The notes below the pieces were generated by a model, which had not been told where the DNA came from, did not search any database, and saw only the letters and a program-made list of their open reading frames with translations. DNA of 64,000 nucleotides from Magnetococcales bacterium. Its GTDB lineage: Bacteria > Pseudomonadota > Magnetococcia > Magnetococcales > JADFWU01. Positions within the stretch are counted from its first letter, which is position 1; every line of letters begins with the position of its first letter. The translations under genes were made by a program, and so were the position numbers. Where the stretch lies: the NCBI GenBank assembly GCA_015234045.1, contig JADFWU010000008.1:1-64000 (forward strand), read 5' to 3'. Positions 1 to 64,000 of the stretch are shown here, piece by piece.

Positions 1-288
1 AGCGCGTTTTCTCAAATCAATATCATAGCTCATGAGTACATTATACACTGTTAGATTTTAGAATGGAATGACTATATCTCCGCGCTGTTCTGCTCTGCAT
101 CGCTGACTTAATCACAGGAGCGCGGATTGTCCGAGGGAGGTCTGTTTAGTATCTCAGGCATATTGATTCCTCAGATTTATTTCAATGTATGCTTCTTGTG
201 CAATAAGTGACATGATTTTGATTAATGAAAATGTCATTGTAAACCATAAAACGACAAACAAGCGTGAAATAATTACATATGGAAAATT
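1..288. other. Non-coding left edge
   Basis: No convincing gene is visible in this stretch. It holds a short inverted pair, CCGCGCT at 80-86 and AGCGCGG at 119-125, which could fold a long-loop hairpin. The part nearest 288 leads into a structured repeat. Any gene reading in from the left would have to end before the window starts. Confidence 0.4.
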
Positions 289-416
289 AGACAGTGACTT
301 CAAACCTGACTGGAAGCCCTGGTTATGCTTTTGAGCCGCGTTTGATATGCGAAGCAGATCATCAGAGCAAAAATATCACCAGGACTGGAACGGCTGACTT
401 TCAAATTTTAGACGAA
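289..416 (+). repeat. Structured repeat, copy 1 (candidate small RNA)
   Basis: This element is about 128 bp and matches 41262-41391 almost without gaps. The core shared by both copies includes GCGAAGCAGATCATCAGAGC and TTCAAATTTTAGACGAAA. The left arm CCCTGGTTATGCTTTTG faces the right arm GCAAAAATATCACCAGG, giving a long but imperfect stem in this copy; the other copy pairs much better. An intrinsic terminator follows within about 30 nt, as it also does at the second copy. Function is unknown; it could be a small RNA or a mobile hairpin element. Confidence 0.6.
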
Positions 417-446
417 ATCACGATATCAACACATTAAAACAACCAT

Positions 447-484
447 AAAAAAAGGGTGACAATAAATGTCACCCCTTTTTTTAT
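447..484. terminator. Bidirectional intrinsic terminator
   Basis: A stem AGGGTGAC / GTCACCCCT with the loop AATAAAT is flanked by A7 on the left and T7 on the right. It can therefore end transcription from the repeat element on the plus strand and from the TPR gene on the minus strand. Confidence 0.85.
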
Positions 485-503
485 GCTCAAAATCAAGATT
501 CAA

Positions 504-1901
504 TCAGGCTGATTTGGCAGATGTCTCTTTTTTGCTGGCTTTGGCCTGCTTGGGCACGCCTTCATTCTGAATGATTTCATCAACCCGAATCGCTAAATCC
601 TGGTAACCGCGTTTGGGATGTCGTTCAAAATTAAGGGCAATATCCCGCCGATTGTGTGGCATGGGATTGCCTTTACGCAATTGTGGGCCTGGTTTTTGCC
701 AGAGGTTGATGTTGAAAATCTCCGGTGCCAATGTACCAATTTCCAGATGATTCACATGAATGACAACATGTGGCTCAACCGCACAAATCTCATCCAACAT
801 GATGGCAGCGTCCAACCATTCCATTTTGTTCGCTTCAGTGAACAGCGTCACCTGATGACCAAATGTGGACAGTGTGCGCCCCAATTCACGAAGCTCTGAA
901 CGCACCAACTCAGTTGTTTGATTGGCACAAATAAAAATTCTGTGATAGGGATTTTCAATACTGAATTCTGGTTGCAGATTCTGCGTTCTATCAATCAGGC
1001 GTTCAGCAACCATTTCACGAATCAAACCAACTTTTTTCATGGTGTTGGCAAAGTGAGCGGCCATTGCTGCTTGTTTTGCATCAGCAGGATCGAAAATAAC
1101 ACGATTGGGAAGACGTGTCCGACTCCGCATGAAAAACTCTTTCATGCGCTCTTCAGGAACATGATAGAGATTCGGCGGCACATCTCCTTCAGCAATCACT
1201 GGACCGGTATAATAACAGATCTGCGTACTGACAATTCCTGTGGCTGGATAAACGGTCGCACCCTTCATTGCCTGAACCCAAGCAGCCTCACGATCAACAA
1301 AAAAGCTGTCTTCCTCTGGATGTGGAACAGGATTGGCATTAGGGCAATAATGGTGATACATGTCCACATGGTAGTTACTTAATGCCGTACCATGAGGCAT
1401 ATCCATACAAGCACGCGCCATCAGAATATGAGCATCATGCAGGGTGGCATCCAGTTCCAAAACACGTGTTAGCACGGGAATGGCTTCTTGAGTGCGTCCT
1501 GTTGTGACCAGGGAGGTTGCCAGATTTCGATAGGCACCAAGAAAATCAGGAACAATACTTGCCGCAGCCCGAAAACGTTCAATAGCCGCTTCGACCTGCC
1601 CTTTTCCTTGCAGTGCATTACCCAGATGGAAGTGATATTCACCATTATTGGGTTGCAACACAACAGCACGGCTGAACAGCTCAACACCGCGATCAAAATC
1701 ACCCATATCCATGGCGATCATGCCGGTGGTTACCTGCATCTCTGGATTATCCGGTGCCAAAGCCAGCAGGCGTTTGCAAATTTCCATTGCCAAATCATGC
1801 CGCCCAGCCTGACACAGGGCCAGAATCTTGTGACTGATCTCCCGTGCGTCTACCGGAGAATGACCGGCAGGGGTTTGAATAGAATCTTCTGTAGCCTTCA
1901 T
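504..1901 (-). CDS. TPR-repeat protein with glycosyltransferase-like C-terminal region
   Basis: The protein is 465 residues from the chosen start. The first 190 or so residues hold tandem tetratricopeptide repeats (for example a unit ending LLALAPDNPEM and one with VVLQPNNGEYHFHLGNALQ), a scaffold for protein contacts. The C-terminal part contains RIFICANQTTELVRSELREL and later VVIHVNHLE, an alternating beta/alpha pattern like a GT-B-type glycosyltransferase N-terminal domain. That assignment is tentative. The start at 1901 is preferred because GAGGA lies 8 nt upstream; an in-frame ATG at 1976 would add 25 residues without a clear ribosome binding site. The C-terminus is Lys/Ser rich. The gene stands alone, with a terminator downstream. 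Confidence 0.75.
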   Translation of the reverse strand: MKATEDSIQTPAGHSPVDAREISHKILALCQAGRHDLAMEICKRLLALAPDNPEMQVTTGMIAMDMGDFDRGVELFSRAVVLQPNNGEYHFHLGNALQGKGQVEAAIERFRAAASIVPDFLGAYRNLATSLVTTGRTQEAIPVLTRVLELDATLHDAHILMARACMDMPHGTALSNYHVDMYHHYCPNANPVPHPEEDSFFVDREAAWVQAMKGATVYPATGIVSTQICYYTGPVIAEGDVPPNLYHVPEERMKEFFMRSRTRLPNRVIFDPADAKQAAMAAHFANTMKKVGLIREMVAERLIDRTQNLQPEFSIENPYHRIFICANQTTELVRSELRELGRTLSTFGHQVTLFTEANKMEWLDAAIMLDEICAVEPHVVIHVNHLEIGTLAPEIFNINLWQKPGPQLRKGNPMPHNRRDIALNFERHPKRGYQDLAIRVDEIIQNEGVPKQAKASKKETSAKSA

Positions 1902-2031
1902 GGCTGGTTTCCTCGCTAATTTCAGAAATGAGTGGCCCTCAAATGAACTCTCGAATCTGAAAGAAGCAAAAAACACGCCAAGAAAAATAAATATCTAAAC
2001 AACCCGCACCACAACCAAACCCTACTCTTCG

Positions 2032-2688
2032 TTACTGTGCCGATTGATACTGCCTTATCGCATCAGCAATAGTGGCGCTCATCCCGGCAAACACGCGGCT
2101 TAACGCCTGGACAGAGCCAAGAAAACGGTCACTGTTATCAATAGGCTCGCTCTGTTCATATCGACCCGACATCAAGCTGGCACCATGCGGATCACCACCC
2201 TTTCCCAAGCGCCAACGTGCTGTCAGTGTGACTTGATTGTCAGCACTTTGTTCAAAGCGAATCAGGGAAACATCCACAAGGTAATCCCACTTCTCAGCCA
2301 GTGGTCCGGGATAGACACTGACCCTTTTTGCCTGGGCCTGAACGGCAATATTTTCCATCAATACACGGGTCAAAGTCTCCGACAGCTTCTCACCCCAGAG
2401 ATTAAACTCTGTAAAACGCAGTTCGTGAGGCTCGTTTCGCACAACAATAGGCTGACGATCCAGATAACCCGGCACCTGAACCTCTATTATCTGAATAGAT
2501 GGACCCGATTCCGTTGATGTGTTTGCCGGCTGTGCCTGTGGTGCAATCATAAAATAACGCGGTGGCGACGATTCTCCGCGCAACGCACCAGTACACCCAC
2601 TCAAGCCGAGCAGAAAAACCAGTGAAACCGCAATCATCCGTGACTCACATTTCATATAAGACCACACTCTACTGCGCTGTTTGCTCAT
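2032..2688 (-). CDS. pqiC: PqiC-like outer-membrane lipoprotein
   Basis: This 218-residue protein has a lipoprotein signal ending in the lipobox LSGC, so the mature form should be lipid-anchored in the outer membrane. The body matches the ABC-type transport auxiliary lipoprotein family (PqiC/YmbA), with the typical RYFMIAP segment after the signal. In the Pqi system it anchors the PqiB tunnel to the outer membrane during phospholipid transport. Its ATG overlaps the pqiB stop by four bases (ATGA), so translation is probably coupled. AGAGG lies 8 nt before this start. A start at codon 12 would give a more standard signal peptide length. Confidence 0.85.
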   Translation of the reverse strand: MSKQRSRVWSYMKCESRMIAVSLVFLLGLSGCTGALRGESSPPRYFMIAPQAQPANTSTESGPSIQIIEVQVPGYLDRQPIVVRNEPHELRFTEFNLWGEKLSETLTRVLMENIAVQAQAKRVSVYPGPLAEKWDYLVDVSLIRFEQSADNQVTLTARWRLGKGGDPHGASLMSGRYEQSEPIDNSDRFLGSVQALSRVFAGMSATIADAIRQYQSAQ

Positions 2689-4370
2689 TGCGCTTGCCTC
2701 TTTCCTTTACCAAACAACAAAGAATCGGGATTGCGTTCCAGATAATCGGTTAAGCGTCGAATGGAACGTGAGGTGGCCGTCAACTCGCGTACAGCCTGTT
2801 GAATATCGTAATGCAACGCAGAATCCGGCGCGACTACATTTTCAATGGAGGTAAGAGACTGCGTAGTCTGATCCAATGTTTTTCGTGCGGCCTGGATGGT
2901 TTTGTGCAAATCCTCGGTCATGGGATCCATCCGCGAACTCAGATCAGCAACCATCTTCTCCAAATTGTTCAGCGTATTCTTCATGGTGATCACAGAGCCT
3001 TTAAGCGCAGGCTCATAGATGATGTCATTGACACCTCTGACCGATTTCAATACCTCGTCTGACAAAGTATCCAGCGGCAATGATTGCACCTTTTCCAGAA
3101 ATTCGGTTACAGAGTGGGTAATTTCATCCAAACTGGTGAGCACGGTCGGAATTTCTTTAATATTTTTTTGACGATCAGGATGCATTTCATAACGGCTGTC
3201 AGGATGCAGATCAAGATCAACAAACAGCTGACCGGTCAACAGGTTGCCTGTCCTTAACTGAGCACGCAAACCACGGGTAATCAGATTTTCAATCACCTTG
3301 GCAGGCTGACCACCAATATTGATCCGTTCAGGCTGAATCTGAATAAAGACCGGAACGAAAAATTCATTTTTTCCGGCATCATATTCCAGTTTCACATCCG
3401 TTACCGAACCAACCTTAATACCCCGGAACTCAACCGGTGCGCCGGGCTTCAGACCGCGTACAGAACCATTGAAGAACATCACGTAAGGCAGGCTCTGCGT
3501 GTAAAGATTTTCATCAATACCAGACCGGTCCCTAAACAGACGAAATGTCGTACCATCGGGCACTTCAGGTCCAGCACCTTCAATATCCGCCGGTGTTTCA
3601 AAAGCGACACCGCCCACCAACAGCGCTTGCATGGATGCCATTTTCACCTTCATCCCATTGGCATCCAAAGTGATATTCAGACCGCTACGATTCCAAAATC
3701 GGGAATTTTCCCGAACGAGATGATGGTACGGTGCATTAACAAAGATATGAACATCAATTTCCTTGTCCAGCGCTTCCAACTCGTGGCCTAACACCTCGCC
3801 CACCTGAATACCACGGAAATAGATGGGTGATCCAACACTCAGCGAGCCAAGCTCCGCAACTTGCAATACATACTTGCGCCCAGGCACATCAGCCCGAACC
3901 ACCGGCGGCGACTCCAGACCGGCAAAGTGCTTGGTATCCACACCAAAACCCGGTTCAATCTCAATATAAGCACCAGAAACCAGCGTGCTCAATCCGGTAA
4001 CGCCTTTAATGCTCAGCCGAGGACGCACCACCCAAAACCGCGTTCCAGTGGTAAGAAAATTAGCCACACGCGGTTGCAGTTCAGCAGTGACAACGACACC
4101 AGAGTGATCATCTTTTAAAACGACATCCACCAGCTTTCCCACTTCAACATCTTTATGTTTGATGCGGGTCTTTCCTGGCTCCAATCCCTGAGCGGTATTA
4201 AAGCTGATGGTGATGGTTGGTCCCTGCTCCATCCACGCCATACCAGCAATCCATATACCTATGGCTGCGGCCATGACCGGCACCAGCCAGATAGGCGACA
4301 GCCCGGCGCGTTTTTTCTTGCGCTCAACAACCGGCACTGCCGGTGTTTTGGGCTTGGATGGTTCACTCAT
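2685..4370 (-). CDS. pqiB: PqiB, MCE-domain phospholipid transport protein
   Basis: This 561-residue protein has one N-terminal membrane helix (about residues 24-46) followed by three MlaD/MCE domains, each marked by a strand pattern such as GLEPGKTRIKHKDVEVGKL. The C-terminal 150 residues are predicted helical, with repeated hydrophobic heptads and ITHSVTEFLEKVQSL. E. coli PqiB forms a periplasm-spanning tube of stacked MCE rings. GGAGG lies just before the ATG, which overlaps the end of the upstream pqiA-type gene. It is the third gene of a four-gene operon. Confidence 0.93.
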   Translation of the reverse strand: MSEPSKPKTPAVPVVERKKKRAGLSPIWLVPVMAAAIGIWIAGMAWMEQGPTITISFNTAQGLEPGKTRIKHKDVEVGKLVDVVLKDDHSGVVVTAELQPRVANFLTTGTRFWVVRPRLSIKGVTGLSTLVSGAYIEIEPGFGVDTKHFAGLESPPVVRADVPGRKYVLQVAELGSLSVGSPIYFRGIQVGEVLGHELEALDKEIDVHIFVNAPYHHLVRENSRFWNRSGLNITLDANGMKVKMASMQALLVGGVAFETPADIEGAGPEVPDGTTFRLFRDRSGIDENLYTQSLPYVMFFNGSVRGLKPGAPVEFRGIKVGSVTDVKLEYDAGKNEFFVPVFIQIQPERINIGGQPAKVIENLITRGLRAQLRTGNLLTGQLFVDLDLHPDSRYEMHPDRQKNIKEIPTVLTSLDEITHSVTEFLEKVQSLPLDTLSDEVLKSVRGVNDIIYEPALKGSVITMKNTLNNLEKMVADLSSRMDPMTEDLHKTIQAARKTLDQTTQSLTSIENVVAPDSALHYDIQQAVRELTATSRSIRRLTDYLERNPDSLLFGKGKRQAQ

Positions 4371-4998
4371 GGTTTTCCTCCAGACAATCCCAGATCAGAC
4401 GGGCATCAAAGCATTCAGCCGCAATCATGGTCATCACCACGACACCGGCAAAAAAAGTAGCGCCCAGCCCGGGTGTAACCTGTGCAACGGTGCCAAAACT
4501 CACCAATGCGGTAAGTATGGAAATCATATAAATATCGATCATCGACCACCGTCCGAAAAATTCCGTTATCCTGTAAAGAATGGCACGGTCTTTAGGACGC
4601 CACTGAGAACGACGTTGAATACTAATCAATAAAAAAGTCAGTACAATCAATTTAAGCACCGGCACCATGATACTGGCAACAAACACCAAAATAGCAATGG
4701 GATACATACCCGCTGCCCAAAGCATCTGCACACCACTGACAATGGTGGATGGCTCGCCCTGCCCCAGTTTTTCCACAGTCATAATAGGAAATAAATTAGC
4801 CGGAATATAACAGATAGTCGCCGCAATCAGCCAAGCCCAAGTACGTGCAATGCTATTCGGCTTGCGAAAATGAACAGACTGACCACAGCGTGGACAAGCG
4901 GCATCATGTTGTTCATGTACTGACAACGACAAGGCCAAACCACATCGCTCGCAACGGGCCAAACCGATATCCTTTGCACGATCATATCCTGGTCTCAT
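4363..4998 (-). CDS. pqiA: PqiA-family membrane protein, second half
   Basis: This protein of about 211 residues begins with a CxxC..CxxC zinc-ribbon-like segment (RCERCGLAL and PRCGQSVHF) and continues with four hydrophobic helices. It contains NLFPIMTVEKLGQGEPSTIVSG, the typical PqiA signature. E. coli PqiA is a single chain with two such domains; here they are separate genes. The start at 4998 forms an ATGA overlap with the preceding gene. A TTG at 5022 would add 8 residues. It is the inner-membrane partner of the MCE protein encoded next. Confidence 0.88.
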   Translation of the reverse strand: MRPGYDRAKDIGLARCERCGLALSLSVHEQHDAACPRCGQSVHFRKPNSIARTWAWLIAATICYIPANLFPIMTVEKLGQGEPSTIVSGVQMLWAAGMYPIAILVFVASIMVPVLKLIVLTFLLISIQRRSQWRPKDRAILYRITEFFGRWSMIDIYMISILTALVSFGTVAQVTPGLGATFFAGVVVMTMIAAECFDARLIWDCLEENHE

Positions 4999-5660
4999 GA
5001 TGACCTGTCCAACTGACGCCAAACCGCACCGGAATCCAGCGAAGACGATGCCGCCGCAGAAGTAAACATCAACCCTGCAAAAGCAAACAAAGCAATATTG
5101 GGAACAACCTCAGCCATGCTGATCAATTTAACGATAGCGGCCAATACGCCCAGCATAAATACCTCGACCATGCCCCAATGTGCCAAATATTTCACGATAC
5201 GAAAGATTAAAGCCGGTCGCCCGACATGTATGTTAAAACGCAGCGGCATAAGCACAAACAACATGCCTAGAATCTGTAATAATGGAACCAAAATCGTAGT
5301 CGCAAATACCAAAACAGCCAAATCCCACATGCCTAACTCTGCCATCGCCTGAACACCCGTGAACAATGCACTGGCCTGCTCCCTACCGCCCATTTTCAGA
5401 GTCAATAAAGGAAAACTATTCGCGATGATAAAGAGAACCAAACTGGTGAGTGTATAGGCCAAAGCCCGATTATATGTATCGGCTTTTTTTTGAGAAAGAA
5501 GTGCGCCACAGCGTGAGCAGGTCACCTTATCACCAACCGAAAGCGTATCAGCGCTGAATCGATAGAGCTGATCACAGTCCGGACAAATTACCCAGTTTCC
5601 TTGATCCATGGCCAAATCGGTCTGATTTTTCGCCTGACGCTCCAAAGTTTTGCATCCCAT
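4995..5660 (-). CDS. pqiA: PqiA-family membrane protein, first half
   Basis: This 221-residue protein has an N-terminal pair of CxxC motifs (CPDCDQLYRF and CSRCGALL) followed by four membrane helices and the family motif NSFPLLTLKMGG. It corresponds to the N-terminal half of two-domain PqiA. It is the first gene of the pqi operon. No clear ribosome binding site precedes the ATG at 5660; an ATG at 5609, giving a protein that begins MDQGNWVICPDC, is a plausible alternative. A MITE-like element ends 10 bp from the longer start, so it probably lies in the operon's leader. Confidence 0.85.
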   Translation of the reverse strand: MGCKTLERQAKNQTDLAMDQGNWVICPDCDQLYRFSADTLSVGDKVTCSRCGALLSQKKADTYNRALAYTLTSLVLFIIANSFPLLTLKMGGREQASALFTGVQAMAELGMWDLAVLVFATTILVPLLQILGMLFVLMPLRFNIHVGRPALIFRIVKYLAHWGMVEVFMLGVLAAIVKLISMAEVVPNIALFAFAGLMFTSAAASSSLDSGAVWRQLDRSS

Positions 5661-5669
5661 TAAAAGTAG

Positions 5670-5768
5670 GAGTTACGCAGTTGAATAAATTTTGTAGCGT
5701 CATTTCTGCGGAAACTGGAATGACGCTACACACTCTTATGCCTGTTTCAACCGGTAACTGCATAACTC
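5670..5768. repeat. MITE-like element, copy A
   Basis: The 99-bp element is bounded by GAGTTACGCAGTT and AACTGCATAACTC, near-perfect terminal inverted repeats. Inside is a second inverted pair, TGTAGCGTCATT / AATGACGCTACA. It shares ends with the copies at 20274, 44987 and 61961. It has no coding capacity and sits just upstream of the pqi operon. Confidence 0.75.
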
Positions 5769-5947
5769 CAAAAATGAAGAAAAAAGCCAGTATAAGTGAA
5801 AACAGTCTCTGACAAAATATTTTTTTCTATCAATCTGATGGCACTGTAAGCAACACTTCTTTCCATTTCAAAATCTGTGACTCTGCTATACTGTTAACGT
5901 TCATTATTTGGATAGTACACGCTGCCTCTTATCTGAAAGAGTGGGTA

Positions 5948-8900
5948 ATGGATAATAAACCAAAACAGTTTCAACAACAGATAACCATTCAACACAGCTT
6001 AATGCGTGGTATGGTTTTTTTAATTATTTTAACCTCAGCAGCCATTTTAGCCACTGTCTATTTTGTCGGTGACAAAAGGGTTCAACCGCAGATTTTTGAG
6101 CGGTTTTACCATCATGTTACTGCACAGACCACCAACCATATTGAGTCTCTGTTTGATGATGCCCGTGACATGCTCAGTGTCACCCGAGACTGGGGCCGCA
6201 CCGGCTATTATGAAAATCTTGACCTTCAATTACTGATAAGACAATTTTTGCCCACACTTCAACGCCAACCTCAAATTACCACCGTTCGGATTTTCAAAGA
6301 TAAAAACATCGGATGGATCTTATCACGCAGGGAAACTGGCTGGCTTAGTCAGGAATTCCGGATTGAAGAGTGGGGTCATAAGTGCCGGTTTCACCACATT
6401 AATCCACATGGTCAGCTGGTTGGCAGTTTCTGGAAGCCGTTGGAAAAGAATTTTTATGAAACCGACTGGTTTCAAGGGGCTATTGAAAGTAAACAACAGG
6501 ATGCCAATTACTGGACTTCTGCTAAAATTGATGACCATCAGCAACCCAGCATTACCGCCTCAACATCCTGGCAATCGGAAAACAAAGACCATACCTATGT
6601 CATCGCCCTGGATCTACTACTGACAAACATCTCTGACTACACTACACAACACCAAGTAAGTGAAAGAGGTCAAACCTTTGTTCTTTCAGATGATTATAAG
6701 GTTATTGGACTCCCAGCAGATCCACTTTACAAAGACCCTGATACTAAAAACAGCTGGATTCTGACCCCTGCCCATGAAATGCCGACACCCGGCATTCGCA
6801 GCGCCGTGGAATTTTGGCAAAAAGGCGCAAAAGAGGAGAAAAAACACCATTTTCTGTTTGATGTGGATGGTGAAACATGGATTGGTGGCCTTCGCCCCAT
6901 TAAACTGGATAACGTCACTTTCTTATCCGGTGTCATTGCGCCGGAATCAGATCTAATGGGACCGTTTCAACATGCCCGCACACTGCTGATTCCAGTTATT
7001 GCATTGATTTTGATCATTGCTCTACTACTGGCTCGACGCATGGCCCGTCACCTTAGCCAACCCCTTGAAGCATTAGCCGCAGCCACCGAACGAATGGAGC
7101 TTCTTGATCTGGGCTGTCACTGTGCCATCGTTGCCCCTATCGTTGAGGTCGATCAACTTTCCCGCGCTTATGAACGCATGCGTCAGGCACTACAAAAAGC
7201 GACCAATCGGCTCGAAGAAGCCAATCAAAACCTTGAACGCAAAGTCTCTAAACGCACACAAGCCCTGTCCGAAGCCAACAGTCAGTTGGAAGCTGAAATT
7301 CTTCATCATAAGTCCACGGAAATCAAGCTGATCCAGAATGAGCGATTGCTATGGACGGTGATGGACACCATTCCAGCACATATTGCCTATCTGGACAGTG
7401 ATCTCATTTTCCGCATGATCAATCGTTCCTATGCGGATGCGTTTGACTGGAAGATCCGCGATACCCTCGGAAAAAGAGCTGAGGATGTCGTACCCATCCA
7501 GATGCGCGAGAAATATCAAGAGTGCGTTGGAACAGCCCTGGCTGGCACCATATCCCGTTCCGTTCAGGAAGTAGAACAACCCAATGGACGGCATTACTTT
7601 CTCAGCATTGCCAACCCTGTGACCGATGAAGAGGATGAAATCATCGGTCTGGTTCAATGCATTGTGGATATTACCGATCAAAAAGAGGCTGAAAAAGAGG
7701 CTGACCGCGCCAATCAGGCTAAAAGCGACTTTCTAGCCAATATGAGCCATGAGATCCGAACACCCATGAATGCCATCATCGGCATGACACACCTCACGCT
7801 CATGACAGAACTGACCAATCGTCAACAAGACTATCTTACAAAAATTGACACATCAGCCAAATCATTATTAAGTATTATCAATGAGATACTTGATTTTTCC
7901 AAAATCGAAGCCGGTAAAATGGACATGGAATCCATCCCGTTCAATCTGGATGAGATTTTAGTCAAATTAGCGGATGTCATCGCCCTACCCGCCCATAAAA
8001 AGGGCTTGGAAGTGCTGTTCAATATTGATCCGCAGGTGCCAATTCATCTTATCGGCGATCCGACCCGGTTGCGACAGATATTTATCAATCTGACCAATAA
8101 TGCAGTCAAATTTACTGAACAAGGCGAGGTTATTCTCTCCATTGGCCTGAGTTCAGACCAGGAAACACCAGGAAAGATCATCTTATCCTGCTCGGTACGC
8201 GATAGTGGCGTAGGCATGGATGAGAAACAGCTCTCCCGCCTGTTCACACCATTCAATCAAGCGGATGGATCGACAACCCGGCGCTACGGCGGAACCGGCT
8301 TGGGACTGACTATCAGTCGTCGGCTGATAGAGATGATGAACGGCACCATGCAGGTGTCCAGCAGACCCGACCATGGCAGCACCTTCTCTTTCACGCTCGA
8401 ATTGGGCCTGCCTGACAGTGACAGCCCCTTGGAAACAACAGCAATTAATGAATTGGATGGCCTGCGTGTTCTGGTTGTGGATGATAACGCCATGGCGTTG
8501 AGTATTTTAAAAACCACGCTGGAAAGTTTTCGTTTTATAGTACATACCGCGACCAACGGTGAAACCGCTTTAGCAGCGGTCCAACAGGCAATCAATAAAA
8601 ACAATCCCTACGATCTGATCCTCATGGATTGGGAAATGCCCGGCATGGATGGTCATGCCGCATCAAAGGCAATTCGTTCGATACCAAACAACCAAACACC
8701 ACCCACAATCATCATGATTTCTGCCCATGGTCAGAATGATTTGAATGAGAAAGACGATAGCGCAGAACTGGATGGCTATCTCACAAAACCGGTCAGCCCG
8801 TCTCAGCTATTCGATGCCATTATGAACGCCATGGGTCAGACCGTGGCAGAAAGTAGCGATTACACAGCCCTACCCGATCAATCGGTGAGTCAAAGTATCA

Positions 8901-9922
8901 AAGGTCGGCGTATTTTGGTTGTTGAAGATAATGAAATCAACCGCCAAATGGCCCGTGAACTGCTGAACTCAGTAGGACTAGACGTACTGGAAGCTGTCAA
9001 TGGTCTTGAAGCCGTAGAACAGGCACTCAACAACAGACCAGATTTGGTATTGATGGATATCCAAATGCCCATAATGGATGGTCTGGAAGCAACCCAGCAG
9101 ATTCGCAAAAAAATTCCTGATCACAAAACGCTGCCCATCATCGCCATGACCGCCAGTGCCAGAGATGAAGACCGGCGCGAAGCACTCAAAGCCGGAATGA
9201 GTGATTATGTATCCAAACCCATCGACCCTGACGCGCTATTCAACACCCTGTCCCGATGGTTGCAAGATACTATTTCTACCGAAACATCAAACGCCAGCCG
9301 CAATGATATCTGGCCAGAAATGCCTGGCATTGATCTAAAATCCGTTCTAATGCGTACCGGCTATCAGCGCGACCGCACGCTTTCATTATTTCAGAAATTT
9401 ATCGACAATCATGCTGATGCAATCAATCAAATCCGCGCATCACTGAATGATCAGGAACAACGTGATCGTCTTGCTCATACGCTCAAAGGCGTTGCCGGCA
9501 CCATTGGTGCCATGGATCTTCATGAATCAAGTAAACACCTTGAGTCCGCTCTAAAATCAGGTAATGAAGACCGAATAGAAAACGCGCTCCAAAACACACA
9601 AAAACAGGTTGAACAGACCATCAGCACTCTAAAAAGTGCCATACCTGAAAAAAAACAATCCACTGAACAAACAGCACCGCAACAGGTTGATTATTCGGTA
9701 CTCGAACCATTGTGGTCAGAGTTAGACACACTATTAAATGACGATGATACCGATGCAGTCAGAAAACTGGAAGAGATCCGTCAAGCCGGTCCGTGGCCAG
9801 ATGCGTTTTCACAGGGATTGGATCAATTGGATCGGTGTATCAGTCGATACGATTTTGACAAGGCTCTGGAACTGTCTGAAGGATTGGGCAAACAGCTATT
9901 GAACACCGCTTCTGAAAATTGA
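5948..9922 (+). CDS. Hybrid sensor histidine kinase/phosphorelay protein (BarA-like architecture)
   Basis: The protein is 1324 residues. In order it has: a membrane helix near 20-40; a periplasmic sensor region (about 45-340, probably double-Cache); a second helix near 345-362; HAMP; a coiled coil; PAS (about 470-585); a HisKA domain with phospho-acceptor His601 in SHEIRTPMN; a HATPase domain with DSGVGM and GGTGLGL boxes; receiver 1 with Asp894 in LMDWEMPGMDG; receiver 2 with Asp1037 in LMDIQMPIMDG; and an Hpt domain with His1177 in HTLKGVAG. All phospho-acceptors are present, so a full internal His-Asp-His relay is possible. The cognate output regulator is not adjacent. A strong terminator follows at 10010. 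Confidence 0.95.
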   Translation: MDNKPKQFQQQITIQHSLMRGMVFLIILTSAAILATVYFVGDKRVQPQIFERFYHHVTAQTTNHIESLFDDARDMLSVTRDWGRTGYYENLDLQLLIRQFLPTLQRQPQITTVRIFKDKNIGWILSRRETGWLSQEFRIEEWGHKCRFHHINPHGQLVGSFWKPLEKNFYETDWFQGAIESKQQDANYWTSAKIDDHQQPSITASTSWQSENKDHTYVIALDLLLTNISDYTTQHQVSERGQTFVLSDDYKVIGLPADPLYKDPDTKNSWILTPAHEMPTPGIRSAVEFWQKGAKEEKKHHFLFDVDGETWIGGLRPIKLDNVTFLSGVIAPESDLMGPFQHARTLLIPVIALILIIALLLARRMARHLSQPLEALAAATERMELLDLGCHCAIVAPIVEVDQLSRAYERMRQALQKATNRLEEANQNLERKVSKRTQALSEANSQLEAEILHHKSTEIKLIQNERLLWTVMDTIPAHIAYLDSDLIFRMINRSYADAFDWKIRDTLGKRAEDVVPIQMREKYQECVGTALAGTISRSVQEVEQPNGRHYFLSIANPVTDEEDEIIGLVQCIVDITDQKEAEKEADRANQAKSDFLANMSHEIRTPMNAIIGMTHLTLMTELTNRQQDYLTKIDTSAKSLLSIINEILDFSKIEAGKMDMESIPFNLDEILVKLADVIALPAHKKGLEVLFNIDPQVPIHLIGDPTRLRQIFINLTNNAVKFTEQGEVILSIGLSSDQETPGKIILSCSVRDSGVGMDEKQLSRLFTPFNQADGSTTRRYGGTGLGLTISRRLIEMMNGTMQVSSRPDHGSTFSFTLELGLPDSDSPLETTAINELDGLRVLVVDDNAMALSILKTTLESFRFIVHTATNGETALAAVQQAINKNNPYDLILMDWEMPGMDGHAASKAIRSIPNNQTPPTIIMISAHGQNDLNEKDDSAELDGYLTKPVSPSQLFDAIMNAMGQTVAESSDYTALPDQSVSQSIKGRRILVVEDNEINRQMARELLNSVGLDVLEAVNGLEAVEQALNNRPDLVLMDIQMPIMDGLEATQQIRKKIPDHKTLPIIAMTASARDEDRREALKAGMSDYVSKPIDPDALFNTLSRWLQDTISTETSNASRNDIWPEMPGIDLKSVLMRTGYQRDRTLSLFQKFIDNHADAINQIRASLNDQEQRDRLAHTLKGVAGTIGAMDLHESSKHLESALKSGNEDRIENALQNTQKQVEQTISTLKSAIPEKKQSTEQTAPQQVDYSVLEPLWSELDTLLNDDDTDAVRKLEEIRQAGPWPDAFSQGLDQLDRCISRYDFDKALELSEGLGKQLLNTASEN

Positions 9923-10009
9923 TTGTGAACTTTTTCGACCTGCTCTCTGTCCTATGAATTACAGAGCAAATGAGTGGCTCTGTTCTTTTCCTCCTCAACT
10001 CATTCTTGT

Positions 10010-10054
10010 GCTGAAGCACTCCACCTGGCACGTTGGGTGCTTCAGCTTTTTTTT
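10010..10054 (+). terminator. Intrinsic terminator after the hybrid kinase
   Basis: The 10-bp stem GCTGAAGCAC / GTGCTTCAGC is followed by T8. It lies about 90 bp after the kinase stop codon. Confidence 0.85.
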
Positions 10055-10067
10055 AATCTTATTAATC

Positions 10068-10088
10068 ATCTTGATCTTGATCTTGATC
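10068..10088 (+). repeat. Short TTGATC tandem repeat
   Basis: Three tandem TTGATC hexamers follow an ATC in the intergenic space before the small membrane protein gene. It is a possible slippage site; no role is evident. Confidence 0.4.
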
Positions 10089-10185
10089 TGTAGAATATGG
10101 ATTCTTATATTCTATTCAACTTATTAACAACACAATCCTTTCCAACGTATTTTGTCTGTTGGATCTGTATATAGAGGCAATACCA

Positions 10186-10398
10186 ATGAAACCGAATATC
10201 GGCAGTTTGGATCGCTCAATTCGTATCGTGGTTGGTGCGATTATTCTTTCCCTGATCATCGTTGGCCCAGAAACGCAATGGGGCTGGCTCGGGTTGGTGC
10301 CAATGATCACAGCTTTTGTCCGCTTCTGCCCTATTTATGCAGCGCTGGGTGTACGTACCTGTATGATGTTTGGCGTGGACACGTGCAGCATTGATTGA
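10186..10398 (+). CDS. Small DUF2892-type membrane protein
   Basis: This 70-residue protein has two hydrophobic helices and the pattern NIGSLDRSIRIVVGAIILS at the N-terminus. The C-terminal half contains CPIYAALGVRTC. This fits the DUF2892 (YgaP transmembrane-like) family, often found alone or fused to rhodanese domains. AGAGG lies 8 nt before the ATG at 10186. A longer in-frame start at 10159 has no such site. It is monocistronic, with a terminator 23 bp downstream. Its biochemical role is not known. Confidence 0.82.
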   Translation: MKPNIGSLDRSIRIVVGAIILSLIIVGPETQWGWLGLVPMITAFVRFCPIYAALGVRTCMMFGVDTCSID

Positions 10399-10420
10399 TT
10401 CTCAGTTAATCGTGATAGAA

Positions 10421-10457
10421 AAAAAGCCCTGGATCTGTTTGGTCCGGGGCTTTTTTG
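10421..10457 (+). terminator. Intrinsic terminator
   Basis: The stem AAAAGCCCTGGA / TCCGGGGCTTTT with a short loop runs into a T tract. It ends the small membrane protein transcript. Confidence 0.8.
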
Positions 10458-10511
10458 CTATATAATATTGGCCGATATCTGATTATTCTTGAATTATTAT
10501 AGGAGCTTGTA

Positions 10512-10901
10512 ATGGATTATCGTTTCAAACAGGTAACCAACGGCTACTTTGACATCAAAACCAGTGATAAAATGCTTACCCAGGCATGGGGCGATAACTG
10601 CTATCGCTATGACTACGTACTCGGTGATAATGAGTTGACCCTCTCACTGCTGGAATATGAAAATTCCCGCTACCTTGAGCATTTCAAAAACTATTTCAAC
10701 AAACCACTGACCATCACGCTGGAAGCATTGGAACCGTCAGCCCGGAACCGATTCCATGAGGCCATGCAACGCTACTACTCGTTGACGTTCAATGCCTGTA
10801 AAATGGTGCGTTACACCAATAATGGCCATGTTGATCGGGTCAGTCACTCCACTGTAAAGATCACTTTTTCTTTCGAAGATTTTGATGTGGAATATCACTG
10901 A
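10512..10901 (+). CDS. Conserved-looking hypothetical protein, 129 residues
   Basis: I do not recognise this soluble 129-residue protein. It is rich in aromatic and charged residues (12 Tyr and 11 Phe by eye), has no signal peptide or membrane helix, and ends in FSFEDFDVEYH. A good ribosome binding site (AGGAG, 8 nt) supports the start. It sits 33 bp before the REC-HD-GYP gene on the same strand, so the two are probably co-transcribed and it may work with that regulator; this is inference from position only. Confidence 0.7.
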   Translation: MDYRFKQVTNGYFDIKTSDKMLTQAWGDNCYRYDYVLGDNELTLSLLEYENSRYLEHFKNYFNKPLTITLEALEPSARNRFHEAMQRYYSLTFNACKMVRYTNNGHVDRVSHSTVKITFSFEDFDVEYH

Positions 10902-10934
10902 GTAGAGCCGTTATAGAACAGGCTGGAGCAAATC

Positions 10935-11966
10935 ATGAACAGTGCGGATAACCAGGCAACTATTCTTGTAGTGGATGATACGCCAGAGAATATCGATGTT
11001 CTTGATGGTATCCTGCGGCCAGACTATAAAATCAAAGCCGCCCTGAATGGCATACGTGCCCTGAAAATATGCCGATCCACAATGCCACCAGATCTGGTGC
11101 TTTTGGATATCATGATGCCGGATATGGACGGCTATGAAGTATGCCGTCAGTTGAAAGCAGATCCTTTGACTCGCCAAATTCCAGTTATTTTTGTCACGGC
11201 AAAAAGTGAAGTAGCAGATGAAACCAAAGGGTTTGCACTTGGTGGTGTTGACTACATCACCAAACCGGTTTCACCACCCATTGTGCAAGCCCGTGTGGCT
11301 ACACAGTTGGCCCTATACGATCAAAATCGCACCCTTGAACACACAGTCCGCAAACGGACCACCCAGTTGGAAGAGACCCGTCTTGAGATCATTCGACGTC
11401 TTGGACGTGCGGCTGAATATAAAGACAACGAAACCGGTCTGCATGTCATTCGGATGAGCCACTATGCCCGTATTTTAGCCCAAGGATTGGGCATGGAAGC
11501 GTATCAAGTCAATTTGATTTTCCAAGCCGCCGCCATGCATGATATCGGTAAAATCGGCATACCAGACAGCATTCTACTTAAACCCGCCAAACTCACAGAC
11601 GAAGAGCGGGCAGAAATGTGCAAACACCCTGAAATCGGTGAAGAAATAATCGGAAAACATGATGCCGATCTACTGGAAACCGCCCGAATCATCTCCCTGA
11701 CCCATCATGAAAAGTGGGATGGCTCGGGCTATCCCAATGGTCTGAAAGGCGAATCCATACCACTCTATGGCCGTATCTGCGCCATCGCCGATGTGTTTGA
11801 TGCCTTGACCACAGTGCGCCCTTATAAAAAAGCCTGGACCATTGAAGAAGCGGTTGCAGAGCTACAAAAAGACGCAGGCAGCCACTTTGACCCAAAACTG
11901 GTGCCCGTATTTATTGACCATTTGGAAGAGATCCTGACTGTGCGGGATCAGTTTTTGGATAATTAA
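10935..11966 (+). CDS. Response regulator with HD-GYP c-di-GMP phosphodiesterase domain (RpfG type)
   Basis: This 343-residue protein has an N-terminal receiver domain with phospho-acceptor Asp58 in LVLLDIMMPDMDG, a coiled linker, then an HD-GYP domain. The HD pair is His202-Asp203 in MHDIGKIGIPD, and HHEKWDGSGYPNGLKGE carries the GYP signature. HD-GYP proteins of this type hydrolyse c-di-GMP; all expected metal ligands appear present. It is likely co-transcribed with the preceding 129-residue gene. The nearby hybrid kinase could be its donor, but this is not shown. Confidence 0.94.
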   Translation: MNSADNQATILVVDDTPENIDVLDGILRPDYKIKAALNGIRALKICRSTMPPDLVLLDIMMPDMDGYEVCRQLKADPLTRQIPVIFVTAKSEVADETKGFALGGVDYITKPVSPPIVQARVATQLALYDQNRTLEHTVRKRTTQLEETRLEIIRRLGRAAEYKDNETGLHVIRMSHYARILAQGLGMEAYQVNLIFQAAAMHDIGKIGIPDSILLKPAKLTDEERAEMCKHPEIGEEIIGKHDADLLETARIISLTHHEKWDGSGYPNGLKGESIPLYGRICAIADVFDALTTVRPYKKAWTIEEAVAELQKDAGSHFDPKLVPVFIDHLEEILTVRDQFLDN

Positions 11967-12099
11967 CAATACGGCGCTAAAAAATACTACACACGCTCCA
12001 ACCAAGTAGACATCGTTGAAACTTTTTCAACACATATTCAATCTAATGGATTAGAACGGCGTTGATCACCCTTCCCTTACCCAACGCCCGTTCAAAATA

Positions 12100-12147
12100 A
12101 AGACCGGATGCCAAGCACGGATTGCTGGTGTGTCCGGTCTTCTATTT
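12100..12147 (+). terminator. Possible terminator after the HD-GYP gene
   Basis: The 9-bp stem AAGACCGGA / TCCGGTCTT has a loop of 24 nt and is followed by CTATTT. The right arm is part of a 27-bp tandem duplication. The weak T tract makes this a modest call. Confidence 0.5.
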
Positions 12148-12174
12148 ATTGCTGGTGTGTCCGGTCTTCTATTC
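12121..12174. repeat. 27-bp tandem duplication across the cpdA stop
   Basis: Two adjacent units containing TTGCTGGTGTGTCCGGTCTT differ at one terminal base. The stop codon of the minus-strand cpdA gene lies in the second unit. This looks like a recent duplication of a terminator arm. Confidence 0.8.
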
Positions 12175-12927
12175 TGGGGATGGTATATGGACAACACCGG
12201 TATTAAATCCACCATCGTCCTGTAATTCAAACCAACGATAACCGGGCTGTAATCCGGATAGGCTCATGGTCTCGCCTTCAGAAGCGAATTGATTGCTGGT
12301 TGATGGCGTTCCCAACAGACGAACGGAACCACGTTTGCTGTCATGCTCTTGATGGATATGTCCAAATACCACCGCTTTCACTTGAGGATAGCGATCAATT
12401 ACGTCAAACAGCGCGTCAGAGTTGGCCAGTTTGATTTTATCAAGCCAAGGTGAGTCAATCTCAACAGGATGATGATGCAGAAAAATAATCGCCGGTTGAT
12501 TAACCCGCTCTTTGAGCGCAGTTTCCAACGCACTCAATTCATTATCCGACAGCAAACCACAACTGTCTTGATCAGCATCTTTACTATCGAGAAAGACCAT
12601 ATTCCAATTACTGGCAGAGACAGAACGTACCCATCGTACAGGCGCTCCCCGTAATTTCTCACGCATCACGCGGGTATTATCATGATTTCCCGGCATGGCA
12701 TAAACCGGCACGCCCATGGGAATCAGAGCGCTGTTAAGGTGAAGATAGGAGTCTGCCGAACCATCCTCAGATAAATCTCCTGTCACCACGATCATTCGTG
12801 GACGTGGATTGTTGATGCGCACCGTATCCACGACCTGATTCAGGCTCTTCAAGGTAACGTGTTGAAGTGCCTGACCTTTTGGATCAGAAAATAGATGACA
12901 ATCAGAAATCTGAATCAATCGTACCAC
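12169..12927 (-). CDS. cpdA: 3',5'-cyclic-AMP phosphodiesterase (CpdA-like metallophosphoesterase)
   Basis: This 252-residue calcineurin-like phosphoesterase has all five metal-binding blocks: Asp9-x-His11 in ISDCHLF, GDLSEDGS, GNHDN, HHHP and GHIHQEHD. The order and length match CpdA, which hydrolyses cAMP to AMP in the cytoplasm. It stands alone between the HD-GYP gene and a tRNA gene. Members of this family can act on other phosphodiesters, so the substrate is inferred. Confidence 0.85.
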   Translation of the reverse strand: MVRLIQISDCHLFSDPKGQALQHVTLKSLNQVVDTVRINNPRPRMIVVTGDLSEDGSADSYLHLNSALIPMGVPVYAMPGNHDNTRVMREKLRGAPVRWVRSVSASNWNMVFLDSKDADQDSCGLLSDNELSALETALKERVNQPAIIFLHHHPVEIDSPWLDKIKLANSDALFDVIDRYPQVKAVVFGHIHQEHDSKRGSVRLLGTPSTSNQFASEGETMSLSGLQPGYRWFELQDDGGFNTGVVHIPSPE

Positions 12928-13024
12928 TGAATACTCCGTCCACCGATAAAGTTCTTGGTGTCCCTATGGTACAAACCCATTGACTCATACTAAAGGGTTT
13001 GCTAATTTCTGACTCTCTTTCGCT

Positions 13025-13111
13025 GCCGGGGTGGCGAAACTGGTAGACGCACCAGACTCAAAATCTGGCGTAGGCAACTACGTGCCGGTTCGACTCCGGC
13101 CCTCGGCACCA
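13025..13111 (+). tRNA. tRNA-Leu(CAA)
   Basis: An 87-nt class II tRNA. The acceptor stem GCCGGGG pairs with CCTCGGC. The anticodon loop CTCAAAA gives anticodon CAA, reading UUG. A long variable arm (typical of tRNA-Leu), the T-arm GGTTCGACTCC and an encoded CCA end are present. Confidence 0.97.
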
Positions 13112-13143
13112 AATAAGAATAAGGCAGTGAAAAGAAACTTTTT

Positions 13144-13175
13144 AAGCCAGCTATTTATTTAGCTGGCTTTTTTTG
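13144..13175 (+). terminator. Terminator after tRNA-Leu
   Basis: The stem AAGCCAGCT / AGCTGGCTT is followed by a long T tract. It ends the tRNA transcript and may also serve the convergent TolC gene. Confidence 0.85.
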
Positions 13176-13214
13176 TTTTACATATGTGGGATACGCAGCT
13201 TCCCAACAATCACG

Positions 13215-14576
13215 CTACTCACTGCCCAATGGTTCAACAATCTTCTTCAAACCACCAATCAAACCCTCTTGTTCAACTTCAGTATTTTTGATCAATGCAT
13301 CAGCACCACTCTTCTGACCTACTGCCAAATCCATACTGGCAAGCGCAGTAAGATAGCTGCTCAACGCGCCGATATAATCATTGCGCGTGCTAGTGAGTAG
13401 ATCCTGAGCGTCAAGAACATCCGTTGCTGTGCCCAACTGTTCACGATAGCGCACTTGGTTGACTCGGTAGTTCTCTACAGACTGCTCCAGGGCTTTTTTC
13501 AACACTTTGACCTTTTTATCCGCCTCTACAGCGGTCAAAAAGGCTTTTTGAACCTCCAGCATTACCGATTCAACCAATTCATCATAGGCCAGGTTATAGC
13601 TTTCAGTGGTTTGACGGGCAGCGGCCAGCTCTTCTCCGGTCTTACCCCATTCCCAGGGTGTCCATGAGGCGGACAACATCACCTTACCGGTGGTTGTACT
13701 GTCTTCATGGCTGAGATTATCCGCGCTCATGGTCATGCTGGAAGAAAGGGTGACTTTGGGATAGTAGGAATAGGCGGTAGTCTGTTCGGTCAGCTTGCCG
13801 ATCCGTTTATTGAGTTTGGATTTGTGCAGATCGGAGCGATTTTCCAAGGCAAAGTCATTGGCTTCATCAAGATCTGTCCAGATCATCGGTGTCCAGGCCA
13901 GTTCGCCTAGCGGTTCTAATTCCGTATTGAGCGGACGGCGCAACAACTGATTCAAAGTCGAACGCGCCAAAGTACGCGTATTTTCCGCTTCAATAAGCTT
14001 TTGCTCACCGCGAGCCACTTCTACTTGCGCTTGCAAAACCTCATTTCGCCAATAACGCCCTTCTTGATAAAAGGCTACCGCATTCTTTTCATGCTGTTTC
14101 AAGCGCTCAAGGGCCTCTATTGCCTCTTTATGCTTGTGGATCGACTCCAGGTAGGCGTACCACGCCGCTTTAATCTCCTGGGTCAACTGACGACCTTGGC
14201 GCACGGTCTCCAAATCGGCCTGATCTTTGGCCAATTCGGCTTTTTTCCAATTGGACCAGAGATAATTGCCCTGATAAACGGTTTGTGAAAGGGTCAACGA
14301 AGAGCTGTAACTATCCGGCTTACTGCCACCGACACTGTTATACACCGTATCACTGGCTGACGCGCTCATGGAGAGAGACGGCAACATACCCAACAGCGCA
14401 GCATTGGCCGTAGAGCGTTTACCTTGACTGGAAAGCTGTTTGGAGGCGAGGCCAAGATTTTTTTGAAAGGCGGTCTCAAGACACTGATCCAGCGTCATGG
14501 TGTCGGACAATACAGGCAGTGAAACCATACCCGAAGTTGACAAGGCTATCAGTGTTGCAACCCACTTTTTCATCAT
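13215..14576 (-). CDS. TolC-family outer-membrane channel
   Basis: This 453-residue protein has an N-terminal signal peptide with cleavage likely after PVLSD, then long helices with the alternating pattern of outer-membrane efflux proteins. The internal duplication is visible as two AATRQT/ELAAAR-type coiled segments. GGAGGGG lies next to tandem ATG codons at 14576 and 14573; the second is better spaced. It is the last gene of the export cluster, after two HlyD-type adaptors and the M50-HlyD protein, and should supply the outer-membrane exit duct. Confidence 0.9.
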   Translation of the reverse strand: MMKKWVATLIALSTSGMVSLPVLSDTMTLDQCLETAFQKNLGLASKQLSSQGKRSTANAALLGMLPSLSMSASASDTVYNSVGGSKPDSYSSSLTLSQTVYQGNYLWSNWKKAELAKDQADLETVRQGRQLTQEIKAAWYAYLESIHKHKEAIEALERLKQHEKNAVAFYQEGRYWRNEVLQAQVEVARGEQKLIEAENTRTLARSTLNQLLRRPLNTELEPLGELAWTPMIWTDLDEANDFALENRSDLHKSKLNKRIGKLTEQTTAYSYYPKVTLSSSMTMSADNLSHEDSTTTGKVMLSASWTPWEWGKTGEELAAARQTTESYNLAYDELVESVMLEVQKAFLTAVEADKKVKVLKKALEQSVENYRVNQVRYREQLGTATDVLDAQDLLTSTRNDYIGALSSYLTALASMDLAVGQKSGADALIKNTEVEQEGLIGGLKKIVEPLGSE

Positions 14577-14613
14577 TCCCCTCCAAACGCTGGTTTGTCA
14601 GGGAACGCCTGAC

Positions 14614-15444
14614 TTACCAGCTTTTTTTCAAATTGACATAACGACCGGAAAGCGCCTCCCCCTTGAGAGGCTTCACCGACCAAACCACCTGCTGCAATCC
14701 ACTGGCAGGATCAATAAACGGTAAAATCCGTTCTATGATGGCCGTGCCCACCTGTCGGCCACTATCCAAGACATCGGTTTTCATACCGGTTTTCAGTGCC
14801 AAAACCTGTTGCGGAATCAGATCCACACCTAACTGTAATGCCGAAGTATCAGCAAGCTCCAAAACCGGTGTGCCCGCACCAATCCACTCACCCATATTGC
14901 TGGTAACCAGTGCGACAACACCATCAAAAGGCGCTTTCAGACGACAACCGTGCAGATTGGCCCGCGCCGTATCAATATCCGCCTGAGCCAATGTCACCGC
15001 TATCTTTGCACTGCGGATTGTATACTCCACTTCTTTTAGAGCCATATCGGACACAATGCTCTCTCCCTTTAGCCTTTGTGTCTTAGCTTTTTCGTGTTCA
15101 GCCTGTTCCAGACCCAATTTTGCGTTGGCATGACTGGCTTTAGCCTTTACCAGTGCAACACGAGCAGAACTTTCATCGACCCGCGCAATAATCTGACCTT
15201 TTTTGACCAACATGCCTTCCCGAGGCAATTCGGTAATGACACCGGTTTGACTGAAACTCAGTTTGGATTGCTGAATCGGCATCACAACACCGCGAAGATG
15301 GGCTGTCATCTCTTCCGCATGCACCAGACCCGGTGAAAACAGGAGGAGACCCGATGAAAAAACCAGAGACAAACCGGTCATAAAAAGCACCCATCGACTC
15401 GCCCATGCTTTATTGTTCTGCGCTTTCATAATCAATCCCATCAT
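14614..15444 (-). CDS. HlyD-family periplasmic adaptor
   Basis: This 276-residue protein begins at an ATG that overlaps the stop of the M50 gene (ATGA). It has an N-terminal signal or anchor helix (RWVLFMTGLSLVFSS), then a barrel-sandwich half (KLSFSQTGVITELPREGMLV), a coiled-coil hairpin rich in Ala/Lys/Glu, and the closing lipoyl half RLKAPFDGVVALV. It is shorter than most HlyD proteins, lacking a full membrane-proximal domain. It probably bridges the inner-membrane component and TolC. An in-frame start upstream at 15498 lies inside the M50 gene and is less likely. Confidence 0.87.
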   Translation of the reverse strand: MMGLIMKAQNNKAWASRWVLFMTGLSLVFSSGLLLFSPGLVHAEEMTAHLRGVVMPIQQSKLSFSQTGVITELPREGMLVKKGQIIARVDESSARVALVKAKASHANAKLGLEQAEHEKAKTQRLKGESIVSDMALKEVEYTIRSAKIAVTLAQADIDTARANLHGCRLKAPFDGVVALVTSNMGEWIGAGTPVLELADTSALQLGVDLIPQQVLALKTGMKTDVLDSGRQVGTAIIERILPFIDPASGLQQVVWSVKPLKGEALSGRYVNLKKSW

Positions 15445-17522
15445 ATCCACAGATCGGCCCGGAACATCTGCCGAATTGGTCTTACAATATGTTTCCACAG
15501 CGGTTGCGGGTCACCCAGAATCTTAACCCGTCCGGTCAACTCCACAGGCGGTGGATCAACCTGTTCAGGAATCTCCAAAGCAACCCGCACTTGAAACAGC
15601 CTCTTTGGTCCCTCTGCTTTGGCAACCGGTGTCACACCTTGTACCACACCATGGAATACACGCTCACCCACGCCCGTCAACTGAACAACCGCCCTGTTTC
15701 CCTCTTCTACCAGAGAAAGATCAGCCTGTTCAAGCAGTACCGATATCCCACGCTTACGGCGTGGCATCAGCTTTAACACCTCTTCACCCGGTCCAACGTG
15801 GCGACCTTCCATGATGACCGGCGGCGGTCCATAGACCAACCAATCGCCATCGGGGACCGTCATTTCAAGCCGTTTCATTCGGGCATTGATTGAGGCCAAC
15901 TTCTCTTCCACAGTACGGCTTTGAATCATGGAGTGACGAAGAGTGCGAGGATCTCGAATGGCATGTGCACCCATCTGATCAAGATCCAACCCCGCCCGTT
16001 GGGCGATGAGCTGGCTCTTTTCCAACGCCATATCCGGCGATTGAATCACAAACAACACACCACCCGGCCCATAGGTCAAGCTCCGATCATCCTGATAGCC
16101 AACCTGTGTGACAAACCCGCCTTCAGAGGCATGGATTGACACCATTTCGGCATCCACGGCCCCTTCTGTGACAATAGAAATTGGTGGCTTATAGAGAAAC
16201 AGAGCGGCAACAAAACAACCAAACAATACGCCACTGACAATTTTACGTTTGACAGAGGAGAAGAAGAATTTCACGATCAACTCCTTGAATGTACCTGGCC
16301 AAGTACCCAACAATAGCCGGGCAACTTTTAAAATCAAAAACAGAAACAAAATGGCCGGAAAGGTGCCCATGCCATCCGCCACCATGCCATAGACCATCAC
16401 CGCCAATCCCGACAGCATCAGTGTCAGATAGGTAACCGTCAATCCACCATAGGTGAGATAGACCCGTTTCTCTCTCGGTGAAGGATGAAGTGGTGCTTCA
16501 GCTTCTAAACGAAATATCTTTGTTTTTAAAGAATAAGAAAACCAGGATATTGCATTTTCACGAAGGTTCGGAACCTCCAACATATCGGCTAATATATAGT
16601 AACCGTCAAACTTCATCAGTGGATTTAGATTCATAAAAAGCGATGACGCGGTACTGATACACATCAGAATAAAACAGATCATTCCAACCGGATTATCAGA
16701 ATCTACCAGCACCCAGATAAAAGCCGCAAAAGCGCCCAGAATCATCTCAAACCAAACGCCCGCCAACGCCACATAAATCTTATGTCTATTCTCTTCAAAC
16801 AACCACGCATCGTTGACGTTACAGTAAAGACAGGGATTGAATGCCAGAAGCAAAAATCCCATCTCATCCACATCACCGCCGTAGTGCTTACAGGTCAACC
16901 CATGCCCGACCTCATGTAGCGCGATGGCACCCAAAGCGACGATCCAAACACCCATGAAGCCCCAAAGGCCACTTTGTGATTGGAAAAAAACCCGCTCCAG
17001 GTCATTGATGAATCGATCACCCTGTGACACCACCACCAGGATTGCCAACGCCATTAAGACGAACGTGGCACGCACCCCCCAAGGTGACCAAATCCAGCGG
17101 AGTTTATCAATGATACGGTCAAACAAAGCATTGGGATCAACAAGCTTGAAACGCATGTGCAACAATGAGCCTTGACGCTGAAGGCGCATGCCTTTGCGAT
17201 CAGACTTGAGCTTTTCCATCAAAGCCGCATTGCGCTCCTTACGTGACCGTTCCAACAAGGTGTTATCACGTGCCGAGTTGAGCAGTTCGTCCAAGGCTTC
17301 CATATCATAGGCGTACTCATCACTCGCCTTATCAAACGCATCAATTAACTGCTCTTTGCTCCGCTGTCCATCAAACAGCGTCATCATCAGATATTGTGGT
17401 TCATCAAACCGGAAATAAGCGCCCTTTTCCGGCTCTTTGAGAATGTAGAATGTCTCACCACGCTGGGTGATCTTTCTCATTTTCAAATCATTGCGTAAGG
17501 CTGGCGGTGACTCTTCAGACAT
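15441..17522 (-). CDS. PqqD/M50 site-2-protease-like/HlyD membrane protein
   Basis: This 693-residue three-part protein starts with about 100 residues resembling a PqqD-like peptide-recognition fold (YFRFDEPQYLMMTLFDG). The middle is a polytopic membrane domain with the M50 zinc motif HEVGH (His203, Glu204, His207) and a third ligand region NPLMKFDGYY (Asp306). About the last 240 residues form a periplasmic HlyD-like adaptor domain (PISIVTEGAVDAEMVSIHA). The zinc ligands and the glutamate are all present, so proteolysis is possible. The HlyD end suggests instead, or as well, a role in moving substrate to TolC. It shares an operon with the two adaptors and the TolC gene. Confidence 0.88.
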   Translation of the reverse strand: MSEESPPALRNDLKMRKITQRGETFYILKEPEKGAYFRFDEPQYLMMTLFDGQRSKEQLIDAFDKASDEYAYDMEALDELLNSARDNTLLERSRKERNAALMEKLKSDRKGMRLQRQGSLLHMRFKLVDPNALFDRIIDKLRWIWSPWGVRATFVLMALAILVVVSQGDRFINDLERVFFQSQSGLWGFMGVWIVALGAIALHEVGHGLTCKHYGGDVDEMGFLLLAFNPCLYCNVNDAWLFEENRHKIYVALAGVWFEMILGAFAAFIWVLVDSDNPVGMICFILMCISTASSLFMNLNPLMKFDGYYILADMLEVPNLRENAISWFSYSLKTKIFRLEAEAPLHPSPREKRVYLTYGGLTVTYLTLMLSGLAVMVYGMVADGMGTFPAILFLFLILKVARLLLGTWPGTFKELIVKFFFSSVKRKIVSGVLFGCFVAALFLYKPPISIVTEGAVDAEMVSIHASEGGFVTQVGYQDDRSLTYGPGGVLFVIQSPDMALEKSQLIAQRAGLDLDQMGAHAIRDPRTLRHSMIQSRTVEEKLASINARMKRLEMTVPDGDWLVYGPPPVIMEGRHVGPGEEVLKLMPRRKRGISVLLEQADLSLVEEGNRAVVQLTGVGERVFHGVVQGVTPVAKAEGPKRLFQVRVALEIPEQVDPPPVELTGRVKILGDPQPLWKHIVRPIRQMFRADLWI

Positions 17523-17582
17523 GAATCATCTCCACGCTGCGCCACGATACATCTTCTGTCAACAGAGCTGCCGTCACCCGTC

Positions 17583-20231
17583 TCATCCACCAAACCAGAA
17601 GGCGTAGACATTGACAACACGCCGCCAAAGTCGGGTGATCACCGAGATATCCGGCGTATCAATAGAAGCCTGCCCCGTCATACCTGGCCGTAAAACCACA
17701 TCACTTTCAGTAACCGTCACCTCAGCGGCAAATCCTTCTGGTGCCTCGGGATCAACAACCCCCTCTTCCAGGGCTTGAACCGGCACGGAATAGGCCCGTC
17801 CGACATGACGCACCACACCACGGAACCCTTGACCAGGACGAGAACGCAACACACCACGTACAGCACTTCCGATGGAGACATCCAGAAGTTCTTCTTCCGG
17901 CACTTCAACCACAACGGTAAACTTCTCAGCATCACCCAGGCGCAACACTTCAGAACCCAGTGAAAACTCTCGCCCGATCAAATCCGCAGGGCTGGCGGTC
18001 AACACAACACCACCTGCCGGAGCACGAACCATGATTTTTTCCAACTCATCCCGTACCTGACGTACTTCAGCACGGGCGGCCACACGTTCCACCATTGATC
18101 GACTCATAGCCGCAGGATCACCAGCGGCTTTGGCTTCAACAATCTGTCGATCCAACACGTTCAACCGCGCTTCGGCTTCGATCAGTTTCAAGCGAATTGG
18201 TGTATCAGCCAACTGTACCAGCAAATCACCTTTGCTGACCTTCTGGCCTTCCTTAACCAACACCTTATCCACACGACCAGCCACCGGAAGATAAACGCCC
18301 TGACCAAACCGCGCTTCAACAGTACAAGGACCGGAAACCGCCCGAAAAATTGGTAGATAGTGCAAAGCAGAGCCAATACCGCCTACAAGAATCAGAGCCA
18401 GCGCAATCTTACGCCAACCGGATAACATGCTCTTGCCTTTTTCACCAACCGCACCCAACACCTGACCAAACGGAATGCGTTGAAACAGACTGGCATTACG
18501 CAACGCAACCGTTGCCTGAGTGGCCAGGATGTAGAGCATATCCGCTTTACTGCCCCGAGCAAAATCCAGCTCAACGCCTTCCAGCCAGAGCACACCAAGA
18601 ATACCTTCTTCATCGGCCAGAGGTGTACACCAAGCGGCTTTCAGTTCATTGCGATCCAGATAGCGTGTCCAGGTATTTTCACCGCCGTCTACAGTCTCGC
18701 GATATTGGTTGATGTTGGCCACATAGGCCGTGCGCTTGGATTGGCGGACCTGCTCCATTATTTCGAGTAGATCTTTTTGATTCTCATCCTTGGCATTAAC
18801 CGTCCGACCATTGGAGAGCACGGCGATGGACATTTCATTTTTCTGTTCATCAATCAACGCCACCGCAGAGCTACTGACATCCACCAACTCGTCCGTGGTA
18901 TTCACCAACTGAGTCAACACCATATCCAGGTCCAACGTACCAACCACTTGCTGAGAGATGGCCATCAAGGTGTTCATCTCTTTTACCCGGCTTTCAGTCT
19001 CCAATAGGCGGGCATTGCGTACCGCAATGGAGGCGGAAAGAGCCAGATCCTCAACCAGACGGCGATCCTCTTCGGTGAACTGCTTAAAAAGGCCACTGCT
19101 TTTATTGATGATCTGGATGGCACCGAAAGCATCTTCTTTATCCACCAGCGGCACACAGATCATCGACTGCGTGCGAAAACCGGATTTTTTATCCACCTGA
19201 GCATCGAAACGGCTGTCTTTGGAACAGTCTAGAACCACTTCCGCTTCATTGTTCTCGATCACCTGACCGACAATACCTTTGCCCGGCGGAAGACGCAGAC
19301 CGATAATCCGATCTTTAGCCGGACCTTCTGCCAAATGGCAGATATTCTGTTGTTCCCGATCATCGGCCATCCAGAGCGAACCCGCTTCCGCTTCCAAAAC
19401 ATCCAACACCCGATAGAAGATGACATCCATCACCTTCTTCATACTGCCGGTGCTCTGGACAAATTCTCGGGTCAAATCGCGGGCAAATGTGAGGTTTTTA
19501 ACCAACTGTTGATGAATGGCCAGTTGGTGGAACAGATCCTGTTGATCTTCAGAAAGGTTTGAGATATCAACAGGATTTTTAGGAGAAACTGACGCTTTAG
19601 GCGCATTCTGAACCGCTTGAGCCGGAGAGACTGACGGTTTAGGCGCACTCTGAATTGCTTGAGCTGGAGTCGAAGACACTGGTGCTGTCTTAGATGCGGT
19701 TACAGCGGTATTATCACCCTTAGACGCTGCAATAGCCGCTGCCCTTTTAGCCGCCATACCAGGTCGAGCAAGAGGCCCTTTTCTTGTTGATGCAGTCTGA
19801 TTTTTCGTTGATGCGGCCTGACTTTTCGTTGATGCGGTCTGACTTTTCGTTGATGCGGTCTGACTTTTCGTTGATGCGGTCTGATTTTTCGTTGATGCGG
19901 TCTGAGCAGGTTTTGCCCCCACCACACCACCACGCCGCGCTTTAGCCGATGCCCCTTTACTGGCACCCACGGCTGAAGTTGATTTGCGCTGAACAGAAAC
20001 AGCTTTGCGCTTTTCTGCCATTGCCCGCTTATTCTTCAAGGCATTTTTCTTCATGGCCATTGATTGACCCATGGAAGCACCACCTTGAAAGCGCTTTGGT
20101 GCATTTTTCATCACGGCTGAACGACTGCTTTTTTCAGTACTTCTATCGGCATCATTGGCAGAAGATTGACCAGAAATCTGGGTATCTTGCCGAGCCTGAC
20201 CCTCACTGTTTTGCATTACAGGCCCCGTCAC
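17583..20231 (-). CDS. GAF-GAF-HlyD fusion protein
   Basis: The protein has 882 residues from a GTG at 20231; an ATG at 20216 is equally possible. The first 215 residues are low-complexity, basic and Ala/Lys/Ser/Thr rich, with about six heptad repeats such as TASTKSQ. Two GAF domains follow (about 240-395 and 415-575), with typical PPGKGIVGQVIENNE and GAIQIINKSSG strings. Then come one membrane helix (IALALILVGGIGSALHYLP) and a periplasmic adaptor domain with lipoyl halves VYLPVAGRVDKVLVKEGQKV and IMVRAPAGGVV. The topology puts the GAF sensor in the cytosol and the adaptor in the periplasm, so substrate-coupled control of export is plausible. Its ligand is unknown. Confidence 0.87.
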   Translation of the reverse strand: MTGPVMQNSEGQARQDTQISGQSSANDADRSTEKSSRSAVMKNAPKRFQGGASMGQSMAMKKNALKNKRAMAEKRKAVSVQRKSTSAVGASKGASAKARRGGVVGAKPAQTASTKNQTASTKSQTASTKSQTASTKSQAASTKNQTASTRKGPLARPGMAAKRAAAIAASKGDNTAVTASKTAPVSSTPAQAIQSAPKPSVSPAQAVQNAPKASVSPKNPVDISNLSEDQQDLFHQLAIHQQLVKNLTFARDLTREFVQSTGSMKKVMDVIFYRVLDVLEAEAGSLWMADDREQQNICHLAEGPAKDRIIGLRLPPGKGIVGQVIENNEAEVVLDCSKDSRFDAQVDKKSGFRTQSMICVPLVDKEDAFGAIQIINKSSGLFKQFTEEDRRLVEDLALSASIAVRNARLLETESRVKEMNTLMAISQQVVGTLDLDMVLTQLVNTTDELVDVSSSAVALIDEQKNEMSIAVLSNGRTVNAKDENQKDLLEIMEQVRQSKRTAYVANINQYRETVDGGENTWTRYLDRNELKAAWCTPLADEEGILGVLWLEGVELDFARGSKADMLYILATQATVALRNASLFQRIPFGQVLGAVGEKGKSMLSGWRKIALALILVGGIGSALHYLPIFRAVSGPCTVEARFGQGVYLPVAGRVDKVLVKEGQKVSKGDLLVQLADTPIRLKLIEAEARLNVLDRQIVEAKAAGDPAAMSRSMVERVAARAEVRQVRDELEKIMVRAPAGGVVLTASPADLIGREFSLGSEVLRLGDAEKFTVVVEVPEEELLDVSIGSAVRGVLRSRPGQGFRGVVRHVGRAYSVPVQALEEGVVDPEAPEGFAAEVTVTESDVVLRPGMTGQASIDTPDISVITRLWRRVVNVYAFWFGG
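19784..19905 (-). repeat. 21-bp tandem repeats coding Thr/Ser/Lys heptads
   Basis: About six units of roughly 21 bp, each encoding a heptad such as TASTKSQ or TASTKNQ, lie in the N-terminal tail of the GAF-HlyD protein. Near-identity between neighbouring units suggests recent slippage expansion. The tail is likely disordered and cytoplasmic. Confidence 0.8.
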
Positions 20232-20273
20232 TCTCTACCCCCCCGATGGTCCGAACGTTCCCAATATAAACAA

Positions 20274-20375
20274 GCGTTACGCAATTGCCAGTTGAAACAG
20301 GTGCCAGTTGAAACAGGTGCCAGTTGAAATAGGTGCCAGTTGAAACAGGCACAAAATTCATTCAACTGCGTAACA
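20274..20375. repeat. MITE-like element, copy B with internal tandem 16-mers
   Basis: The ends are GCGTTACGCAATT and TTCAACTGCGTAAC, so the element lies in the reverse orientation to copy A. Its left part is four tandem copies of a 16-bp unit, GCCAGTTGAAACAGGT, derived from the sub-terminal part of the element. It sits between the small basic gene and the GAF-HlyD gene, immediately upstream of the latter, where it may affect that gene's expression. Confidence 0.75.
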
Positions 20376-20429
20376 CCGAATAAAAATAAATATCAATAGA
20401 TTTTATACTCATATACCTCCTGATACAAA

Positions 20430-20470
20430 AGAAAAGCCTGGCATGCTCATCAAATCAGCATGCCAGGCTT
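20430..20470 (-). terminator. Terminator after the 48-residue gene
   Basis: The perfect 13-bp stem AGCCTGGCATGCT / AGCATGCCAGGCT is followed on the minus strand by TTTTCTTTTG. It ends the transcript of the small basic protein and probably separates it from the downstream GAF-HlyD operon. Confidence 0.85.
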
Positions 20471-20487
20471 GGCTCGGTTCAAAACTC

Positions 20488-20634
20488 TTAGGAATCAGAA
20501 GAGGTGCGCGGCTTTGGACGGCTCATCAGATGCTTAATTTTCTGAGCTTGAGCATGTGCCTGAGCCTGCTTCTTTTGCAGATTGGCTTTGTTACGAGCTG
20601 CATCAACTTTAGCGGAATTCGGTTTACCTGCCAT
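20488..20634 (-). CDS. Small basic protein, 48 residues
   Basis: AAGGAG lies six nt before an ATG that opens a 48-residue, strongly basic, Ala/Gln/Lys-rich protein with the core NKANLQKKQAQAHAQAQKIK. It is probably one long helix and has no signal peptide. It sits between the giant repeat protein gene and the GAF-HlyD gene, with its own terminator. I do not recognise a family. It may be a chaperone or partner of the very acidic giant protein, or a nucleic-acid-binding peptide; both are inference. Confidence 0.7.
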   Translation of the reverse strand: MAGKPNSAKVDAARNKANLQKKQAQAHAQAQKIKHLMSRPKPRTSSDS

Positions 20635-20656
20635 TGTTACTCTCCTTGAAGATGAT

Positions 20657-20684
20657 CCCGCTCCCTCGTGGCATGGGGAGCGGG
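20657..20684 (-). promoter_or_regulatory. Stable hairpin in the leader of the 48-residue gene
   Basis: The perfect stem CCCGCTCCC / GGGAGCGGG lies about 20 nt before the start codon and just upstream of its ribosome binding site. It has no T tract. It may protect or set the 5' end of a processed transcript. Confidence 0.45.
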
Positions 20685-20738
20685 TTGTGATTAGTGCAAA
20701 CATTGTATGAGCGAGGAACAATTCCAACACTCTGATTA

Positions 20739-20767
20739 CCATGAGATCCACACTGAGGATCTCATGG
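20739..20767 (-). terminator. Hairpin just after the giant gene
   Basis: The perfect 11-bp stem CCATGAGATCC / GGATCTCATGG lies 17 bp after the giant gene stop. No T tract follows on the minus strand, so it may stabilise the 3' end or partly terminate rather than act as a strong terminator. Confidence 0.5.
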
Positions 20768-20783
20768 GAAAACAACTGATTGA

Positions 20784-23700
20784 CTACTGAACTTCATTCC
20801 CATCAACATCCCAACTGGTGGTTGTGCCTTCAGGGTCTGTAAAGGAACTGGAACCATCAGCGTTCCAACGCCAGGTACCGGTATCATCGGTCCATGAGCT
20901 GGAACCATCAGCATTCCAGGTTGAAGTGCCGTATGAATCAGACATGCTGCCTGAACCATCGACATTTGATGTGTAGGTGTAATCACCATCCGCACTGGTA
21001 TAGACATAGTTACCGTCAGCATCCCAGGATTCGGTGGTGCCATCCGTATAGGTAACGCTATCGGAACCATCAGAACCGTAGGTGTGAACCGTTCCATCAG
21101 CATCGGTATGAACCACAGTTCCATCGTCAAGATAGGCATCCGTAGAACCATCAGGATTGGTCACTTCACCCGCTGTGTCATCCATAACCACTTCGTTGCC
21201 ATCGGCATCGAAGTAAGTCCGGTTGCCTTCACTATCCCATACTTCAGAGGAACCATCGGCATAGTTGATTGCACCGGAGCCATCCATGTTGCTGTATCCG
21301 CTGCTACCATCGGCATTCATCCAGTTGGCTGAACCGTCAGCGTACCAGGAACCAGAGGAACCATCCTCAGAGTACCAGCTACCGGAACCATCAGCGTTCC
21401 AGTATTCACTGTTACCCATGCCATCAGACCAACCACCAGAGCCATCAGCATTTTCATACTGATAGGAACCATCGGCGTTCCATTCACCATAGGAACCATC
21501 GGAACCGCTCCAGCTTCCGTTGCCTTCAGCATCCCAGGAGCTGGTGTTACCCATGTCATCGGAATACCAGCCGGAACCATCCGGGCTATCACCATATGAG
21601 TAACCATCACTCTCATAGGTGTGATTGCCTTCAGCGTCCCAGGACTCGGTAGAGCCATCAGGATAAGTTACCTCACTTGATCCATCAGGATGCCAGGTAT
21701 TGGTTGTTCCATCCACATCCACATGTGCGGAGGAACCGTCTGCATACCAGATATCTTGAGAACCATCCTCATTGACATACTCACCGGTCTCGAACTCCGA
21801 GGGCGGAATCTCGTTACCAGCCGCGTCGGTATAGCTCATATTGCCATCAGCATCCCAATTCATGGAACTACCGTCAGCATAGGAATGGCTTCCACTGCCA
21901 TCCATGTTCCAAGTGCCTGATGAACCATCGGCATCGGTCCAGGAACCGTTACCTTCCGCATCCCAGGTAGAGCTTGCACCGTCAGCATTGGCCCAAGAGC
22001 CGGAGCCGTCAGCATTCCAGGTTTCGCTGGAACCATCAGCGTATTGAATGGAACCGTTGCCTTCAGCGTCCCAGGTTTCGGTGGTGCCATCCGCTGAGTT
22101 ATAGGTTCCGCCACCATCTGAATCCCAGGAACCGGAATTCCCTTCAGCATCCGACCAGTTACCAGAGCCATCGGCATTCCAATATTCACTGGAGCCATCG
22201 GCCATGTACGACCCGCCAGAACCATCAGCACTCCACCAGGAGCTGTTGCCCTCGGCATCACTCCAACCGCCAGAGCCGTCAGCACCGCCGTAGGAGTACG
22301 AACCGTCATCGCTCCACATGCTGTATGAGCCATCCGTTCCGTGCCAGGAACCGTTGCCTTGGGCATCCCATTCTGATGTGCCATAGTCATCGACATAGCT
22401 GCCGGAACCATCCACATTTTCAGTATAGGAGTAGTTATCACCATTGTAGGTATGGTTGCCTTCAGCGTCCCAAACTTCCGAAGTACCGTCTGTGTACTCA
22501 ACGACAGACGATCCATCAGCATGCCAGGTGTGCGCCGTGCCATCCGCGTCAACATGAGCGGAAGAGCCATCGGCAAACCAGATATCCTTGGAACCATCCT
22601 CGTTTACATACTCACCGGTTTCAAATTCCGAAGGCGGAATGTCATTGCCGGCCGCATCGGTATAGGTGGTATTGCCTTCAGCATCCCAGTTCATGGATTC
22701 GCCATCGGGGTAGGTATAGCTGCCGCTACCATCGATATTGTACGAACCTGAAGAACCATCGGAACCGGTCCAAGTACCGTTTCCTTCGCTATCCCAAGAA
22801 CTGGAAGAGCCGTCTGGACTGTTCCAGGAACCCGAACCATCCGCATTCCACGTTTGGCTGGAACCATCAGCGTAGTCGATTGAACCGTTGCCTTCACCAT
22901 CCCATGTTTCCATGGTGCCATCGGCTGAATTGAAGGTGCCGCCACCATCAGTGTCATAGCTGCCGGAGTTTCCGTAGGGATCACTCCAATCACCGGACCC
23001 ATCAGCGTTCCAGTTCTCAGAGTAGCCGTCAGAACCGTAGAATCCACCGGAACCATCGGCATTGGTCCAACTGCTGTTGCCATCGGCATCATACCAACCA
23101 CCAGAGCCATCAGCATTCAACCAACTACCGGAACCATCGGCATTCCATTCGCCGTAGGAACCGTCTGAACCACTCCAGGAGCCGTTACCTTGTCCATCCC
23201 AGTCAGACGAACCGTAGGAATCAGAGTAACTACCAGAACCATCGACATTTTCAGTATAGGAGTAGCCGTCACCGTTATAGGTGTGATTGCCGTCCGCATC
23301 CCATGTCTCAGAAGAGCCATCAGGATAGGTAACATCACTTGATCCATCAGGATGCCAGCTATGTGTGGTGCCATCGGGATCTACATGAGCGGATGAGCCA
23401 TCAGCAAACCAGATATCCTTGGAACCATCTTCGTTGACAAACTCACCGGTTTCGAACTCCGAAGGCGGAATATCATTACCCGCTGCATCGGTGTAGCTCA
23501 TATTGCCTTCTGAATCCCAGCTCATGGTCTCGCCATTCGGGAAAGACTCACTGCCGGAACCATCGGCATTCCATGTTCCGCTGGAACCATCGGCATGGTT
23601 CCAGGAACCATTACCATCCGCATCCCATTGGGCACTTGAGCCGTCACCGCTATCCCAGGAACCGGAACCATCGGCATTCCAGGTCTCAGAAGAACCATCA

Positions 23701-26700
23701 GCCCAGGTTATTGAACCGTTGCCCTCACCATCCCAGGATTCTGAACTTCCGTCTGCATTATTGAAGGTGCCACCACCATCAGCGTCATAGCTGCCGGAGT
23801 TTCCATTGCTGTCACTCCAATCACCTGAGCCATCGGCGTTCCAGTTTTCATAGTAGCCATCAGCGCCATAGAAACCACCGGAACCATCGGCATTCCAGTA
23901 GCTGCTATTGCCTTCAGCGTCATACCAACCGCCTGATCCATCAGGATTGGCCCAGTTGCCGGAACCGTCCGCATGCCAGTCAGAATGAGAACCATCGGCA
24001 CCATTCCAACTACCATTACCCTGACCATCCCATTCGGAAGAGCCGTATGAATCGGAGTAACTGCCAGAACCGTCTACATTCTCGGTATAGGCGTAGCCGT
24101 CACCGTTGTACGTATGGTTACCATCGGCATCCCAGGTTTCGCTGGTGCCATCTGGATATTCAACTGCGCTTGATCCATCAGGATGCCAGCTATGAGACGT
24201 TCCATCCGGGTCAACATGAGCGGATGAGCCATCAGCAAACCAGATATCCTTGGAGCCATCTTCGTTAACAAACTCACCGACTTCGAAATCTGAGGGCGGA
24301 ATATCGTTACCCGCCGCATCGGTGTAGGTCATAGTGCCTTCGGCATCCCAGTTCATGGTCTCACCGCCAGGGAAAGACTCACTACCGGACCCATCGGCAT
24401 TCCATGTACCACTGGACCCATCAGGATTGGTCCAAGAACCGTTGCCCTGACCATCCCAATCAGCACTGGCACCATCAGGAGCGGTCCAGGAACCAGAACC
24501 ATCGGCGTTCCATGTCTCGGATGAGCCGTCAGCCCAGCTTATTGAACCATTGCCCTCACCATCCCATGCTTCAGAAGTACCATCCGCATGGTTGATGGTT
24601 CCACCACCATCGGTATCATAGCTACCGTAGCTGCCGTCAGAGTCGTACCACTCACCGGAACCATCGGCGTTCCAGTACTCGCTGGAACCATCCGAGTTAT
24701 ACATACCGCCGGAACCATCGGACATCCACCAGCTACTGTTACCATCCGCGTCATACCAACCGCCGGAGCCATCCGCATTTTGATAGTTACCGGAGCCGTC
24801 CGCATTCCATTCACCGTAGGAACCATCCTCACCATACCAGGCACCATTGCCTTGACCATCCCATTCGGAAGAACCATAGGCATCGGAGTAACTGCCTGAG
24901 CCGTCTACATTCTCAGTATAGGCGTAGCCGTCACCGTTATAGGTATGGTTGCCATCGGCATCCCATGTTTCGCTGGTGCCATCGGTGTATTCAACTTCTG
25001 ATGATCCATCAGGATGCCAGCTGTGAGTGGTTCCATCCGGGTCCACATGAGCGGAAGAGCCGTCAGCAAACCAGATATCCTTGGAACCATCTTCATTGAT
25101 GAACTCACCGGTCTCAAACTCCGAAGGCGGAATTTCATTACCAGCGGCATCGGTGTAAGAGCTGTTGCCTTCGGCATCCCAATTCATGGATGTGCCATCA
25201 GGAAAATGCTCACTGCCGGAACCATCGGCATTCCATGTACCACTGGAACCATCAGGATTGGTCCAAGAGCCGTTGCCCTGACCATCCCAATCAGCGTGTT
25301 CACCACCAGCACCTGTCCAGGAACCCGAGCCATCAACATTCCAGGTCTCGGAAGCACCATCCGGCCATGTTATTGAACCGTTTCCTTCAACATCCCAAGT
25401 TTCGGTCGTACCATCAGCATGGGTTATTGAACCGCTGCCATCCGCTTCATAGTTGCCGAAGCTACCATCAGAACTGTACCAGGAACCGGAACCATCGGCG
25501 TTCCAGTATTCACTGGAACCATCTGCGCTGTACATGCCGCCGGAACCATCCGCCTGCCACCAGCTGCTGTTGCCTTCAGGGTCATACCAACCGCCGGAAC
25601 CATCGGAGTATTGATAGCTGCCGGAACCGTCAGCATTCCATTCGGAATAGGAACCATCGGCACCGGTCCAGGAACCGTTGCCTTGAGAATCCCATTCGGA
25701 ACTGCCGTAGGTGTCAGAATAGCTACCTGAGCCATCAACATTATCCGTGTAGGAGTAGCCATCACCGTTATAGGTGTGATTGCCTTCTGCATCCCAGGTT
25801 TCACCGGTTCCATCTGGATTGACCACTTCTGTCGATCCATCAGGATGCCAGCTATGGGTTGTGCCATCAGGGTCTACATGAGCGGAAGAGCCATCAGCAA
25901 ACCAAATATCCGTGCTGCCATCCTCATTGGTGAATTCACCAACGCTAAATTCTGAGGACGGAATCTCATTTCCGGCCGCATCGGTATAGGTCACGTCACC
26001 TTGGGCATTCCAGCTTTCCGTAGAACCATCAGCGTGGTTATAACTACCACTACCATCGGCATTGTAGGTGCCTGATGTACCATCGGAGCCTGTCCAGGTA
26101 CCGTTACCCTCAGCATCCCAGGTAGAACTGTTACCATCCGCATCAGCCCAGGAACCGGAACCATCGACATTCCACGTCTCTGTGGAACCGTCAGACCAGG
26201 TTATTGAACCATTTCCTTCAGCGTCCCAATTCTCGGTGGTGCCGTCAGCATGAGTTATCGCGCCACTGCCATCGGCTTCATAGTTGCCGTATGAGCCATC
26301 AGGATCACTCCAGGAACCGGAACCATCACTGTTCCATGATTCATAGTGTCCATCAGAACTATAGAAACCACCGGAACCATCAGAGTTCCAGTATTCACCG
26401 TTGCCTGCGCCATCGTACCAACCACCGGAGCCATCGGAATTGGCCCAGTTACCGGAACCATCGTTGTTCCATTCACCATACGACCCATCAGAGCCGAACC
26501 AAGCACCATTGCCCTGCCCGTCCCACTCAGAGGTACCATAATCATCGGACCAGCTGCCGGAACCATCGACATTTTCGGTATAGACGTAGTTGTCACCATT
26601 ATAGGTGTGATTGCCTTCTGCATCCCAGCTCTCGCTGGTGCCATCGGAATACTCAACTTCGCTTGATCCATCGGGATGCCAGCTGTGGGTTGTGCCATCG

Positions 26701-29414
26701 GTATCTACATGCGCGGATGAACCATCGGCGTACCAGATATCCTTGGAACCATCTTCGTTGATATACTCACCGGTCTCAAACTCAGAGGGCGGAATTTCAT
26801 TACCAGCGGCATCGGTGTAGGAGACGTTTCCTTCTGCATCCCAATTCATGGATGTGCCGTCAGGAAACCGCTCACCGCCGGAACCGTCAGCATTCCATGT
26901 ACCGGTTGATCCATCGGGATGACTCCAGGAACCATTGCCCTGGCCGTCCCATTCAGCATGTTCGCCATCAGCACCGGTCCAGGATCCTGAACCGTCCATA
27001 TTCCATGTCTCAGTGGAACCGTCAGACCATGTGATGGAACCGTTGCCTTCAGCGTCCCAGGTTTCACTGCTACCATCAGCATTTGTTATGGAACCACTGC
27101 CGTCAGCCTCGTAAGAGCCGTAGCTACCATCTGAGCCATACCACTGACCAGAGCCATCGGAATTCCAATATTCACTGGAACCATCCGCATTGTACTGACC
27201 GCCGGAACCATCGGCATTCCACCAACTGCTGTTGCCATCAGCATCCGACCATCCGCCAGAGCCATCCGCACTGGTCCAGGAGCCGGAACCATCGGCATTC
27301 CACTCTCCATAGGAGCCATCTGAACCACTCCAGGAACCGTTACCTTGGCTGTCCCATTCAGAGGTGCCGTAATCATCACTCCAACTACCGGAACCGTCTA
27401 CATTTTCGGTGTAGCTGTAACCATTGCCGTTGTAGGTATGATTGCCTTCAGCATCCCAAGTTTCACTGCTGCCATCAGTGTATTCAACTTCACTGGAACC
27501 ATCGACATGCCATGTATGTGTTGTGCCATCTGCATCAACATGGGCGGATGAGCCATCAGCAAACCAGATATCCTTGGAACCATCTTCATTAATGAACTCA
27601 CCGGTCTCAAATTCTGAGGGCGGAATTTCGTTACCCGCAGCATCAGTATAGGCTGTATTGCCTTCGGCATCCCAATTCATGGATGTACCGTCAGGAAAGC
27701 TCTCTGAACCGGAACCATCAGCATTCCAAGTACCGGTTGATCCATCGGGATTGCTCCAGGAGCCGTTTCCCTGCCCATCCCAGCTCGCAGAAGAACCATC
27801 GGAACCGGTCCAACTACCAGAACCGTCCACATTCCATGTTTCACTGGAACCATCGGCCCAGGTTATGGACCCATTGCCTTCAGCGTCCCAGGATTCGGTC
27901 ATACCATCCGAACTGGTGAAGGAACCACTGCCATCACTGTTCCAGGTTCCGCTGTTGCCTTGCCCATCATCGTAGGAGCCTGAACCGTCCGCACTCCAGC
28001 TCTCGGTATACCCATCAGAGCCGTAATACTGTCCGTTGCCTTCCGCATCCCACCAGCTGGAACTTCCGTCCGATGAGGTCCAGTTGCCAGAACCGTCAGA
28101 GTTGTTCCAAGAGCTGTTACCATCTGAATCCCATGTACCATAGGAACCATCGGTTCCCGCCCAGGTTCCACCGCCCTGACTATCCCAAGTGCTCGTGCCG
28201 TAGTCATCGGAAAAGGTGCCAGATCCATCCAGGTTTTCGGTATAGGAGTAGTCTTGACCTTCGTATGAATAGTTACCCTCAGAATCCCAGTTTTCGGACG
28301 TTCCATCCGGATAATCAACGCTGCTTGAACCATCGGGATTATAGGTGTGGGTTGTGCCGTCTGCATCGGTATGTGTGCTGGTGCCGTCTTCTGAATAGGT
28401 ATCAACAGAGCCATCATCATTGGTTACTTCGTAGGCTTCTGGATTGTCTGCAACAGTGCCATCAGGATCAGTGACAGTCATGTTGCCGTCAGAATCGTAG
28501 CTCTCTACTGTGCCATCGGGATATGTCGTGGCGCTGGAACCATCTGCGTTAATTTCAGAAGTGGTGCCATCAGTGGCTGTCCAAGTACCGGAGCCATCGG
28601 CATTAAAGGTACCGGATGAACCGTCAGCATTGGAGACTGTTCCGGAACCATCTTCGTTGTATGTTCCGCTGGAACCATCCGCTTCAGTCCAAGTGCCTGA
28701 ACCATCTGCATTGAATGTACCGGAAGAACCATCCGCATTGGTGTAGGAACCGTTTCCTTCTCCATCCCAAGTGGATGTTGAACCGTCCGTACCGTTGAAG
28801 TTACCGGAACCATCTTCGTTCCAGGTCTCGGTGGACCCATCTTCATAGGTGATATTGGTAGACCCATCTTCACCTGTTTCCATGGTCATACCAGTATCAT
28901 CGGCACCGGTATCATCACCCTCAGTGGTGGTCGTATCTGTAGTATCCGTGCCGGTAGTATCCGTGCCGGTAGTATCCGTGCCGGTAGTATCCGTGCCGGT
29001 AGTGTCCGTGCCGGTAGTGTCCGTGCCGGTAGTATCCGTGCCGGTAGTGTCCGTGCCGGTGGTATCCGTGCCGGTGGTATCCGTGCCGGTGGTATCCGTG
29101 CCGGTGGTATCCGTGCCGGTGGTATCCGTGCCGGTGGATGTATCATCCATATCTTCAGGAGGCGGAGGCGCATCAGAACCGGAATCATCCGGCGGTGGTG
29201 GTGCATCACTACCGGTATCACCGCTTGATGAAGGCGTATCCGTAGAAGCATCACCAGTCACATCGGAAGTCCCAACTTGAGAAGCGGCATCAGCCGCCGC
29301 ATCAGCTGCTTCAGCGGCGGCGGCTAATTCACTGCCACCGATCATCGCTGGCGCGATACGATCTTCAAGTTGCTCAACTTTTTTAGAAACGACTTTTTTC
29401 TTTTCCTTGGCCAT
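20784..29414 (-). CDS. Giant acidic DG/Trp-repeat protein, probable exported surface protein
   Basis: The protein has 2876 residues from the ATG at 29414, which has GGAGG five nt upstream; an earlier ATG at 29426 would overlap that site. The N-terminus is Lys-rich and carries QLEDRIAPAM, similar to the LEPR-type motif seen at the start of many very large bacterial surface proteins. Next come an Ala-rich segment, a Pro/Asp/Gly-rich segment and 13 tandem five-residue Thr/Gly/Asp units. From about residue 190 to the end the protein is made of short units such as NADGSGSWTGSDGSS, organised in 277-residue super-repeats. It is very acidic, rich in Gly, Ser, Asp and Trp/Tyr, and I see no cysteine. 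DxDGxG strings could bind calcium. It has no classical signal peptide. The adjacent TolC/HlyD/M50 genes are its likely export route. Confidence 0.88.
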   Translation of the reverse strand: MAKEKKKVVSKKVEQLEDRIAPAMIGGSELAAAAEAADAAADAASQVGTSDVTGDASTDTPSSSGDTGSDAPPPPDDSGSDAPPPPEDMDDTSTGTDTTGTDTTGTDTTGTDTTGTDTTGTDTTGTDTTGTDTTGTDTTGTDTTGTDTTGTDTTGTDTTDTTTTEGDDTGADDTGMTMETGEDGSTNITYEDGSTETWNEDGSGNFNGTDGSTSTWDGEGNGSYTNADGSSGTFNADGSGTWTEADGSSGTYNEDGSGTVSNADGSSGTFNADGSGTWTATDGTTSEINADGSSATTYPDGTVESYDSDGNMTVTDPDGTVADNPEAYEVTNDDGSVDTYSEDGTSTHTDADGTTHTYNPDGSSSVDYPDGTSENWDSEGNYSYEGQDYSYTENLDGSGTFSDDYGTSTWDSQGGGTWAGTDGSYGTWDSDGNSSWNNSDGSGNWTSSDGSSSWWDAEGNGQYYGSDGYTESWSADGSGSYDDGQGNSGTWNSDGSGSFTSSDGMTESWDAEGNGSITWADGSSETWNVDGSGSWTGSDGSSASWDGQGNGSWSNPDGSTGTWNADGSGSESFPDGTSMNWDAEGNTAYTDAAGNEIPPSEFETGEFINEDGSKDIWFADGSSAHVDADGTTHTWHVDGSSEVEYTDGSSETWDAEGNHTYNGNGYSYTENVDGSGSWSDDYGTSEWDSQGNGSWSGSDGSYGEWNADGSGSWTSADGSGGWSDADGNSSWWNADGSGGQYNADGSSEYWNSDGSGQWYGSDGSYGSYEADGSGSITNADGSSETWDAEGNGSITWSDGSTETWNMDGSGSWTGADGEHAEWDGQGNGSWSHPDGSTGTWNADGSGGERFPDGTSMNWDAEGNVSYTDAAGNEIPPSEFETGEYINEDGSKDIWYADGSSAHVDTDGTTHSWHPDGSSEVEYSDGTSESWDAEGNHTYNGDNYVYTENVDGSGSWSDDYGTSEWDGQGNGAWFGSDGSYGEWNNDGSGNWANSDGSGGWYDGAGNGEYWNSDGSGGFYSSDGHYESWNSDGSGSWSDPDGSYGNYEADGSGAITHADGTTENWDAEGNGSITWSDGSTETWNVDGSGSWADADGNSSTWDAEGNGTWTGSDGTSGTYNADGSGSYNHADGSTESWNAQGDVTYTDAAGNEIPSSEFSVGEFTNEDGSTDIWFADGSSAHVDPDGTTHSWHPDGSTEVVNPDGTGETWDAEGNHTYNGDGYSYTDNVDGSGSYSDTYGSSEWDSQGNGSWTGADGSYSEWNADGSGSYQYSDGSGGWYDPEGNSSWWQADGSGGMYSADGSSEYWNADGSGSWYSSDGSFGNYEADGSGSITHADGTTETWDVEGNGSITWPDGASETWNVDGSGSWTGAGGEHADWDGQGNGSWTNPDGSSGTWNADGSGSEHFPDGTSMNWDAEGNSSYTDAAGNEIPPSEFETGEFINEDGSKDIWFADGSSAHVDPDGTTHSWHPDGSSEVEYTDGTSETWDADGNHTYNGDGYAYTENVDGSGSYSDAYGSSEWDGQGNGAWYGEDGSYGEWNADGSGNYQNADGSGGWYDADGNSSWWMSDGSGGMYNSDGSSEYWNADGSGEWYDSDGSYGSYDTDGGGTINHADGTSEAWDGEGNGSISWADGSSETWNADGSGSWTAPDGASADWDGQGNGSWTNPDGSSGTWNADGSGSESFPGGETMNWDAEGTMTYTDAAGNDIPPSDFEVGEFVNEDGSKDIWFADGSSAHVDPDGTSHSWHPDGSSAVEYPDGTSETWDADGNHTYNGDGYAYTENVDGSGSYSDSYGSSEWDGQGNGSWNGADGSHSDWHADGSGNWANPDGSGGWYDAEGNSSYWNADGSGGFYGADGYYENWNADGSGDWSDSNGNSGSYDADGGGTFNNADGSSESWDGEGNGSITWADGSSETWNADGSGSWDSGDGSSAQWDADGNGSWNHADGSSGTWNADGSGSESFPNGETMSWDSEGNMSYTDAAGNDIPPSEFETGEFVNEDGSKDIWFADGSSAHVDPDGTTHSWHPDGSSDVTYPDGSSETWDADGNHTYNGDGYSYTENVDGSGSYSDSYGSSDWDGQGNGSWSGSDGSYGEWNADGSGSWLNADGSGGWYDADGNSSWTNADGSGGFYGSDGYSENWNADGSGDWSDPYGNSGSYDTDGGGTFNSADGTMETWDGEGNGSIDYADGSSQTWNADGSGSWNSPDGSSSSWDSEGNGTWTGSDGSSGSYNIDGSGSYTYPDGESMNWDAEGNTTYTDAAGNDIPPSEFETGEYVNEDGSKDIWFADGSSAHVDADGTAHTWHADGSSVVEYTDGTSEVWDAEGNHTYNGDNYSYTENVDGSGSYVDDYGTSEWDAQGNGSWHGTDGSYSMWSDDGSYSYGGADGSGGWSDAEGNSSWWSADGSGGSYMADGSSEYWNADGSGNWSDAEGNSGSWDSDGGGTYNSADGTTETWDAEGNGSIQYADGSSETWNADGSGSWANADGASSTWDAEGNGSWTDADGSSGTWNMDGSGSHSYADGSSMNWDADGNMSYTDAAGNEIPPSEFETGEYVNEDGSQDIWYADGSSAHVDVDGTTNTWHPDGSSEVTYPDGSTESWDAEGNHTYESDGYSYGDSPDGSGWYSDDMGNTSSWDAEGNGSWSGSDGSYGEWNADGSYQYENADGSGGWSDGMGNSEYWNADGSGSWYSEDGSSGSWYADGSANWMNADGSSGYSNMDGSGAINYADGSSEVWDSEGNRTYFDADGNEVVMDDTAGEVTNPDGSTDAYLDDGTVVHTDADGTVHTYGSDGSDSVTYTDGTTESWDADGNYVYTSADGDYTYTSNVDGSGSMSDSYGTSTWNADGSSSWTDDTGTWRWNADGSSSFTDPEGTTTSWDVDGNEVQ
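21089..28430 (-). repeat. 831-bp (277-residue) higher-order coding repeat
   Basis: One anchor string in each unit (TTGTGCCATC or a close variant, read on the plus strand) recurs at 28352, 27521, 26690, 25859, 25028, 24197, 23366, 22535 and 21704. A second anchor (GGCGGA or a one-base variant) recurs at 27619, 26788, 25957, 25126, 24295, 23464, 22633 and 21802. Every step I checked is 831 bp, so units have diverged by substitution without net indels. A truncated, divergent last unit follows towards 20784, with its anchor at about 21089 (615 bp on). Confidence 0.9.
28941..29136 (-). repeat. 15-bp tandem repeat (Thr/Gly/Asp linker)
   Basis: Thirteen head-to-tail copies of a 15-bp unit (AGTATCCGTGCCGGT with A/G and G/A variants, read on the plus strand) encode TGTDT-type pentapeptides in the giant protein. 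It is probably a flexible linker between the N-terminal motif and the repeat body. Copy number is likely to vary between strains. Confidence 0.9.
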
Positions 29415-29426
29415 CGTAGCCTCCAT

Positions 29427-29938
29427 ACAAACATCGTGAGATTAATTATTCAGCGCTGTTTTGGATGCCAAACGACCGTTACTGTCCCCAAAGAAGGTCC
29501 ACAGTAGTTCTCCTCAAAGAAAGCAATACAATTTTATAAAAGCCATTTAAACGCATTCCGCATTCTTGAACAGACGGATTTCTGTTTATGACTGGCTTAA
29601 ATTTATCAACAAAACAGGGGAATACAACAGGATCAGGGGGTTTGATCCTTAAAACAGGAGAGAGGGGTTATCCGAACCAGAGAAGCGACATATTCAAGAA
29701 ATCCCTTTGAAACGAAATAACATCAGCCAGACTTCAGGAAAAGCACCGAAGCGGCTAACCAAAACGCCAAACAACGGCGTTGGTCGTTACTATAGCCAGA
29801 CTTATACCCCCCGTTCAAGATAAAAATTACCATACATAAAAAAAATACACGTGCTCTACATATTTTACATAATCTGGACAGCCCAATTCAGGGCGCATCG
29901 CCCACAGCCAACCGGACGCACAAAGAACCAGTCGGATA
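29427..29938. other. Non-coding region upstream of the giant gene
   Basis: About 510 bp separate the giant gene from the amidohydrolase gene; both lie on the minus strand, so this region should hold the giant gene's promoter. I see TATAAAAT on the minus strand near 29535 as a possible -10 box without a good -35 partner. A short inverted pair AACGCC / GGCGTT lies near 29768-29785. No gene is visible. Confidence 0.45.
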
Positions 29939-31087
29939 TCAGGCTAAGATTGTTTCCACCAACTCAATCCAATACTGACTGCCAATCGGCAGAAGTGCAT
30001 CATTGAAATCAAAGTGAGGATTATGCAGCGGCGCATGCGCTTCACCACTACCAAGAAACATATAATTACCGGGTACTTGCTGCAACATGAATGAAAAATC
30101 CTCAGACGCGATTCCTGGTCGAACCTGCCCATCAACCTTCTGTACTCCAACCACATTAATTGCAGCAGACATGGCCAATTCAGAGGCCTTTTCATCATTA
30201 ATCGTAGCGGGATAGCGCGGCTGATAATTCCATTGAAATGTGCCGCCATGTGCTTGGCAAATGCCCTGAAGGATCTTTGCCATTGCAGAACGAATTTCAC
30301 CACCCACTTCAGGGTTGAAATGACGGGTACAGCCAGCCATTTTCACCATCTCGGGAATCACATTCCACGTGTCACCACCATTGATCTGAGTCACTGAAAC
30401 CACACCAGGATCTGTGGGATTGATACGCCGAGATATGACAGTTTGAAATGCGTTCACCACCTCAGCCGCCATCACCACGGTATCCACACCATTTTGCGGC
30501 ATGGCTGCATGGGTGCCTTTGCCCTGTAGCGTGATATCAAACGTATCAAACGCGGCCATCATCGCCCCTGTGCGTGTGGCAAAGTGACCTTCTTTAATGC
30601 CCGGCTTATTGTGCAAACCAAACACCCTGTCCATGGGAAAGCGCTTGAACAACCCCTCTTCCACCATCACCTTAGCACCGCCGAGATTCTCTTCTGCGGG
30701 TTGGAAAATAAAATAAACCGTACCGTTAAATGTATCCCGTTCAGCCAGTATCCGCGCGGCACCCAACAGCATGGCCATATGTCCATCATGACCACAAGCA
30801 TGCATAAATCCTGTTTTTTCCGAACGATATCCTAGACCAGTCTCTTCACGGATGGGCAATCCGTCCATATCCGCCCTCAAGCCGATAGTACGGCCACTAT
30901 CTCCGCGTTTAAGCACCCCAACTACGCCAGTTGTTGCCAATCCTTGGTGTACCGTCAAACCAAACCCAGACAATAGGTCAGCAACGATCTTTGCGGTCTT
31001 CAACTCTTTGAAACCAGGCTCTGGGCATCGGTGAAATGCGTGCCGCCATGTAACCATCTGCTGATTGACCAGTTCCTGCACTGACAT
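29939..31087 (-). CDS. M20-family amidohydrolase (hippurate hydrolase/IAA-amino acid hydrolase type)
   Basis: This 382-residue metallopeptidase-fold enzyme of the M20D group has metal-binding blocks ADMDGLPI, HACGHDGHMAMLLGAA and PAEENLGGAKVMVEEG, and a C-terminal SEDFSFM block. The dimerisation-domain His is in GKGTHAAMPQNGVD. Members cleave N-acylated amino acids such as hippurate; the exact substrate cannot be told from sequence. It is a cytoplasmic, single gene read away from the H-NOX-PilZ gene. Confidence 0.9.
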   Translation of the reverse strand: MSVQELVNQQMVTWRHAFHRCPEPGFKELKTAKIVADLLSGFGLTVHQGLATTGVVGVLKRGDSGRTIGLRADMDGLPIREETGLGYRSEKTGFMHACGHDGHMAMLLGAARILAERDTFNGTVYFIFQPAEENLGGAKVMVEEGLFKRFPMDRVFGLHNKPGIKEGHFATRTGAMMAAFDTFDITLQGKGTHAAMPQNGVDTVVMAAEVVNAFQTVISRRINPTDPGVVSVTQINGGDTWNVIPEMVKMAGCTRHFNPEVGGEIRSAMAKILQGICQAHGGTFQWNYQPRYPATINDEKASELAMSAAINVVGVQKVDGQVRPGIASEDFSFMLQQVPGNYMFLGSGEAHAPLHNPHFDFNDALLPIGSQYWIELVETILA

Positions 31088-31264
31088 ACACTCTCTCCAC
31101 TGAATCCTTGACAGCTTGACACTTCATAATACTTAATATTGCACCCAACCAAGCATAAGGCCGGTACGTTTGGAAAAGTAGTCTTTTGTTTTTCTTGCTT
31201 TTCTAGTACGTTATATCGTTGGTTTACAGGGCCGGATTGGTTCTTCCCAGAAACCTATTTCAGC

Positions 31265-32509
31265 ATGGAATCAGATCACATGCACGGCATCATTTTGTCA
31301 AAACTGGCCAACTTCGTTCAAACCGAGTTTCCTGAAAGTTATTTCAGCGCACTCTGTGACGAAACCACACTCAGTCGTTATTTAAAACCACTCAACAGGC
31401 AGGTGCCAGAGAAAGAAGTTCAAACAATTTTGTCAACTCTTTCTTATCAAACCGGCCAACCTATTCGTCAAATTCTGGAACATTTTGGCCGCCATATTGC
31501 GCCAGATTTGATTGAAACAAGCATGTATTTTTCACCCATGGAGCACGATTGGCAATTGGGTGATCTGCTCAACCATGCCATTCGAACCATTCATGAACAG
31601 CTAAAAAAACATAATCCAACACTGGCACCACCTGATCTCTCAATTGACATATTGGATGACAGTGATATACGCATTATTTATAAATCAAACAAAAGATTAT
31701 GTGCATTTCTAATAGGCATTGTCAAAGGGACAGCCGCCTATCTGGATACCCGTATTTCCATTATTGAAGATGTCTGCATGCATCGTGGTGATAATCAGTG
31801 CGTCATTGAAGTACGGGTAATCAATCGTCACGATCACCTGGATGAATCATCACGCTGGATGAATCTGATCAGCGATAAAAGTGAAGATCGCAAAACCATC
31901 CGGCTGGTCAATGAGTTTCAAGGTGTGCCCATCAGCTCGGTCAGTCAGGTTATTACTGACCAACAAGAGAGCCTGACGCTGACAGTCACCAAACCACATG
32001 CCGCTTTACTGAAAGAGACCAGCCAGACTTTTATTTCAGTTGAAGGACTGCCTAAAGCTCTTTGCGCCCGCATCAGTCAAGTCAGGGCTGAAGGCAAAGT
32101 CACCCTTCACGATCTATGCGAGTGTGAATATTCGCTCACCAAACGCAATGCGGTACGGATTATTCCACCCAACATGGTCACTGTTGAACTGGATGGCGAA
32201 GGCACCGCTGTTGGCGAATTAACCAATGTTTCAAAAACCGGTCTTGCCGCGCTTTTTAGAGAAAACATCGGTTTTGATCAAGGATTTTCACCACGGCTTA
32301 ATCTGACCTTTGGTCTGACACTGCAACATGGCGCACCACCGGTGAATGTCACAACTGAAGGCCAAGTCATCCATATTCACCAGGACGATCCACAGTTTTT
32401 AGTCAGAATTCAATTTCTGAATATGGAATCAAAAAATCGACAGATAGTGGAGCGCTTTATCCTGCGGCGGCAGCTTGAAGTGATGAATGAACTTAAGAAA
32501 AAGATGTAG
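31265..32509 (+). CDS. H-NOX (haem NO/O2-binding)-PilZ fusion protein
   Basis: The protein has 414 residues from the ATG at 31265; a start at 31280 giving MHGIILSKLANF is also possible. The first 180 residues match the H-NOX fold. A histidine in RTIHEQLKKHNP falls at position 105 counted from MHGII, the usual place of the haem-ligating His. YKSNK replaces the canonical YxSxR haem-propionate motif with a conservative Lys. A linker follows, then a C-terminal PilZ-type region with RNAVR (RxxxR) and NVSKTG ([D/N]xSxxG), the c-di-GMP-binding signatures. It could couple NO or O2 sensing to c-di-GMP. An in-frame upstream extension to 31139 has no N-terminal homology and is left out. Confidence 0.78.
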   Translation: MESDHMHGIILSKLANFVQTEFPESYFSALCDETTLSRYLKPLNRQVPEKEVQTILSTLSYQTGQPIRQILEHFGRHIAPDLIETSMYFSPMEHDWQLGDLLNHAIRTIHEQLKKHNPTLAPPDLSIDILDDSDIRIIYKSNKRLCAFLIGIVKGTAAYLDTRISIIEDVCMHRGDNQCVIEVRVINRHDHLDESSRWMNLISDKSEDRKTIRLVNEFQGVPISSVSQVITDQQESLTLTVTKPHAALLKETSQTFISVEGLPKALCARISQVRAEGKVTLHDLCECEYSLTKRNAVRIIPPNMVTVELDGEGTAVGELTNVSKTGLAALFRENIGFDQGFSPRLNLTFGLTLQHGAPPVNVTTEGQVIHIHQDDPQFLVRIQFLNMESKNRQIVERFILRRQLEVMNELKKKM

Positions 32510-32529
32510 TTGAAAATAGAGACAATAGA

Positions 32530-33498
32530 TCAGTCACACCAAGCGAATGGGATCACCTTTTGAATATGATCCTGTTGCAAAGCACACATAACCAACCGAT
32601 CCACACCCAACGCGACACCGGCACAGCGCGGAAAGCCTGATTGCATGGCACTGAGAAACGCTTCATCCAATGGCAATGGCACTTGACCCATTTTCAGCCG
32701 TTGATGATTGGCCTGTTCCAAGCGCGATCTCTGCTCTGACGAATCAGTCAACTCTTGATAACCGTTGGCCAATTCAATCCCATTCAGATAAAACTCAAAT
32801 CGGCAAGCAACAGCAGGTGGTCCGGGATCAATCTCAGCCATGGCCGCCCTTTCCGCAGGAAAGCCATCCACTGACAACAACCCCGAATAGTTGACCATAT
32901 TCGGCTCAATCACCATCACCATCAGAAAATCCAACAGGCCGAGCCTGTCCAATCCTGAAGGTGGTTGATGTCCACACGCCACGCAAGCACCAAAGATCTC
33001 TGCATCTGAACTACTAAATGGATCAACACCAGCATGGTTCAGAAACAGTTGCTGATAACGCACATGCTGGGCAGGCGGACACCCTGTCATTTGACGTATC
33101 AACAGCTCAGTCTCTTGCCGTAACTGCTGCAAAGACCAAAGCGGGCGATACCACTCCAACATGGTAAATTCAGGATTATGCAAAGCACCACGCTCATCGT
33201 TACGAAATGCATGTCCCATGCTGTAAACAGCAATCTTTTCCGCAGCAACGAAGCGTTTCAGGTAGGTTTCCGGCGAGGTTAACAGATAGGTGCGACGTTG
33301 TTGAGACAAACCGTCATTCAACGCACATGCCAACGGCTCCAGATTAGGTTCCGGTGCAACCGTAGCGGCCATACATGGCACATCAACTTCCAGAACATCC
33401 CGTTCTTGGAAAAACCTACGAATCTGATTTAATATATCCGCCCGCGCCCGCATGGTGTCCAAATTGGCCGTAGGCCGCCATGAGGGCGCGAGAGACAT
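32530..33498 (-). CDS. epmA: EF-P lysyltransferase EpmA (PoxA/GenX)
   Basis: This 322-residue class II aminoacyl-tRNA-synthetase core lacks an anticodon-binding domain, the hallmark of EpmA. Motif 2 appears as FRNDERGALHNPEFTMLEWY and motif 3 as GVALGVDRLVM. It ligates (R)-beta-lysine to a conserved lysine of EF-P. It lies 9 bp downstream of efp on the same strand, and epmB is divergent just beyond, so the complete modification set is together. Confidence 0.95.
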   Translation of the reverse strand: MSLAPSWRPTANLDTMRARADILNQIRRFFQERDVLEVDVPCMAATVAPEPNLEPLACALNDGLSQQRRTYLLTSPETYLKRFVAAEKIAVYSMGHAFRNDERGALHNPEFTMLEWYRPLWSLQQLRQETELLIRQMTGCPPAQHVRYQQLFLNHAGVDPFSSSDAEIFGACVACGHQPPSGLDRLGLLDFLMVMVIEPNMVNYSGLLSVDGFPAERAAMAEIDPGPPAVACRFEFYLNGIELANGYQELTDSSEQRSRLEQANHQRLKMGQVPLPLDEAFLSAMQSGFPRCAGVALGVDRLVMCALQQDHIQKVIPFAWCD

Positions 33499-33507
33499 AA
33501 GAGCAAA

Positions 33508-34071
33508 CTACCCTTTGGCCCGCTCGGAGTATGTGCCCGTACGGGTATCCACTTTAATCAACTCACCTTCATTGACAAACAGTGGCACCTTGACAATCGC
33601 GCCTGTTTCCAGTGTTGCGGGCTTGGTTGCGCCCGAGACAGTATCCCCTTTGACACCTGGCTCACAAACGGTAATCTTCAACACGACAAATGGAGGCGGC
33701 ACCACAGAGATGGGCCGATCCTTCCAGAGAGTAACCAAATAGGTTTCCTGCTCTTTGAGCCAGGAGATTGTGGTATCCAACTGCGGCTCTGTAAGGGCTA
33801 CCTGCTCATAGGTGGTAGGGTCCATGAAATGCCAGAACTCACCATCGCTATAGAGATACTGCATATTAATATCCATCACGTCAGCCTTGGCTACACTGTC
33901 GCTGGATTTGAATGTACGATCAATGACCCGTCCATCAACCAAGTTTTTGATCTTGATCTTGGTAAATGCCTGCCCCTTGCCGGGCTTGACAAACTGAGCA
34001 GAAACAATGATCCACGGCGCACCGTCAATCTCAACACGGGTTCCCTGGCGAAGCTGATTATGGGTCAGCAT
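33508..34071 (-). CDS. efp: Translation elongation factor P
   Basis: This 187-residue protein has the full three-domain EF-P length. The modified residue is Lys32 in KPGKGQAF, the site used by EpmA, and the C-terminal RTGTYSER signature is present. EF-P rescues ribosomes stalled at polyproline. It is the first gene of an efp-epmA pair, with epmB starting 118 bp away on the other strand. Confidence 0.97.
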
Positions 34072-34188
34072 AATTTGGCAATTCCCTGATTGTGGTTAGT
34101 GATACCTATTTGCTTTACACAGCCCCGAAGGGCATCGCTAAAACATATAAAATCGTACGCAGATTGCGTGCAATCCTTGGTACAATCC

Positions 34189-35193
34189 ATGAAAAAATTT
34201 GTGCATTATAGTGGAAAACCATCCATTGGGCATCCCTTTGAGACAAACTCTGTGCTGTCAAACACAATATTGAATCAAATTCTCTCGGATGAAACCCTTA
34301 AACCAGCGCTCACACAGTTTCCATTTCGCGTTTCACAGCATTTGGCTAACACGCTTGATTGGCACGACAAAACAGACCCATTGGTTCGTCAGTTTTTGCC
34401 AGACAATCAAGAGCTTGAAAATGTTCCAGGCTACGACACCGACCCGCTTGATGAGTCCTCATTTCAAGTCGCAGACAAATTGTTGCATAAATTCCATGGT
34501 CGGGCACTTCTTTTGGTTAACACAAATTGCCCTGTACACTGCCGATTCTGCTTTCGCCGTCATAATGCCAATTTACTATCAAAAGAAACCGGTTTGGAAA
34601 GATTTGATCACGCTTTTGACTATTTGCAAAAGCATACAGATATCCAAGAGCTTATCCTGTCTGGCGGTGATCCATTCATGCTACCTGAGACGACACTGAT
34701 TCGATTGATCGAAAAAACCGAACGCATTCAACATATCAAACGGATAAGAATACATTCCCGAGTGCCGATACTCGCACCAGAGTTGATCAGTGATTTACTA
34801 CTCAAACGACTTGCTCAATCAAGATTGAGTCCTTGGATCGTCCTGCATGTCAATCATGCCGATGAATTAACATCAACGGCAAGATTAACAATAAAACGAT
34901 TGATTTTAAATGGAATACCACTACTAAGCCAATCGGTCTTATTAAATAAAATCAATGATTCGTTATCCGCATTACTCGAACTGTTCAACACCTTGATAGA
35001 CCTTGGCATCAAACCGTACTATCTTCATCTACTGGACCCGGTACACGGTTCAGCACATTTTCACGTAGACAAACAAAAAGGGCAGCAATTGATAGGTCAA
35101 TTAGCCAAACAACTGCCCGGTTATGCGGTTCCGCTACTTGCTCAGGACATCCCCGGCAAGCAGAGCAAAACTGTTTACTGTGCAATAGAATAG
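34189..35193 (+). CDS. epmB: EF-P beta-lysylation protein EpmB (lysine 2,3-aminomutase-like)
   Basis: This 334-residue radical SAM enzyme has the 4Fe-4S motif CPVHCRFCFRR and the family strings SGGDPFMLPE, IRIHSRVPI and HVNHADEL, and ends near HVDKQKGQQLIGQL. It converts (S)-alpha-lysine to (R)-beta-lysine for EF-P modification. The ATG at 34189 fits the family length better than an upstream in-frame ATG at 34090. No strong ribosome binding site is seen. Confidence 0.93.
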   Translation: MKKFVHYSGKPSIGHPFETNSVLSNTILNQILSDETLKPALTQFPFRVSQHLANTLDWHDKTDPLVRQFLPDNQELENVPGYDTDPLDESSFQVADKLLHKFHGRALLLVNTNCPVHCRFCFRRHNANLLSKETGLERFDHAFDYLQKHTDIQELILSGGDPFMLPETTLIRLIEKTERIQHIKRIRIHSRVPILAPELISDLLLKRLAQSRLSPWIVLHVNHADELTSTARLTIKRLILNGIPLLSQSVLLNKINDSLSALLELFNTLIDLGIKPYYLHLLDPVHGSAHFHVDKQKGQQLIGQLAKQLPGYAVPLLAQDIPGKQSKTVYCAIE

Positions 35194-35196
35194 GCT

Positions 35197-36540
35197 ATGA
35201 CAAATACCTCTGCTTGGCAAAAAGCCCTTACGGTTTCCGACCTGACACTTCAGATCAGTGATCTGTTGGAGAATCGTTACGCCTACATTCAAGTGCAAGG
35301 CGAAATCTCTTCTCTGCGTATTCCGCCTTCCGGGCATGCCTATTTTTCATTGATCGACCGCAACGCACAAATCCGGGCGGTAATCTGGAAAACCGCACGC
35401 CGAAGAATGGCGACTCCGCCTCGCGAAGGTGATGCTGTCCTGGTCACTGGACGCATCACCGTTTATCAACCGCGTGGTGAGTATCAACTGATAGTCGAAG
35501 GGCTGGAAACCGCTGGACAAGGCACTGAAAAAGAGCTGCTTCTGAAACTTCATGCCAAACTGGAAAAAGAGGGCCTGTTCGATCAAGAACGCAAGCGTCC
35601 ATTGCCCTATCTGCCGGAAACCATCGGTGTTGTCACCTCCTCATCCGGTGCGGCTATTCATGATATTTTACATGTATTGGATAAACGGTTTGCCAAATAT
35701 CATCTGATCCTGGCGCACGCCATCGTACAAGGGTCACACGCACCCGAACAGATTGCACAGGCCATTGAAGATCTGAATGTGCATGGTCAAGCACAGGTTA
35801 TTATCTGCGGTCGTGGTGGCGGTTCTGCGGATGATTTGGCGGCGTTCAATTCTGAAATTGTCGTGCGTGCCATTGCTCAATCCGAAATACCGATCATCAG
35901 TGCCGTTGGTCATGAAGTGGATATCACACTGGCTGATCTGGCAGCCGATTACCGTGCGCCCACGCCCTCAGCGGCGGCTGAGACCGTTCTGCCAGAGCTG
36001 GATGCCGTTCAACACCATATTGATGCCTTAACACAACGCCTGCACCGTGCGTTGGATAACAGACTCGCCCACTTTCGATCTCGTATTGAGCAACTATCCG
36101 CACGGCTGCGCCATCCAAGAAACCGTCTTGATCAAGCCCGTCTACGCTGTGATGAACTATCCGACCGACTGCAACGCACACAAATTCAACACCATCTTCA
36201 TGCCCAACAACGCCTTGATCAACTAACACAGCGTCTATTACTCTTTTCACACAGCAACACTTTTTCAGTCCGTCAAAACCGCATCCAGCTGGCCAATCAA
36301 CAACTGCTCGCTACGATGCACAATCTGGTTCTGAACAACGCTAAAAAACATCAACAACTCACCGGACGATTGAATGATCTGTCACCTCAGGCAGTCCTTG
36401 ATCGTGGCTATGCCATCGTCAGAGACAGTGATCACCATATTGTCCGAAATACCAGCCAATTAAACACAGAAGATGGCTTGGATATCACCTTTTCACAGGG
36501 CCGCATTCGCGCCCGTGTAGAGAAAATTGAGGAAGAATGA
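35197..36540 (+). CDS. xseA: Exodeoxyribonuclease VII large subunit
   Basis: This 447-residue protein has an N-terminal OB-fold (YIQVQGEISSLRIPPSGHAYF), a catalytic core with GVVTSSSGAAIHDI, GRGGGSADDL and AVGHEVDITLADLAAD, and a long C-terminal coiled coil. With XseB it forms exonuclease VII, which degrades single-stranded DNA. It starts 3 bp after epmB and overlaps the next gene by ATGA. Confidence 0.96.
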   Translation: MTNTSAWQKALTVSDLTLQISDLLENRYAYIQVQGEISSLRIPPSGHAYFSLIDRNAQIRAVIWKTARRRMATPPREGDAVLVTGRITVYQPRGEYQLIVEGLETAGQGTEKELLLKLHAKLEKEGLFDQERKRPLPYLPETIGVVTSSSGAAIHDILHVLDKRFAKYHLILAHAIVQGSHAPEQIAQAIEDLNVHGQAQVIICGRGGGSADDLAAFNSEIVVRAIAQSEIPIISAVGHEVDITLADLAADYRAPTPSAAAETVLPELDAVQHHIDALTQRLHRALDNRLAHFRSRIEQLSARLRHPRNRLDQARLRCDELSDRLQRTQIQHHLHAQQRLDQLTQRLLLFSHSNTFSVRQNRIQLANQQLLATMHNLVLNNAKKHQQLTGRLNDLSPQAVLDRGYAIVRDSDHHIVRNTSQLNTEDGLDITFSQGRIRARVEKIEEE

Positions 36541-37400
36541 CAATGCGCCCTCTTACGCTTCTACTTACACTTGTGGCCACCCTCTTTGGACTAACAGCCA
36601 CAGCCTCGGCTGCTCAGATGACGATTTACCCGCCGTTAGCACAAGGAGCCGCCTCGTTATTGACCATTTCAGAGGCTCCGGCAGGGTCTCGCTTTACCGG
36701 TGCTGTCAATGGTGTTCCCTTTCCCATTTCAGCGTCAGGGCACGGCCTTATTGCTCTGGATATGTCGGCAAAACCCGGCACACGAACCGTCAAGGTGACC
36801 ATTACCGCACCCAATCATCAAAAAGAAGTGCTGAAAAAAGGATTTCGCATCAAAGCGCGTGACTATAACGTTGAACGCATTGATGGGTTACCCAAGAAAA
36901 AAGTGGATCTTGATAATAAAGACCTCACCCGCGCTGGTGGCGAATCAAAAAAAATCAAAGCCACTTACAAACGCCGAACGGAAACAGCCTTCTTTTCCAA
37001 TGGATTTCGCATGCCTGCCACGGGTCGATTCTCCGGCGTATTTGGCAGCCGACGCATTCTCAATGGCAAATCTCGAAGACCACACAATGGCGTTGATATC
37101 GCCGCTCCCACCGGGACACCGATTACAGCCATCGCACCGGGTATTGTCGCTCTAGTCGGTGACGATTATTTCTTTACCGGTAATACCGTGGTGCTGGACC
37201 ATGGACATGGTGCTGTGTCACTCTATGCCCATATGGATGAAATCTTTGTTAAAGAAGGTGAAATCTTACGCCCAGACACCATAATTGGTAAAATCGGCAT
37301 GACCGGACGCGTCACCGGACCCCATCTTCATATGGGCGTTCTTGTCCGTGGCGCACGGGTTGATCCAATGAAACTGCCTGGAATCTACCAAAAACAGTAA
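36537..37400 (+). CDS. M23-family (LytM) peptidase, periplasmic
   Basis: This 287-residue protein has a Sec signal peptide (cleavage likely after TASA), a beta-rich N-terminal region, and a C-terminal M23 domain. The zinc ligands are in RPHNGVDIAAP and GPHLHMG, with HGHGAVSLYAHM between them, so the enzyme should be active. Such enzymes cut peptidoglycan cross-links. The gene start overlaps the xseA stop, and xseB follows, so it shares their operon. Confidence 0.92.
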   Translation: MTMRPLTLLLTLVATLFGLTATASAAQMTIYPPLAQGAASLLTISEAPAGSRFTGAVNGVPFPISASGHGLIALDMSAKPGTRTVKVTITAPNHQKEVLKKGFRIKARDYNVERIDGLPKKKVDLDNKDLTRAGGESKKIKATYKRRTETAFFSNGFRMPATGRFSGVFGSRRILNGKSRRPHNGVDIAAPTGTPITAIAPGIVALVGDDYFFTGNTVVLDHGHGAVSLYAHMDEIFVKEGEILRPDTIIGKIGMTGRVTGPHLHMGVLVRGARVDPMKLPGIYQKQ

Positions 37401-37483
37401 AAAAACACGGGGTAAACATTGAATCTGGTTACGCCGTTTGTTATGGTTTTTCTTTCGAAAAACAGCCATTTTCCAGGGGCATC

Positions 37484-37693
37484 ATGAAAACGCTTCCTTT
37501 TGAAGAATCCTTGAATCGGCTAGAGTCTGTCGTCCAACGTCTTGAGCAGAGCGATTTACCCCTCGAAGAAGGGCTGGCTGCTTTCGAAGAAGGTATCCAA
37601 CTCTCCCAACAGTGCCAGAAGCGACTTGATGCCGCAGAAAAACGCATCGAAGAACTGGTTGCCACTGCAAAGCCGGAGCCGCAAACCGAATGA
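37484..37693 (+). CDS. xseB: Exodeoxyribonuclease VII small subunit
   Basis: This 69-residue protein has the typical XseB helical hairpin: FEESLNRLESVVQRLEQSDL and LEEGLAAFEEGIQLSQQCQK. It is the structural partner of XseA. It overlaps ispA by ATGA, the classic xseB-ispA-dxs order. Confidence 0.96.
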   Translation: MKTLPFEESLNRLESVVQRLEQSDLPLEEGLAAFEEGIQLSQQCQKRLDAAEKRIEELVATAKPEPQTE

Positions 37694-38592
37694 GTTCTGA
37701 AGCAGATCAGGTGTTGAAGAGATTCCTAGCCGAACAAAAAGAGCGTGTTGAACACGCCCTTCAACAATACGTGCCCTCTGCTGATCAACAACCTCACCGT
37801 CTACATGAGGCGATTCACTATAGCCTCATGGCTGGCGGTAAACGCCTGCGCCCTATTTTGATCATTGCCGCAGCCCAAAGCGTGGGCGGTAATAGCGAAA
37901 AAGCACTGCCCATGGCCTGCGCCATGGAGTGTATTCATACGTACTCTTTAATCCATGATGATCTGCCCGCCATGGATGATGATGATTTGCGTCGTGGACA
38001 GCCAACCTGTCATCGAAAATTTGATGAATCCACCGCTATTCTGGCTGGTGATGCGCTGCTCACTTACGCCTTTGATCTTGCCGCACGTCCCATTAGGAAT
38101 GTATCACCAGAGAATCAACTACTTATGATTCGAAGTCTTGCCCAATATGCAGGCCTGGGCGGTATGGTGAGCGGACAGGTTCTTGATCTTGAGGCAGAAG
38201 GTAAACAGGTTGACCTGGACACACTAAAAAATATTCATGCCCATAAAACCGGTGCATTGATCCGTACCTCGTGTATCTTAGGTGCCATAATCGGTGGTGG
38301 AAGCAATTCGGAAGTCGTCTCGCTAGGCCGTTACGGTCATGCAATTGGCCTGGCCTTTCAGATCGCAGACGATATCCTGGATGTGGTCGGTGATACTGCA
38401 ACACTCGGCAAACCGGTTGGAAGCGACGAAAAACAAAAAAAATCCACATATCCTCAGCTTATGGGACTTGAAGAAGCCCAAAAACAAGCTGATCAACTTG
38501 TGGATGAAGCGGTTGAGGTATTGGCGTCCTTTGGATCAGAAGCTGATCCGTTGCGCCAATTGGCCCGATATATTGTCACCCGAACCCATTAA
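37690..38592 (+). CDS. ispA: Polyprenyl (farnesyl/geranylgeranyl) diphosphate synthase
   Basis: This 300-residue protein has the first Asp-rich motif DDLPAMDDDDLRRG and the second DDILDVVGD, plus GGKRLRP at the substrate end. It condenses isopentenyl diphosphate with allylic diphosphates to make C15 or C20 products. It lies between xseB and dxs and is translationally coupled to xseB. Confidence 0.95.
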   Translation: MSSEADQVLKRFLAEQKERVEHALQQYVPSADQQPHRLHEAIHYSLMAGGKRLRPILIIAAAQSVGGNSEKALPMACAMECIHTYSLIHDDLPAMDDDDLRRGQPTCHRKFDESTAILAGDALLTYAFDLAARPIRNVSPENQLLMIRSLAQYAGLGGMVSGQVLDLEAEGKQVDLDTLKNIHAHKTGALIRTSCILGAIIGGGSNSEVVSLGRYGHAIGLAFQIADDILDVVGDTATLGKPVGSDEKQKKSTYPQLMGLEEAQKQADQLVDEAVEVLASFGSEADPLRQLARYIVTRTH

Positions 38593-38600
38593 TTGATGTT

Positions 38601-40469
38601 ATGAGTGCAATTCTTTCGACTATCAATGATCCACTTGATCTCAGAGCGCTACCAGAATCAGCTTTGCCTGGACTGGCTGAGGAGATCCGTGACTATACCA
38701 TTGATGTCGTTTCAAAAACGGGTGGTCATTTAGGCGCTGGTTTAGGTGTGATCGAGTTGACGATTGCACTGCACTATGTGTTCAATACCCCGGAAGATCG
38801 TCTGATCTGGGATGTGGGACATCAAACCTATCCTCATAAAATCCTGACTGGTCGCCGTGATCAAATGCCGACCTTGCGTCAGTATGGTGGACTTTCCGGT
38901 TTTACCAAACGGGATGAAAGTCCCTATGATCCGTTTGGCACTGGACACTCTTCCACCTCCATCTCCGCCGCGTTGGGTATGGCTGTTGCTGCATCGCACT
39001 TTAATAAAAAATGCAAAGCCATCGCGGTCATTGGTGATGGTGCCATGTCTGCGGGTATGGCATTTGAAGCACTGAATAACGCCGGGCAGATGGATGATGA
39101 TCTGGTTGTGGTGCTCAATGATAACGAGATGTCCATCTCGCCTAACGTGGGCGCACTGTCTGCCTATTTAAGCCGTATTCTCAGCGGACGCTTCTACACG
39201 CGCTTGCGTGATGGTACAGGCAAGGTTCTGGGTAAAATCTCAGAACCACTACGCACCGCCGCAATGAAAGCCGAAGAGCATATGAAGGGAATGATTACCC
39301 CTGGCACGCTCTTTGAAGAGTTGGGCTTTAACTATCTTGGCCCCATTGATGGCCATGACTTCGGTCAATTATTGCCAACCTTACGCAATATCAAAAAGCT
39401 ATCCGGCCCGGTGATGCTGCATGTTGTCACCAAAAAAGGCCGTGGATTTGAACCTGCCGAGATCAATCCCTGCACCTATCACGGTGTACCGCCTTTTGAT
39501 CGTAAAACCGGCACGATTCCTTCCAATGGATCAACACCGTCCTACACCAAAATCTTTTCAGAAACATTGATAGATCTCGCGGTTAATAATCCGCGCATCG
39601 TGGCTATTACTGCCGCCATGCCAGAAGGCACTGGACTGAGCAATTTTCAGGAGCGCTTTCCCACCCGCTTCTTTGATGTCGGCATCGCTGAACAGCACGC
39701 GGTTACTTTTGCAGCGGGATTAGCTTGTGAAGGATTAACGCCCGTTGTCGCTATCTACAGCACATTCATGCAACGCGGTTTTGACCAACTGGTACATGAT
39801 GTTGTTCTACAGCAACTCCCAGTGATTTTTGCTCTGGATCGTGCTGGTCTCGTTGGTGCTGATGGTGCAACACATGCCGGTGTGTTTGATCTTTCATTTT
39901 TACGCTGCATTCCGGGCCTGACCATCATGGCACCGTCAGATGAAAATGAACTGCGTAGGATGCTGGCAACTGCCGTAGAAATGAATAAACCCTGCGTGAT
40001 TCGTTTTCCGCGCGGCTGTGGCATGAACCTGAAACCTGAACCTGCTCTGCCAATTCCTATTGCCAGTAGCCGTTTATTAAAAGAGGGTACAGATGCGGTT
40101 ATCGTAGCGGCAGGATCACCTGTCCACTCCGCTGTAGAAGCTGCAAACAGGCTGGAAAAACAAGGCCTTTCTGTTGCGGTCTACGATGCTCGTTTCGTTA
40201 AACCCCTTGGCCGATTCCTGAGAAAAGCCGCAGAGTTCCCGATTCTGGTCACCTTGGAAGAGAATGCCATTCAAGGTGGTTTTGGTTCGGCTGTATTGGA
40301 GTACCTATCCCGTGAGGGCCTGCTTGATAGCGGCTTGACCATTCGAAACTGGGGCATTCCTGACCGGTTCATCACCCATGGTTCACAAAGTGAATTGCGT
40401 GCAGAGTTGGAAATTGATGTTGATGGGTTGGTTAAGAACTTAGATGAACTGATCCGTAGCAAGACTTGA
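38601..40469 (+). CDS. dxs: 1-deoxy-D-xylulose-5-phosphate synthase
   Basis: This 622-residue thiamine-diphosphate enzyme has GDGAMSAGMAFEALNNAG for cofactor binding, GHQTYPHKILTGR at the N-terminus, and DRAGLVGADGATHAG in the second domain. It catalyses the first step of the non-mevalonate isoprenoid pathway from pyruvate and glyceraldehyde 3-phosphate. It follows ispA by 8 bp, giving one isoprenoid operon. Confidence 0.97.
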   Translation: MSAILSTINDPLDLRALPESALPGLAEEIRDYTIDVVSKTGGHLGAGLGVIELTIALHYVFNTPEDRLIWDVGHQTYPHKILTGRRDQMPTLRQYGGLSGFTKRDESPYDPFGTGHSSTSISAALGMAVAASHFNKKCKAIAVIGDGAMSAGMAFEALNNAGQMDDDLVVVLNDNEMSISPNVGALSAYLSRILSGRFYTRLRDGTGKVLGKISEPLRTAAMKAEEHMKGMITPGTLFEELGFNYLGPIDGHDFGQLLPTLRNIKKLSGPVMLHVVTKKGRGFEPAEINPCTYHGVPPFDRKTGTIPSNGSTPSYTKIFSETLIDLAVNNPRIVAITAAMPEGTGLSNFQERFPTRFFDVGIAEQHAVTFAAGLACEGLTPVVAIYSTFMQRGFDQLVHDVVLQQLPVIFALDRAGLVGADGATHAGVFDLSFLRCIPGLTIMAPSDENELRRMLATAVEMNKPCVIRFPRGCGMNLKPEPALPIPIASSRLLKEGTDAVIVAAGSPVHSAVEAANRLEKQGLSVAVYDARFVKPLGRFLRKAAEFPILVTLEENAIQGGFGSAVLEYLSREGLLDSGLTIRNWGIPDRFITHGSQSELRAELEIDVDGLVKNLDELIRSKT

Positions 40470-40485
40470 ATTTATAAACTATTTT

Positions 40486-41238
40486 ATGTCCAAACCTCGG
40501 ACACCACGCCAACGACTGGACCAACTTCTCACACACCGTGGTCTGGCGGAATCCATAGACAAAGCCCGCCGCATCATCATGACCGGTAAGGTATTGGTCA
40601 ATGATACCCCTGTTGACAAACCCGGCACCCAAGTCGCTCAATCCTCAGCACTACGCATCAAAGGGAAACAACATCGCTGGGTTTCACGTGGTGGGCTCAA
40701 GCTGGTTCATGCCCTGAACCATTGGCAGATCAATCCCACAGGTCAAAACTGCCTGGATATCGGTGCATCCACCGGCGGGTTTACTGATGTATTGCTTCAA
40801 CATGGTGCAGATCGTGTATTTGCCGTTGATGTCGGCTACGGTATTCTGGATTGGAGACTCCAACAAGATCCACGTGTTGTAAACCTTGAACGCACCAATG
40901 TACGCAACCTCACCAAGGATCAACTGGATCACACACCAATTCAATTCTTTACCATTGATGTCAGTTTTATTGGCCTGTCCCGCGTTTTACCGTTCACCCT
41001 GCCTTTGATAGAGCCTGGCGGCACCGGTATTGTTCTATTGAAACCTCAATTTGAACTACCAAAAAAATTGATTCCTGAGGGCGGGATTGTACGTGACCCT
41101 TCTCACCATGAATTGGCTTTTGAAAAAATTCAGCAACTGGAAAAAGAGAGTACCTTCACTATTATTGACCGTGTAAAATCTTCCATTACTGGTACTCAAG
41201 GCAATATTGAAGAACTCTTACATATTAGAGTTGATTAA
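40486..41238 (+). CDS. tlyA: TlyA-family rRNA methyltransferase
   Basis: This 250-residue protein has an N-terminal S4 RNA-binding domain (RLDQLLTHRGLAESIDKARR) and an FtsJ-like methyltransferase domain with CLDIGASTGGFTDVLLQHG. TlyA members 2'-O-methylate 16S and 23S rRNA; older annotations call them haemolysins. It is the last gene of the xseA-dxs operon. A structured repeat and a terminator follow. Confidence 0.93.
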   Translation: MSKPRTPRQRLDQLLTHRGLAESIDKARRIIMTGKVLVNDTPVDKPGTQVAQSSALRIKGKQHRWVSRGGLKLVHALNHWQINPTGQNCLDIGASTGGFTDVLLQHGADRVFAVDVGYGILDWRLQQDPRVVNLERTNVRNLTKDQLDHTPIQFFTIDVSFIGLSRVLPFTLPLIEPGGTGIVLLKPQFELPKKLIPEGGIVRDPSHHELAFEKIQQLEKESTFTIIDRVKSSITGTQGNIEELLHIRVD

Positions 41239-41261
41239 TATAATGATTTTTATCCGAAACC

Positions 41262-41391
41262 AGACAATGAATCACAACTTGAGTGGAAGCCCTGGTGATG
41301 TTTTTGCGCCGCTTTTAATATGCGAAGCAGATCATCAGAGCAAAAATATCACCAGGGATGGAACGGTTGACTGTTCAAATTTTAGACGAAA
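41262..41391 (+). repeat. Structured repeat, copy 2 (candidate small RNA)
   Basis: This is the better-paired copy of the element at 289-416. CCCTGGTGATGTTTTTGC pairs over 18 positions with GCAAAAATATCACCAGGG, with one G-U pair. The loop holds GCGAAGCAGATCATCAGAG and the 3' side TTCAAATTTTAGACGAAA. An intrinsic terminator follows after about 20 nt. An ORF crosses it, but most differences between the copies change the amino acid, which argues against coding. Confidence 0.65.
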
Positions 41392-41405
41392 CTCTTATAC
41401 CATAT

Positions 41406-41442
41406 AAAAAAGGCGGCTGAACTATATCAACCGCCCTTTTTT
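41406..41442. terminator. Terminator after tlyA and repeat copy 2
   Basis: The stem GGCGGCTGA / TCAACCGCC has A-rich and T-rich flanks on both sides and so can act in both directions, also serving the convergent small gene at 41463. Confidence 0.8.
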
Positions 41443-41462
41443 AGAATAATATCCAGCCTTTG

Positions 41463-41675
41463 CTATGCTTCAGTCTCTGCCAATGCCGCAATCGCCTGCG
41501 CCCAACGCACATATTTCAGACTGGCTAAATCACCGATGGTTTTTACGTTGAATGCCGCTTGAAGTTTTTCAGCGTCCGCTTCACTGACACCTTGCAGCGC
41601 ACCAACTGGTGCATCCACCAGTTCCTTGAGCGATTTTCCTTCGTATGCTTTGTCCAATGCATTATTGATGTTCAT
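41463..41675 (-). CDS. Small helix-hairpin-helix-like protein, 70 residues
   Basis: This 70-residue acidic protein has the pattern LQGVSEADAEKLQAAFNVKT, typical of a helix-hairpin-helix or SAM-like fold, and ends YVRWAQAIAALAETEA. AAGGAG lies 9 nt before the ATG. I cannot assign a function. It follows the GGDEF-EAL gene on the same strand after a 33-bp gap and may be co-transcribed with it. Confidence 0.72.
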   Translation of the reverse strand: MNINNALDKAYEGKSLKELVDAPVGALQGVSEADAEKLQAAFNVKTIGDLASLKYVRWAQAIAALAETEA

Positions 41676-41708
41676 GATTAGAACTCCTTGGTTAATATGT
41701 TGATTTAT

Positions 41709-43856
41709 CTATGAAGATTTTATATTATCCAGATTCCAGTCGATGGCCTCACCCCACAGATAAAACTGTTCCACCGGTAATGGTCTGGAATACATATATC
41801 CTTGCAGTAAATTGCATTTATTCTCAGCCAAAAAAGCCATCTGCTCCTCTGTTTCCACACCTTCAGCAATCACACGCAGATTCAAACAGTGTCCCATGGC
41901 AATAATCGCTTCCACAATGGCTTTATCGCTCTTGTTTTCACCAAGATTGAAGACAAAACTACTGTCAATCTTAACCGCATTGACTGGAAAGCGTTGCAGA
42001 TAGCTCAATGAAGAGTAGCCTGTACCAAAATCATCCACATACAGATCCACGCCCAAACCACGAATACTATCCATGGTATCTATGACGGATTCCGTGCTAT
42101 CCAATAGCATGTTTTCGGTCAATTCCAAACCAAGATATGCGGGATTTAATCCTGTTTCTTTAAGTACATCTGCCACCAAACCTTTAAATCCTTTGAACTG
42201 ACGTGCTGAGACATTAACCGTAATTTTCAAAGGCGGAAGATTACTGTCATTAGCCCAAATGGCAGCCTGTTTACACGCTGTACGCAACACCCAAGCGCCA
42301 ATATCACGAATTAGGCCCGTCTCTTCAGTTATGGGAATAAATTTATCCGGTGAAATCATGCCCTGTTCGGGATGATCCCACCGCAACAGCGCTTCCGCAC
42401 CGATTACTTTACGGCGATGTGGATCGACAATAGGTTGATAGTAAAGCTCAAACTCTTCCCGTTCCACAGCGAGACGCAAATCACGAATAAGGTATGCCCG
42501 CTCCTGCATCTCCTCATTCATCTGAGGCGTAAAAAAGCGGAAGCCATTGCGACCCATGGCCTTGGCTTGATACATGGCAGTGTCCGCGTTTTTCAACAGA
42601 TGCTGTGCATCCTGCCCATCCTGTGGAAAAATGGCAATACCAATACTACAGGTAATAAACACCGACTCGCCATTAACCGTAAATGCCCGTGCAAGATTCG
42701 CCAGAATAATGCGTGACACCAACTCAACATAGCAGGTGTGTGTGATATCATATAAAATAATGGTGAATTCATCGCCGCCAGCACGTGCAACAGTGTCCGA
42801 TTCTCGCACAGCATGACTGAGCCTGTCAGCCGCTTCCAATAACAATATGTCACCCGCTTCATGGCCAAGCGTATCATTGATCTCTTTAAAATTATCCAGA
42901 TCAATAACCAACAGCACGACCTCTTCCTTAGTCCGTGCTGCCATGGCAATACCCTGGCTCAGACGATCAAGAAAAAGCGCACGGTTTGGCAAACCTGTCA
43001 GCGCGTCCATCTCTGCTTGCTGTTTGAGCTGTTTTTCCAACCGTCTCTGCTCGGTCAGATCACGAATAATAGCCGTGAACAGATTCTCATGAATCAAAGG
43101 TTCCTTATTGACCGTCACCATCAATGGTACGGTTGTACCATCTTTACATCGCCCTTCCACCTCAATCAAAACACCCAATTGACCATTGAGATTGTTGCGT
43201 AATATCTTCTGAATTGACTCCGCAGAGGTGTGATCATACGGTGGTGGAAAAAGAATGCGAACGTTTTGATTAAGTACTTCTGCCGAGGTATAGCTGAAAA
43301 TCCGCTCAGCAGCTGTGTTAAAACTCTCAATATGGCCCTGTTCATCAACGGTGATAATACCATCAACGGTATTTTCCAATAGCGCATGCCGGCGGGCCTG
43401 ACTGTCAGTCAGATCTTTGTGATAGTTGTCCAGAAGGGCTTTATGAGTGGCGTGATAACGCAGACGGGCAATGACTTCAAGCTCATCAGGTAATTTGATA
43501 AGATAGTCGTTGGCCCCTTCAGCAAACAAACGTGCTTTAATCTTCGGACGTTCATCTACCGATAGAATAATAATCGGCACCATGCGAGTCTCAGGACGAC
43601 CGCGAAAACGGCGCAGCAACGTTAAACCATCCATCTCCGCCATAATCAAATCAAGCAGAATAACAGAGGGTTCAACCCGTTTACACACTTCCAACGCTTC
43701 AGAGGGATTGGAACAGAAATGCAACTCAAGATCCGGTGCGCGTCGAATCAATCGGCGCAACATGACCTCAATAACCGGCTGGTCATCGATCAGAAGAATG
43801 CGGATCACATCCCCTTCACGAATCAGACTTCCATGTAATTCGGAATCCCGGACCAT
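41709..43856 (-). CDS. REC-PAS-GGDEF-EAL c-di-GMP turnover protein
   Basis: This 715-residue protein has a receiver with phospho-acceptor Asp69 (VILLDLIMAEMDG), a PAS domain with PAC segment (about 155-275), a GGDEF domain with an intact GGDEF at 360-364, and an EAL domain with E488-A489-L490 and later DDFGTGYSSLSYL. Both enzymatic signatures look complete, so it could make or break c-di-GMP. Net activity cannot be told from sequence. The sensor kinase partner is not adjacent. Confidence 0.94.
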   Translation of the reverse strand: MVRDSELHGSLIREGDVIRILLIDDQPVIEVMLRRLIRRAPDLELHFCSNPSEALEVCKRVEPSVILLDLIMAEMDGLTLLRRFRGRPETRMVPIIILSVDERPKIKARLFAEGANDYLIKLPDELEVIARLRYHATHKALLDNYHKDLTDSQARRHALLENTVDGIITVDEQGHIESFNTAAERIFSYTSAEVLNQNVRILFPPPYDHTSAESIQKILRNNLNGQLGVLIEVEGRCKDGTTVPLMVTVNKEPLIHENLFTAIIRDLTEQRRLEKQLKQQAEMDALTGLPNRALFLDRLSQGIAMAARTKEEVVLLVIDLDNFKEINDTLGHEAGDILLLEAADRLSHAVRESDTVARAGGDEFTIILYDITHTCYVELVSRIILANLARAFTVNGESVFITCSIGIAIFPQDGQDAQHLLKNADTAMYQAKAMGRNGFRFFTPQMNEEMQERAYLIRDLRLAVEREEFELYYQPIVDPHRRKVIGAEALLRWDHPEQGMISPDKFIPITEETGLIRDIGAWVLRTACKQAAIWANDSNLPPLKITVNVSARQFKGFKGLVADVLKETGLNPAYLGLELTENMLLDSTESVIDTMDSIRGLGVDLYVDDFGTGYSSLSYLQRFPVNAVKIDSSFVFNLGENKSDKAIVEAIIAMGHCLNLRVIAEGVETEEQMAFLAENKCNLLQGYMYSRPLPVEQFYLWGEAIDWNLDNIKSS

Positions 43857-44047
43857 TAGGCTTAAACCTTTTATATTTCAAAGAGTAGTTCTGGATTATT
43901 GGATGCTTGAGTTTATTCACTTCCTATTGATGAAATAGACTTACACCATTCTTAAAAGCAAACTACACAGCACTATTTGGACAAATACTAACAGAGAATG
44001 CAGCGCTCGACAATCATGCCTTTTTCGTTGTAATGGTTATGGATTAC

Positions 44048-44947
44048 CTATTTTTTTCCCATTTCTTCAGAGAGCAACAGCATAAGACTGGAGGTATCAA
44101 ACCGATTTCCACCACGCCCTACAACCTCTGAATAGAACTGATCCACCAACGCTGTAACCGGCAACTGCGCGCCATTTCTTCGTGCCTCATCAAGACAAAA
44201 TCCCAAATCCTTACGCATCCAATCCACCGCAAATCCGAAATCATACTCGCCGGCCAGCATGGTTTCACCACGATTATCCAACTGCCAGGATTGTGCAGCC
44301 CCTTTTCCAAGCGCCTTTAGAACCCGCTCGCCATCCAACCCCGCTTTTTGAGAAAAAGCCAAACCCTCTGCCAAACTCTGAATCAGACCCGCTAAAAAGA
44401 TCTGATTGACCATCTTAGTCAATTGACCTGAACCGATTTCGCCCATATGCGTTATCGACCGCGCATAACAAGACATAATGGGCTCTGCCAAATCATAGTC
44501 CCTTTGCTCTCCACCCACCATGATAGTGAGTTGGCCATTTTCCGCACCTGCCTGGCCACCAGAAACAGGCGCATCCAAATAGCCTTTGCCTTCCCTCTTC
44601 ATCAGAGAAGAGAGTTCACGAGCCACTTGTGCCGAAGTGGTGGTATGATCAACAAACAGACTTTTCGCTTTCATGCCTGCCATTATCCCTTGTTCACCAA
44701 GCACCACAGAGCGTAAATCATCATCGTTGCCAACACAGGCAAAAATCACATCCGCTTTTGAGGCGGCTTCAGCCGGTGAATTGGCAATCGCGCCACCATA
44801 CTGAACTTTCCAGGCTTTTGCCGTATCCAAGGTACGATTGTAAACGGTCACATGATGTCCTGATTGCGCCAAGTGACCCGCCATTGGCAACCCCATAACA
44901 CCCAAACCAATAAAGGCAACATATTGTGGCAGAACATGTTCCATCAT
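44048..44947 (-). CDS. NAD(P)-dependent beta-hydroxyacid dehydrogenase (GarR/MmsB-like)
   Basis: This protein of about 299 residues has a dinucleotide-binding N-terminus GLGVMGLPMAGHLA, the substrate motif DAPVSGGQAGA and the catalytic-lysine string GSGQLTKMVNQ. It belongs to the 3-hydroxyisobutyrate/tartronate semialdehyde reductase family; the substrate is unknown. AAGGG precedes the ATG at 44947. A longer start at 44986 would fall close to a MITE-like element and lacks family homology. Confidence 0.9.
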   Translation of the reverse strand: MMEHVLPQYVAFIGLGVMGLPMAGHLAQSGHHVTVYNRTLDTAKAWKVQYGGAIANSPAEAASKADVIFACVGNDDDLRSVVLGEQGIMAGMKAKSLFVDHTTTSAQVARELSSLMKREGKGYLDAPVSGGQAGAENGQLTIMVGGEQRDYDLAEPIMSCYARSITHMGEIGSGQLTKMVNQIFLAGLIQSLAEGLAFSQKAGLDGERVLKALGKGAAQSWQLDNRGETMLAGEYDFGFAVDWMRKDLGFCLDEARRNGAQLPVTALVDQFYSEVVGRGGNRFDTSSLMLLLSEEMGKK

Positions 44948-44986
44948 CTGACCCTTTTCCTGATTGCATATTTTAAATTGTACCAA

Positions 44987-45129
44987 GCGTTACTCAGTTG
45001 AATGAATTTCATACTCGTCATTCCCGCCAAAGCGGAAATCCAGTTTGGTTTTCTGCCCCTTGGATTCCCGCTTTGTGGGAATGAGGGAACACGCTTTGAT
45101 GCTTTTTTCAACCGGGAACTGCGTAACGC
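44987..45129. repeat. MITE-like element, copy C
   Basis: This 143-bp element has ends GCGTTACTCAGTT and AACTGCGTAACGC. The interior contains two further inverted parts, CATTCCCGCCAAAGCGGAA and TTCCCGCTTTGTGGGAATG, making it longer than the other copies. It sits 40 bp upstream of the dehydrogenase start, in its likely promoter region. Confidence 0.75.
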
Positions 45130-45251
45130 CCATGTAACATCTATTCTATTGAATCATTAAAAATTGTAACCCTGTTTTCTTCACTGTTCCATATACCATA
45201 CAATAGCGTGTCAGTTAACACCTCTATTCAGATAGTAGAAAAATTGCCCTT

Positions 45252-46430
45252 ATGAAACCCATTGTGAAACATCTTTTCATCCCATTGATCATCCTGGGTA
45301 TTGGTGGCGCAGGTATTGCGAAATTTGCCTTGCGAAAAGAGACGGTTGAGACAATCGAACCGATTGCACATGTAGTACCTGTCTCGGTCATCACGGTTCA
45401 GCCAGAAAATCATCCGATTCTGATTCCAGCGACTGGCGTTGTTGAAGCAGAACAAATTTGGCCCGTACAACCCGAGATTTCAGGGCGCATCCGCTTCCGT
45501 CATGCTGATTTCTCTCCAGGAAAACGGATCAAAGCTGGTGTAGAAATCCTTTCTCTTGATCCTGCCGAATACCTTATCGTCCGAGATCAGGAACAGGGTC
45601 GTGTTACCACAGCCAAAGCGCAATTAACCATTGAAAAAGGACGGCAGCGCGTTGCCGAAAAAGATTGGAAACTCTTTGAACAATCCAGCGCTCCCGGAAA
45701 AACCGCCTTGGCGTTGCGTAAGCCCCATCTTGCCTCTGTTCAGGGACAATTAACCACGGCTATAGCGGGTCTATCCCGTGCAGAACTCAATCTCAAACGT
45801 ACCCATCTGATCACACCGTTTTCCGGCGTTGTTATTTCAGAAAATGTCGCGCTGGGTCAATGGATTACACCGGGTGTGACACTGGGCAGAATCATGGCTA
45901 CGGAACGATTCAGAATTCGCGTTTCACTGCCACATGGTACGTTGGATCATATTCGTTTTTCCGATGAAAAATCAGGCCAAACCGGCTCCACTGTGACCAT
46001 TGATCGTGATGCGGGTTCCGGTGAAATTCTTAACAGGACAGCTACGGTAACCCACCGTCTACCAGAGATGGAAGCCAATGGCCGACGACCGCAAATCCTG
46101 GTCGAAATTGATAATCCTTTTGATCCGCCAAAAGACGGTAAAACCATTCATGCCAATGCCCTTGTCGAGATGACGATTCAAGGTAAAACACTTGATCATA
46201 GTTTCAAGCTGCCTCATGAAGCGGTTCGGGAAGGCCACTATATCTGGGTCGTTAATGCGGATAACCGAATTGAAAAACGCTTGATTGATATTGCATGGCG
46301 TCATCATGATTATCTTCTGGCTACAGGCAATATCACGGCTGGTGAGCGTGTCGTTGTTTCCTCACTTTCTCAAGCGGTAAACGGCGTTGACGTGCGTATT
46401 ATCGAAGGCGATGAGGTTGAAAAACCATGA
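45252..46430 (+). CDS. RND efflux periplasmic adaptor (membrane fusion protein)
   Basis: This 392-residue protein has an N-terminal membrane anchor (HLFIPLIILGIGGAGIAKF), a lipoyl half VEAEQIWPVQPEISGRI, a short hairpin, the second half RTHLITPFSGVVISENV, and a C-terminal region with LPHEAVREGHYIWVV. It joins the RND pump encoded next to an outer-membrane channel. The stop overlaps the pump's start by ATGA. No TolC gene is in this operon; it may use another TolC. Confidence 0.93.
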   Translation: MKPIVKHLFIPLIILGIGGAGIAKFALRKETVETIEPIAHVVPVSVITVQPENHPILIPATGVVEAEQIWPVQPEISGRIRFRHADFSPGKRIKAGVEILSLDPAEYLIVRDQEQGRVTTAKAQLTIEKGRQRVAEKDWKLFEQSSAPGKTALALRKPHLASVQGQLTTAIAGLSRAELNLKRTHLITPFSGVVISENVALGQWITPGVTLGRIMATERFRIRVSLPHGTLDHIRFSDEKSGQTGSTVTIDRDAGSGEILNRTATVTHRLPEMEANGRRPQILVEIDNPFDPPKDGKTIHANALVEMTIQGKTLDHSFKLPHEAVREGHYIWVVNADNRIEKRLIDIAWRHHDYLLATGNITAGERVVVSSLSQAVNGVDVRIIEGDEVEKP

Positions 46431-49400
46431 TCGCGCCTGCCAGAGTCGTTAAAAAATCCGGCGTTATTGCCTGGATGGCACAAAACAGCGTTTCAGCCAA
46501 TCTTCTCATGTTGGTGTTAATGATTGGTGGATTGGTGGGCGCATTTTCGGTCAAGCAGGAAGTTTTTCCTGAATTTGATCTCGACTTGATCAGCGTTTCT
46601 GTACCCTACCCTGGCGCAACTCCTGAAGATGTTGAACAAGGGATTATTCTCTCCATTGAAGAGGCTGTCCGTAGCCTGGATGGCGTGAAACGGGTCTCCT
46701 CCGTTGCTGCTGAAGGCGCTGGAAACGTCAATCTGGAACTCTATTTTGATGCTGATCCGATTACGGTTCTATCTGATGTGAAAAATGCTGTGGACCGTAT
46801 CACCACCTTTCCCGAAGAAGCTGAAGAACCAACTGTTGCTATCCTGGCACCAAAGAGAGAAGTGATTTTCCTGGTAATTGCCGCTGAAGAAAGTCTGAAA
46901 ACACTTCATAATCTCGCTGAAAAAGCGCGGGAATCCTTACTGGCTTTTGATGAGATCAGTCAAGTGGAAGTACAGGGTCTTCCCGATCTTGAAATCCGCG
47001 TGGAAATTCCTCAAAGCCGTTTGGAAGCACTCAATATGACGCTTGCCGAGGTTGCAACACGCATTCGGGCTGCGTCAAAGGATCTGCCCGCAGGCGGTAT
47101 CAAAACAGGATCTGGAGAACTCTTGGTCCGTGTTGATGATAGAAGACGATCCGGGCCTGAACTGGCCAATATTGTGATCAAAAATGCATCCAATGGCCAT
47201 ACTGTTCTGCTTGGAGAAATCGCCACCATCTATGATGACTACGCCCAAACCGATCAGACCACACATTACTATGGTAAACCAGCAGTCTATTTGACTATCT
47301 ACAGAATCGGCGATGAAACACCTCAGGAAGTTGCCAATGCGGTGAAGAATTACGCTCAGACACTGCAACAACAGCTTCCCGATCACTTCATGGTCGGCAC
47401 ATGGGATGATGATTCGGAAAAGCTTCAGGCACGTATTGAGCTATTGGTACGTAATGCCGCGTTGGGCCTTGTGATGGTATTGATCATTCTGGCGCTTTTT
47501 CTGGATTATCGGTTGGCACTCTGGGTTGCTCTGGGTATTCCCGTGTCATTTTTAGGCGCATTTATGATTATGCCCGGCGCGGATCTTTCCATCAATATGG
47601 TAACGCTGTTTGCCTTCATCATCACGTTGGGTATGGTCGTGGATGACGCCATCGTCGTTGGTGAAAATATCCATGCACATATGCGGACCGGTCAATCCCG
47701 TCTGGATGCCGCAATTGCCGGTGCTCAAGAGATGGCTACACCGGTTACTTTTTCAATTCTGACCACTTGCGCCGCCTTTTTACCGCTATTCTTTATCCCT
47801 GGATTCATGGGCAAGATTTTTGGGCTCATTCCAGCCGTTGTTCTAGCCGTGTTAATCTTCTCTCTGTTGGAATCTTTTTGGGTACTGCCTGCCCATTTAG
47901 GACATGGAGATAAACTGGATAACAGTAATAGAAATTGGGCAGACAGGATTCAAGATAAAGTGAACTATGGGCTGAATCACTTTATCAACAATATGTATGC
48001 ACCGTTCTTGAAGCGTTCGCTGAATTATCGATATATCACTATGGCCATTGCGACACTGTTATTTGTTGGAACGGTCGTTGTGGTGGTCAAAGGCGCAGTA
48101 CCATTCAACTTCTTTCCCAAAGTGGAAGCAGACCGTGTTCGGGTCACCCTTCGTTTGCCATTTGGCGCACCGGTTGAACAGACCCAGCATGCTCTCAAAC
48201 AAGCGGACGCAACAGCCAAAGCCATTATCAAACAGCTTAATGCAGAAGATCAGGTTCGAGGCTGGGTCACCTTGTCTGGACACAGTTTTTCAGGCGGTGG
48301 CCATGGTCCGACAAGCGCTTCCAATTCTGGAAGCCATCTTGGCTCCATTCAGGTCAGTTTAATCCCTCAGGACCAGGGCGGCACACTTCGTGCGGCCAAA
48401 CTCTCCAAAGCCTGGGCTAAGGCAATGCCACAACTGCCCGGTGTCGAGGCGATACAATTTCAACATAGTGCCGGCCCCGGTGCTGGTGCTGATATCAATG
48501 TTCAGGTTTCACATAGAAACCGTGCAACCCTGATCACCGCTTCAAATTGGCTTACTCAAGAGATGCGCGGCATTGATAACCTGATCAACGTTGATAATGA
48601 TTTTTCCGGCGGCAAACCGCAAATCAGCTTTCAACTACGCGAAAGCGCTCATCAATTGGGTATTACATCCGATGAAGTAGCCCGCCAACTTCGCGCCAGC
48701 TACTACGGGGCAGAAGCGCTACGGGATCAGCGTGGACGACTCACCTATAAGGTTATGGTACGTTTACCAGAATCTGAACGCATCTCAGAAGATAATTTAA
48801 GACAACTTTTGATCCAGACACCAACTGGTGGCGCTGTTCCACTCTATCAACTGGTTACCCTTTCCCGTGGGCGCGCACCTACCGTGATTCGTCGTGAAGA
48901 GGGTTTGCGGGTGATCAATGTTTCTGGTGAGTTGTTACCAGGCATAAAAACGCCGCGCCCAATTCTTACGATCCTTGAGAAAAAACTTTTCCCTCAACTG
49001 AAAGAACGTTTCCCTGAAATTGAGTTAACGCTAACCGGCCAACAACGCGAACAGGGTGAAACCTTTTCCAGTTTGAAAACCAACTACCCTTTGGCTCTGT
49101 TTGTCATCTTTGCTCTGATTGCTATTCCGTTTAAGAGCTATGTTCAGCCGATCATTATCATGTCTGTGATTCCACTTGGATTTGTGGGTGCAGTCGTGGG
49201 TCATTGGATCATGGGATTTGGTTTGAGTATGGTCAGCCTCTTGGGCATCGTTGCCCTATCTGGCGTGGTGGTCAATGACTCGCTTGTACTCATTCATGCC
49301 ACTAATCAAGCACGTCACTCTGGTAAAGGTGCCCTTGAGGCGATCATTTTTGGTGGTGTACGGCGGTTTCGACCTATTTTGCTCACCTCATTGACCACCT

Positions 49401-49567
49401 TTTTCGGTCTGGTGCCGATGATTTTGGAAACATCCATTCAGGCACGTTTCCTTATTCCCATGGCGTTAAGCCTTGGTTTTGGTGTACTTTTTGCCACATT
49501 TATCGTTTTAATTGTGGTTCCAGCTTTATATCTGATTCTGGAAAAGGATATATTAAGGCGGGTTTGA
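46427..49567 (+). CDS. RND-family efflux pump (AcrB/HAE1-like)
   Basis: This 1046-residue protein is the usual length for the family. It has twelve membrane helices in two groups of six around large periplasmic loops. TM4 carries the proton-relay Asp pair in LGMVVDDAIVVGENIHAH. The N-terminus reads PGATPEDVEQGIILSIEEAV, a standard porter-domain string. Substrates may be drugs, dyes or lipids; nothing in the sequence fixes this. Confidence 0.95.
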   Translation: MIAPARVVKKSGVIAWMAQNSVSANLLMLVLMIGGLVGAFSVKQEVFPEFDLDLISVSVPYPGATPEDVEQGIILSIEEAVRSLDGVKRVSSVAAEGAGNVNLELYFDADPITVLSDVKNAVDRITTFPEEAEEPTVAILAPKREVIFLVIAAEESLKTLHNLAEKARESLLAFDEISQVEVQGLPDLEIRVEIPQSRLEALNMTLAEVATRIRAASKDLPAGGIKTGSGELLVRVDDRRRSGPELANIVIKNASNGHTVLLGEIATIYDDYAQTDQTTHYYGKPAVYLTIYRIGDETPQEVANAVKNYAQTLQQQLPDHFMVGTWDDDSEKLQARIELLVRNAALGLVMVLIILALFLDYRLALWVALGIPVSFLGAFMIMPGADLSINMVTLFAFIITLGMVVDDAIVVGENIHAHMRTGQSRLDAAIAGAQEMATPVTFSILTTCAAFLPLFFIPGFMGKIFGLIPAVVLAVLIFSLLESFWVLPAHLGHGDKLDNSNRNWADRIQDKVNYGLNHFINNMYAPFLKRSLNYRYITMAIATLLFVGTVVVVVKGAVPFNFFPKVEADRVRVTLRLPFGAPVEQTQHALKQADATAKAIIKQLNAEDQVRGWVTLSGHSFSGGGHGPTSASNSGSHLGSIQVSLIPQDQGGTLRAAKLSKAWAKAMPQLPGVEAIQFQHSAGPGAGADINVQVSHRNRATLITASNWLTQEMRGIDNLINVDNDFSGGKPQISFQLRESAHQLGITSDEVARQLRASYYGAEALRDQRGRLTYKVMVRLPESERISEDNLRQLLIQTPTGGAVPLYQLVTLSRGRAPTVIRREEGLRVINVSGELLPGIKTPRPILTILEKKLFPQLKERFPEIELTLTGQQREQGETFSSLKTNYPLALFVIFALIAIPFKSYVQPIIIMSVIPLGFVGAVVGHWIMGFGLSMVSLLGIVALSGVVVNDSLVLIHATNQARHSGKGALEAIIFGGVRRFRPILLTSLTTFFGLVPMILETSIQARFLIPMALSLGFGVLFATFIVLIVVPALYLILEKDILRRV

Positions 49568-49596
49568 ACTTTTACTGAACAGGATACCATTCTGTC

Positions 49597-49815
49597 ATGA
49601 GTAGTACTTTTTCTCCGTTTCGTCCTCAAAATCTTACTGTTTTACTTGGTGGTCTGGCTTGGCTGGTCTTTTTCAAGATTCTTGATTTGGAAACATGGCA
49701 ATCATGGACGCTGTTTATCCTGGTGGTCGCAATCGCCCTTATCGGTCTGATGATTCAATTTAAATATCGTCTGAAAAAAGCACGAGAAGAGATGTCGCAC
49801 GAACAGAATAAATAG
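49597..49815 (+). CDS. Small two-helix membrane protein
   Basis: This 72-residue protein has two hydrophobic segments (LTVLLGGLAWLVFF and TLFILVVAIALIGLMI) and a charged C-terminus. It follows the RND pump by 29 bp and ends at a terminator, so it is likely the third gene of that operon. No family is recognised; an accessory role in the pump is possible, as with other small RND-associated proteins. Confidence 0.65.
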   Translation: MSSTFSPFRPQNLTVLLGGLAWLVFFKILDLETWQSWTLFILVVAIALIGLMIQFKYRLKKAREEMSHEQNK

Positions 49816-49855
49816 TCGAATCATACCCATTCTAAATATGATTCGACTATTTTTA
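49814..49855. terminator. Terminator between the RND operon and metZ
   Basis: The perfect 12-bp stem AGTCGAATCATA / TATGATTCGACT is followed by ATTTTTAT. It ends the RND operon and may help the convergent metZ gene. Confidence 0.85.
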
Positions 49856-49874
49856 TCTGCTCAGTTTCGGAGAA

Positions 49875-51083
49875 TTAACCAAGCTGTTTCAATGCTTGAT
49901 CCAGATCGGCAAGAATATCTTCGGCATCTTCAATACCAATAGAGAAGCGCACCAATCCATCATAAACACCCGCAGCCTCTCGTTGTTCACTACTCAGACG
50001 TGAATGAGTGGTTGTGGCTGGATGTGTAACCAATGTGCGTACATCGCCAAGATTAGCAGTAATAGTGGCCATTTCCAGCGCATCAATAAAGACGTGCGCC
50101 TCTTGTATCGTATCGAAAATCACACAAACCAACGCGCCAAAGCCTGTCATCTGCTTCTTGGCCAGCTCATGTTGTGGATGATGGCTCAACCCTGGAAAAT
50201 GGACTTTTCCACGTGTACGTGGATGTTCATCAAGAAAGTGAGCCACCTTCATGGCATTGCTACAGTGGCGTTCCATCCGCAACGGCAATGTTTCCAAACT
50301 CTTGTAGAGCACCCAGGCATTGAAGGACGACAAAGTAGGCCCAGTATTGCGGATAAACGGAAAGATATCATCCATCAACAACGATTCCGCACCAATAATC
50401 GCCCCACCAAGCACTCTTCCCTGACCATCAATAAACTTGGTAGCAGACTGAACGACGATATCTGCACCCAACGCCAACGGCTGTTGCAAACAAGGCGTAC
50501 AGAATACGTTATCCACGACCAGAGTAAGCCCATTTTCCTTACTCAATGCGGATAAAGCCGTCAGATCCACCATTTCTAAAGTAGGATTAGCCGGTGTTTC
50601 GACAAACAGCATTTTAGTATTGGGCCGGATAGCGGCTTTCCAGGCATTCAGATCGGACAACGCCACCGGTGTCACTTCAATACCGAGTTTTTCCAAAACG
50701 CCATGCGCAACGTTAAGTGTCGAACCAAAAACCGAACGACTGATAACCAAATGATCACCCGCAGACAACAGCGCCAGAAAGACCGTACTGATTGCAGACA
50801 TTCCCGAAGCAGTCGCCAAAGCCCGTTCACCCCCCTCCATAGCGGCCATACGCTCTTCAAAAGCGGTAACACTGGGATTGGTAAACCGGCTATAGATGTT
50901 GCCATCAACCTCACCTGCAAACACGGCTTGACCATAGGCGGCATCTTCAAAAACATAGCTGGAATTCAAAAAGATAGGCGCACTATTTTCACGCTCATCA
51001 GAAAATTTACGCCCAGCATTGACCGCAATAGTGGCCATTTTGGTTCCGGTATTCGATTTTTTGTTACCCTTATCACTACTCAT
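49875..51083 (-). CDS. metZ: O-succinylhomoserine sulfhydrylase
   Basis: This 402-residue enzyme of the Cys/Met-metabolism PLP family carries the cofactor lysine at about Lys216 in SATKFIDGQGR. That string and NSSYVFEDAAYGQAVFAG fit MetZ better than MetB or MetC. It makes homocysteine from O-succinylhomoserine and sulfide. GAGGGCGCT precedes the ATG. It is a single gene just upstream of tRNA-Leu on the other strand. Confidence 0.9.
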   Translation of the reverse strand: MSSDKGNKKSNTGTKMATIAVNAGRKFSDERENSAPIFLNSSYVFEDAAYGQAVFAGEVDGNIYSRFTNPSVTAFEERMAAMEGGERALATASGMSAISTVFLALLSAGDHLVISRSVFGSTLNVAHGVLEKLGIEVTPVALSDLNAWKAAIRPNTKMLFVETPANPTLEMVDLTALSALSKENGLTLVVDNVFCTPCLQQPLALGADIVVQSATKFIDGQGRVLGGAIIGAESLLMDDIFPFIRNTGPTLSSFNAWVLYKSLETLPLRMERHCSNAMKVAHFLDEHPRTRGKVHFPGLSHHPQHELAKKQMTGFGALVCVIFDTIQEAHVFIDALEMATITANLGDVRTLVTHPATTTHSRLSSEQREAAGVYDGLVRFSIGIEDAEDILADLDQALKQLG

Positions 51084-51229
51084 AGCGCCCTCAATATAAA
51101 ATCAATTCAGTGCTTAATTATGTCTTTCTTGTTGCTAGAAAACAATGCGTTGGAAAAAAAATATTTGCCTTAAACCATCATTTTCATTACCGTGTGCAAA
51201 AGAAAAAAAACAGTCCACGCTTCATCTGT

Positions 51230-51315
51230 GCCCGCGTGGCGAAACTGGTATACGCTGCGGACTTAAAATCCGCTGGTCCTAGACCGTCCCGGTTCAAATC
51301 CGGGCGCGGGCACCA
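51230..51315 (+). tRNA. tRNA-Leu(UAA)
   Basis: An 86-nt class II tRNA. The acceptor stem GCCCGCG pairs perfectly with CGCGGGC. The anticodon loop CTTAAAA gives anticodon TAA, reading UUA. A long variable arm, the T-arm GGTTCAAATCC and an encoded CCA are present. Confidence 0.97.
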
Positions 51316-51423
51316 TAATAAAATCAAACACTTAAGCACAATATTCTATTTTTATATTCAAGATAATCTGTTCCAGTGTGCCAAAATCGTGTCAACAAAT
51401 CAGCACGCCATCAATTCTGCTTT

Positions 51424-51542
51424 TCATCTCAATCCCTCTATCGCATCCTGAATAGCCGTCATTGCTCGGTTCAATGTAACCGGCACATCAACATCACCCT
51501 TGGCAAAAAGAGGAAAATTGTCCTGGACTTGGGGTCCACCTC
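51424..51542 (-). pseudogene. Possible 3' fragment of a lost gene
   Basis: An open frame of about 37 codons ends in a protein-like C-terminus, VPVTLNRAMTAIQDAIEGLR, but has no start or ribosome binding site and is cut off by a stop codon upstream. This looks like the tail of a degraded gene. I cannot name the parent. It lies about 110 bp downstream of tRNA-Leu. Confidence 0.3.
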
Positions 51543-51714
51543 AGAATTAGATGGTATTGAGATATGCCCATGTGGCGGATGACTATGTGGCAGGGTGGTT
51601 TGCAGGGAATGTTTGAACTGTTTAGCAATTGGAGGGAGGCCGAGGGGCATTACCCCTCGGATCTGCTCAGCCATTAAACAAGCAATTGTGTTTAGCCAGT
51701 CTCTGTCGCTTCTC

Positions 51715-51777
51715 TTACTTCACCGGAATCAATCCTCCCGCGAGCAGGACTCCGTCTACTAAGCTTTTTACTACCAT
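51715..51777 (-). CDS. Possible micro-ORF, 20 residues
   Basis: An ATG with GAGGAG eight nt upstream opens a 20-codon frame, MVVKSLVDGVLLAGGLIPVK, in an otherwise empty region. The ribosome binding site is the main support. It could be a real hydrophobic micropeptide or the start of a broken gene. Confidence 0.25.
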   Translation of the reverse strand: MVVKSLVDGVLLAGGLIPVK

Positions 51778-52365
51778 AGCCGTATCTCCTCGAAGTACGT
51801 TATTAATAACATAGGAAGGGAGAATCAATTCCGGCTGAATGAAGACCACACAGAGATAACCAATCACAGCCTGAAGAATGCGTGCCCTTTATTCTGTATC
51901 ACACTGCCAATTATATTTCAATCCAATAGATCCTCCACCATTTACAGAAGGCGCAAGTGGGGTGCTTCGGCCTGCTCTTTTCAGTTAGGCATTTCCTCCA
52001 ATTCAGGTTACTCACACAAAACAGCGAGGATCCCTATTTATTCCACAATACATTTATTTATGAAAAATTGACTGCAAAAACAGTGGCTAACACCCAATCA
52101 ATATTTCTTTATTGACATGCGATTCGGTCAGCGTGTATGGTATACGAAGTTTTTATTGGCTATAGAATACTTGAATATGGAAAACAAAGATACTACGCAG
52201 TACCATTGAACCCACGCAGTTTTTGTTGATCTTCGTTGTTTTCAGTACCTTCGCGGTTTTCTGACACATCAATTGATCTTTCAGACCTGTTGTAGAGTAT
52301 GGCTCGCAGTTCGTTTTCTCTCAATGTTACGCCAAATCCCATAATCTATGAAGGAATGTATAATC
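51778..52365. other. Gene-poor region before the cold-shock gene
   Basis: No gene is visible over nearly 590 bp. The part adjacent to the cold-shock gene (about 52260-52365) should hold its promoter and long leader; the leader ends with AAGGA ten nt before the start. I see no duplicate of the tRNA-Leu 3' end that would mark an integration site. Confidence 0.4.
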
Positions 52366-52578
52366 ATGTCAGAACGCGAAACTGGTACAGTCAAATGGTT
52401 TAACGATGACAAAGGCTTCGGCTTTATCGAGCGCAATGATGGTAAAGGTGATGCTTTTGTTCACCATTCAGCCATTAATGCAAGTGGATTTAAGACGTTG
52501 GCCGAAGGTCAGACCGTTGAATTCTCCGTTGTTCAGGGTCAAAAAGGCGCTGCTTGCGAAAATGTGGTCGCTATCTAA
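52366..52578 (+). CDS. Cold-shock protein (CspA family)
   Basis: This 70-residue protein is a single OB-fold cold-shock domain with RNP1 KGFGFIE and RNP2 DAFVHHSAI. The family's standard start [14 protein letters not shown] places the ATG at 52366, with AAGGA ten nt upstream; an ATG at 52348 would precede that site. It acts as an RNA chaperone. A strong terminator follows. Confidence 0.95.
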
Positions 52579-52603
52579 GCGATTCCATTTAGCTGTTTGA
52601 AAT

Positions 52604-52636
52604 AAAAAAAGCCGTCCTTTAGGACGGCTTTTTTTT
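52604..52636 (+). terminator. Terminator after the cold-shock gene
   Basis: The stem AAAGCCGTCCT / AGGACGGCTTT with loop TT is followed by a long T tract, and preceded by an A tract that could serve the convergent cheW transcript. Confidence 0.9.
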
Positions 52637-52727
52637 GTCAGTCAACATCCGTAAAACATCTTCTTAGAACACGAGAAAGGGCACGCCCTGGAGCATGCCT
52701 TTTCTTATCCAAATCTCTTGGCTATTC

Positions 52728-53237
52728 TCAGGCAGCCTGGTCTGCGGCACGTTCCGCACTTTTCAGCACACCCATCTCTTCCATTGAAAATACTTTTTGG
52801 GTATCCAACAGAATGACAAAGTTATTGCCCTGCTTACCCATTCCTAAAATATAATCAGTATCAATACCAGTACCAATTTTCGGCGCGGGTTCGATGGCAT
52901 CTTTCCTCAGTTCCATCACTTCATTTACCGAATCAGCCATGGCACCGAGAAGCACAGAATCATCCTCATTTATTTTAACTTCAATAATAATAATGCAAGT
53001 ATTGACTGTACGTTCAGCCTGTTCCATGCCAAATTTGATCCGCATATCCACAACCGGTACGACATGACCGCGCAAATTGATCACACCAACCATGAATTCC
53101 GGTGTACTGGGAATCTCAGTAAGACTGGTGAACTCCAACACCTCACGAATCTGGTTGATGGAAACAGCAAACGTTTCCTCAGCCAATGTAAAGGTAAGAA
53201 ACTGGGTCGTACTCATGCTCTGATCACTCATGGCCAT
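52728..53237 (-). CDS. cheW: Chemotaxis coupling protein CheW
   Basis: This 169-residue protein is a single CheW domain (FTLAEETFAVSINQIREVLE; MVGVINLRGHVVPVVDMR). It links chemoreceptors to CheA. It is an orphan here, with no cheA, receptor or flagellar genes in view. GGGGGAT precedes the ATG, and an alternative ATG lies two codons later. The C-terminus has a short Ala-rich tail. Confidence 0.94.
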   Translation of the reverse strand: MAMSDQSMSTTQFLTFTLAEETFAVSINQIREVLEFTSLTEIPSTPEFMVGVINLRGHVVPVVDMRIKFGMEQAERTVNTCIIIIEVKINEDDSVLLGAMADSVNEVMELRKDAIEPAPKIGTGIDTDYILGMGKQGNNFVILLDTQKVFSMEEMGVLKSAERAADQAA

Positions 53238-53514
53238 ATCCCCCTGAGATAGTGGTCGTTAACCTTGCATTGATTATTAGTACTTTGTGAAATATTCCAA
53301 AAAAACGTAATGAAAACCATTACTATAGCAAAACAATCGAACCATATTCACATACCACCTAGGACAGCTATTTCTAATTATTAGTTCAATCGAATAAATT
53401 TATTACATTCTATCATAAAACCAAACCACATGTACATTTTTTTGTATAATTTTTATATAGTTAGGAGTTGATTGACGGGTATGAAATAGTTTGTCCAATA
53501 TTAGATTGGAAAGA

Positions 53515-54729
53515 CTAAAAATATTTCTCCAACTTCAATTCGAGATAAGCATCTCGACGAAATGCATATAACGGCTCATCAGACTCAACGCCAATTTGTG
53601 CCCGCCCTTCTAAGGCCACTTTCAATGAATCACCAAATCGTCGGCTGGTTTCCAGAAGCACCGAACTACTTTGCGTATCCAGATCAACGACAATACCTGC
53701 CAACAATTCCGTACTATCCACATCATTCATGGCAAGCCGAGCACCCATCATTACATCGTTGGCAAACGGAATCGAACCACTGCCACCGCGATCATCAAAC
53801 AGATATTCTGTTAGCACTCCCAAATCAGCATCACTCTCTAAAACACCCACAACCGTATACTCAAAACCAAATGTCGCCGCCGTATAACGTCCACCAGGCT
53901 CACCCTGCCGTGAAATGGTTTCCAGTTTCCACAACCATGCATCCCAAGTAGCCTGAAGCGTCACACTGGTTTGATCGATTTGATGATAATAAGGCGCTAA
54001 AACCAGTGCTCCGTCATGCAGCGTTGGATGAAAAACCGGATCTCGGTCGGTACCTGAAAAATGTGAAGCACTGATATCCCAGCCGACCATATCAGTATCA
54101 AAACTATGCACCCAACGAATGGCCAGATCCTGATGCCACTGTTCAGCATTGGATTCATACTCGGTCAACGCATCAACAATTGGCAGAGCAAGGCGGTTAC
54201 GATCGCGCTGTTGAGCAAACACCCGCTCTCGGAAATAAGGCAATAGAAACAGATCCAACGTACCCCAATCCCGCACCAATGAAAGATTGACCATAGGCTG
54301 CCCCAACTTCTCTTCCCCATCGGGACGCGCCGCCAAATCGGTCTGATTAATGATATCCACCAGATGCTGGGATTCCGTCACACCCCAAAACACCTTGTTA
54401 ATACCCATGCGTAACTCCCAGTCACTGCCAACCAGAATCAGCAACAACTCACGCATATCAGGACGAACTCGGCTTGCATTACCATACCAATCAATATCAA
54501 AACGCGGCTTGAGAGTGGCAATCCACTCCAGGTCATCACCACCAGAACGACTCCACTCTGGTGCCACAGTAAACGTGGATTGAAGGTGGTTCTGTTCGCT
54601 GTGCAACGGTTGTTCAGCAAATCCGCGTAGCGTGGCCGCAACATGTCCAGAAAACGCCCACTCCTCAGCATATGCGCTATTGAACAACACGCTACACGCC
54701 AACAACAAGAACCACCGTTTCATCATCAC
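53515..54729 (-). CDS. Outer-membrane beta-barrel protein of an RND/LolA-type cluster
   Basis: This 404-residue protein has a signal peptide (cleavage after NSAYA), alternating beta-strand patterns throughout, and a C-terminal aromatic residue in ELKLEKYF, the usual barrel-assembly signal. It overlaps the LolA-like gene by ATGA and is the last gene of a three-gene operon with an MMPL-type pump. It may be the outer-membrane exit or receptor for the exported lipid-like substrate; the substrate is unknown. Confidence 0.8.
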   Translation of the reverse strand: MMMKRWFLLLACSVLFNSAYAEEWAFSGHVAATLRGFAEQPLHSEQNHLQSTFTVAPEWSRSGGDDLEWIATLKPRFDIDWYGNASRVRPDMRELLLILVGSDWELRMGINKVFWGVTESQHLVDIINQTDLAARPDGEEKLGQPMVNLSLVRDWGTLDLFLLPYFRERVFAQQRDRNRLALPIVDALTEYESNAEQWHQDLAIRWVHSFDTDMVGWDISASHFSGTDRDPVFHPTLHDGALVLAPYYHQIDQTSVTLQATWDAWLWKLETISRQGEPGGRYTAATFGFEYTVVGVLESDADLGVLTEYLFDDRGGSGSIPFANDVMMGARLAMNDVDSTELLAGIVVDLDTQSSSVLLETSRRFGDSLKVALEGRAQIGVESDEPLYAFRRDAYLELKLEKYF

Positions 54730-55514
54730 CGTGCCCGTTTCAGACTGTTTCTGTTGAAATCATTATCCACAAGGCCTGTGCGAAATTTGATATCAGACCA
54801 GATCAGTGTGGTACTTTTTCCGGTCTGCTGATTTTCCATCAATATTTTATGAGAACGCCAGTATTGATCCAAATACTGGTGATACTCTTGAAAAATCTGA
54901 GTTTTAAGAAGTGATCCCTTGCGGTCAAAATAGTGGATCTGCTGTGGACGATATTCCGACTTATCCAACCACATCTCCTGGCGCGTATAACCGGAATGCT
55001 CATAAGCAGGCATCCGCTGGAGTACAAAACAGGGTAGATCATTGAGCGTCTCATCCCGCAACCAGCGATAGGTATATTTTTCAACTTCCTGAGAACTGAG
55101 ATCCTCAAAAGCAAACTCACTGCCCATGAATGGACCGGATTTATTCCGCGATGAGATCCGCTTAACCCGCTTCAGTGCAGGCAGATACATCCACTGTTCA
55201 TCCGGTTTCACCGCATGCGAAAAAGTCAGCATGGCCGTACCTTTGATATCCCGTGGCTTATTGAAGATCGACATGCTTTTATCACCGTCTCCATCCACTT
55301 CAAGAATCTTCAACTTCATGTGGCGTACACTCTCTTCACCACGACGGTTACGCAATGTCATCGTCATCTTTGCAACCATATCGCCGAAACCGGTATCCCG
55401 CTTATCCGCCTCTTGAGCAATCTGAAGCCCTTTTTCTTGATCTGTCTGAGCAAACCCCATCTGTGGTGCAAACAGGAGCGTGACAGCACATAACAACGGT
55501 GCAAAACGAATCAT
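54726..55514 (-). CDS. Outer-membrane lipoprotein-sorting-type (LolA-like) periplasmic protein
   Basis: This 262-residue protein has a signal peptide (cleavage after GFAQ) and family strings such as EADKRDTGFGDMVAKMTMTL and YLPALKRVKRISSRNKSG. It belongs to the LolA-like group commonly encoded with RND/MMPL transporters, where it is thought to carry hydrophobic cargo across the periplasm. It lies 4 bp after the MMPL gene. Confidence 0.9.
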   Translation of the reverse strand: MIRFAPLLCAVTLLFAPQMGFAQTDQEKGLQIAQEADKRDTGFGDMVAKMTMTLRNRRGEESVRHMKLKILEVDGDGDKSMSIFNKPRDIKGTAMLTFSHAVKPDEQWMYLPALKRVKRISSRNKSGPFMGSEFAFEDLSSQEVEKYTYRWLRDETLNDLPCFVLQRMPAYEHSGYTRQEMWLDKSEYRPQQIHYFDRKGSLLKTQIFQEYHQYLDQYWRSHKILMENQQTGKSTTLIWSDIKFRTGLVDNDFNRNSLKRAR

Positions 55515-55518
55515 AATC

Positions 55519-57822
55519 TTATCCTTTGCGAGTCATGGGTGAGCGATCCAAGGCCATGAGCAATGGTGGCAACAGGAAGAAATCTGCAAACAGGGCTAAA
55601 GCAATAGTCAAAGCAGTCAACAATCCCATACCGGAATTGAGCTTGAATGTGGAGAAGGTCAAAATCCAGAATCCGATAACCAGCACAATGGAGGTCACCA
55701 CAAGGGCAGTGCCAACATTGGAAAAAGCGTACCGTACCGCTGCTTGGCTATCCATATCCTTTTCCCGGCGGGCGCGAAGATATTTACTGAGAAAGTGAAC
55801 CGAATCATCCACCACAATACCCAGCGTCATTCCCGCCACCACTGAAAGCGCTAAACCAATCTCACCAACCAGCATACCCCAAAGTCCAAACGCCATTACC
55901 ATAGGGACCAAATTGGGAATCAGGCTGATCAATCCGATCCTAAGCGAGCGCAAAGCGATGATCATCACAAGAGAGATCAATACCAGCGCAACAAACGAAC
56001 CCAGCAACATGGAACTGATATTCCGTTTGCCTATATGAGAAAACATGACAGTCGGGCTGGAACCATCCACATGCATGCTTGCCGGTGTGTTACGCTTTAA
56101 CCAACTGTTGGCCCGCTGTTCTATCTCCAATATCTGATTGGAAGACAGATTATGCAGAGTCACAGAGAGCCGTGTACGAGATTTGTCAACACTCAATTGG
56201 TTGTTTAAATCCAATCCATATGGCAGTGACATTTCGTAAAGCAGAAGATATTGAGCAGCAAGTTCCTTATTATCCGGCAGCCGGTAATAGGCTGGATCAT
56301 CACCATGCATATTTTTGTTTAATCGCTTGAAGGTATCGGTGATGGTATTGACATTCATCACCTCGGGCTGTTGTCGATACCATTGAGCAAACCGTTCTAC
56401 ATTGGCCAGGAACTCAGGCTGTGCCACACCATTGGATTGTCCGGAATCAAGGGAGTAGTCGATCATATAGATACCGGTCAGCCGTTCGGATGAGAAATCC
56501 GTTGCTTGCCGAAAATCCATACTCTTATCGAAATATTTAACGAATTCATCATTCAACTCATTGTTGGGTACAAAAGCCGACAAACCCAACACCAAGCCAC
56601 CAACACCAACAAACAATAATGAACGGCGCTTGATAACAAACTCAGACAGCTTGTTCATTGCCAAGGTAGAGGACGCATGTGAAGCGCCCTTTTTGACTGG
56701 CAACAGCGAAGCCAGCGCAGGCAGAAACCAAACCGAATAAATGAACGCTGCCGTCACACCCATGGCGACCATATTGCCCAGATCACGAAAGGGCGGCGCA
56801 TCAGAGAAGTTCATACTCAAAAAACCAATTGCGGTGGTCAGACTGGTAAGAAATACCGGCTGAAAATTAATCCGCAAACTTTCGTTGATGGCGTTCTGCT
56901 TGGAGATCCCCTGATTGCGATACAACAATAAATAAGTGACAAACAGATGTACACAGTCCGCCACAGCCATGGTCATCACAATGGTCGGCACAGCTGACGT
57001 GGGGCCAGAAAGAGAAAAACCCAGCCAACCCGACAATCCCATAGTGGTAATAATAGAGAACATAATGACCAGAAACGTGACACCTATGGCCGTTACAGAA
57101 CGCATAAGCAGGTATAACGCCACAATGATTGCCAAAAACATCAACGGAACCAACGTCGCCATATCCCGTTTTGCTGACTCAGGAAAGGCGTTGTTCATCA
57201 TCACCATACCTGTCAGGTGAACGGTGATATCCGGGTATCGGCTTTGAAAATCCTTTGCCATGGCGCGAGCAAATTGAGCCACCTCAGGGACTTCCTTCTG
57301 CTTGTCCACACCAGGAAGCTGAATGGTAGCACTCACACCCGTCACATCCCCTTCCGGGGCAACTAACCGCCCAACAAGAAGTGGTTCATTGAGTGCAACT
57401 TGTCGAATCTTATTCAATTGATTCTGTGTTAACGCGCCAGCATCCTCCACCAGATCAGCCACCACCAAGTCATCCTCTTCCGCCTCGGTGTGCTGAAAGT
57501 TGGTCAGCGAATCTACACGGATTGAGTAGGGCAACTGCCAAGAGGCCTTGGTCAATTCTTTCACCATGGCCAGCGTCTCTTTGGAAAAAACCGTGCCCGC
57601 TTTCGGCTCTAAGACAAACAGTACATTGTCAGTTTTGGTATAGGTGTCCTGAAGCTCTTCAAAGGCCATCAGATGCGGGTTGTCCGCACTGAAGAATATG
57701 CGGTAATCACTATCAAATTTGAGGTTTTTTGCACCAAAACCGGCAGCCACCACCAGAAAAAGCGTTGAAACAATGACAAACCAGCGGTTCTTTAATACCC
57801 AGGAGGTATAACTTTGAACCAT
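55519..57822 (-). CDS. MMPL/RND-family lipid-type exporter
   Basis: This 767-residue protein has twelve predicted helices in two sets, each with an SSD-like block: GPTSAVPTIVMTMAVADCVHLF and GMTLGIVVDDSVHFLSKYL. That size and pattern match the COG1033/HpnN-like RND group, which moves lipids such as hopanoids. It is the first gene of the operon with the LolA-like and barrel proteins. The substrate is not shown by the sequence. Confidence 0.92.
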   Translation of the reverse strand: MVQSYTSWVLKNRWFVIVSTLFLVVAAGFGAKNLKFDSDYRIFFSADNPHLMAFEELQDTYTKTDNVLFVLEPKAGTVFSKETLAMVKELTKASWQLPYSIRVDSLTNFQHTEAEEDDLVVADLVEDAGALTQNQLNKIRQVALNEPLLVGRLVAPEGDVTGVSATIQLPGVDKQKEVPEVAQFARAMAKDFQSRYPDITVHLTGMVMMNNAFPESAKRDMATLVPLMFLAIIVALYLLMRSVTAIGVTFLVIMFSIITTMGLSGWLGFSLSGPTSAVPTIVMTMAVADCVHLFVTYLLLYRNQGISKQNAINESLRINFQPVFLTSLTTAIGFLSMNFSDAPPFRDLGNMVAMGVTAAFIYSVWFLPALASLLPVKKGASHASSTLAMNKLSEFVIKRRSLLFVGVGGLVLGLSAFVPNNELNDEFVKYFDKSMDFRQATDFSSERLTGIYMIDYSLDSGQSNGVAQPEFLANVERFAQWYRQQPEVMNVNTITDTFKRLNKNMHGDDPAYYRLPDNKELAAQYLLLYEMSLPYGLDLNNQLSVDKSRTRLSVTLHNLSSNQILEIEQRANSWLKRNTPASMHVDGSSPTVMFSHIGKRNISSMLLGSFVALVLISLVMIIALRSLRIGLISLIPNLVPMVMAFGLWGMLVGEIGLALSVVAGMTLGIVVDDSVHFLSKYLRARREKDMDSQAAVRYAFSNVGTALVVTSIVLVIGFWILTFSTFKLNSGMGLLTALTIALALFADFFLLPPLLMALDRSPMTRKG

Positions 57823-58095
57823 TTCTTTTTGTCCTTTCTGAGGCCATTATAAGCTTTTTTTATCTATTATTAATAATGAATTAGCCTATTAACGCCTGTT
57901 TGGGGGTTATAATAATTGATCAGAGTTCATAGTATTCCTCAACTCTCATGGTGTCACAAGGTAAACGACACCGTTGAACACCATTTTCATGGATCAGAAT
58001 TCTTTATCCAGATACTCAGAAATCTACGTTTTAAGGTGTATTGTCAAACAGAAGGGGCAAGAGAACAGCAAGGAAGAGATGCAGAATAAAAGGAA
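57823..58095. other. Intergenic region upstream of the MMPL operon
   Basis: AT-rich sequence with no gene. It should contain the promoter for the minus-strand MMPL operon, but I see no convincing -35/-10 pair. Confidence 0.4.
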
Positions 58096-58157
58096 AAAAT
58101 AAAATAAAAAAAATGGCGGGATGAAAAACCGAAATCCGGCCAATCAACCCGCCATTA
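58096..58157 (-). terminator. Terminator after sixA
   Basis: The stem AATGGCGGG / CCCGCCATT (with a small inner CCG/CGG stem) is followed on the minus strand by a long T-rich tract. It lies 37 bp after the sixA stop. Confidence 0.8.
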
Positions 58158-58192
58158 TTTAGTTGACACTGTTTTTTATCAGAAAATTCCTA

Positions 58193-58705
58193 TCACAACT
58201 CTCTAGGATGCTGTACTTTATTCAACTCCGCACACCCTTCTTTGAGGTCTGTCCAATTATCTGGCATGTTCAGATGGACTACGGTGGCGGTCTTGACGGC
58301 ACCAGCATCAAAACTGCCGCCAGGAAAACCACCAACCAGATAGTGAAACAGGAACTCAAGTCCGGGGTTGTGGCCAACAATCATCGCCCGTTTTGCTTCT
58401 GGCGGTGTTTCGCTGAGAACCTCTAGAAGATCATCGGTTCCAGCGTGATAGATGCGCATATCCAAGTTAATCTGCTCTTTGGGAATGCCCATCTTTTTCG
58501 TAGCTAGCTTTACGGTCTGTTTAGCCCGTTTGGCTGGAGAAGAGACAATATAGTCAGGATGCATTGACTGCTTCTTCATCCATTTGCCCATCTTAGGCGC
58601 GGACTTCAGGCCACGTTTTGCCAAGGGACGTTCAAAGTCAGTGACTGCATCGGTATCCCATGCGGATTTAGCATGCCGCAAGATGATCAGTTCTCGGCCC
58701 ATCAA
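58193..58705 (-). CDS. sixA: SixA-like phosphohistidine phosphatase
   Basis: This 170-residue histidine phosphatase has the catalytic motif LRHAKSAWDT (Arg10-His11) and a second active-site block MIVGHNPGLEFL. SixA removes phosphate from Hpt-type phosphohistidines in phosphorelays. The hybrid kinase at 5948 has such an Hpt domain, but a link is speculative. It is a single gene. Confidence 0.9.
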   Translation of the reverse strand: MMGRELIILRHAKSAWDTDAVTDFERPLAKRGLKSAPKMGKWMKKQSMHPDYIVSSPAKRAKQTVKLATKKMGIPKEQINLDMRIYHAGTDDLLEVLSETPPEAKRAMIVGHNPGLEFLFHYLVGGFPGGSFDAGAVKTATVVHLNMPDNWTDLKEGCAELNKVQHPREL

Positions 58706-58937
58706 TGATCCCCTGTCAGAATGTACAAAAATAGATATAAATTTATCTATTTATTGGTTTTATAGTTATGTTGCGTAAGAGAGTAACAGTGCTGTACACG
58801 TCAAAAAAACGGTCATCTACCTCAACGTAATGAAAAGATTTTCCGTTCATTGACACACGAAGCACATAAGCAGATTTTAATATGGAAATGATACTCAGGG
58901 AAGAGGTGCTGAGGGATTTTTTACTTTTAATGTGCAG

Positions 58938-59009
58938 TTCATTTTATGGACTTCCCAGGAAAGTATACCCCACGGTGGTTTTTTTCCTAGGAAGTCCATA
59001 CAAAATGAA
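58938..59009. repeat. Long imperfect inverted repeat
   Basis: The arm TTCATTTTATGGACTTCCCA at 58938 pairs with CCTAGGAAGTCCATACAAAA ending just before 59009; about 25 positions per arm match, with a 2-nt bulge. The loop holds CCCCACGGTGG. It could be a transposon relic, an operator or the 5' part of the adjacent RNA. Confidence 0.6.
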
Positions 59010-59018
59010 GGTAAAGTA

Positions 59019-59170
59019 CTGGGTGGCCTCAAACCGTCTAGGATAACGGCGCCGCGATTTCCCTGGTCTTCCGTGTTAACCCGAAAGGCCAGGGTATTGT
59101 ATTAACGACCCACCCAGATATTCCAATGTTGGGGACATGCCTCACATGTCTCCGACGTTGGCTTTTTTTT
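59019..59170 (+). ncRNA. Candidate structured non-coding RNA with terminator
   Basis: An outer stem CTGGGTGG (59019-59026) pairs with CCACCCAG (59110-59117) and encloses an inner stem CCCTGG (59061-59066) / CCAGGG (59089-59094) and a GC-rich element GGCGCC. A very strong intrinsic terminator follows directly. No ORF crosses it. I tried to match it to tmRNA, 6S, RNase P, SRP RNA and common riboswitches and found none of their signature strings. Class unknown. Confidence 0.6.
59123..59170 (+). terminator. Strong intrinsic terminator of the candidate RNA
   Basis: A 17-bp stem with G-U pairs (CCAATGTTGGGGACATG / CATGTCTCCGACGTTGG), loop CCTCA, is followed by C and T8. Confidence 0.9.
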
Positions 59171-59505
59171 CCTGTTTCCTAATATCAGGAAAGCCGCTGT
59201 CGGCAACGTTCATATCTAATTTTCTCTGTACTGGCTGCGTTTAGCCTGGACGCTGTTGTATAAAGCAACCTGTGTACCAAACTGCTAACCTTTCAGCCAA
59301 TCTTTTGCATCATCCCTGAACAATCCTTGAATTCATCATTCATAACACATTGACTTACAAAGATAAACAGCACGTTAGTCCAAACCACTCATTGTGCCCT
59401 ATTTCCTTGTAAAATCGTTGACCGCACCCCTTAACAGATTCGATTTCCCTATTGATATGTCATATAATCGGCAGAATTCAGACACTCCATCAGGTAACTA
59501 TTGCC
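59171..59505. other. Non-coding gap before the phage-like block
   Basis: About 335 bp with no credible gene. It may include the boundary of the phage-like region, but I see no clear attachment-site repeat. Confidence 0.35.
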
Positions 59506-61080
59506 TTACTGACGCTCAAGTTTCTCAACATGCTCTACTGATCGGCTATTGCTTGGATCAACTAAAGCCTTTTTTTCATTTTTCAGGTCAATACTCTTAC
59601 TAATTCCAGCAAATAGTTGACCGCTTTCTGCGTGACCTTTTTCCAGAAGATCTGTCATAACCTTTTGATTTCTCTCCAACCAACCTCCAAGATACGTTTC
59701 TTGATCCTGGTACTGAAGAAATACAGGCAACACACGAACAAGCAGCGGTTTAACTGCTGTATCCACGAGCGAAAGCACGCCTTGCAGGCCAACCATACTT
59801 TGCCATTTTGCCAAAATCCCAACCGCACCCCAAAAGGCGATACTGTTTTCTGGCGCAAAATCCGCCAACGCCCGACTGATCTGACCACGTACCCAGGGAT
59901 CAATATTGGCAGGTCCGCCGAGTCTGTTGAGAATTCTGACAATTTCATCTATGTTTTCAAAGATATTTAGACCTCTATCTTGCAAGAAAGTTCCTAAATG
60001 ATGCCTGATCAGCTTGGAATCCAATGGCAATAAGCCTAAATTCATGGCACGAATGCGGTTTAATGCCAATGATTGCTCTTGAAGCACCATTAATTGACGT
60101 TGCGCACGGTTTAACAAGCGTGGCCAATGGGCAGAAGGACCAAAACGGCTCATCAATCCGGGCACATCATAAACGATCATCACTGCCAACTGCCCAGGAT
60201 CTTTACTCTGTTGAATGATGGTATCCAACAGATCGGCCAATTCGGCGACATTGAACTGCAACAGAGTATGATATCGATTATTGAGCTGTTTCCACACCAG
60301 CTGACAGGGTTCAGGAAAGCGCTGATTGAAACTTTCTGTTTCAGTACCACTACCCGCCTCTCCCAGCCAATTGATCAATCGGATAATGCGACTGGTACTC
60401 TGTGCGGCGGCTATCAAACTATTGATGACTAATCCGGGGCCAGCGCCTGGTCGATTTGGGGTCAATGTGGTACGTTGCCGAAAATGTTCAATAAGATCTG
60501 TTGGATCAAGTTCATCAAACCGATTATCCAATATCTGATCATGGTCTTGAATAGCCAACCAAAGCATACGGCGCATCTGTGCGATACGGTGTTGATGTCG
60601 CGCTGGATCAATCCCCTCTTCAAAAGTAGTGATCACCGCTTCATCAGCAGTCTGGCTATACAGTTTACCGGGTTGATGATCGACAGCCTGTTTGAGAAAC
60701 CCATTGACCGTGAGATCAAAATCTTCCTCAATACTTAAGCTTGGTAACACGTGATTGAGGAAATCCACCTTCAACAGGCTCGCCTGTTTTTGTCGCTGAC
60801 TCTCTGCCAGCGCCTGTGTCATTGGATCACTCTTTTCTACTGCCATATGATCATCAGCCAGCTGTTGTGCTTTATCATGTGTGTCATCACCAGACATCCA
60901 TTTCCGAACGACATCCTGAAGTCCATGCACACTGTCGGTAGAGAGCGCAGAAGTCCAAGGCGCAACGTTCAAAGGCAGTGCAGATCTGGAACGACTGTAA
61001 AAAGAGCCATCCTGCCTTGGCATACCTTGTCTAAAACCGGCTGTTTGGGAAGGACGATTTAGATTCTGTGGCGTACTCAT
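59506..61080 (-). CDS. Unknown 524-residue protein of the phage-like block
   Basis: I do not recognise this protein. The first 110 residues look disordered and polar; the rest is mainly helical, with LVINSLIAAAQSTSRIIRLI, LGLLPLDSKLIRHHLGTFLQ and AFWGAVGILAKWQSMVGLQG. There is no signal peptide. Codon use resembles the neighbours. It is the last gene of a minus-strand series beginning with the RNA polymerase. Size and position would suit a phage structural or replication protein, but this is only inference. Confidence 0.65.
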   Translation of the reverse strand: MSTPQNLNRPSQTAGFRQGMPRQDGSFYSRSRSALPLNVAPWTSALSTDSVHGLQDVVRKWMSGDDTHDKAQQLADDHMAVEKSDPMTQALAESQRQKQASLLKVDFLNHVLPSLSIEEDFDLTVNGFLKQAVDHQPGKLYSQTADEAVITTFEEGIDPARHQHRIAQMRRMLWLAIQDHDQILDNRFDELDPTDLIEHFRQRTTLTPNRPGAGPGLVINSLIAAAQSTSRIIRLINWLGEAGSGTETESFNQRFPEPCQLVWKQLNNRYHTLLQFNVAELADLLDTIIQQSKDPGQLAVMIVYDVPGLMSRFGPSAHWPRLLNRAQRQLMVLQEQSLALNRIRAMNLGLLPLDSKLIRHHLGTFLQDRGLNIFENIDEIVRILNRLGGPANIDPWVRGQISRALADFAPENSIAFWGAVGILAKWQSMVGLQGVLSLVDTAVKPLLVRVLPVFLQYQDQETYLGGWLERNQKVMTDLLEKGHAESGQLFAGISKSIDLKNEKKALVDPSNSRSVEHVEKLERQ

Positions 61081-61097
61081 CTATGATCTCTCTATTA

Positions 61098-61328
61098 TTA
61101 ATATTTTTGACTATGCGAACATGTCGCACAAGACATCTCTGCTCTATTGTTCTCCAGGCAGGTTGCGCAGGAGATTTTGGGTTTTTCAGAATATTCTGAG
61201 AATTCACCATCGTTTGCACTACTCTGAACCGCTTCACGATAGATCCATTGCGGCGATCCATCTGCATTAATCCCTACCATTATGTAAGTGCCCTTTTGAT
61301 CCTGTACGAATAGATCAAACCTGCTCAT
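61098..61328 (-). CDS. Small Cys-rich protein, 76 residues
   Basis: The start at 61328 overlaps the end of the ssDNA-binding gene by 14 bp and has GGAG upstream. The C-terminal half has two CxxC pairs, SCATCLENNRAEMSCATC, which could bind zinc; the N-terminal half contains FDLFVQDQKGTYIMVGINAD. Function is unknown. Placement next to the ssDNA-binding gene suggests a role in phage DNA handling. Confidence 0.65.
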   Translation of the reverse strand: MSRFDLFVQDQKGTYIMVGINADGSPQWIYREAVQSSANDGEFSEYSEKPKISCATCLENNRAEMSCATCSHSQKY

Positions 61329-61926
61329 GCCAATTCTCCGTGGGGATTGGTTGAGGTACGCGCGACATCGGAATGGGAAAAGATGTTTGCTTTGGATGCG
61401 ATGGGAACAAATCTTCAGCATTAGCGGGCTGGAAAGGCCGCCGTTGCATCAACTGAACACCACGCAACCGCAGTGCAATACCGCTGGGTTTGCGATCCAG
61501 ACCATACGCCTGACATGTAACTGAAAGTCGGATCAGATCACCGGCACGCACATGAACACCAGCCTTCAGCTCATTTCTTTCTTCATCTACGATCACGGGT
61601 TGATACTGTGTTCTAGCGGTCACCAGGAAACGCCCTTTGAAGCGGTCTATCACCTCGCCTGTTTTTGGATTGATACGTTGGTTGCCATCCTGGTAGGGCA
61701 TATTGACCCACTCGGGCAACTCTCCATTTTCCGATGGCCATGCCACTTGAGCCAGTTGGATACAGCTATCCCGCAGCTCAATGAATCCAGGGTCATCAGG
61801 TTCCATCACCAGAGAGACTTTATAGCGTCCATCACTATGCCGATGACCAATATCGGGTCGATCCAACCAGACATGAGCGGCGGTTGCAGTTGTTGTCACC
61901 AATTGGATAGATTGATTTTCTTGCAT
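61315..61926 (-). CDS. Phage single-stranded DNA-binding protein (gp2.5/DUF2815-like)
   Basis: This protein of 203 residues is predicted beta-rich, with TARTQYQPVIVDEERNELKA and RAGDLIRLSVTCQAYG, similar to the DUF2815/T7 gp2.5-like OB-fold group. GAGG lies 8 nt before the ATG at 61926; a GTG three codons upstream is less likely. It lies between the phage-type RNA polymerase and a small Cys-rich gene, which supports the assignment. Confidence 0.65.
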   Translation of the reverse strand: MQENQSIQLVTTTATAAHVWLDRPDIGHRHSDGRYKVSLVMEPDDPGFIELRDSCIQLAQVAWPSENGELPEWVNMPYQDGNQRINPKTGEVIDRFKGRFLVTARTQYQPVIVDEERNELKAGVHVRAGDLIRLSVTCQAYGLDRKPSGIALRLRGVQLMQRRPFQPANAEDLFPSHPKQTSFPIPMSRVPQPIPTENWHEQV

Positions 61927-61960
61927 TTTTTTCACCTCGAATGAATTGTTATGTGTCTAG

Positions 61961-62062
61961 GAGTTACGCAGTTGAATGAATTTAGACAGCCTTTATTCCC
62001 GCAAAAGCAGGAGTGACAAATACGCCTTCTGACGCATGTTTCAACTGATAACTGAGTTACGC
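61961..62062. repeat. MITE-like element, copy D, inside the phage-like block
   Basis: The ends are GAGTTACGCAGTT and AACTGAGTTACGC, with the shared subterminal TTGAATGAATTT. It sits between the RNA polymerase and ssDNA-binding genes, 11 bp beyond the polymerase stop. Its presence shows the phage block has been resident long enough, or is closely related enough, to acquire a host repeat. Confidence 0.75.
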
Positions 62063-62073
62063 TTAGAATCTTC

Positions 62074-63750
62074 CTATGAGAAAAAGTACGGTGCCATCAG
62101 TACCTCTTTCGGATTGAAACTACCGAGATCTGGCGGATCTGGCAGAGTTGTACCGGGCGGAGCACGTAAACACATCTCTTGATGAAACGTGAGCAATGGA
62201 TTGGTTCGATAGATTTCATACATCTGTCGGCGCAACACCTGACTGAGACGGTCAGTGTTGTCCGCATGGGTTGCGAAGCTGTCGTGAATCATTGAATAAT
62301 CATGGATATCATAATGTTGCTGGCAATCCACAACACTGCGTTGCAGGTGTGCCGCATCAAATGCATGAATCACATTGGGCGCAGAACCAGATTTTTGCCG
62401 GCGAGCATCCAGCGTGCGTGATCCTTTGCTGGATTGCAGAACCAACTGTCCGACCATCGTTCGAATCCGTTTTTTTCTGAGACGATAGTATGATTGGGTA
62501 ATGCGTGACCCAGCGGGATTGGTCCAGATCAGCGGCGTTTTTGCCAAAGCCAATTTATGTGCCACAGCCTGGAAATAGTCCATCACCGCTCTGGCCGGTC
62601 CAATCTCCGCACCCATGGCTTCCATGATCTGAGCTTGAAGAAAAGCTGCATTTTCAACGGGATTTCCGTCTATACCTGAGATATGACCATCTTCAAGCAA
62701 CTGGTTACGAATTCCGCGTTCAGTCACACCATAAGGTGTGGTCATTACAGCCCGTTTCACTACTTTTCGGGTAATTTGATCCAACTGCCATCGTGCAGCA
62801 AAATTGCAACCTTTTTGCTGATGGATAGCTATCTGATCTTTTACACGAACAGCTATTGTTTCATAAAGATCATGACGATGTGGATCGGATGAACAGTTGG
62901 TTAGAAATGCACCAGTGTGGTCCTTACACAACATTGACAGATGTTGAATACCGTTCACACTGCCATCTAACGGCACAGGTAATCGGCTTAAATACTGTTC
63001 AGGATCATACAGTTGATGCGCCAGGGCCCACTCTCGACAGGTCGCCAGAAACGAAAACGGTTTTTCAACATTTTGCCAAAATCCGTTGCCGTCCAGCGGG
63101 GTTAGACCAGAGTTCATAATCTGTTGATGATGATCGATAACCCATTCGACTCTTTGTTCGTAGGAAAGCCTATCCATACCCGCACAGTTGGCCATTCTGA
63201 CAGCCAACCAAAACAGCCCACGCTGACCAAGTGGACGGCCTTGTTTAAAAATCAACAAAGCCCGTGCGATCTCATCACCTTGTGGATGAAGATCCTGACT
63301 CATCGGATAAATTCTGGTACGGAAATCAAAAAAATGACCAAAGTAGAGTTCCGGTGCATTTTGCAAACGCCGAGCAATAGTCAACGTTCGCTGCACAGCA
63401 CCTACCCGACTTTTTTTACGCCGTTTAGCCCGTTTTACGGCCCTCACCTGTCGATACCAGCGCTGTTGTTCTTTTTCAGTGCGATTTGAAAAATCATCCG
63501 GTCGATCAGGCAATACCATCTGGCTATTTTCTTCCGTCACGCCGGGCAGTTCGGCACTGTTTTTCTGTAATTGATCACAGACAGCGAGTATCCAATCGTT
63601 GATGCGCCAAGGCGTAGCCTGGATGATATTGATGGCATTCAAGGCCAGATCAGATATTGCATCATTGCTATCCGCTGCGGTGTGTCGATGACGTCCACCA
63701 CGTACCAGAGGCTCTTTTATGAAGTAATACCCTCCATCAAATCCGCTCAT
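62074..63750 (-). CDS. T7-type single-subunit RNA polymerase, catalytic part
   Basis: This 558-residue ORF covers the polymerase domain of phage T7 RNA polymerase from about T7 residue 265 to the C-terminus. Catalytic residues are present: Asp262 in PLDGSVNGIQH (T7 Asp537), Lys332 and Tyr340 in KRAVMTTPYG (T7 Lys631 and Tyr639), and Asp490 in IHDSF (T7 Asp812). The C-terminal foot reads MAPYFFS. It starts inside the stop of the upstream ORF (ATGA), with its own AGGAG nine nt upstream. The enzyme therefore appears to be made as two chains. Confidence 0.9.
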   Translation of the reverse strand: MSGFDGGYYFIKEPLVRGGRHRHTAADSNDAISDLALNAINIIQATPWRINDWILAVCDQLQKNSAELPGVTEENSQMVLPDRPDDFSNRTEKEQQRWYRQVRAVKRAKRRKKSRVGAVQRTLTIARRLQNAPELYFGHFFDFRTRIYPMSQDLHPQGDEIARALLIFKQGRPLGQRGLFWLAVRMANCAGMDRLSYEQRVEWVIDHHQQIMNSGLTPLDGNGFWQNVEKPFSFLATCREWALAHQLYDPEQYLSRLPVPLDGSVNGIQHLSMLCKDHTGAFLTNCSSDPHRHDLYETIAVRVKDQIAIHQQKGCNFAARWQLDQITRKVVKRAVMTTPYGVTERGIRNQLLEDGHISGIDGNPVENAAFLQAQIMEAMGAEIGPARAVMDYFQAVAHKLALAKTPLIWTNPAGSRITQSYYRLRKKRIRTMVGQLVLQSSKGSRTLDARRQKSGSAPNVIHAFDAAHLQRSVVDCQQHYDIHDYSMIHDSFATHADNTDRLSQVLRRQMYEIYRTNPLLTFHQEMCLRAPPGTTLPDPPDLGSFNPKEVLMAPYFFS

Positions 63751-64000
63751 CCTCTGCCTCTCCTACCGATTACGCTGCGGGAACGAATCCAAGGTTTTGG
63801 TGCAATCAACATTGGACGGTGAGCAGGCCAAAACAGACCCAAGCGCTCTTGTTCACGGCTGATTGCTTGCCAACCGGCTTCAGACAACGTGAGGCACTTA
63901 TCCCGACGACCAGCCTCTTTAGGTTTAGACTGTTCAAAATAGTCCGGCACCAGATCCAATAACGGTTTAAGCAATGCGCCACCCAGGTTTAAACGTGCCT
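63747..64000 (-). CDS. T7-type RNA polymerase, N-terminal part (runs off the window)
   Basis: The frame is open from the window edge and ends in PKPWIRSRS followed by a short basic tail. PKPW matches the T7 PPKPW segment near residue 265, just before the polymerase core. Upstream LNLGGALLKPLLDL also fits the T7 N-terminal domain. The start is outside the window. The ORF stops and the catalytic ORF begins in an ATGA overlap. Confidence 0.8.
   Translation of the reverse strand, partial: ARLNLGGALLKPLLDLVPDYFEQSKPKEAGRRDKCLTLSEAGWQAISREQERLGLFWPAHRPMLIAPKPWIRSRSVIGRRGRG

Follow-up and report, generated by a model that had tools for sequence, protein, structure and literature searches.

A minus-strand gene cluster at 13215-29426 of the window (the whole 64,000-nucleotide stretch analysed here, from the magnetotactic order Magnetococcales) rather likely encodes a dedicated system in which an LEDR-type leader guides the maturation and export of proteins, chiefly of one giant protein predicted to form a beta-rod. 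The cluster consists of genes for the giant repeat protein, a GAF-HlyD protein, an M50-HlyD protein, an HlyD adaptor and a TolC-family channel. These five genes had been predicted from the letters of the DNA, and open reading frames and profile matches place all of them on the minus strand in the order claimed. A conserved gene for a basic protein of 48 residues had been overlooked in that inventory. The features are as follows.

13215..14576, minus strand: TolC-family outer-membrane channel (OEP; PF02321, 152.6 bits)
14614..15444, minus strand (alternative GTG start at 15498): HlyD periplasmic adaptor (TIGR01730, 129.8 bits; cut-off 94.9 bits)
15441..17522, minus strand: M50-HlyD, with RRE head, site-2 protease and HlyD adaptor tail (profile matches)
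15483..16193, minus strand: HlyD/MacA-like adaptor tail, M50-HlyD residues 444-680 (model)
16311..17156, minus strand: site-2 protease domain, M50-HlyD residues 123-404 (model; conserved residues)
16902..16916, minus strand: HEVGH zinc motif, M50-HlyD residues 203-207 (invariant in 76 homologs)
17244..17516, minus strand: RRE/PqqD-like head, M50-HlyD residues 3-93 (model and profile)
17583..20231, minus strand: GAF-GAF-TM-HlyD, inner-membrane adaptor with cytosolic sensor domains (profile matches)
20488..20634, minus strand: basic protein, 48 aa (conservation; good ribosome-binding site)
20784..29426, minus strand: giant repeat protein, 2880 aa (PF07202, 241.7 bits)
29334..29369, minus strand: leader core LEDRIAPAMIGG, giant residues 20-31, after a Lys-rich N-terminus

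The stop codon of M50-HlyD shares the sequence ATGA (15444-15441) with the start codon of HlyD, and the remaining spacings within the machinery are 37 and 60 nt. The giant and GAF-HlyD are 552 nt apart, with the gene for the basic protein in the interval. The HlyD protein has a hydrophobic segment at its N-terminus. As predicted, the 64-kb window yielded no gene of ABC type when screened for Walker A plus a signature motif. No RND, MFS or MacB pump was found between 12169 and 31087, none of the scanned neighbouring genes was recognised as coding for a RiPP-modifying enzyme, and the cluster encodes no motor or translocon. Four copies of a 16-bp tandem repeat (TGCCAGTTGAAACAGG, 20260-20350) lie immediately upstream of GAF-HlyD, and a tRNA-Leu (CAA) gene lies on the opposite strand just past the 3' end of the TolC gene (13025-13111, plus strand).

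The comparison set was 48 Magnetococcia genomes; searches at genus and family level gave the source genome only. M50-HlyD orthologs, 51-62% identical and with some copies split at contig edges, are present in 10 of the 48, and GAF-HlyD orthologs occur in the identical set of ten. A 104-residue, 48% identical M50-HlyD fragment at a contig edge (G002) was left out of this count and may be an eleventh ortholog. The LEDRIAPA pattern is found in eight of the ten cluster genomes versus none of the 38 others, and the reversed control pattern gave no match (Fisher p = 1.2e-7, which is a guide only, as the genomes are related and not independent samples). Seven of the ten loci have the repeat protein, or the visible end of it, adjoining the machinery; it lies upstream in L053 and the window, and downstream in L047, L049, L050, L051 and L052 (gene positions in L046, L049 and L050 are search coordinates, long antisense ORFs being present there). 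Because linkage is kept while gene order changes, a functional tie is suggested, and the predicted association holds in genomes other than the source. The named sequences nearest to M50-HlyD come from Magnetococcales MAGs and Candidatus Magnetaquicoccus inordinatus. Also, GAF-HlyD orthologs differ in how many GAF domains they have, with repeated matches to the window GAF region in G003 and G019; copies with varying GAF number are at L048 5821-8988 and L052 11840-14401. The source genome has a second SecA-less M50-HlyD cluster on C117 (L015 8219-17816), with its own LEPRLMFDGA giant of 1198 aa, which carries DUF4347, and additional M50-HlyD clusters on C89 and C37.

The giant protein consists of the leader (QLEDRIAPAM, residues 19-28), a linker rich in TGTDT and Pro-Ser-Asp, and super-repeats of 277 residues in strict register, which are built of units of about nine residues (DGS; Tcp10_C/G-box like). 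The body contains 205 DGS-type motifs, mostly spaced by nine residues, no cysteine, and the net charge is about -553; RTX nonapeptides gave zero matches. Within the first 70 residues, mean hydropathy over 19 residues peaks at 0.85 and nothing resembles the hydrophobic stretch of a Sec signal, in accordance with the predicted lack of one. A single repeat unit was modelled with high confidence (pLDDT 93.7) as short strands in a long meander, to which the CPAP/TCP10 G-box, OspA and MORN-type sheets are related. If the units run on unbroken, the giant would be a long acidic rod, and it might be located at the cell surface.

The N-terminus had been described as LEPR-like. The motif is present, but it is an LE(D/P)RIAPA variant and matches neither the LEPR-XLL model (NF012209) nor Planc_extracel (PF07595). 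LEPR-XLL matches above the curated cut-off of 17 bits were obtained in L057 (20.0), L128 (31.2) and L103 (18.8), and giants of this type adjoin M50-HlyD in Neptunomonas, Magnetococcia and Verrucomicrobiota. More widely, giants with LExR N-termini adjoin M50-HlyD in several phyla, and two LEPRIAPA giants directly follow M50-HlyD in Verrucomicrobia (L077, L090). The same type of LEDRIAPA leader is found on second, unrelated proteins of 229-310 aa in four cluster-bearing genomes, so that leader-bearing proteins range from 229 to 2880 aa. Conversely, G029 and G030, which have no window-type cluster, encode DGS-repeat bodies lacking the leader, and G026 and G032 encode a leaderless repeat protein alongside a leader-bearing one. 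From these leaderless bodies and the leader on unrelated proteins it follows that the leader, and not the repeat body, tracks the cluster; as judged by these sequence comparisons, the leader is modular.

M50-HlyD was modelled from 76 homologs with a mean pLDDT of 90.9. When the whole model was used, Foldseek listed adaptors only, and the head and the protease were revealed by VIA-align. The head has three strands followed by three helices, which is the RRE layout, and residues 3-93 resemble RREs solved with bound leader (5v1v, Z 10.1, 85/88 residues, rmsd 3.5; 6jx3, Z 10.0). Profile matches of the head are to TfuB1, PqqD and TbiB1; the PqqD model itself matches 24 of 64 heads at E up to 1 (best 3.9e-9). 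Structure model and profile thus agree on the PqqD-like head that had been predicted. This head precedes the first membrane helix, suggesting that the leader may be recognised in the cytosol. Residues 123-404 resemble site-2 proteases (8vjl for residues 131-318, Z 9.9; 3b4r, Z 9.8), a fold matching SpoIVFB and mjS2P. The residues His203, Glu204 and His207 of the HExxH motif and the distal Asp306, located in membrane helices, are invariant in 76 of 76 homologs, which makes a need for proteolysis probable. Among protein families, the M50 part scores highest with the daptide intramembrane protease NF041824, at 188.3 bits and below the curated cut-off of 300 bits, by which it ranks as a relative, not a member, of that family. 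Residues 444-680 resemble the MacA, AcrA and EmrA adaptors (best Z 13-16).

In the mechanism proposed here, the RRE head of M50-HlyD would bind the LEDRIAPA leader on the cytosolic side and the membrane-embedded site-2 protease would remove it. The M50-HlyD, GAF-HlyD and HlyD parts would form, with the TolC-family channel, a tripartite-type conduit to the cell surface, and GAF-HlyD might sense a cytosolic signal to gate or assemble this conduit. Passage through the inner membrane is the weak point of this mechanism. The force for this step would most likely be provided by housekeeping SecA or another force in trans, because the window branch has no dedicated ATPase and a related branch has a shortened SecA (see below).

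Several lines of evidence are in favor of leader-guided export: the sharing of one set of ten genomes by M50-HlyD and GAF-HlyD, the distribution of LEDRIAPA, the repeat protein adjoining the machinery, the leader on unrelated proteins and its absence from the bodies in G029 and G030, the LEPRIAPA giants of Verrucomicrobia and LExR giants of several phyla, the modelled RRE, site-2 protease and adaptor folds with the invariant HExxH and distal Asp, and the removal of the daptide leader by an RRE-dependent intramembrane peptidase (PMC10036551). The absence of an encoded motor or translocon counts against it, as do the lack of a match of the leader to LEPR-XLL or Planc_extracel and the other ABC exporters in the source genome, which could act in trans. 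In addition, the repeat body need not be exported, because G026 and G032 also hold a leaderless form, and site-2 proteases usually cut membrane-spanning segments, of which the leader has none. The open-access literature searched yielded no experiment on a member of this kind of system.

M50-HlyD relatives are present in 45 of the 48 class genomes (E up to 1e-20) and also in Planctomycetota, Verrucomicrobiota, Fibrobacterota and Proteobacteria. Class-wide, 35 of the 39 SecA hits not taken as housekeeping are located within 3 kb of an M50-HlyD gene; of the other four, three end at contig edges (L177, L178, L179) and one resembles housekeeping SecA (L180). The 24 SecA paralogs compared across phyla keep the Walker motif, and nearly all stop near residue 655 of the source housekeeping SecA, lacking the wing domain, the two-helix finger and the tail. 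In a tree, a set of 43 rows with 99% support contains every one of the 27 SecA-linked loci, and the window falls in the SecA-less remainder of 38 rows; this tree was made by a quick method with a midpoint root, and for some loci with short flanks SecA absence is less sure. Window-type loci contain no SecA_DEAD paralog, and four genomes with the window-type cluster that are 99-100% complete (G001, G003, G012, G032) have a single SecA_DEAD protein, the housekeeping one; a SecA paralog was on these grounds rejected as the window-type motor. The source genome has one SecA_DEAD paralog, in another cluster. A paralog of about 660-700 aa lies directly downstream of, and overlaps, M50-HlyD at L013 (source genome C108, 2498-4516), and the same arrangement is seen at L056, L057, L060, L061 and L063-L065; all these loci belong to the sister branch of the window cluster, whose layout was in principle reported by Kamneva et al. 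(2015).

Loci of this kind are not new. Kamneva, Poudel and Ward (2015) described secondary SecA_DEAD/M50-HlyD/GAF-HlyD/HlyD/OEP loci with no ABC gene, with a shortened SecA and with the M50 protein proposed as a pore (PMC4452313). One SecA-type locus that they describe is that of Methylobacterium extorquens AM1. Their sections on these loci propose a secretion-related role, call the broader role "completely unknown" and name no substrate or leader (PMC4452313). The view that such clusters lack an assigned mechanism consequently needs revision, in that an ABC-less module related to type I secretion was already published, though defined there by SecA_DEAD, which the window branch does not have (PMC4452313). 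In sum, the original prediction is partly supported: linkage, ABC absence and the PqqD-like head stand, and export, surface location and the translocation step are inferred. The SecA-less branch, a linked cargo with a modular leader, the RRE head and the basic companion have no description in the open-access literature searched; the kind of locus is known, and the cargo, the modular leader, the RRE head and the SecA-less subtype are new here. We tentatively raise the broader possibility of an ABC-independent protein secretion in Gram-negative bacteria, in which an RRE-site-2-protease-HlyD fusion would serve as cargo reader and inner-membrane gate, with two kinds, one driven by a shortened SecA motor and one, as in the window, with no dedicated ATPase. 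If true, RiPP-type leader recognition would be employed for the export of giant proteins.

In a first rival explanation, the cluster would recognise, trim and pass on the giant to an ABC exporter encoded elsewhere, as a split-locus form of type I secretion. The source genome does have seven ABC_membrane hits, including a C39-peptidase ABC exporter on C102, and another of its ABC genes adjoins an HlyD gene. However, no ABC gene is present in window-type loci, and the motif search flagged one in only 1 of 91 M50-HlyD loci, which makes this route unlikely. The C39-ABC exporter was also considered as a conserved partner and rejected, as its best match in the other class genomes is only about 33% identical and a close ortholog is lacking there. 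The one ABC-flagged locus is L080 of Brevifollis gellanilyticus, with an ABC protein of 634 aa. Alternatively, housekeeping SecA and SecYEG might carry the protein to the periplasm, leaving to the cluster only trimming and outer-membrane passage. The four near-complete genomes with housekeeping SecA only, and the SecA paralog in the sister branch, are compatible with this. It is nevertheless rather improbable, given that the giant has no Sec-like signal peptide, that the position of the RRE head suggests leader recognition in the cytosol, and that the sister-branch paralogs lack the parts that engage SecY.

In regulated proteolysis or a RiPP-like pathway, M50-HlyD would act on small peptides exported by HlyD and TolC, and the giant would be a cytosolic neighbour. 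The daptide-protease match of the M50 part is in line with this; the size range of leader-bearing proteins, the tracking of the cluster by the leader, the lack of a recognised RiPP-modifying enzyme in the scanned neighbourhood and the absence of the leader motif from the small conserved gene render it very unlikely. Chance or hitch-hiking adjacency would fit with the genes flanking the cluster, which are not common to other genomes, but is scarcely credible when two components occur in the identical ten genomes, the leader follows them and linkage persists despite altered gene order; its conservation in other genomes is taken to exclude chance. Leader-guided export by the cluster is thus retained as the preferred explanation.

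Like type I secretion (HlyB-HlyD-TolC), the window cluster has HlyD and TolC-family parts and a cargo without a Sec signal. Type I secretion requires an ABC transporter, and none was flagged in the window or in window-type loci; its cargo commonly, if not obligatorily, contains RTX repeats, which the giant lacks. The type I secretion signal is C-terminal. The candidate signal of the window cargo, in contrast, is N-terminal. MacAB-TolC, AcrAB-TolC and EmrAB-TolC share with the window the adaptor fold (M50-HlyD tail and HlyD) and the TolC-family channel, although such tripartite pumps have an RND, MFS or MacB pump where the window has a membrane protease. LEPR-XLL and Planc_extracel are likewise short LE(P/D)R motifs close to the start of very large proteins, although neither model covers the LEDRIAPA leader. 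Accessory SecA2 is an extra SecA-type ATPase for special cargo, with a counterpart in the sister branch only; unlike SecA2, those paralogs are coupled to M50-HlyD and nearly all stop at about SecA residue 655, and the window has none.

The nearest studied design to M50-HlyD is the daptide protease MpaP, in which an RRE is N-terminally fused to a site-2 protease that removes the leader (PMC10036551). The daptide leader motif ELExMEAP (PMC10036551) resembles QLEDRIAPA of the window, a likeness that is suggestive only. Unlike the window, the daptide model (NF041824, 379 positions) includes no HlyD tail or TolC partners, and daptide cargo is a small peptide whereas that of the window would be a giant protein. 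The Kamneva loci resemble the window in having M50-HlyD, GAF-HlyD and HlyD, with or without OEP, and no ABC gene; they contain a SecA paralog, which the window lacks, and the window lies outside the SecA-bearing set in the tree. The published sections on them also name no RRE head (PMC4452313).

The gene for the basic protein is conserved alongside DGS-repeat proteins, following those with the leader as well as those without it (G026/G032). In G029 and G030 (L189, L190, L196, L197), a leaderless DGS-repeat protein carries the companion as an in-frame C-terminal fusion, suggesting direct contact between the two. A part in the export machinery is doubtful for the same reasons. Because it accompanies repeat proteins with or without the leader and is twice fused to them, the basic protein probably binds the acidic repeats rather than partnering the exporter. 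A gene with a GAF-like match adjoins the fusions in the G029 and G030 loci.

As described in 2015, in the sections on these loci, they had no cargo or role assigned (PMC4452313); a candidate cargo with a short N-terminal leader is now linked to them. One peptide and one protein would suffice for a direct test of the mechanism, owing to a cargo defined by its leader, a predicted leader-binding domain fused to a membrane protease, and a natural contrast among relatives of the cargo body, some with the leader and some lacking it. The N-termini of LE(P/D)R type seen on giants of several phyla may thereby gain a purpose. The cultured Oceanospirillaceae Neptunomonas and Neptuniibacter (L127-L129, L138), among them Neptunomonas japonica with locus L128, are tractable hosts; their LEPR(I/V)MLSAD giants, of up to about 2500 aa, adjoin GAFH, M50-HlyD and HlyD genes. 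Elsewhere in the window, a tRNA-Leu (TAA) gene is located at 51230-51315 (plus strand), and an Rfam cspA thermoregulator match (87.6 bits) at 52186-52636 (plus strand) spans a 76-aa cold-shock-like ORF (52348-52578).

Follow-up and report, generated by a model that had tools for sequence, protein, structure and literature searches.

H-NOX fused to a predicted YcgR-type c-di-GMP receptor: a core gene of Magnetococcales that has mostly lost the haem histidine and keeps a putative zinc-cysteine site

Known H-NOX domains are separate proteins that act on a kinase, DGC or PDE. An open frame of 414 codons (31265-32506 plus stop) in the window, i.e., the whole 64,000-nucleotide stretch of DNA analysed here, raises the question of whether one chain can hold both an H-NOX sensor and a c-di-GMP receptor and, if so, which signal such a protein would read. 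The original prediction that the frame encodes H-NOX and PilZ in one protein was borne out by the domain search, in which both domains exceeded their Pfam cut-offs. HNOB matched residues 7-166 (78.3 bits against a cut-off of 25.5, E=8e-22, profile positions 1-161 of 163), and PilZ matched residues 293-400 (31.3 bits against 22.5, E 2.8e-7). The family profile match begins at 31280, which is M6 of the frame, and M6 is the MHG start common to relatives; therefore, ATG 31280 is the likelier start. A role in an operon within the window was rejected, as the gene stands alone between a divergent M20-family amidohydrolase gene (29939-31087) upstream and the convergent epmA and efp genes on its 3' side. 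Promoter and terminator scans gave no signal above chance. Beside it, on the minus strand (20784-29426), lies a 2880-aa frame with the N-terminal sequence KKVEQLEDRIAPA, after which DGSGxW / ADGSSxxW-like motifs recur a great many times; its product would be a giant, repeat-rich protein that is probably exported.

The fold of the window protein was predicted with AlphaFold2 using 23 relatives (mean pLDDT 83.7, pTM 0.52). Residues 6-192 of the model matched Shewanella oneidensis H-NOX (4u99) with Z 19.0 over 183 aligned residues (rmsd 2.9 Å). A V4R-like fold, named beforehand as the refutation of H-NOX, was not found: the model matches a solved H-NOX, and V4R scored 22.2 bits against a cut-off of 31. 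The remainder of the model (residues about 190-413) matched MotI/DgrA (5vx6; Z 15.2 over residues 201-408), YcgR with c-di-GMP (5y6f; Z 14.0 over residues 190-413) and PP4397 (3kyf; Z 13.4); Foldseek agreed with the two-domain YcgR/MotI-type match (E about 1e-8). The two-domain superpositions gave rmsd values of 11-14 Å, which probably reflect a different hinge angle between the two domains, since PilZ alone fits 4xrn at 2.2 Å (Z 13.4 over residues 291-405). Pfam PilZNR (PF12945) had no match in any of the 48 Magnetococcales genomes, and the YcgR-N assignment of residues 190-290 is drawn from the predicted structure alone. Because of these fold matches, we describe the protein as an H-NOX, a PilZN-like barrel and a PilZ domain; that is, everything after the H-NOX is predicted to fold as a complete YcgR/MotI-type two-domain c-di-GMP receptor, beyond PilZ alone (Table 1). 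HNOB was matched in all 24 sampled family members and PilZ in 23 of them, and the model of a relative without the haem histidine (L101) showed the same fold (pLDDT 88.3, H-NOX Z 21.1).

The claim that RxxxR and NxSxxG point to c-di-GMP binding is well supported as a prediction, as both motifs are present in the window protein. They are complete in 40 of the 42 fusion members compared. The window genome contains 38 GGDEF and 17 PilZ matches and is therefore rich in c-di-GMP signalling.

Table 1. Positions of the fusion gene and of its domains, motifs and putative ligand residues in the window.
Feature	Positions	Strand	Basis or remark
H-NOX-YcgR/PilZ fusion gene	31265..32509	+	414 aa from ATG 31265; ATG 31280 likelier
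H-NOX domain, residues 6-187	31280..31825	+	Pfam HNOB E=8e-22; 4u99 Z 19.0
His110 = His103 of S. oneidensis H-NOX (haem proximal ligand)	31592..31594	+	alignment
YxSxR-type haem-propionate motif, Y139-K-S141-N-K143	31679..31693	+	Lys for usual Arg
Cys146 = So Cys139, putative zinc ligand	31700..31702	+	alignment
Glu168 = So His161 / Vc Gln171, fourth zinc ligand position (putative)	31766..31768	+	alignment
Cys171 = So Cys164, putative zinc ligand	31775..31777	+	alignment
Cys179 = So Cys172, putative zinc ligand	31799..31801	+	alignment
YcgR-N-like (PilZN-type) beta domain, residues 190-290 (predicted)	31832..32134	+	structure match to YcgR/MotI; Pfam silent
PilZ domain, residues 291-400	32135..32464	+	Pfam; 4xrn Z 13.4
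c-di-GMP motif RxxxR (R294-R298)	32144..32158	+	invariant in family
c-di-GMP motif NxSxxG (N321xS323xxG326)	32225..32242	+	sequence
C-terminal helix, residues 389-413 (predicted)	32429..32503	+	AF2 secondary structure

We looked for similar fusions elsewhere and found the same architecture at more than 40 loci of other genomes, so the fusion is not a chance product. The window genome belongs to the same order as genomes G001-G047. HNOB was found in 44 of 48 Magnetococcales genomes and in all 17 genera, and the fusion was found in each of the 27 near-complete genomes (at least 90% complete, at most 5% contamination). Nearly all Magnetococcales HNOB frames are 400-570 aa long, which the full-length family profile confirms. 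The fusion is thus a core gene of Magnetococcales and no one-off. The phylum sample comprised 299 genomes, 269 of them outside the order; among the 53 of these that carry H-NOX, none has a true fusion-length frame, and their H-NOX frames measure 100-330 aa, except one of 430 aa. That frame (in G302) belongs to a standalone H-NOX, next to a GGDEF gene, and owes its length to an extension upstream, with no PilZ; a candidate in G199 has an N-terminal extension only. Both were rejected. A scan of genome contigs, covering fusions with one N-terminal motif, returned 23 loci, all from Magnetococcales; no pattern usable in collection scans came out of a divergent alignment of 19 sequences. We infer that the fusion arose once, long ago, at the base of the order. 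The family profile also found Magnetococcales YcgR-type proteins at L183:3624-4940, L184:3738-4886, L185:3301-4578 and L186:4051-5196. Their N-terminal region of about 150-200 aa is different and not H-NOX; they were excluded from the family and are possibly another sensor-YcgR fusion.

Which signal would the H-NOX part read? The haem-ligand histidine was expected at the position where His110 indeed aligns with S. oneidensis His103, and the YxSxK motif was likewise found (Table 1), its Lys143 being a conservative replacement of the usual Arg; P123 is present as well. Because His110 is kept, haem binding by the window copy is probable, and NO could serve as its second signal. Phe148 stands at +5 after the R/K of YxSxR, which we take to be the distal-Tyr position of the O2-binding Tt H-NOX (Tt Tyr140), and the position is L, M, F, V or I in all 42 members. 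With Phe148 in place of a distal Tyr, O2 is an unlikely ligand for the window copy, and O2 sensing by it was rejected. That is, of the NO or O2 binding first suggested, NO is retained as a possibility for this copy with its His110, O2 is not, and neither appears to hold as a family-wide function.

His110 is kept in only 11 of 42 full-length members (12 of 42 when the H-NOX part is aligned alone), position 110 being L, F, Q, V, P or W elsewhere, and its column ranks 114th in conservation among the 184 H-NOX columns of the 42 members. On the family tree, the His110 label changes seven times, at least six of the changes being forced by supported branches and some falling between close sisters; the cysteine trio changes three times. 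In S. oneidensis H-NOX, the zinc ligands are Cys139, Cys164 and Cys172 together with His161 (PMC7108781). They align with C146, C171 and C179 and with E168 of the window protein at a constant offset of 7. All three cysteines are present in 37 of the 42 members, and the fourth position, which is His or Gln in Shewanella and Vibrio H-NOX, is Glu in 39 of the 42. Glu residues can bind zinc, and we regard zinc binding by the site as putative. As about three quarters of the members lack the proximal histidine yet carry the zinc-cysteine site, haem-based sensing of NO or O2 is not the general function of the family.

A control set of 40 standalone H-NOX proteins from the rest of the phylum showed the reverse pattern, with the histidine in 29 of 40 and each cysteine in 10 of 40. 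In addition, the proximal histidine is absolutely conserved in 598 relatives of Vibrio cholerae (Vc) H-NOX (PMC7108781), whereas most fusions lack it; its repeated loss in the fusion family is therefore unusual. It is not unique to fusions, since about ten of the standalone controls outside the order (L171-L181, LDDLPDRARLAV type) also lack the histidine at the aligned column, together with YxSxR, and are possibly another haem-less H-NOX group. Because the haem histidine is mostly lost while the zinc-cysteine site is kept, the pattern suggests a protein that responds to oxidation more than to gas. In Vc H-NOX, oxidising the zinc cysteines to disulfides has been modelled to alter the fold much as NO does, and Vc H-NOX with oxidised zinc cysteines inhibits HnoK (PMC7108781). 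Caulobacter H-NOX is activated by cysteine oxidation and not by NO (PMC12329717). One feature is not fully explained: YxSx[RK] is retained in 27 of the 31 members without the histidine, which would not be expected if haem had simply been abandoned, unless the motif is also structural.

Our best explanation, which we hold tentatively and at a little under even, is a single-chain c-di-GMP effector gated by the redox state of its cysteine-zinc site, with NO-haem sensing retained in some copies, including that of the window. The N-terminal H-NOX would gate the YcgR/MotI-type two-domain receptor in the same chain, and the family-wide input would most likely be the redox state of the Cys3-Glu zinc site. 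Oxidation of C146, C171 and C179 would move the H-NOX subdomains about a glycine hinge, and NO on haem could cause the same movement where His110 is kept, as in the window copy. The hinge movement would alter the interface with the adjoining YcgR barrel and PilZ, and the altered interface would modify binding of c-di-GMP, or of the target, by the YcgR part. The flagellar motor is what YcgR and MotI act on, and a change in motor behaviour would most likely be the output here as well, by which a Magnetococcales cell would adjust how it swims or attaches where oxic and anoxic zones meet. A bolder form appears possible but more doubtful to us: across the order, the H-NOX, once a gas sensor working through haem, would have become a zinc-thiol redox sensor that needs no haem and directly gates a YcgR-type flagellar brake. 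If this form were true, cytoplasmic redox state would be coupled to motility in one polypeptide.

We considered NO as the leading input, which we judge unlikely. Ferrous haem would sit on His110, NO would break the Fe-His bond and thereby switch the YcgR part, and members without the histidine would be constitutively "NO-activated" or specialised derivatives. The window protein has His110, Y139xS141xK143 and P123, the histidine is kept in several other lineages, and a solved structure of the S. oneidensis H-NOX H103G mutant (2kil) mimics the broken Fe-His bond. Phe at the distal-Tyr position is, moreover, as in NO rather than O2 sensors (PMC12329717). However, His110 is far rarer among the members than the cysteine trio, and the Arg of YxSxR is replaced by Lys in the window copy.

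The neighbourhoods of the fusion genes fall into different arrangements. Thioredoxin reductase (trxB; TIGR01292 E=8e-124) is the divergent neighbour of the fusion in 16 of 36 displayed loci, where the fusion is often convergent with a panE-like gene (named by eye). His110 is absent in 15 of these 16 members. The adjacency speaks for the redox reading, but it may simply reflect a single arrangement that was inherited, with no functional link behind it, and the window copy is not adjacent to trxB. A second group (L039 and L048 and, by their neighbours, L033 and L037) lies near hemerythrin- or PAS-containing histidine kinases and also response regulator-cyclases and response regulator-PAS proteins. 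At L048:3274-9225 and L033:10990-19823, hemerythrin, histidine kinase, response regulator-class III cyclase, response regulator-PAS and fusion genes form a cluster, which also holds a conserved protein of about 211 aa with no Pfam match (cluster c18). The second H-NOX-PilZ copy of the window genome (L033:9703-10956; G000:C95) lies between an MtxA-like gene, which immediately precedes it, and a response regulator-cyclase-hemerythrin gene. The window genome has three MtxA-like genes (G000:C44, C69 and C95); most relatives have one.

This second copy, in which the histidine, the cysteines and YxSxR are lost and the PilZ motifs are kept, fits a further explanation, in which the H-NOX is a relic or a dimerisation or docking module that senses no ligand and the protein is an ordinary c-di-GMP effector. 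The repeated histidine loss on the tree and the related members L068 and L069, which lack the cysteine trio, are also in its favour, and the alpha subunits of soluble guanylate cyclase, whose H-NOX is haem-free, provide a precedent. Retention of a metal site, however, is not what one expects of a relic, and conservation at Cys146, Cys171, Cys179 and Glu168 is high for the H-NOX part (within the top 24 of 184 columns), even though family members share only 18-27% identity with the window protein, which is the second most divergent member of the tree (end branch 2.7). We consider this explanation somewhat less probable still than one led by NO. An output other than the motor (exopolysaccharide synthesis, type IV pili, a histidine kinase, or transcription as in MrkH) seems improbable: the structure matches include MrkH (5kec Z 13.6, 5kgo Z 13.3) and Alg44, some loci lie beside a cluster-8/cluster-12 gene pair judged by eye to be putative secretion genes, and the genes of subfamily II have histidine kinases and response regulators as neighbours, but MotI and YcgR rank slightly higher, a weak point given the small differences in Z.

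The preferred reading, a redox-gated c-di-GMP effector, has partial counterparts in known systems. The H-NOX (HnoX) proteins of S. oneidensis, V. cholerae and Caulobacter, which work with HnoK, resemble the fusion in the H-NOX fold, in the positions of the zinc cysteine trio, in their link to c-di-GMP signalling and, for the window copy, in the haem histidine; the fusion differs in joining sensor and c-di-GMP receptor in one chain. Soluble guanylate cyclase (alpha/beta) also has H-NOX in one chain with a cyclic-nucleotide output, as well as haem-less H-NOX paralogues (alpha), but its output is an enzyme, the cyclase, and that of the fusion is a receptor. The flagellar brakes YcgR of E. coli (for which PMC8961574 cites a reference) and MotI-DgrA of B. 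subtilis, as well as PP4397 and MrkH, have RxxxR and [DN]xSxxG in common with the fusion and also the two-domain PilZN-PilZ fold predicted for it, whereas the fusion adds an N-terminal sensor domain and has an N-terminal barrel that Pfam does not recognise. Leptospirales homologues of YcgR (PMC11800159) similarly combine a YcgR-type receptor with an extra domain of a sensory family; unlike the fusion, they belong to another phylum and carry an inserted GAF-like domain, with no haem or zinc H-NOX.

No paper on an H-NOX-PilZ fusion was found in the literature searched, outside which most subscription papers lie. Both halves belong to known families, and the architecture may be catalogued in domain databases without study; what is new relative to that literature is that the two are combined, that the order carries the fusion as a core gene, and that the histidine is lost while the cysteines are retained. 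The known route from H-NOX to c-di-GMP runs through partner enzymes. In the fusion, sensor and receptor are one molecule, so a single protein could balance a gas or redox signal against the amount of c-di-GMP. It is debated whether the zinc-cysteine site lets H-NOX function in the absence of haem, which to date has been observed in vitro for Vibrio and Caulobacter, and the family offers a natural experiment on this question. Haem-free function is directly testable, because the family includes close relatives of which some have the haem histidine and others lack it (L064 versus L067/L079, L068 versus L069, and L080 versus L061/L063). Magnetococcales are known for magneto-aerotaxis, and in these bacteria the fusion may be what couples swimming to redox state.
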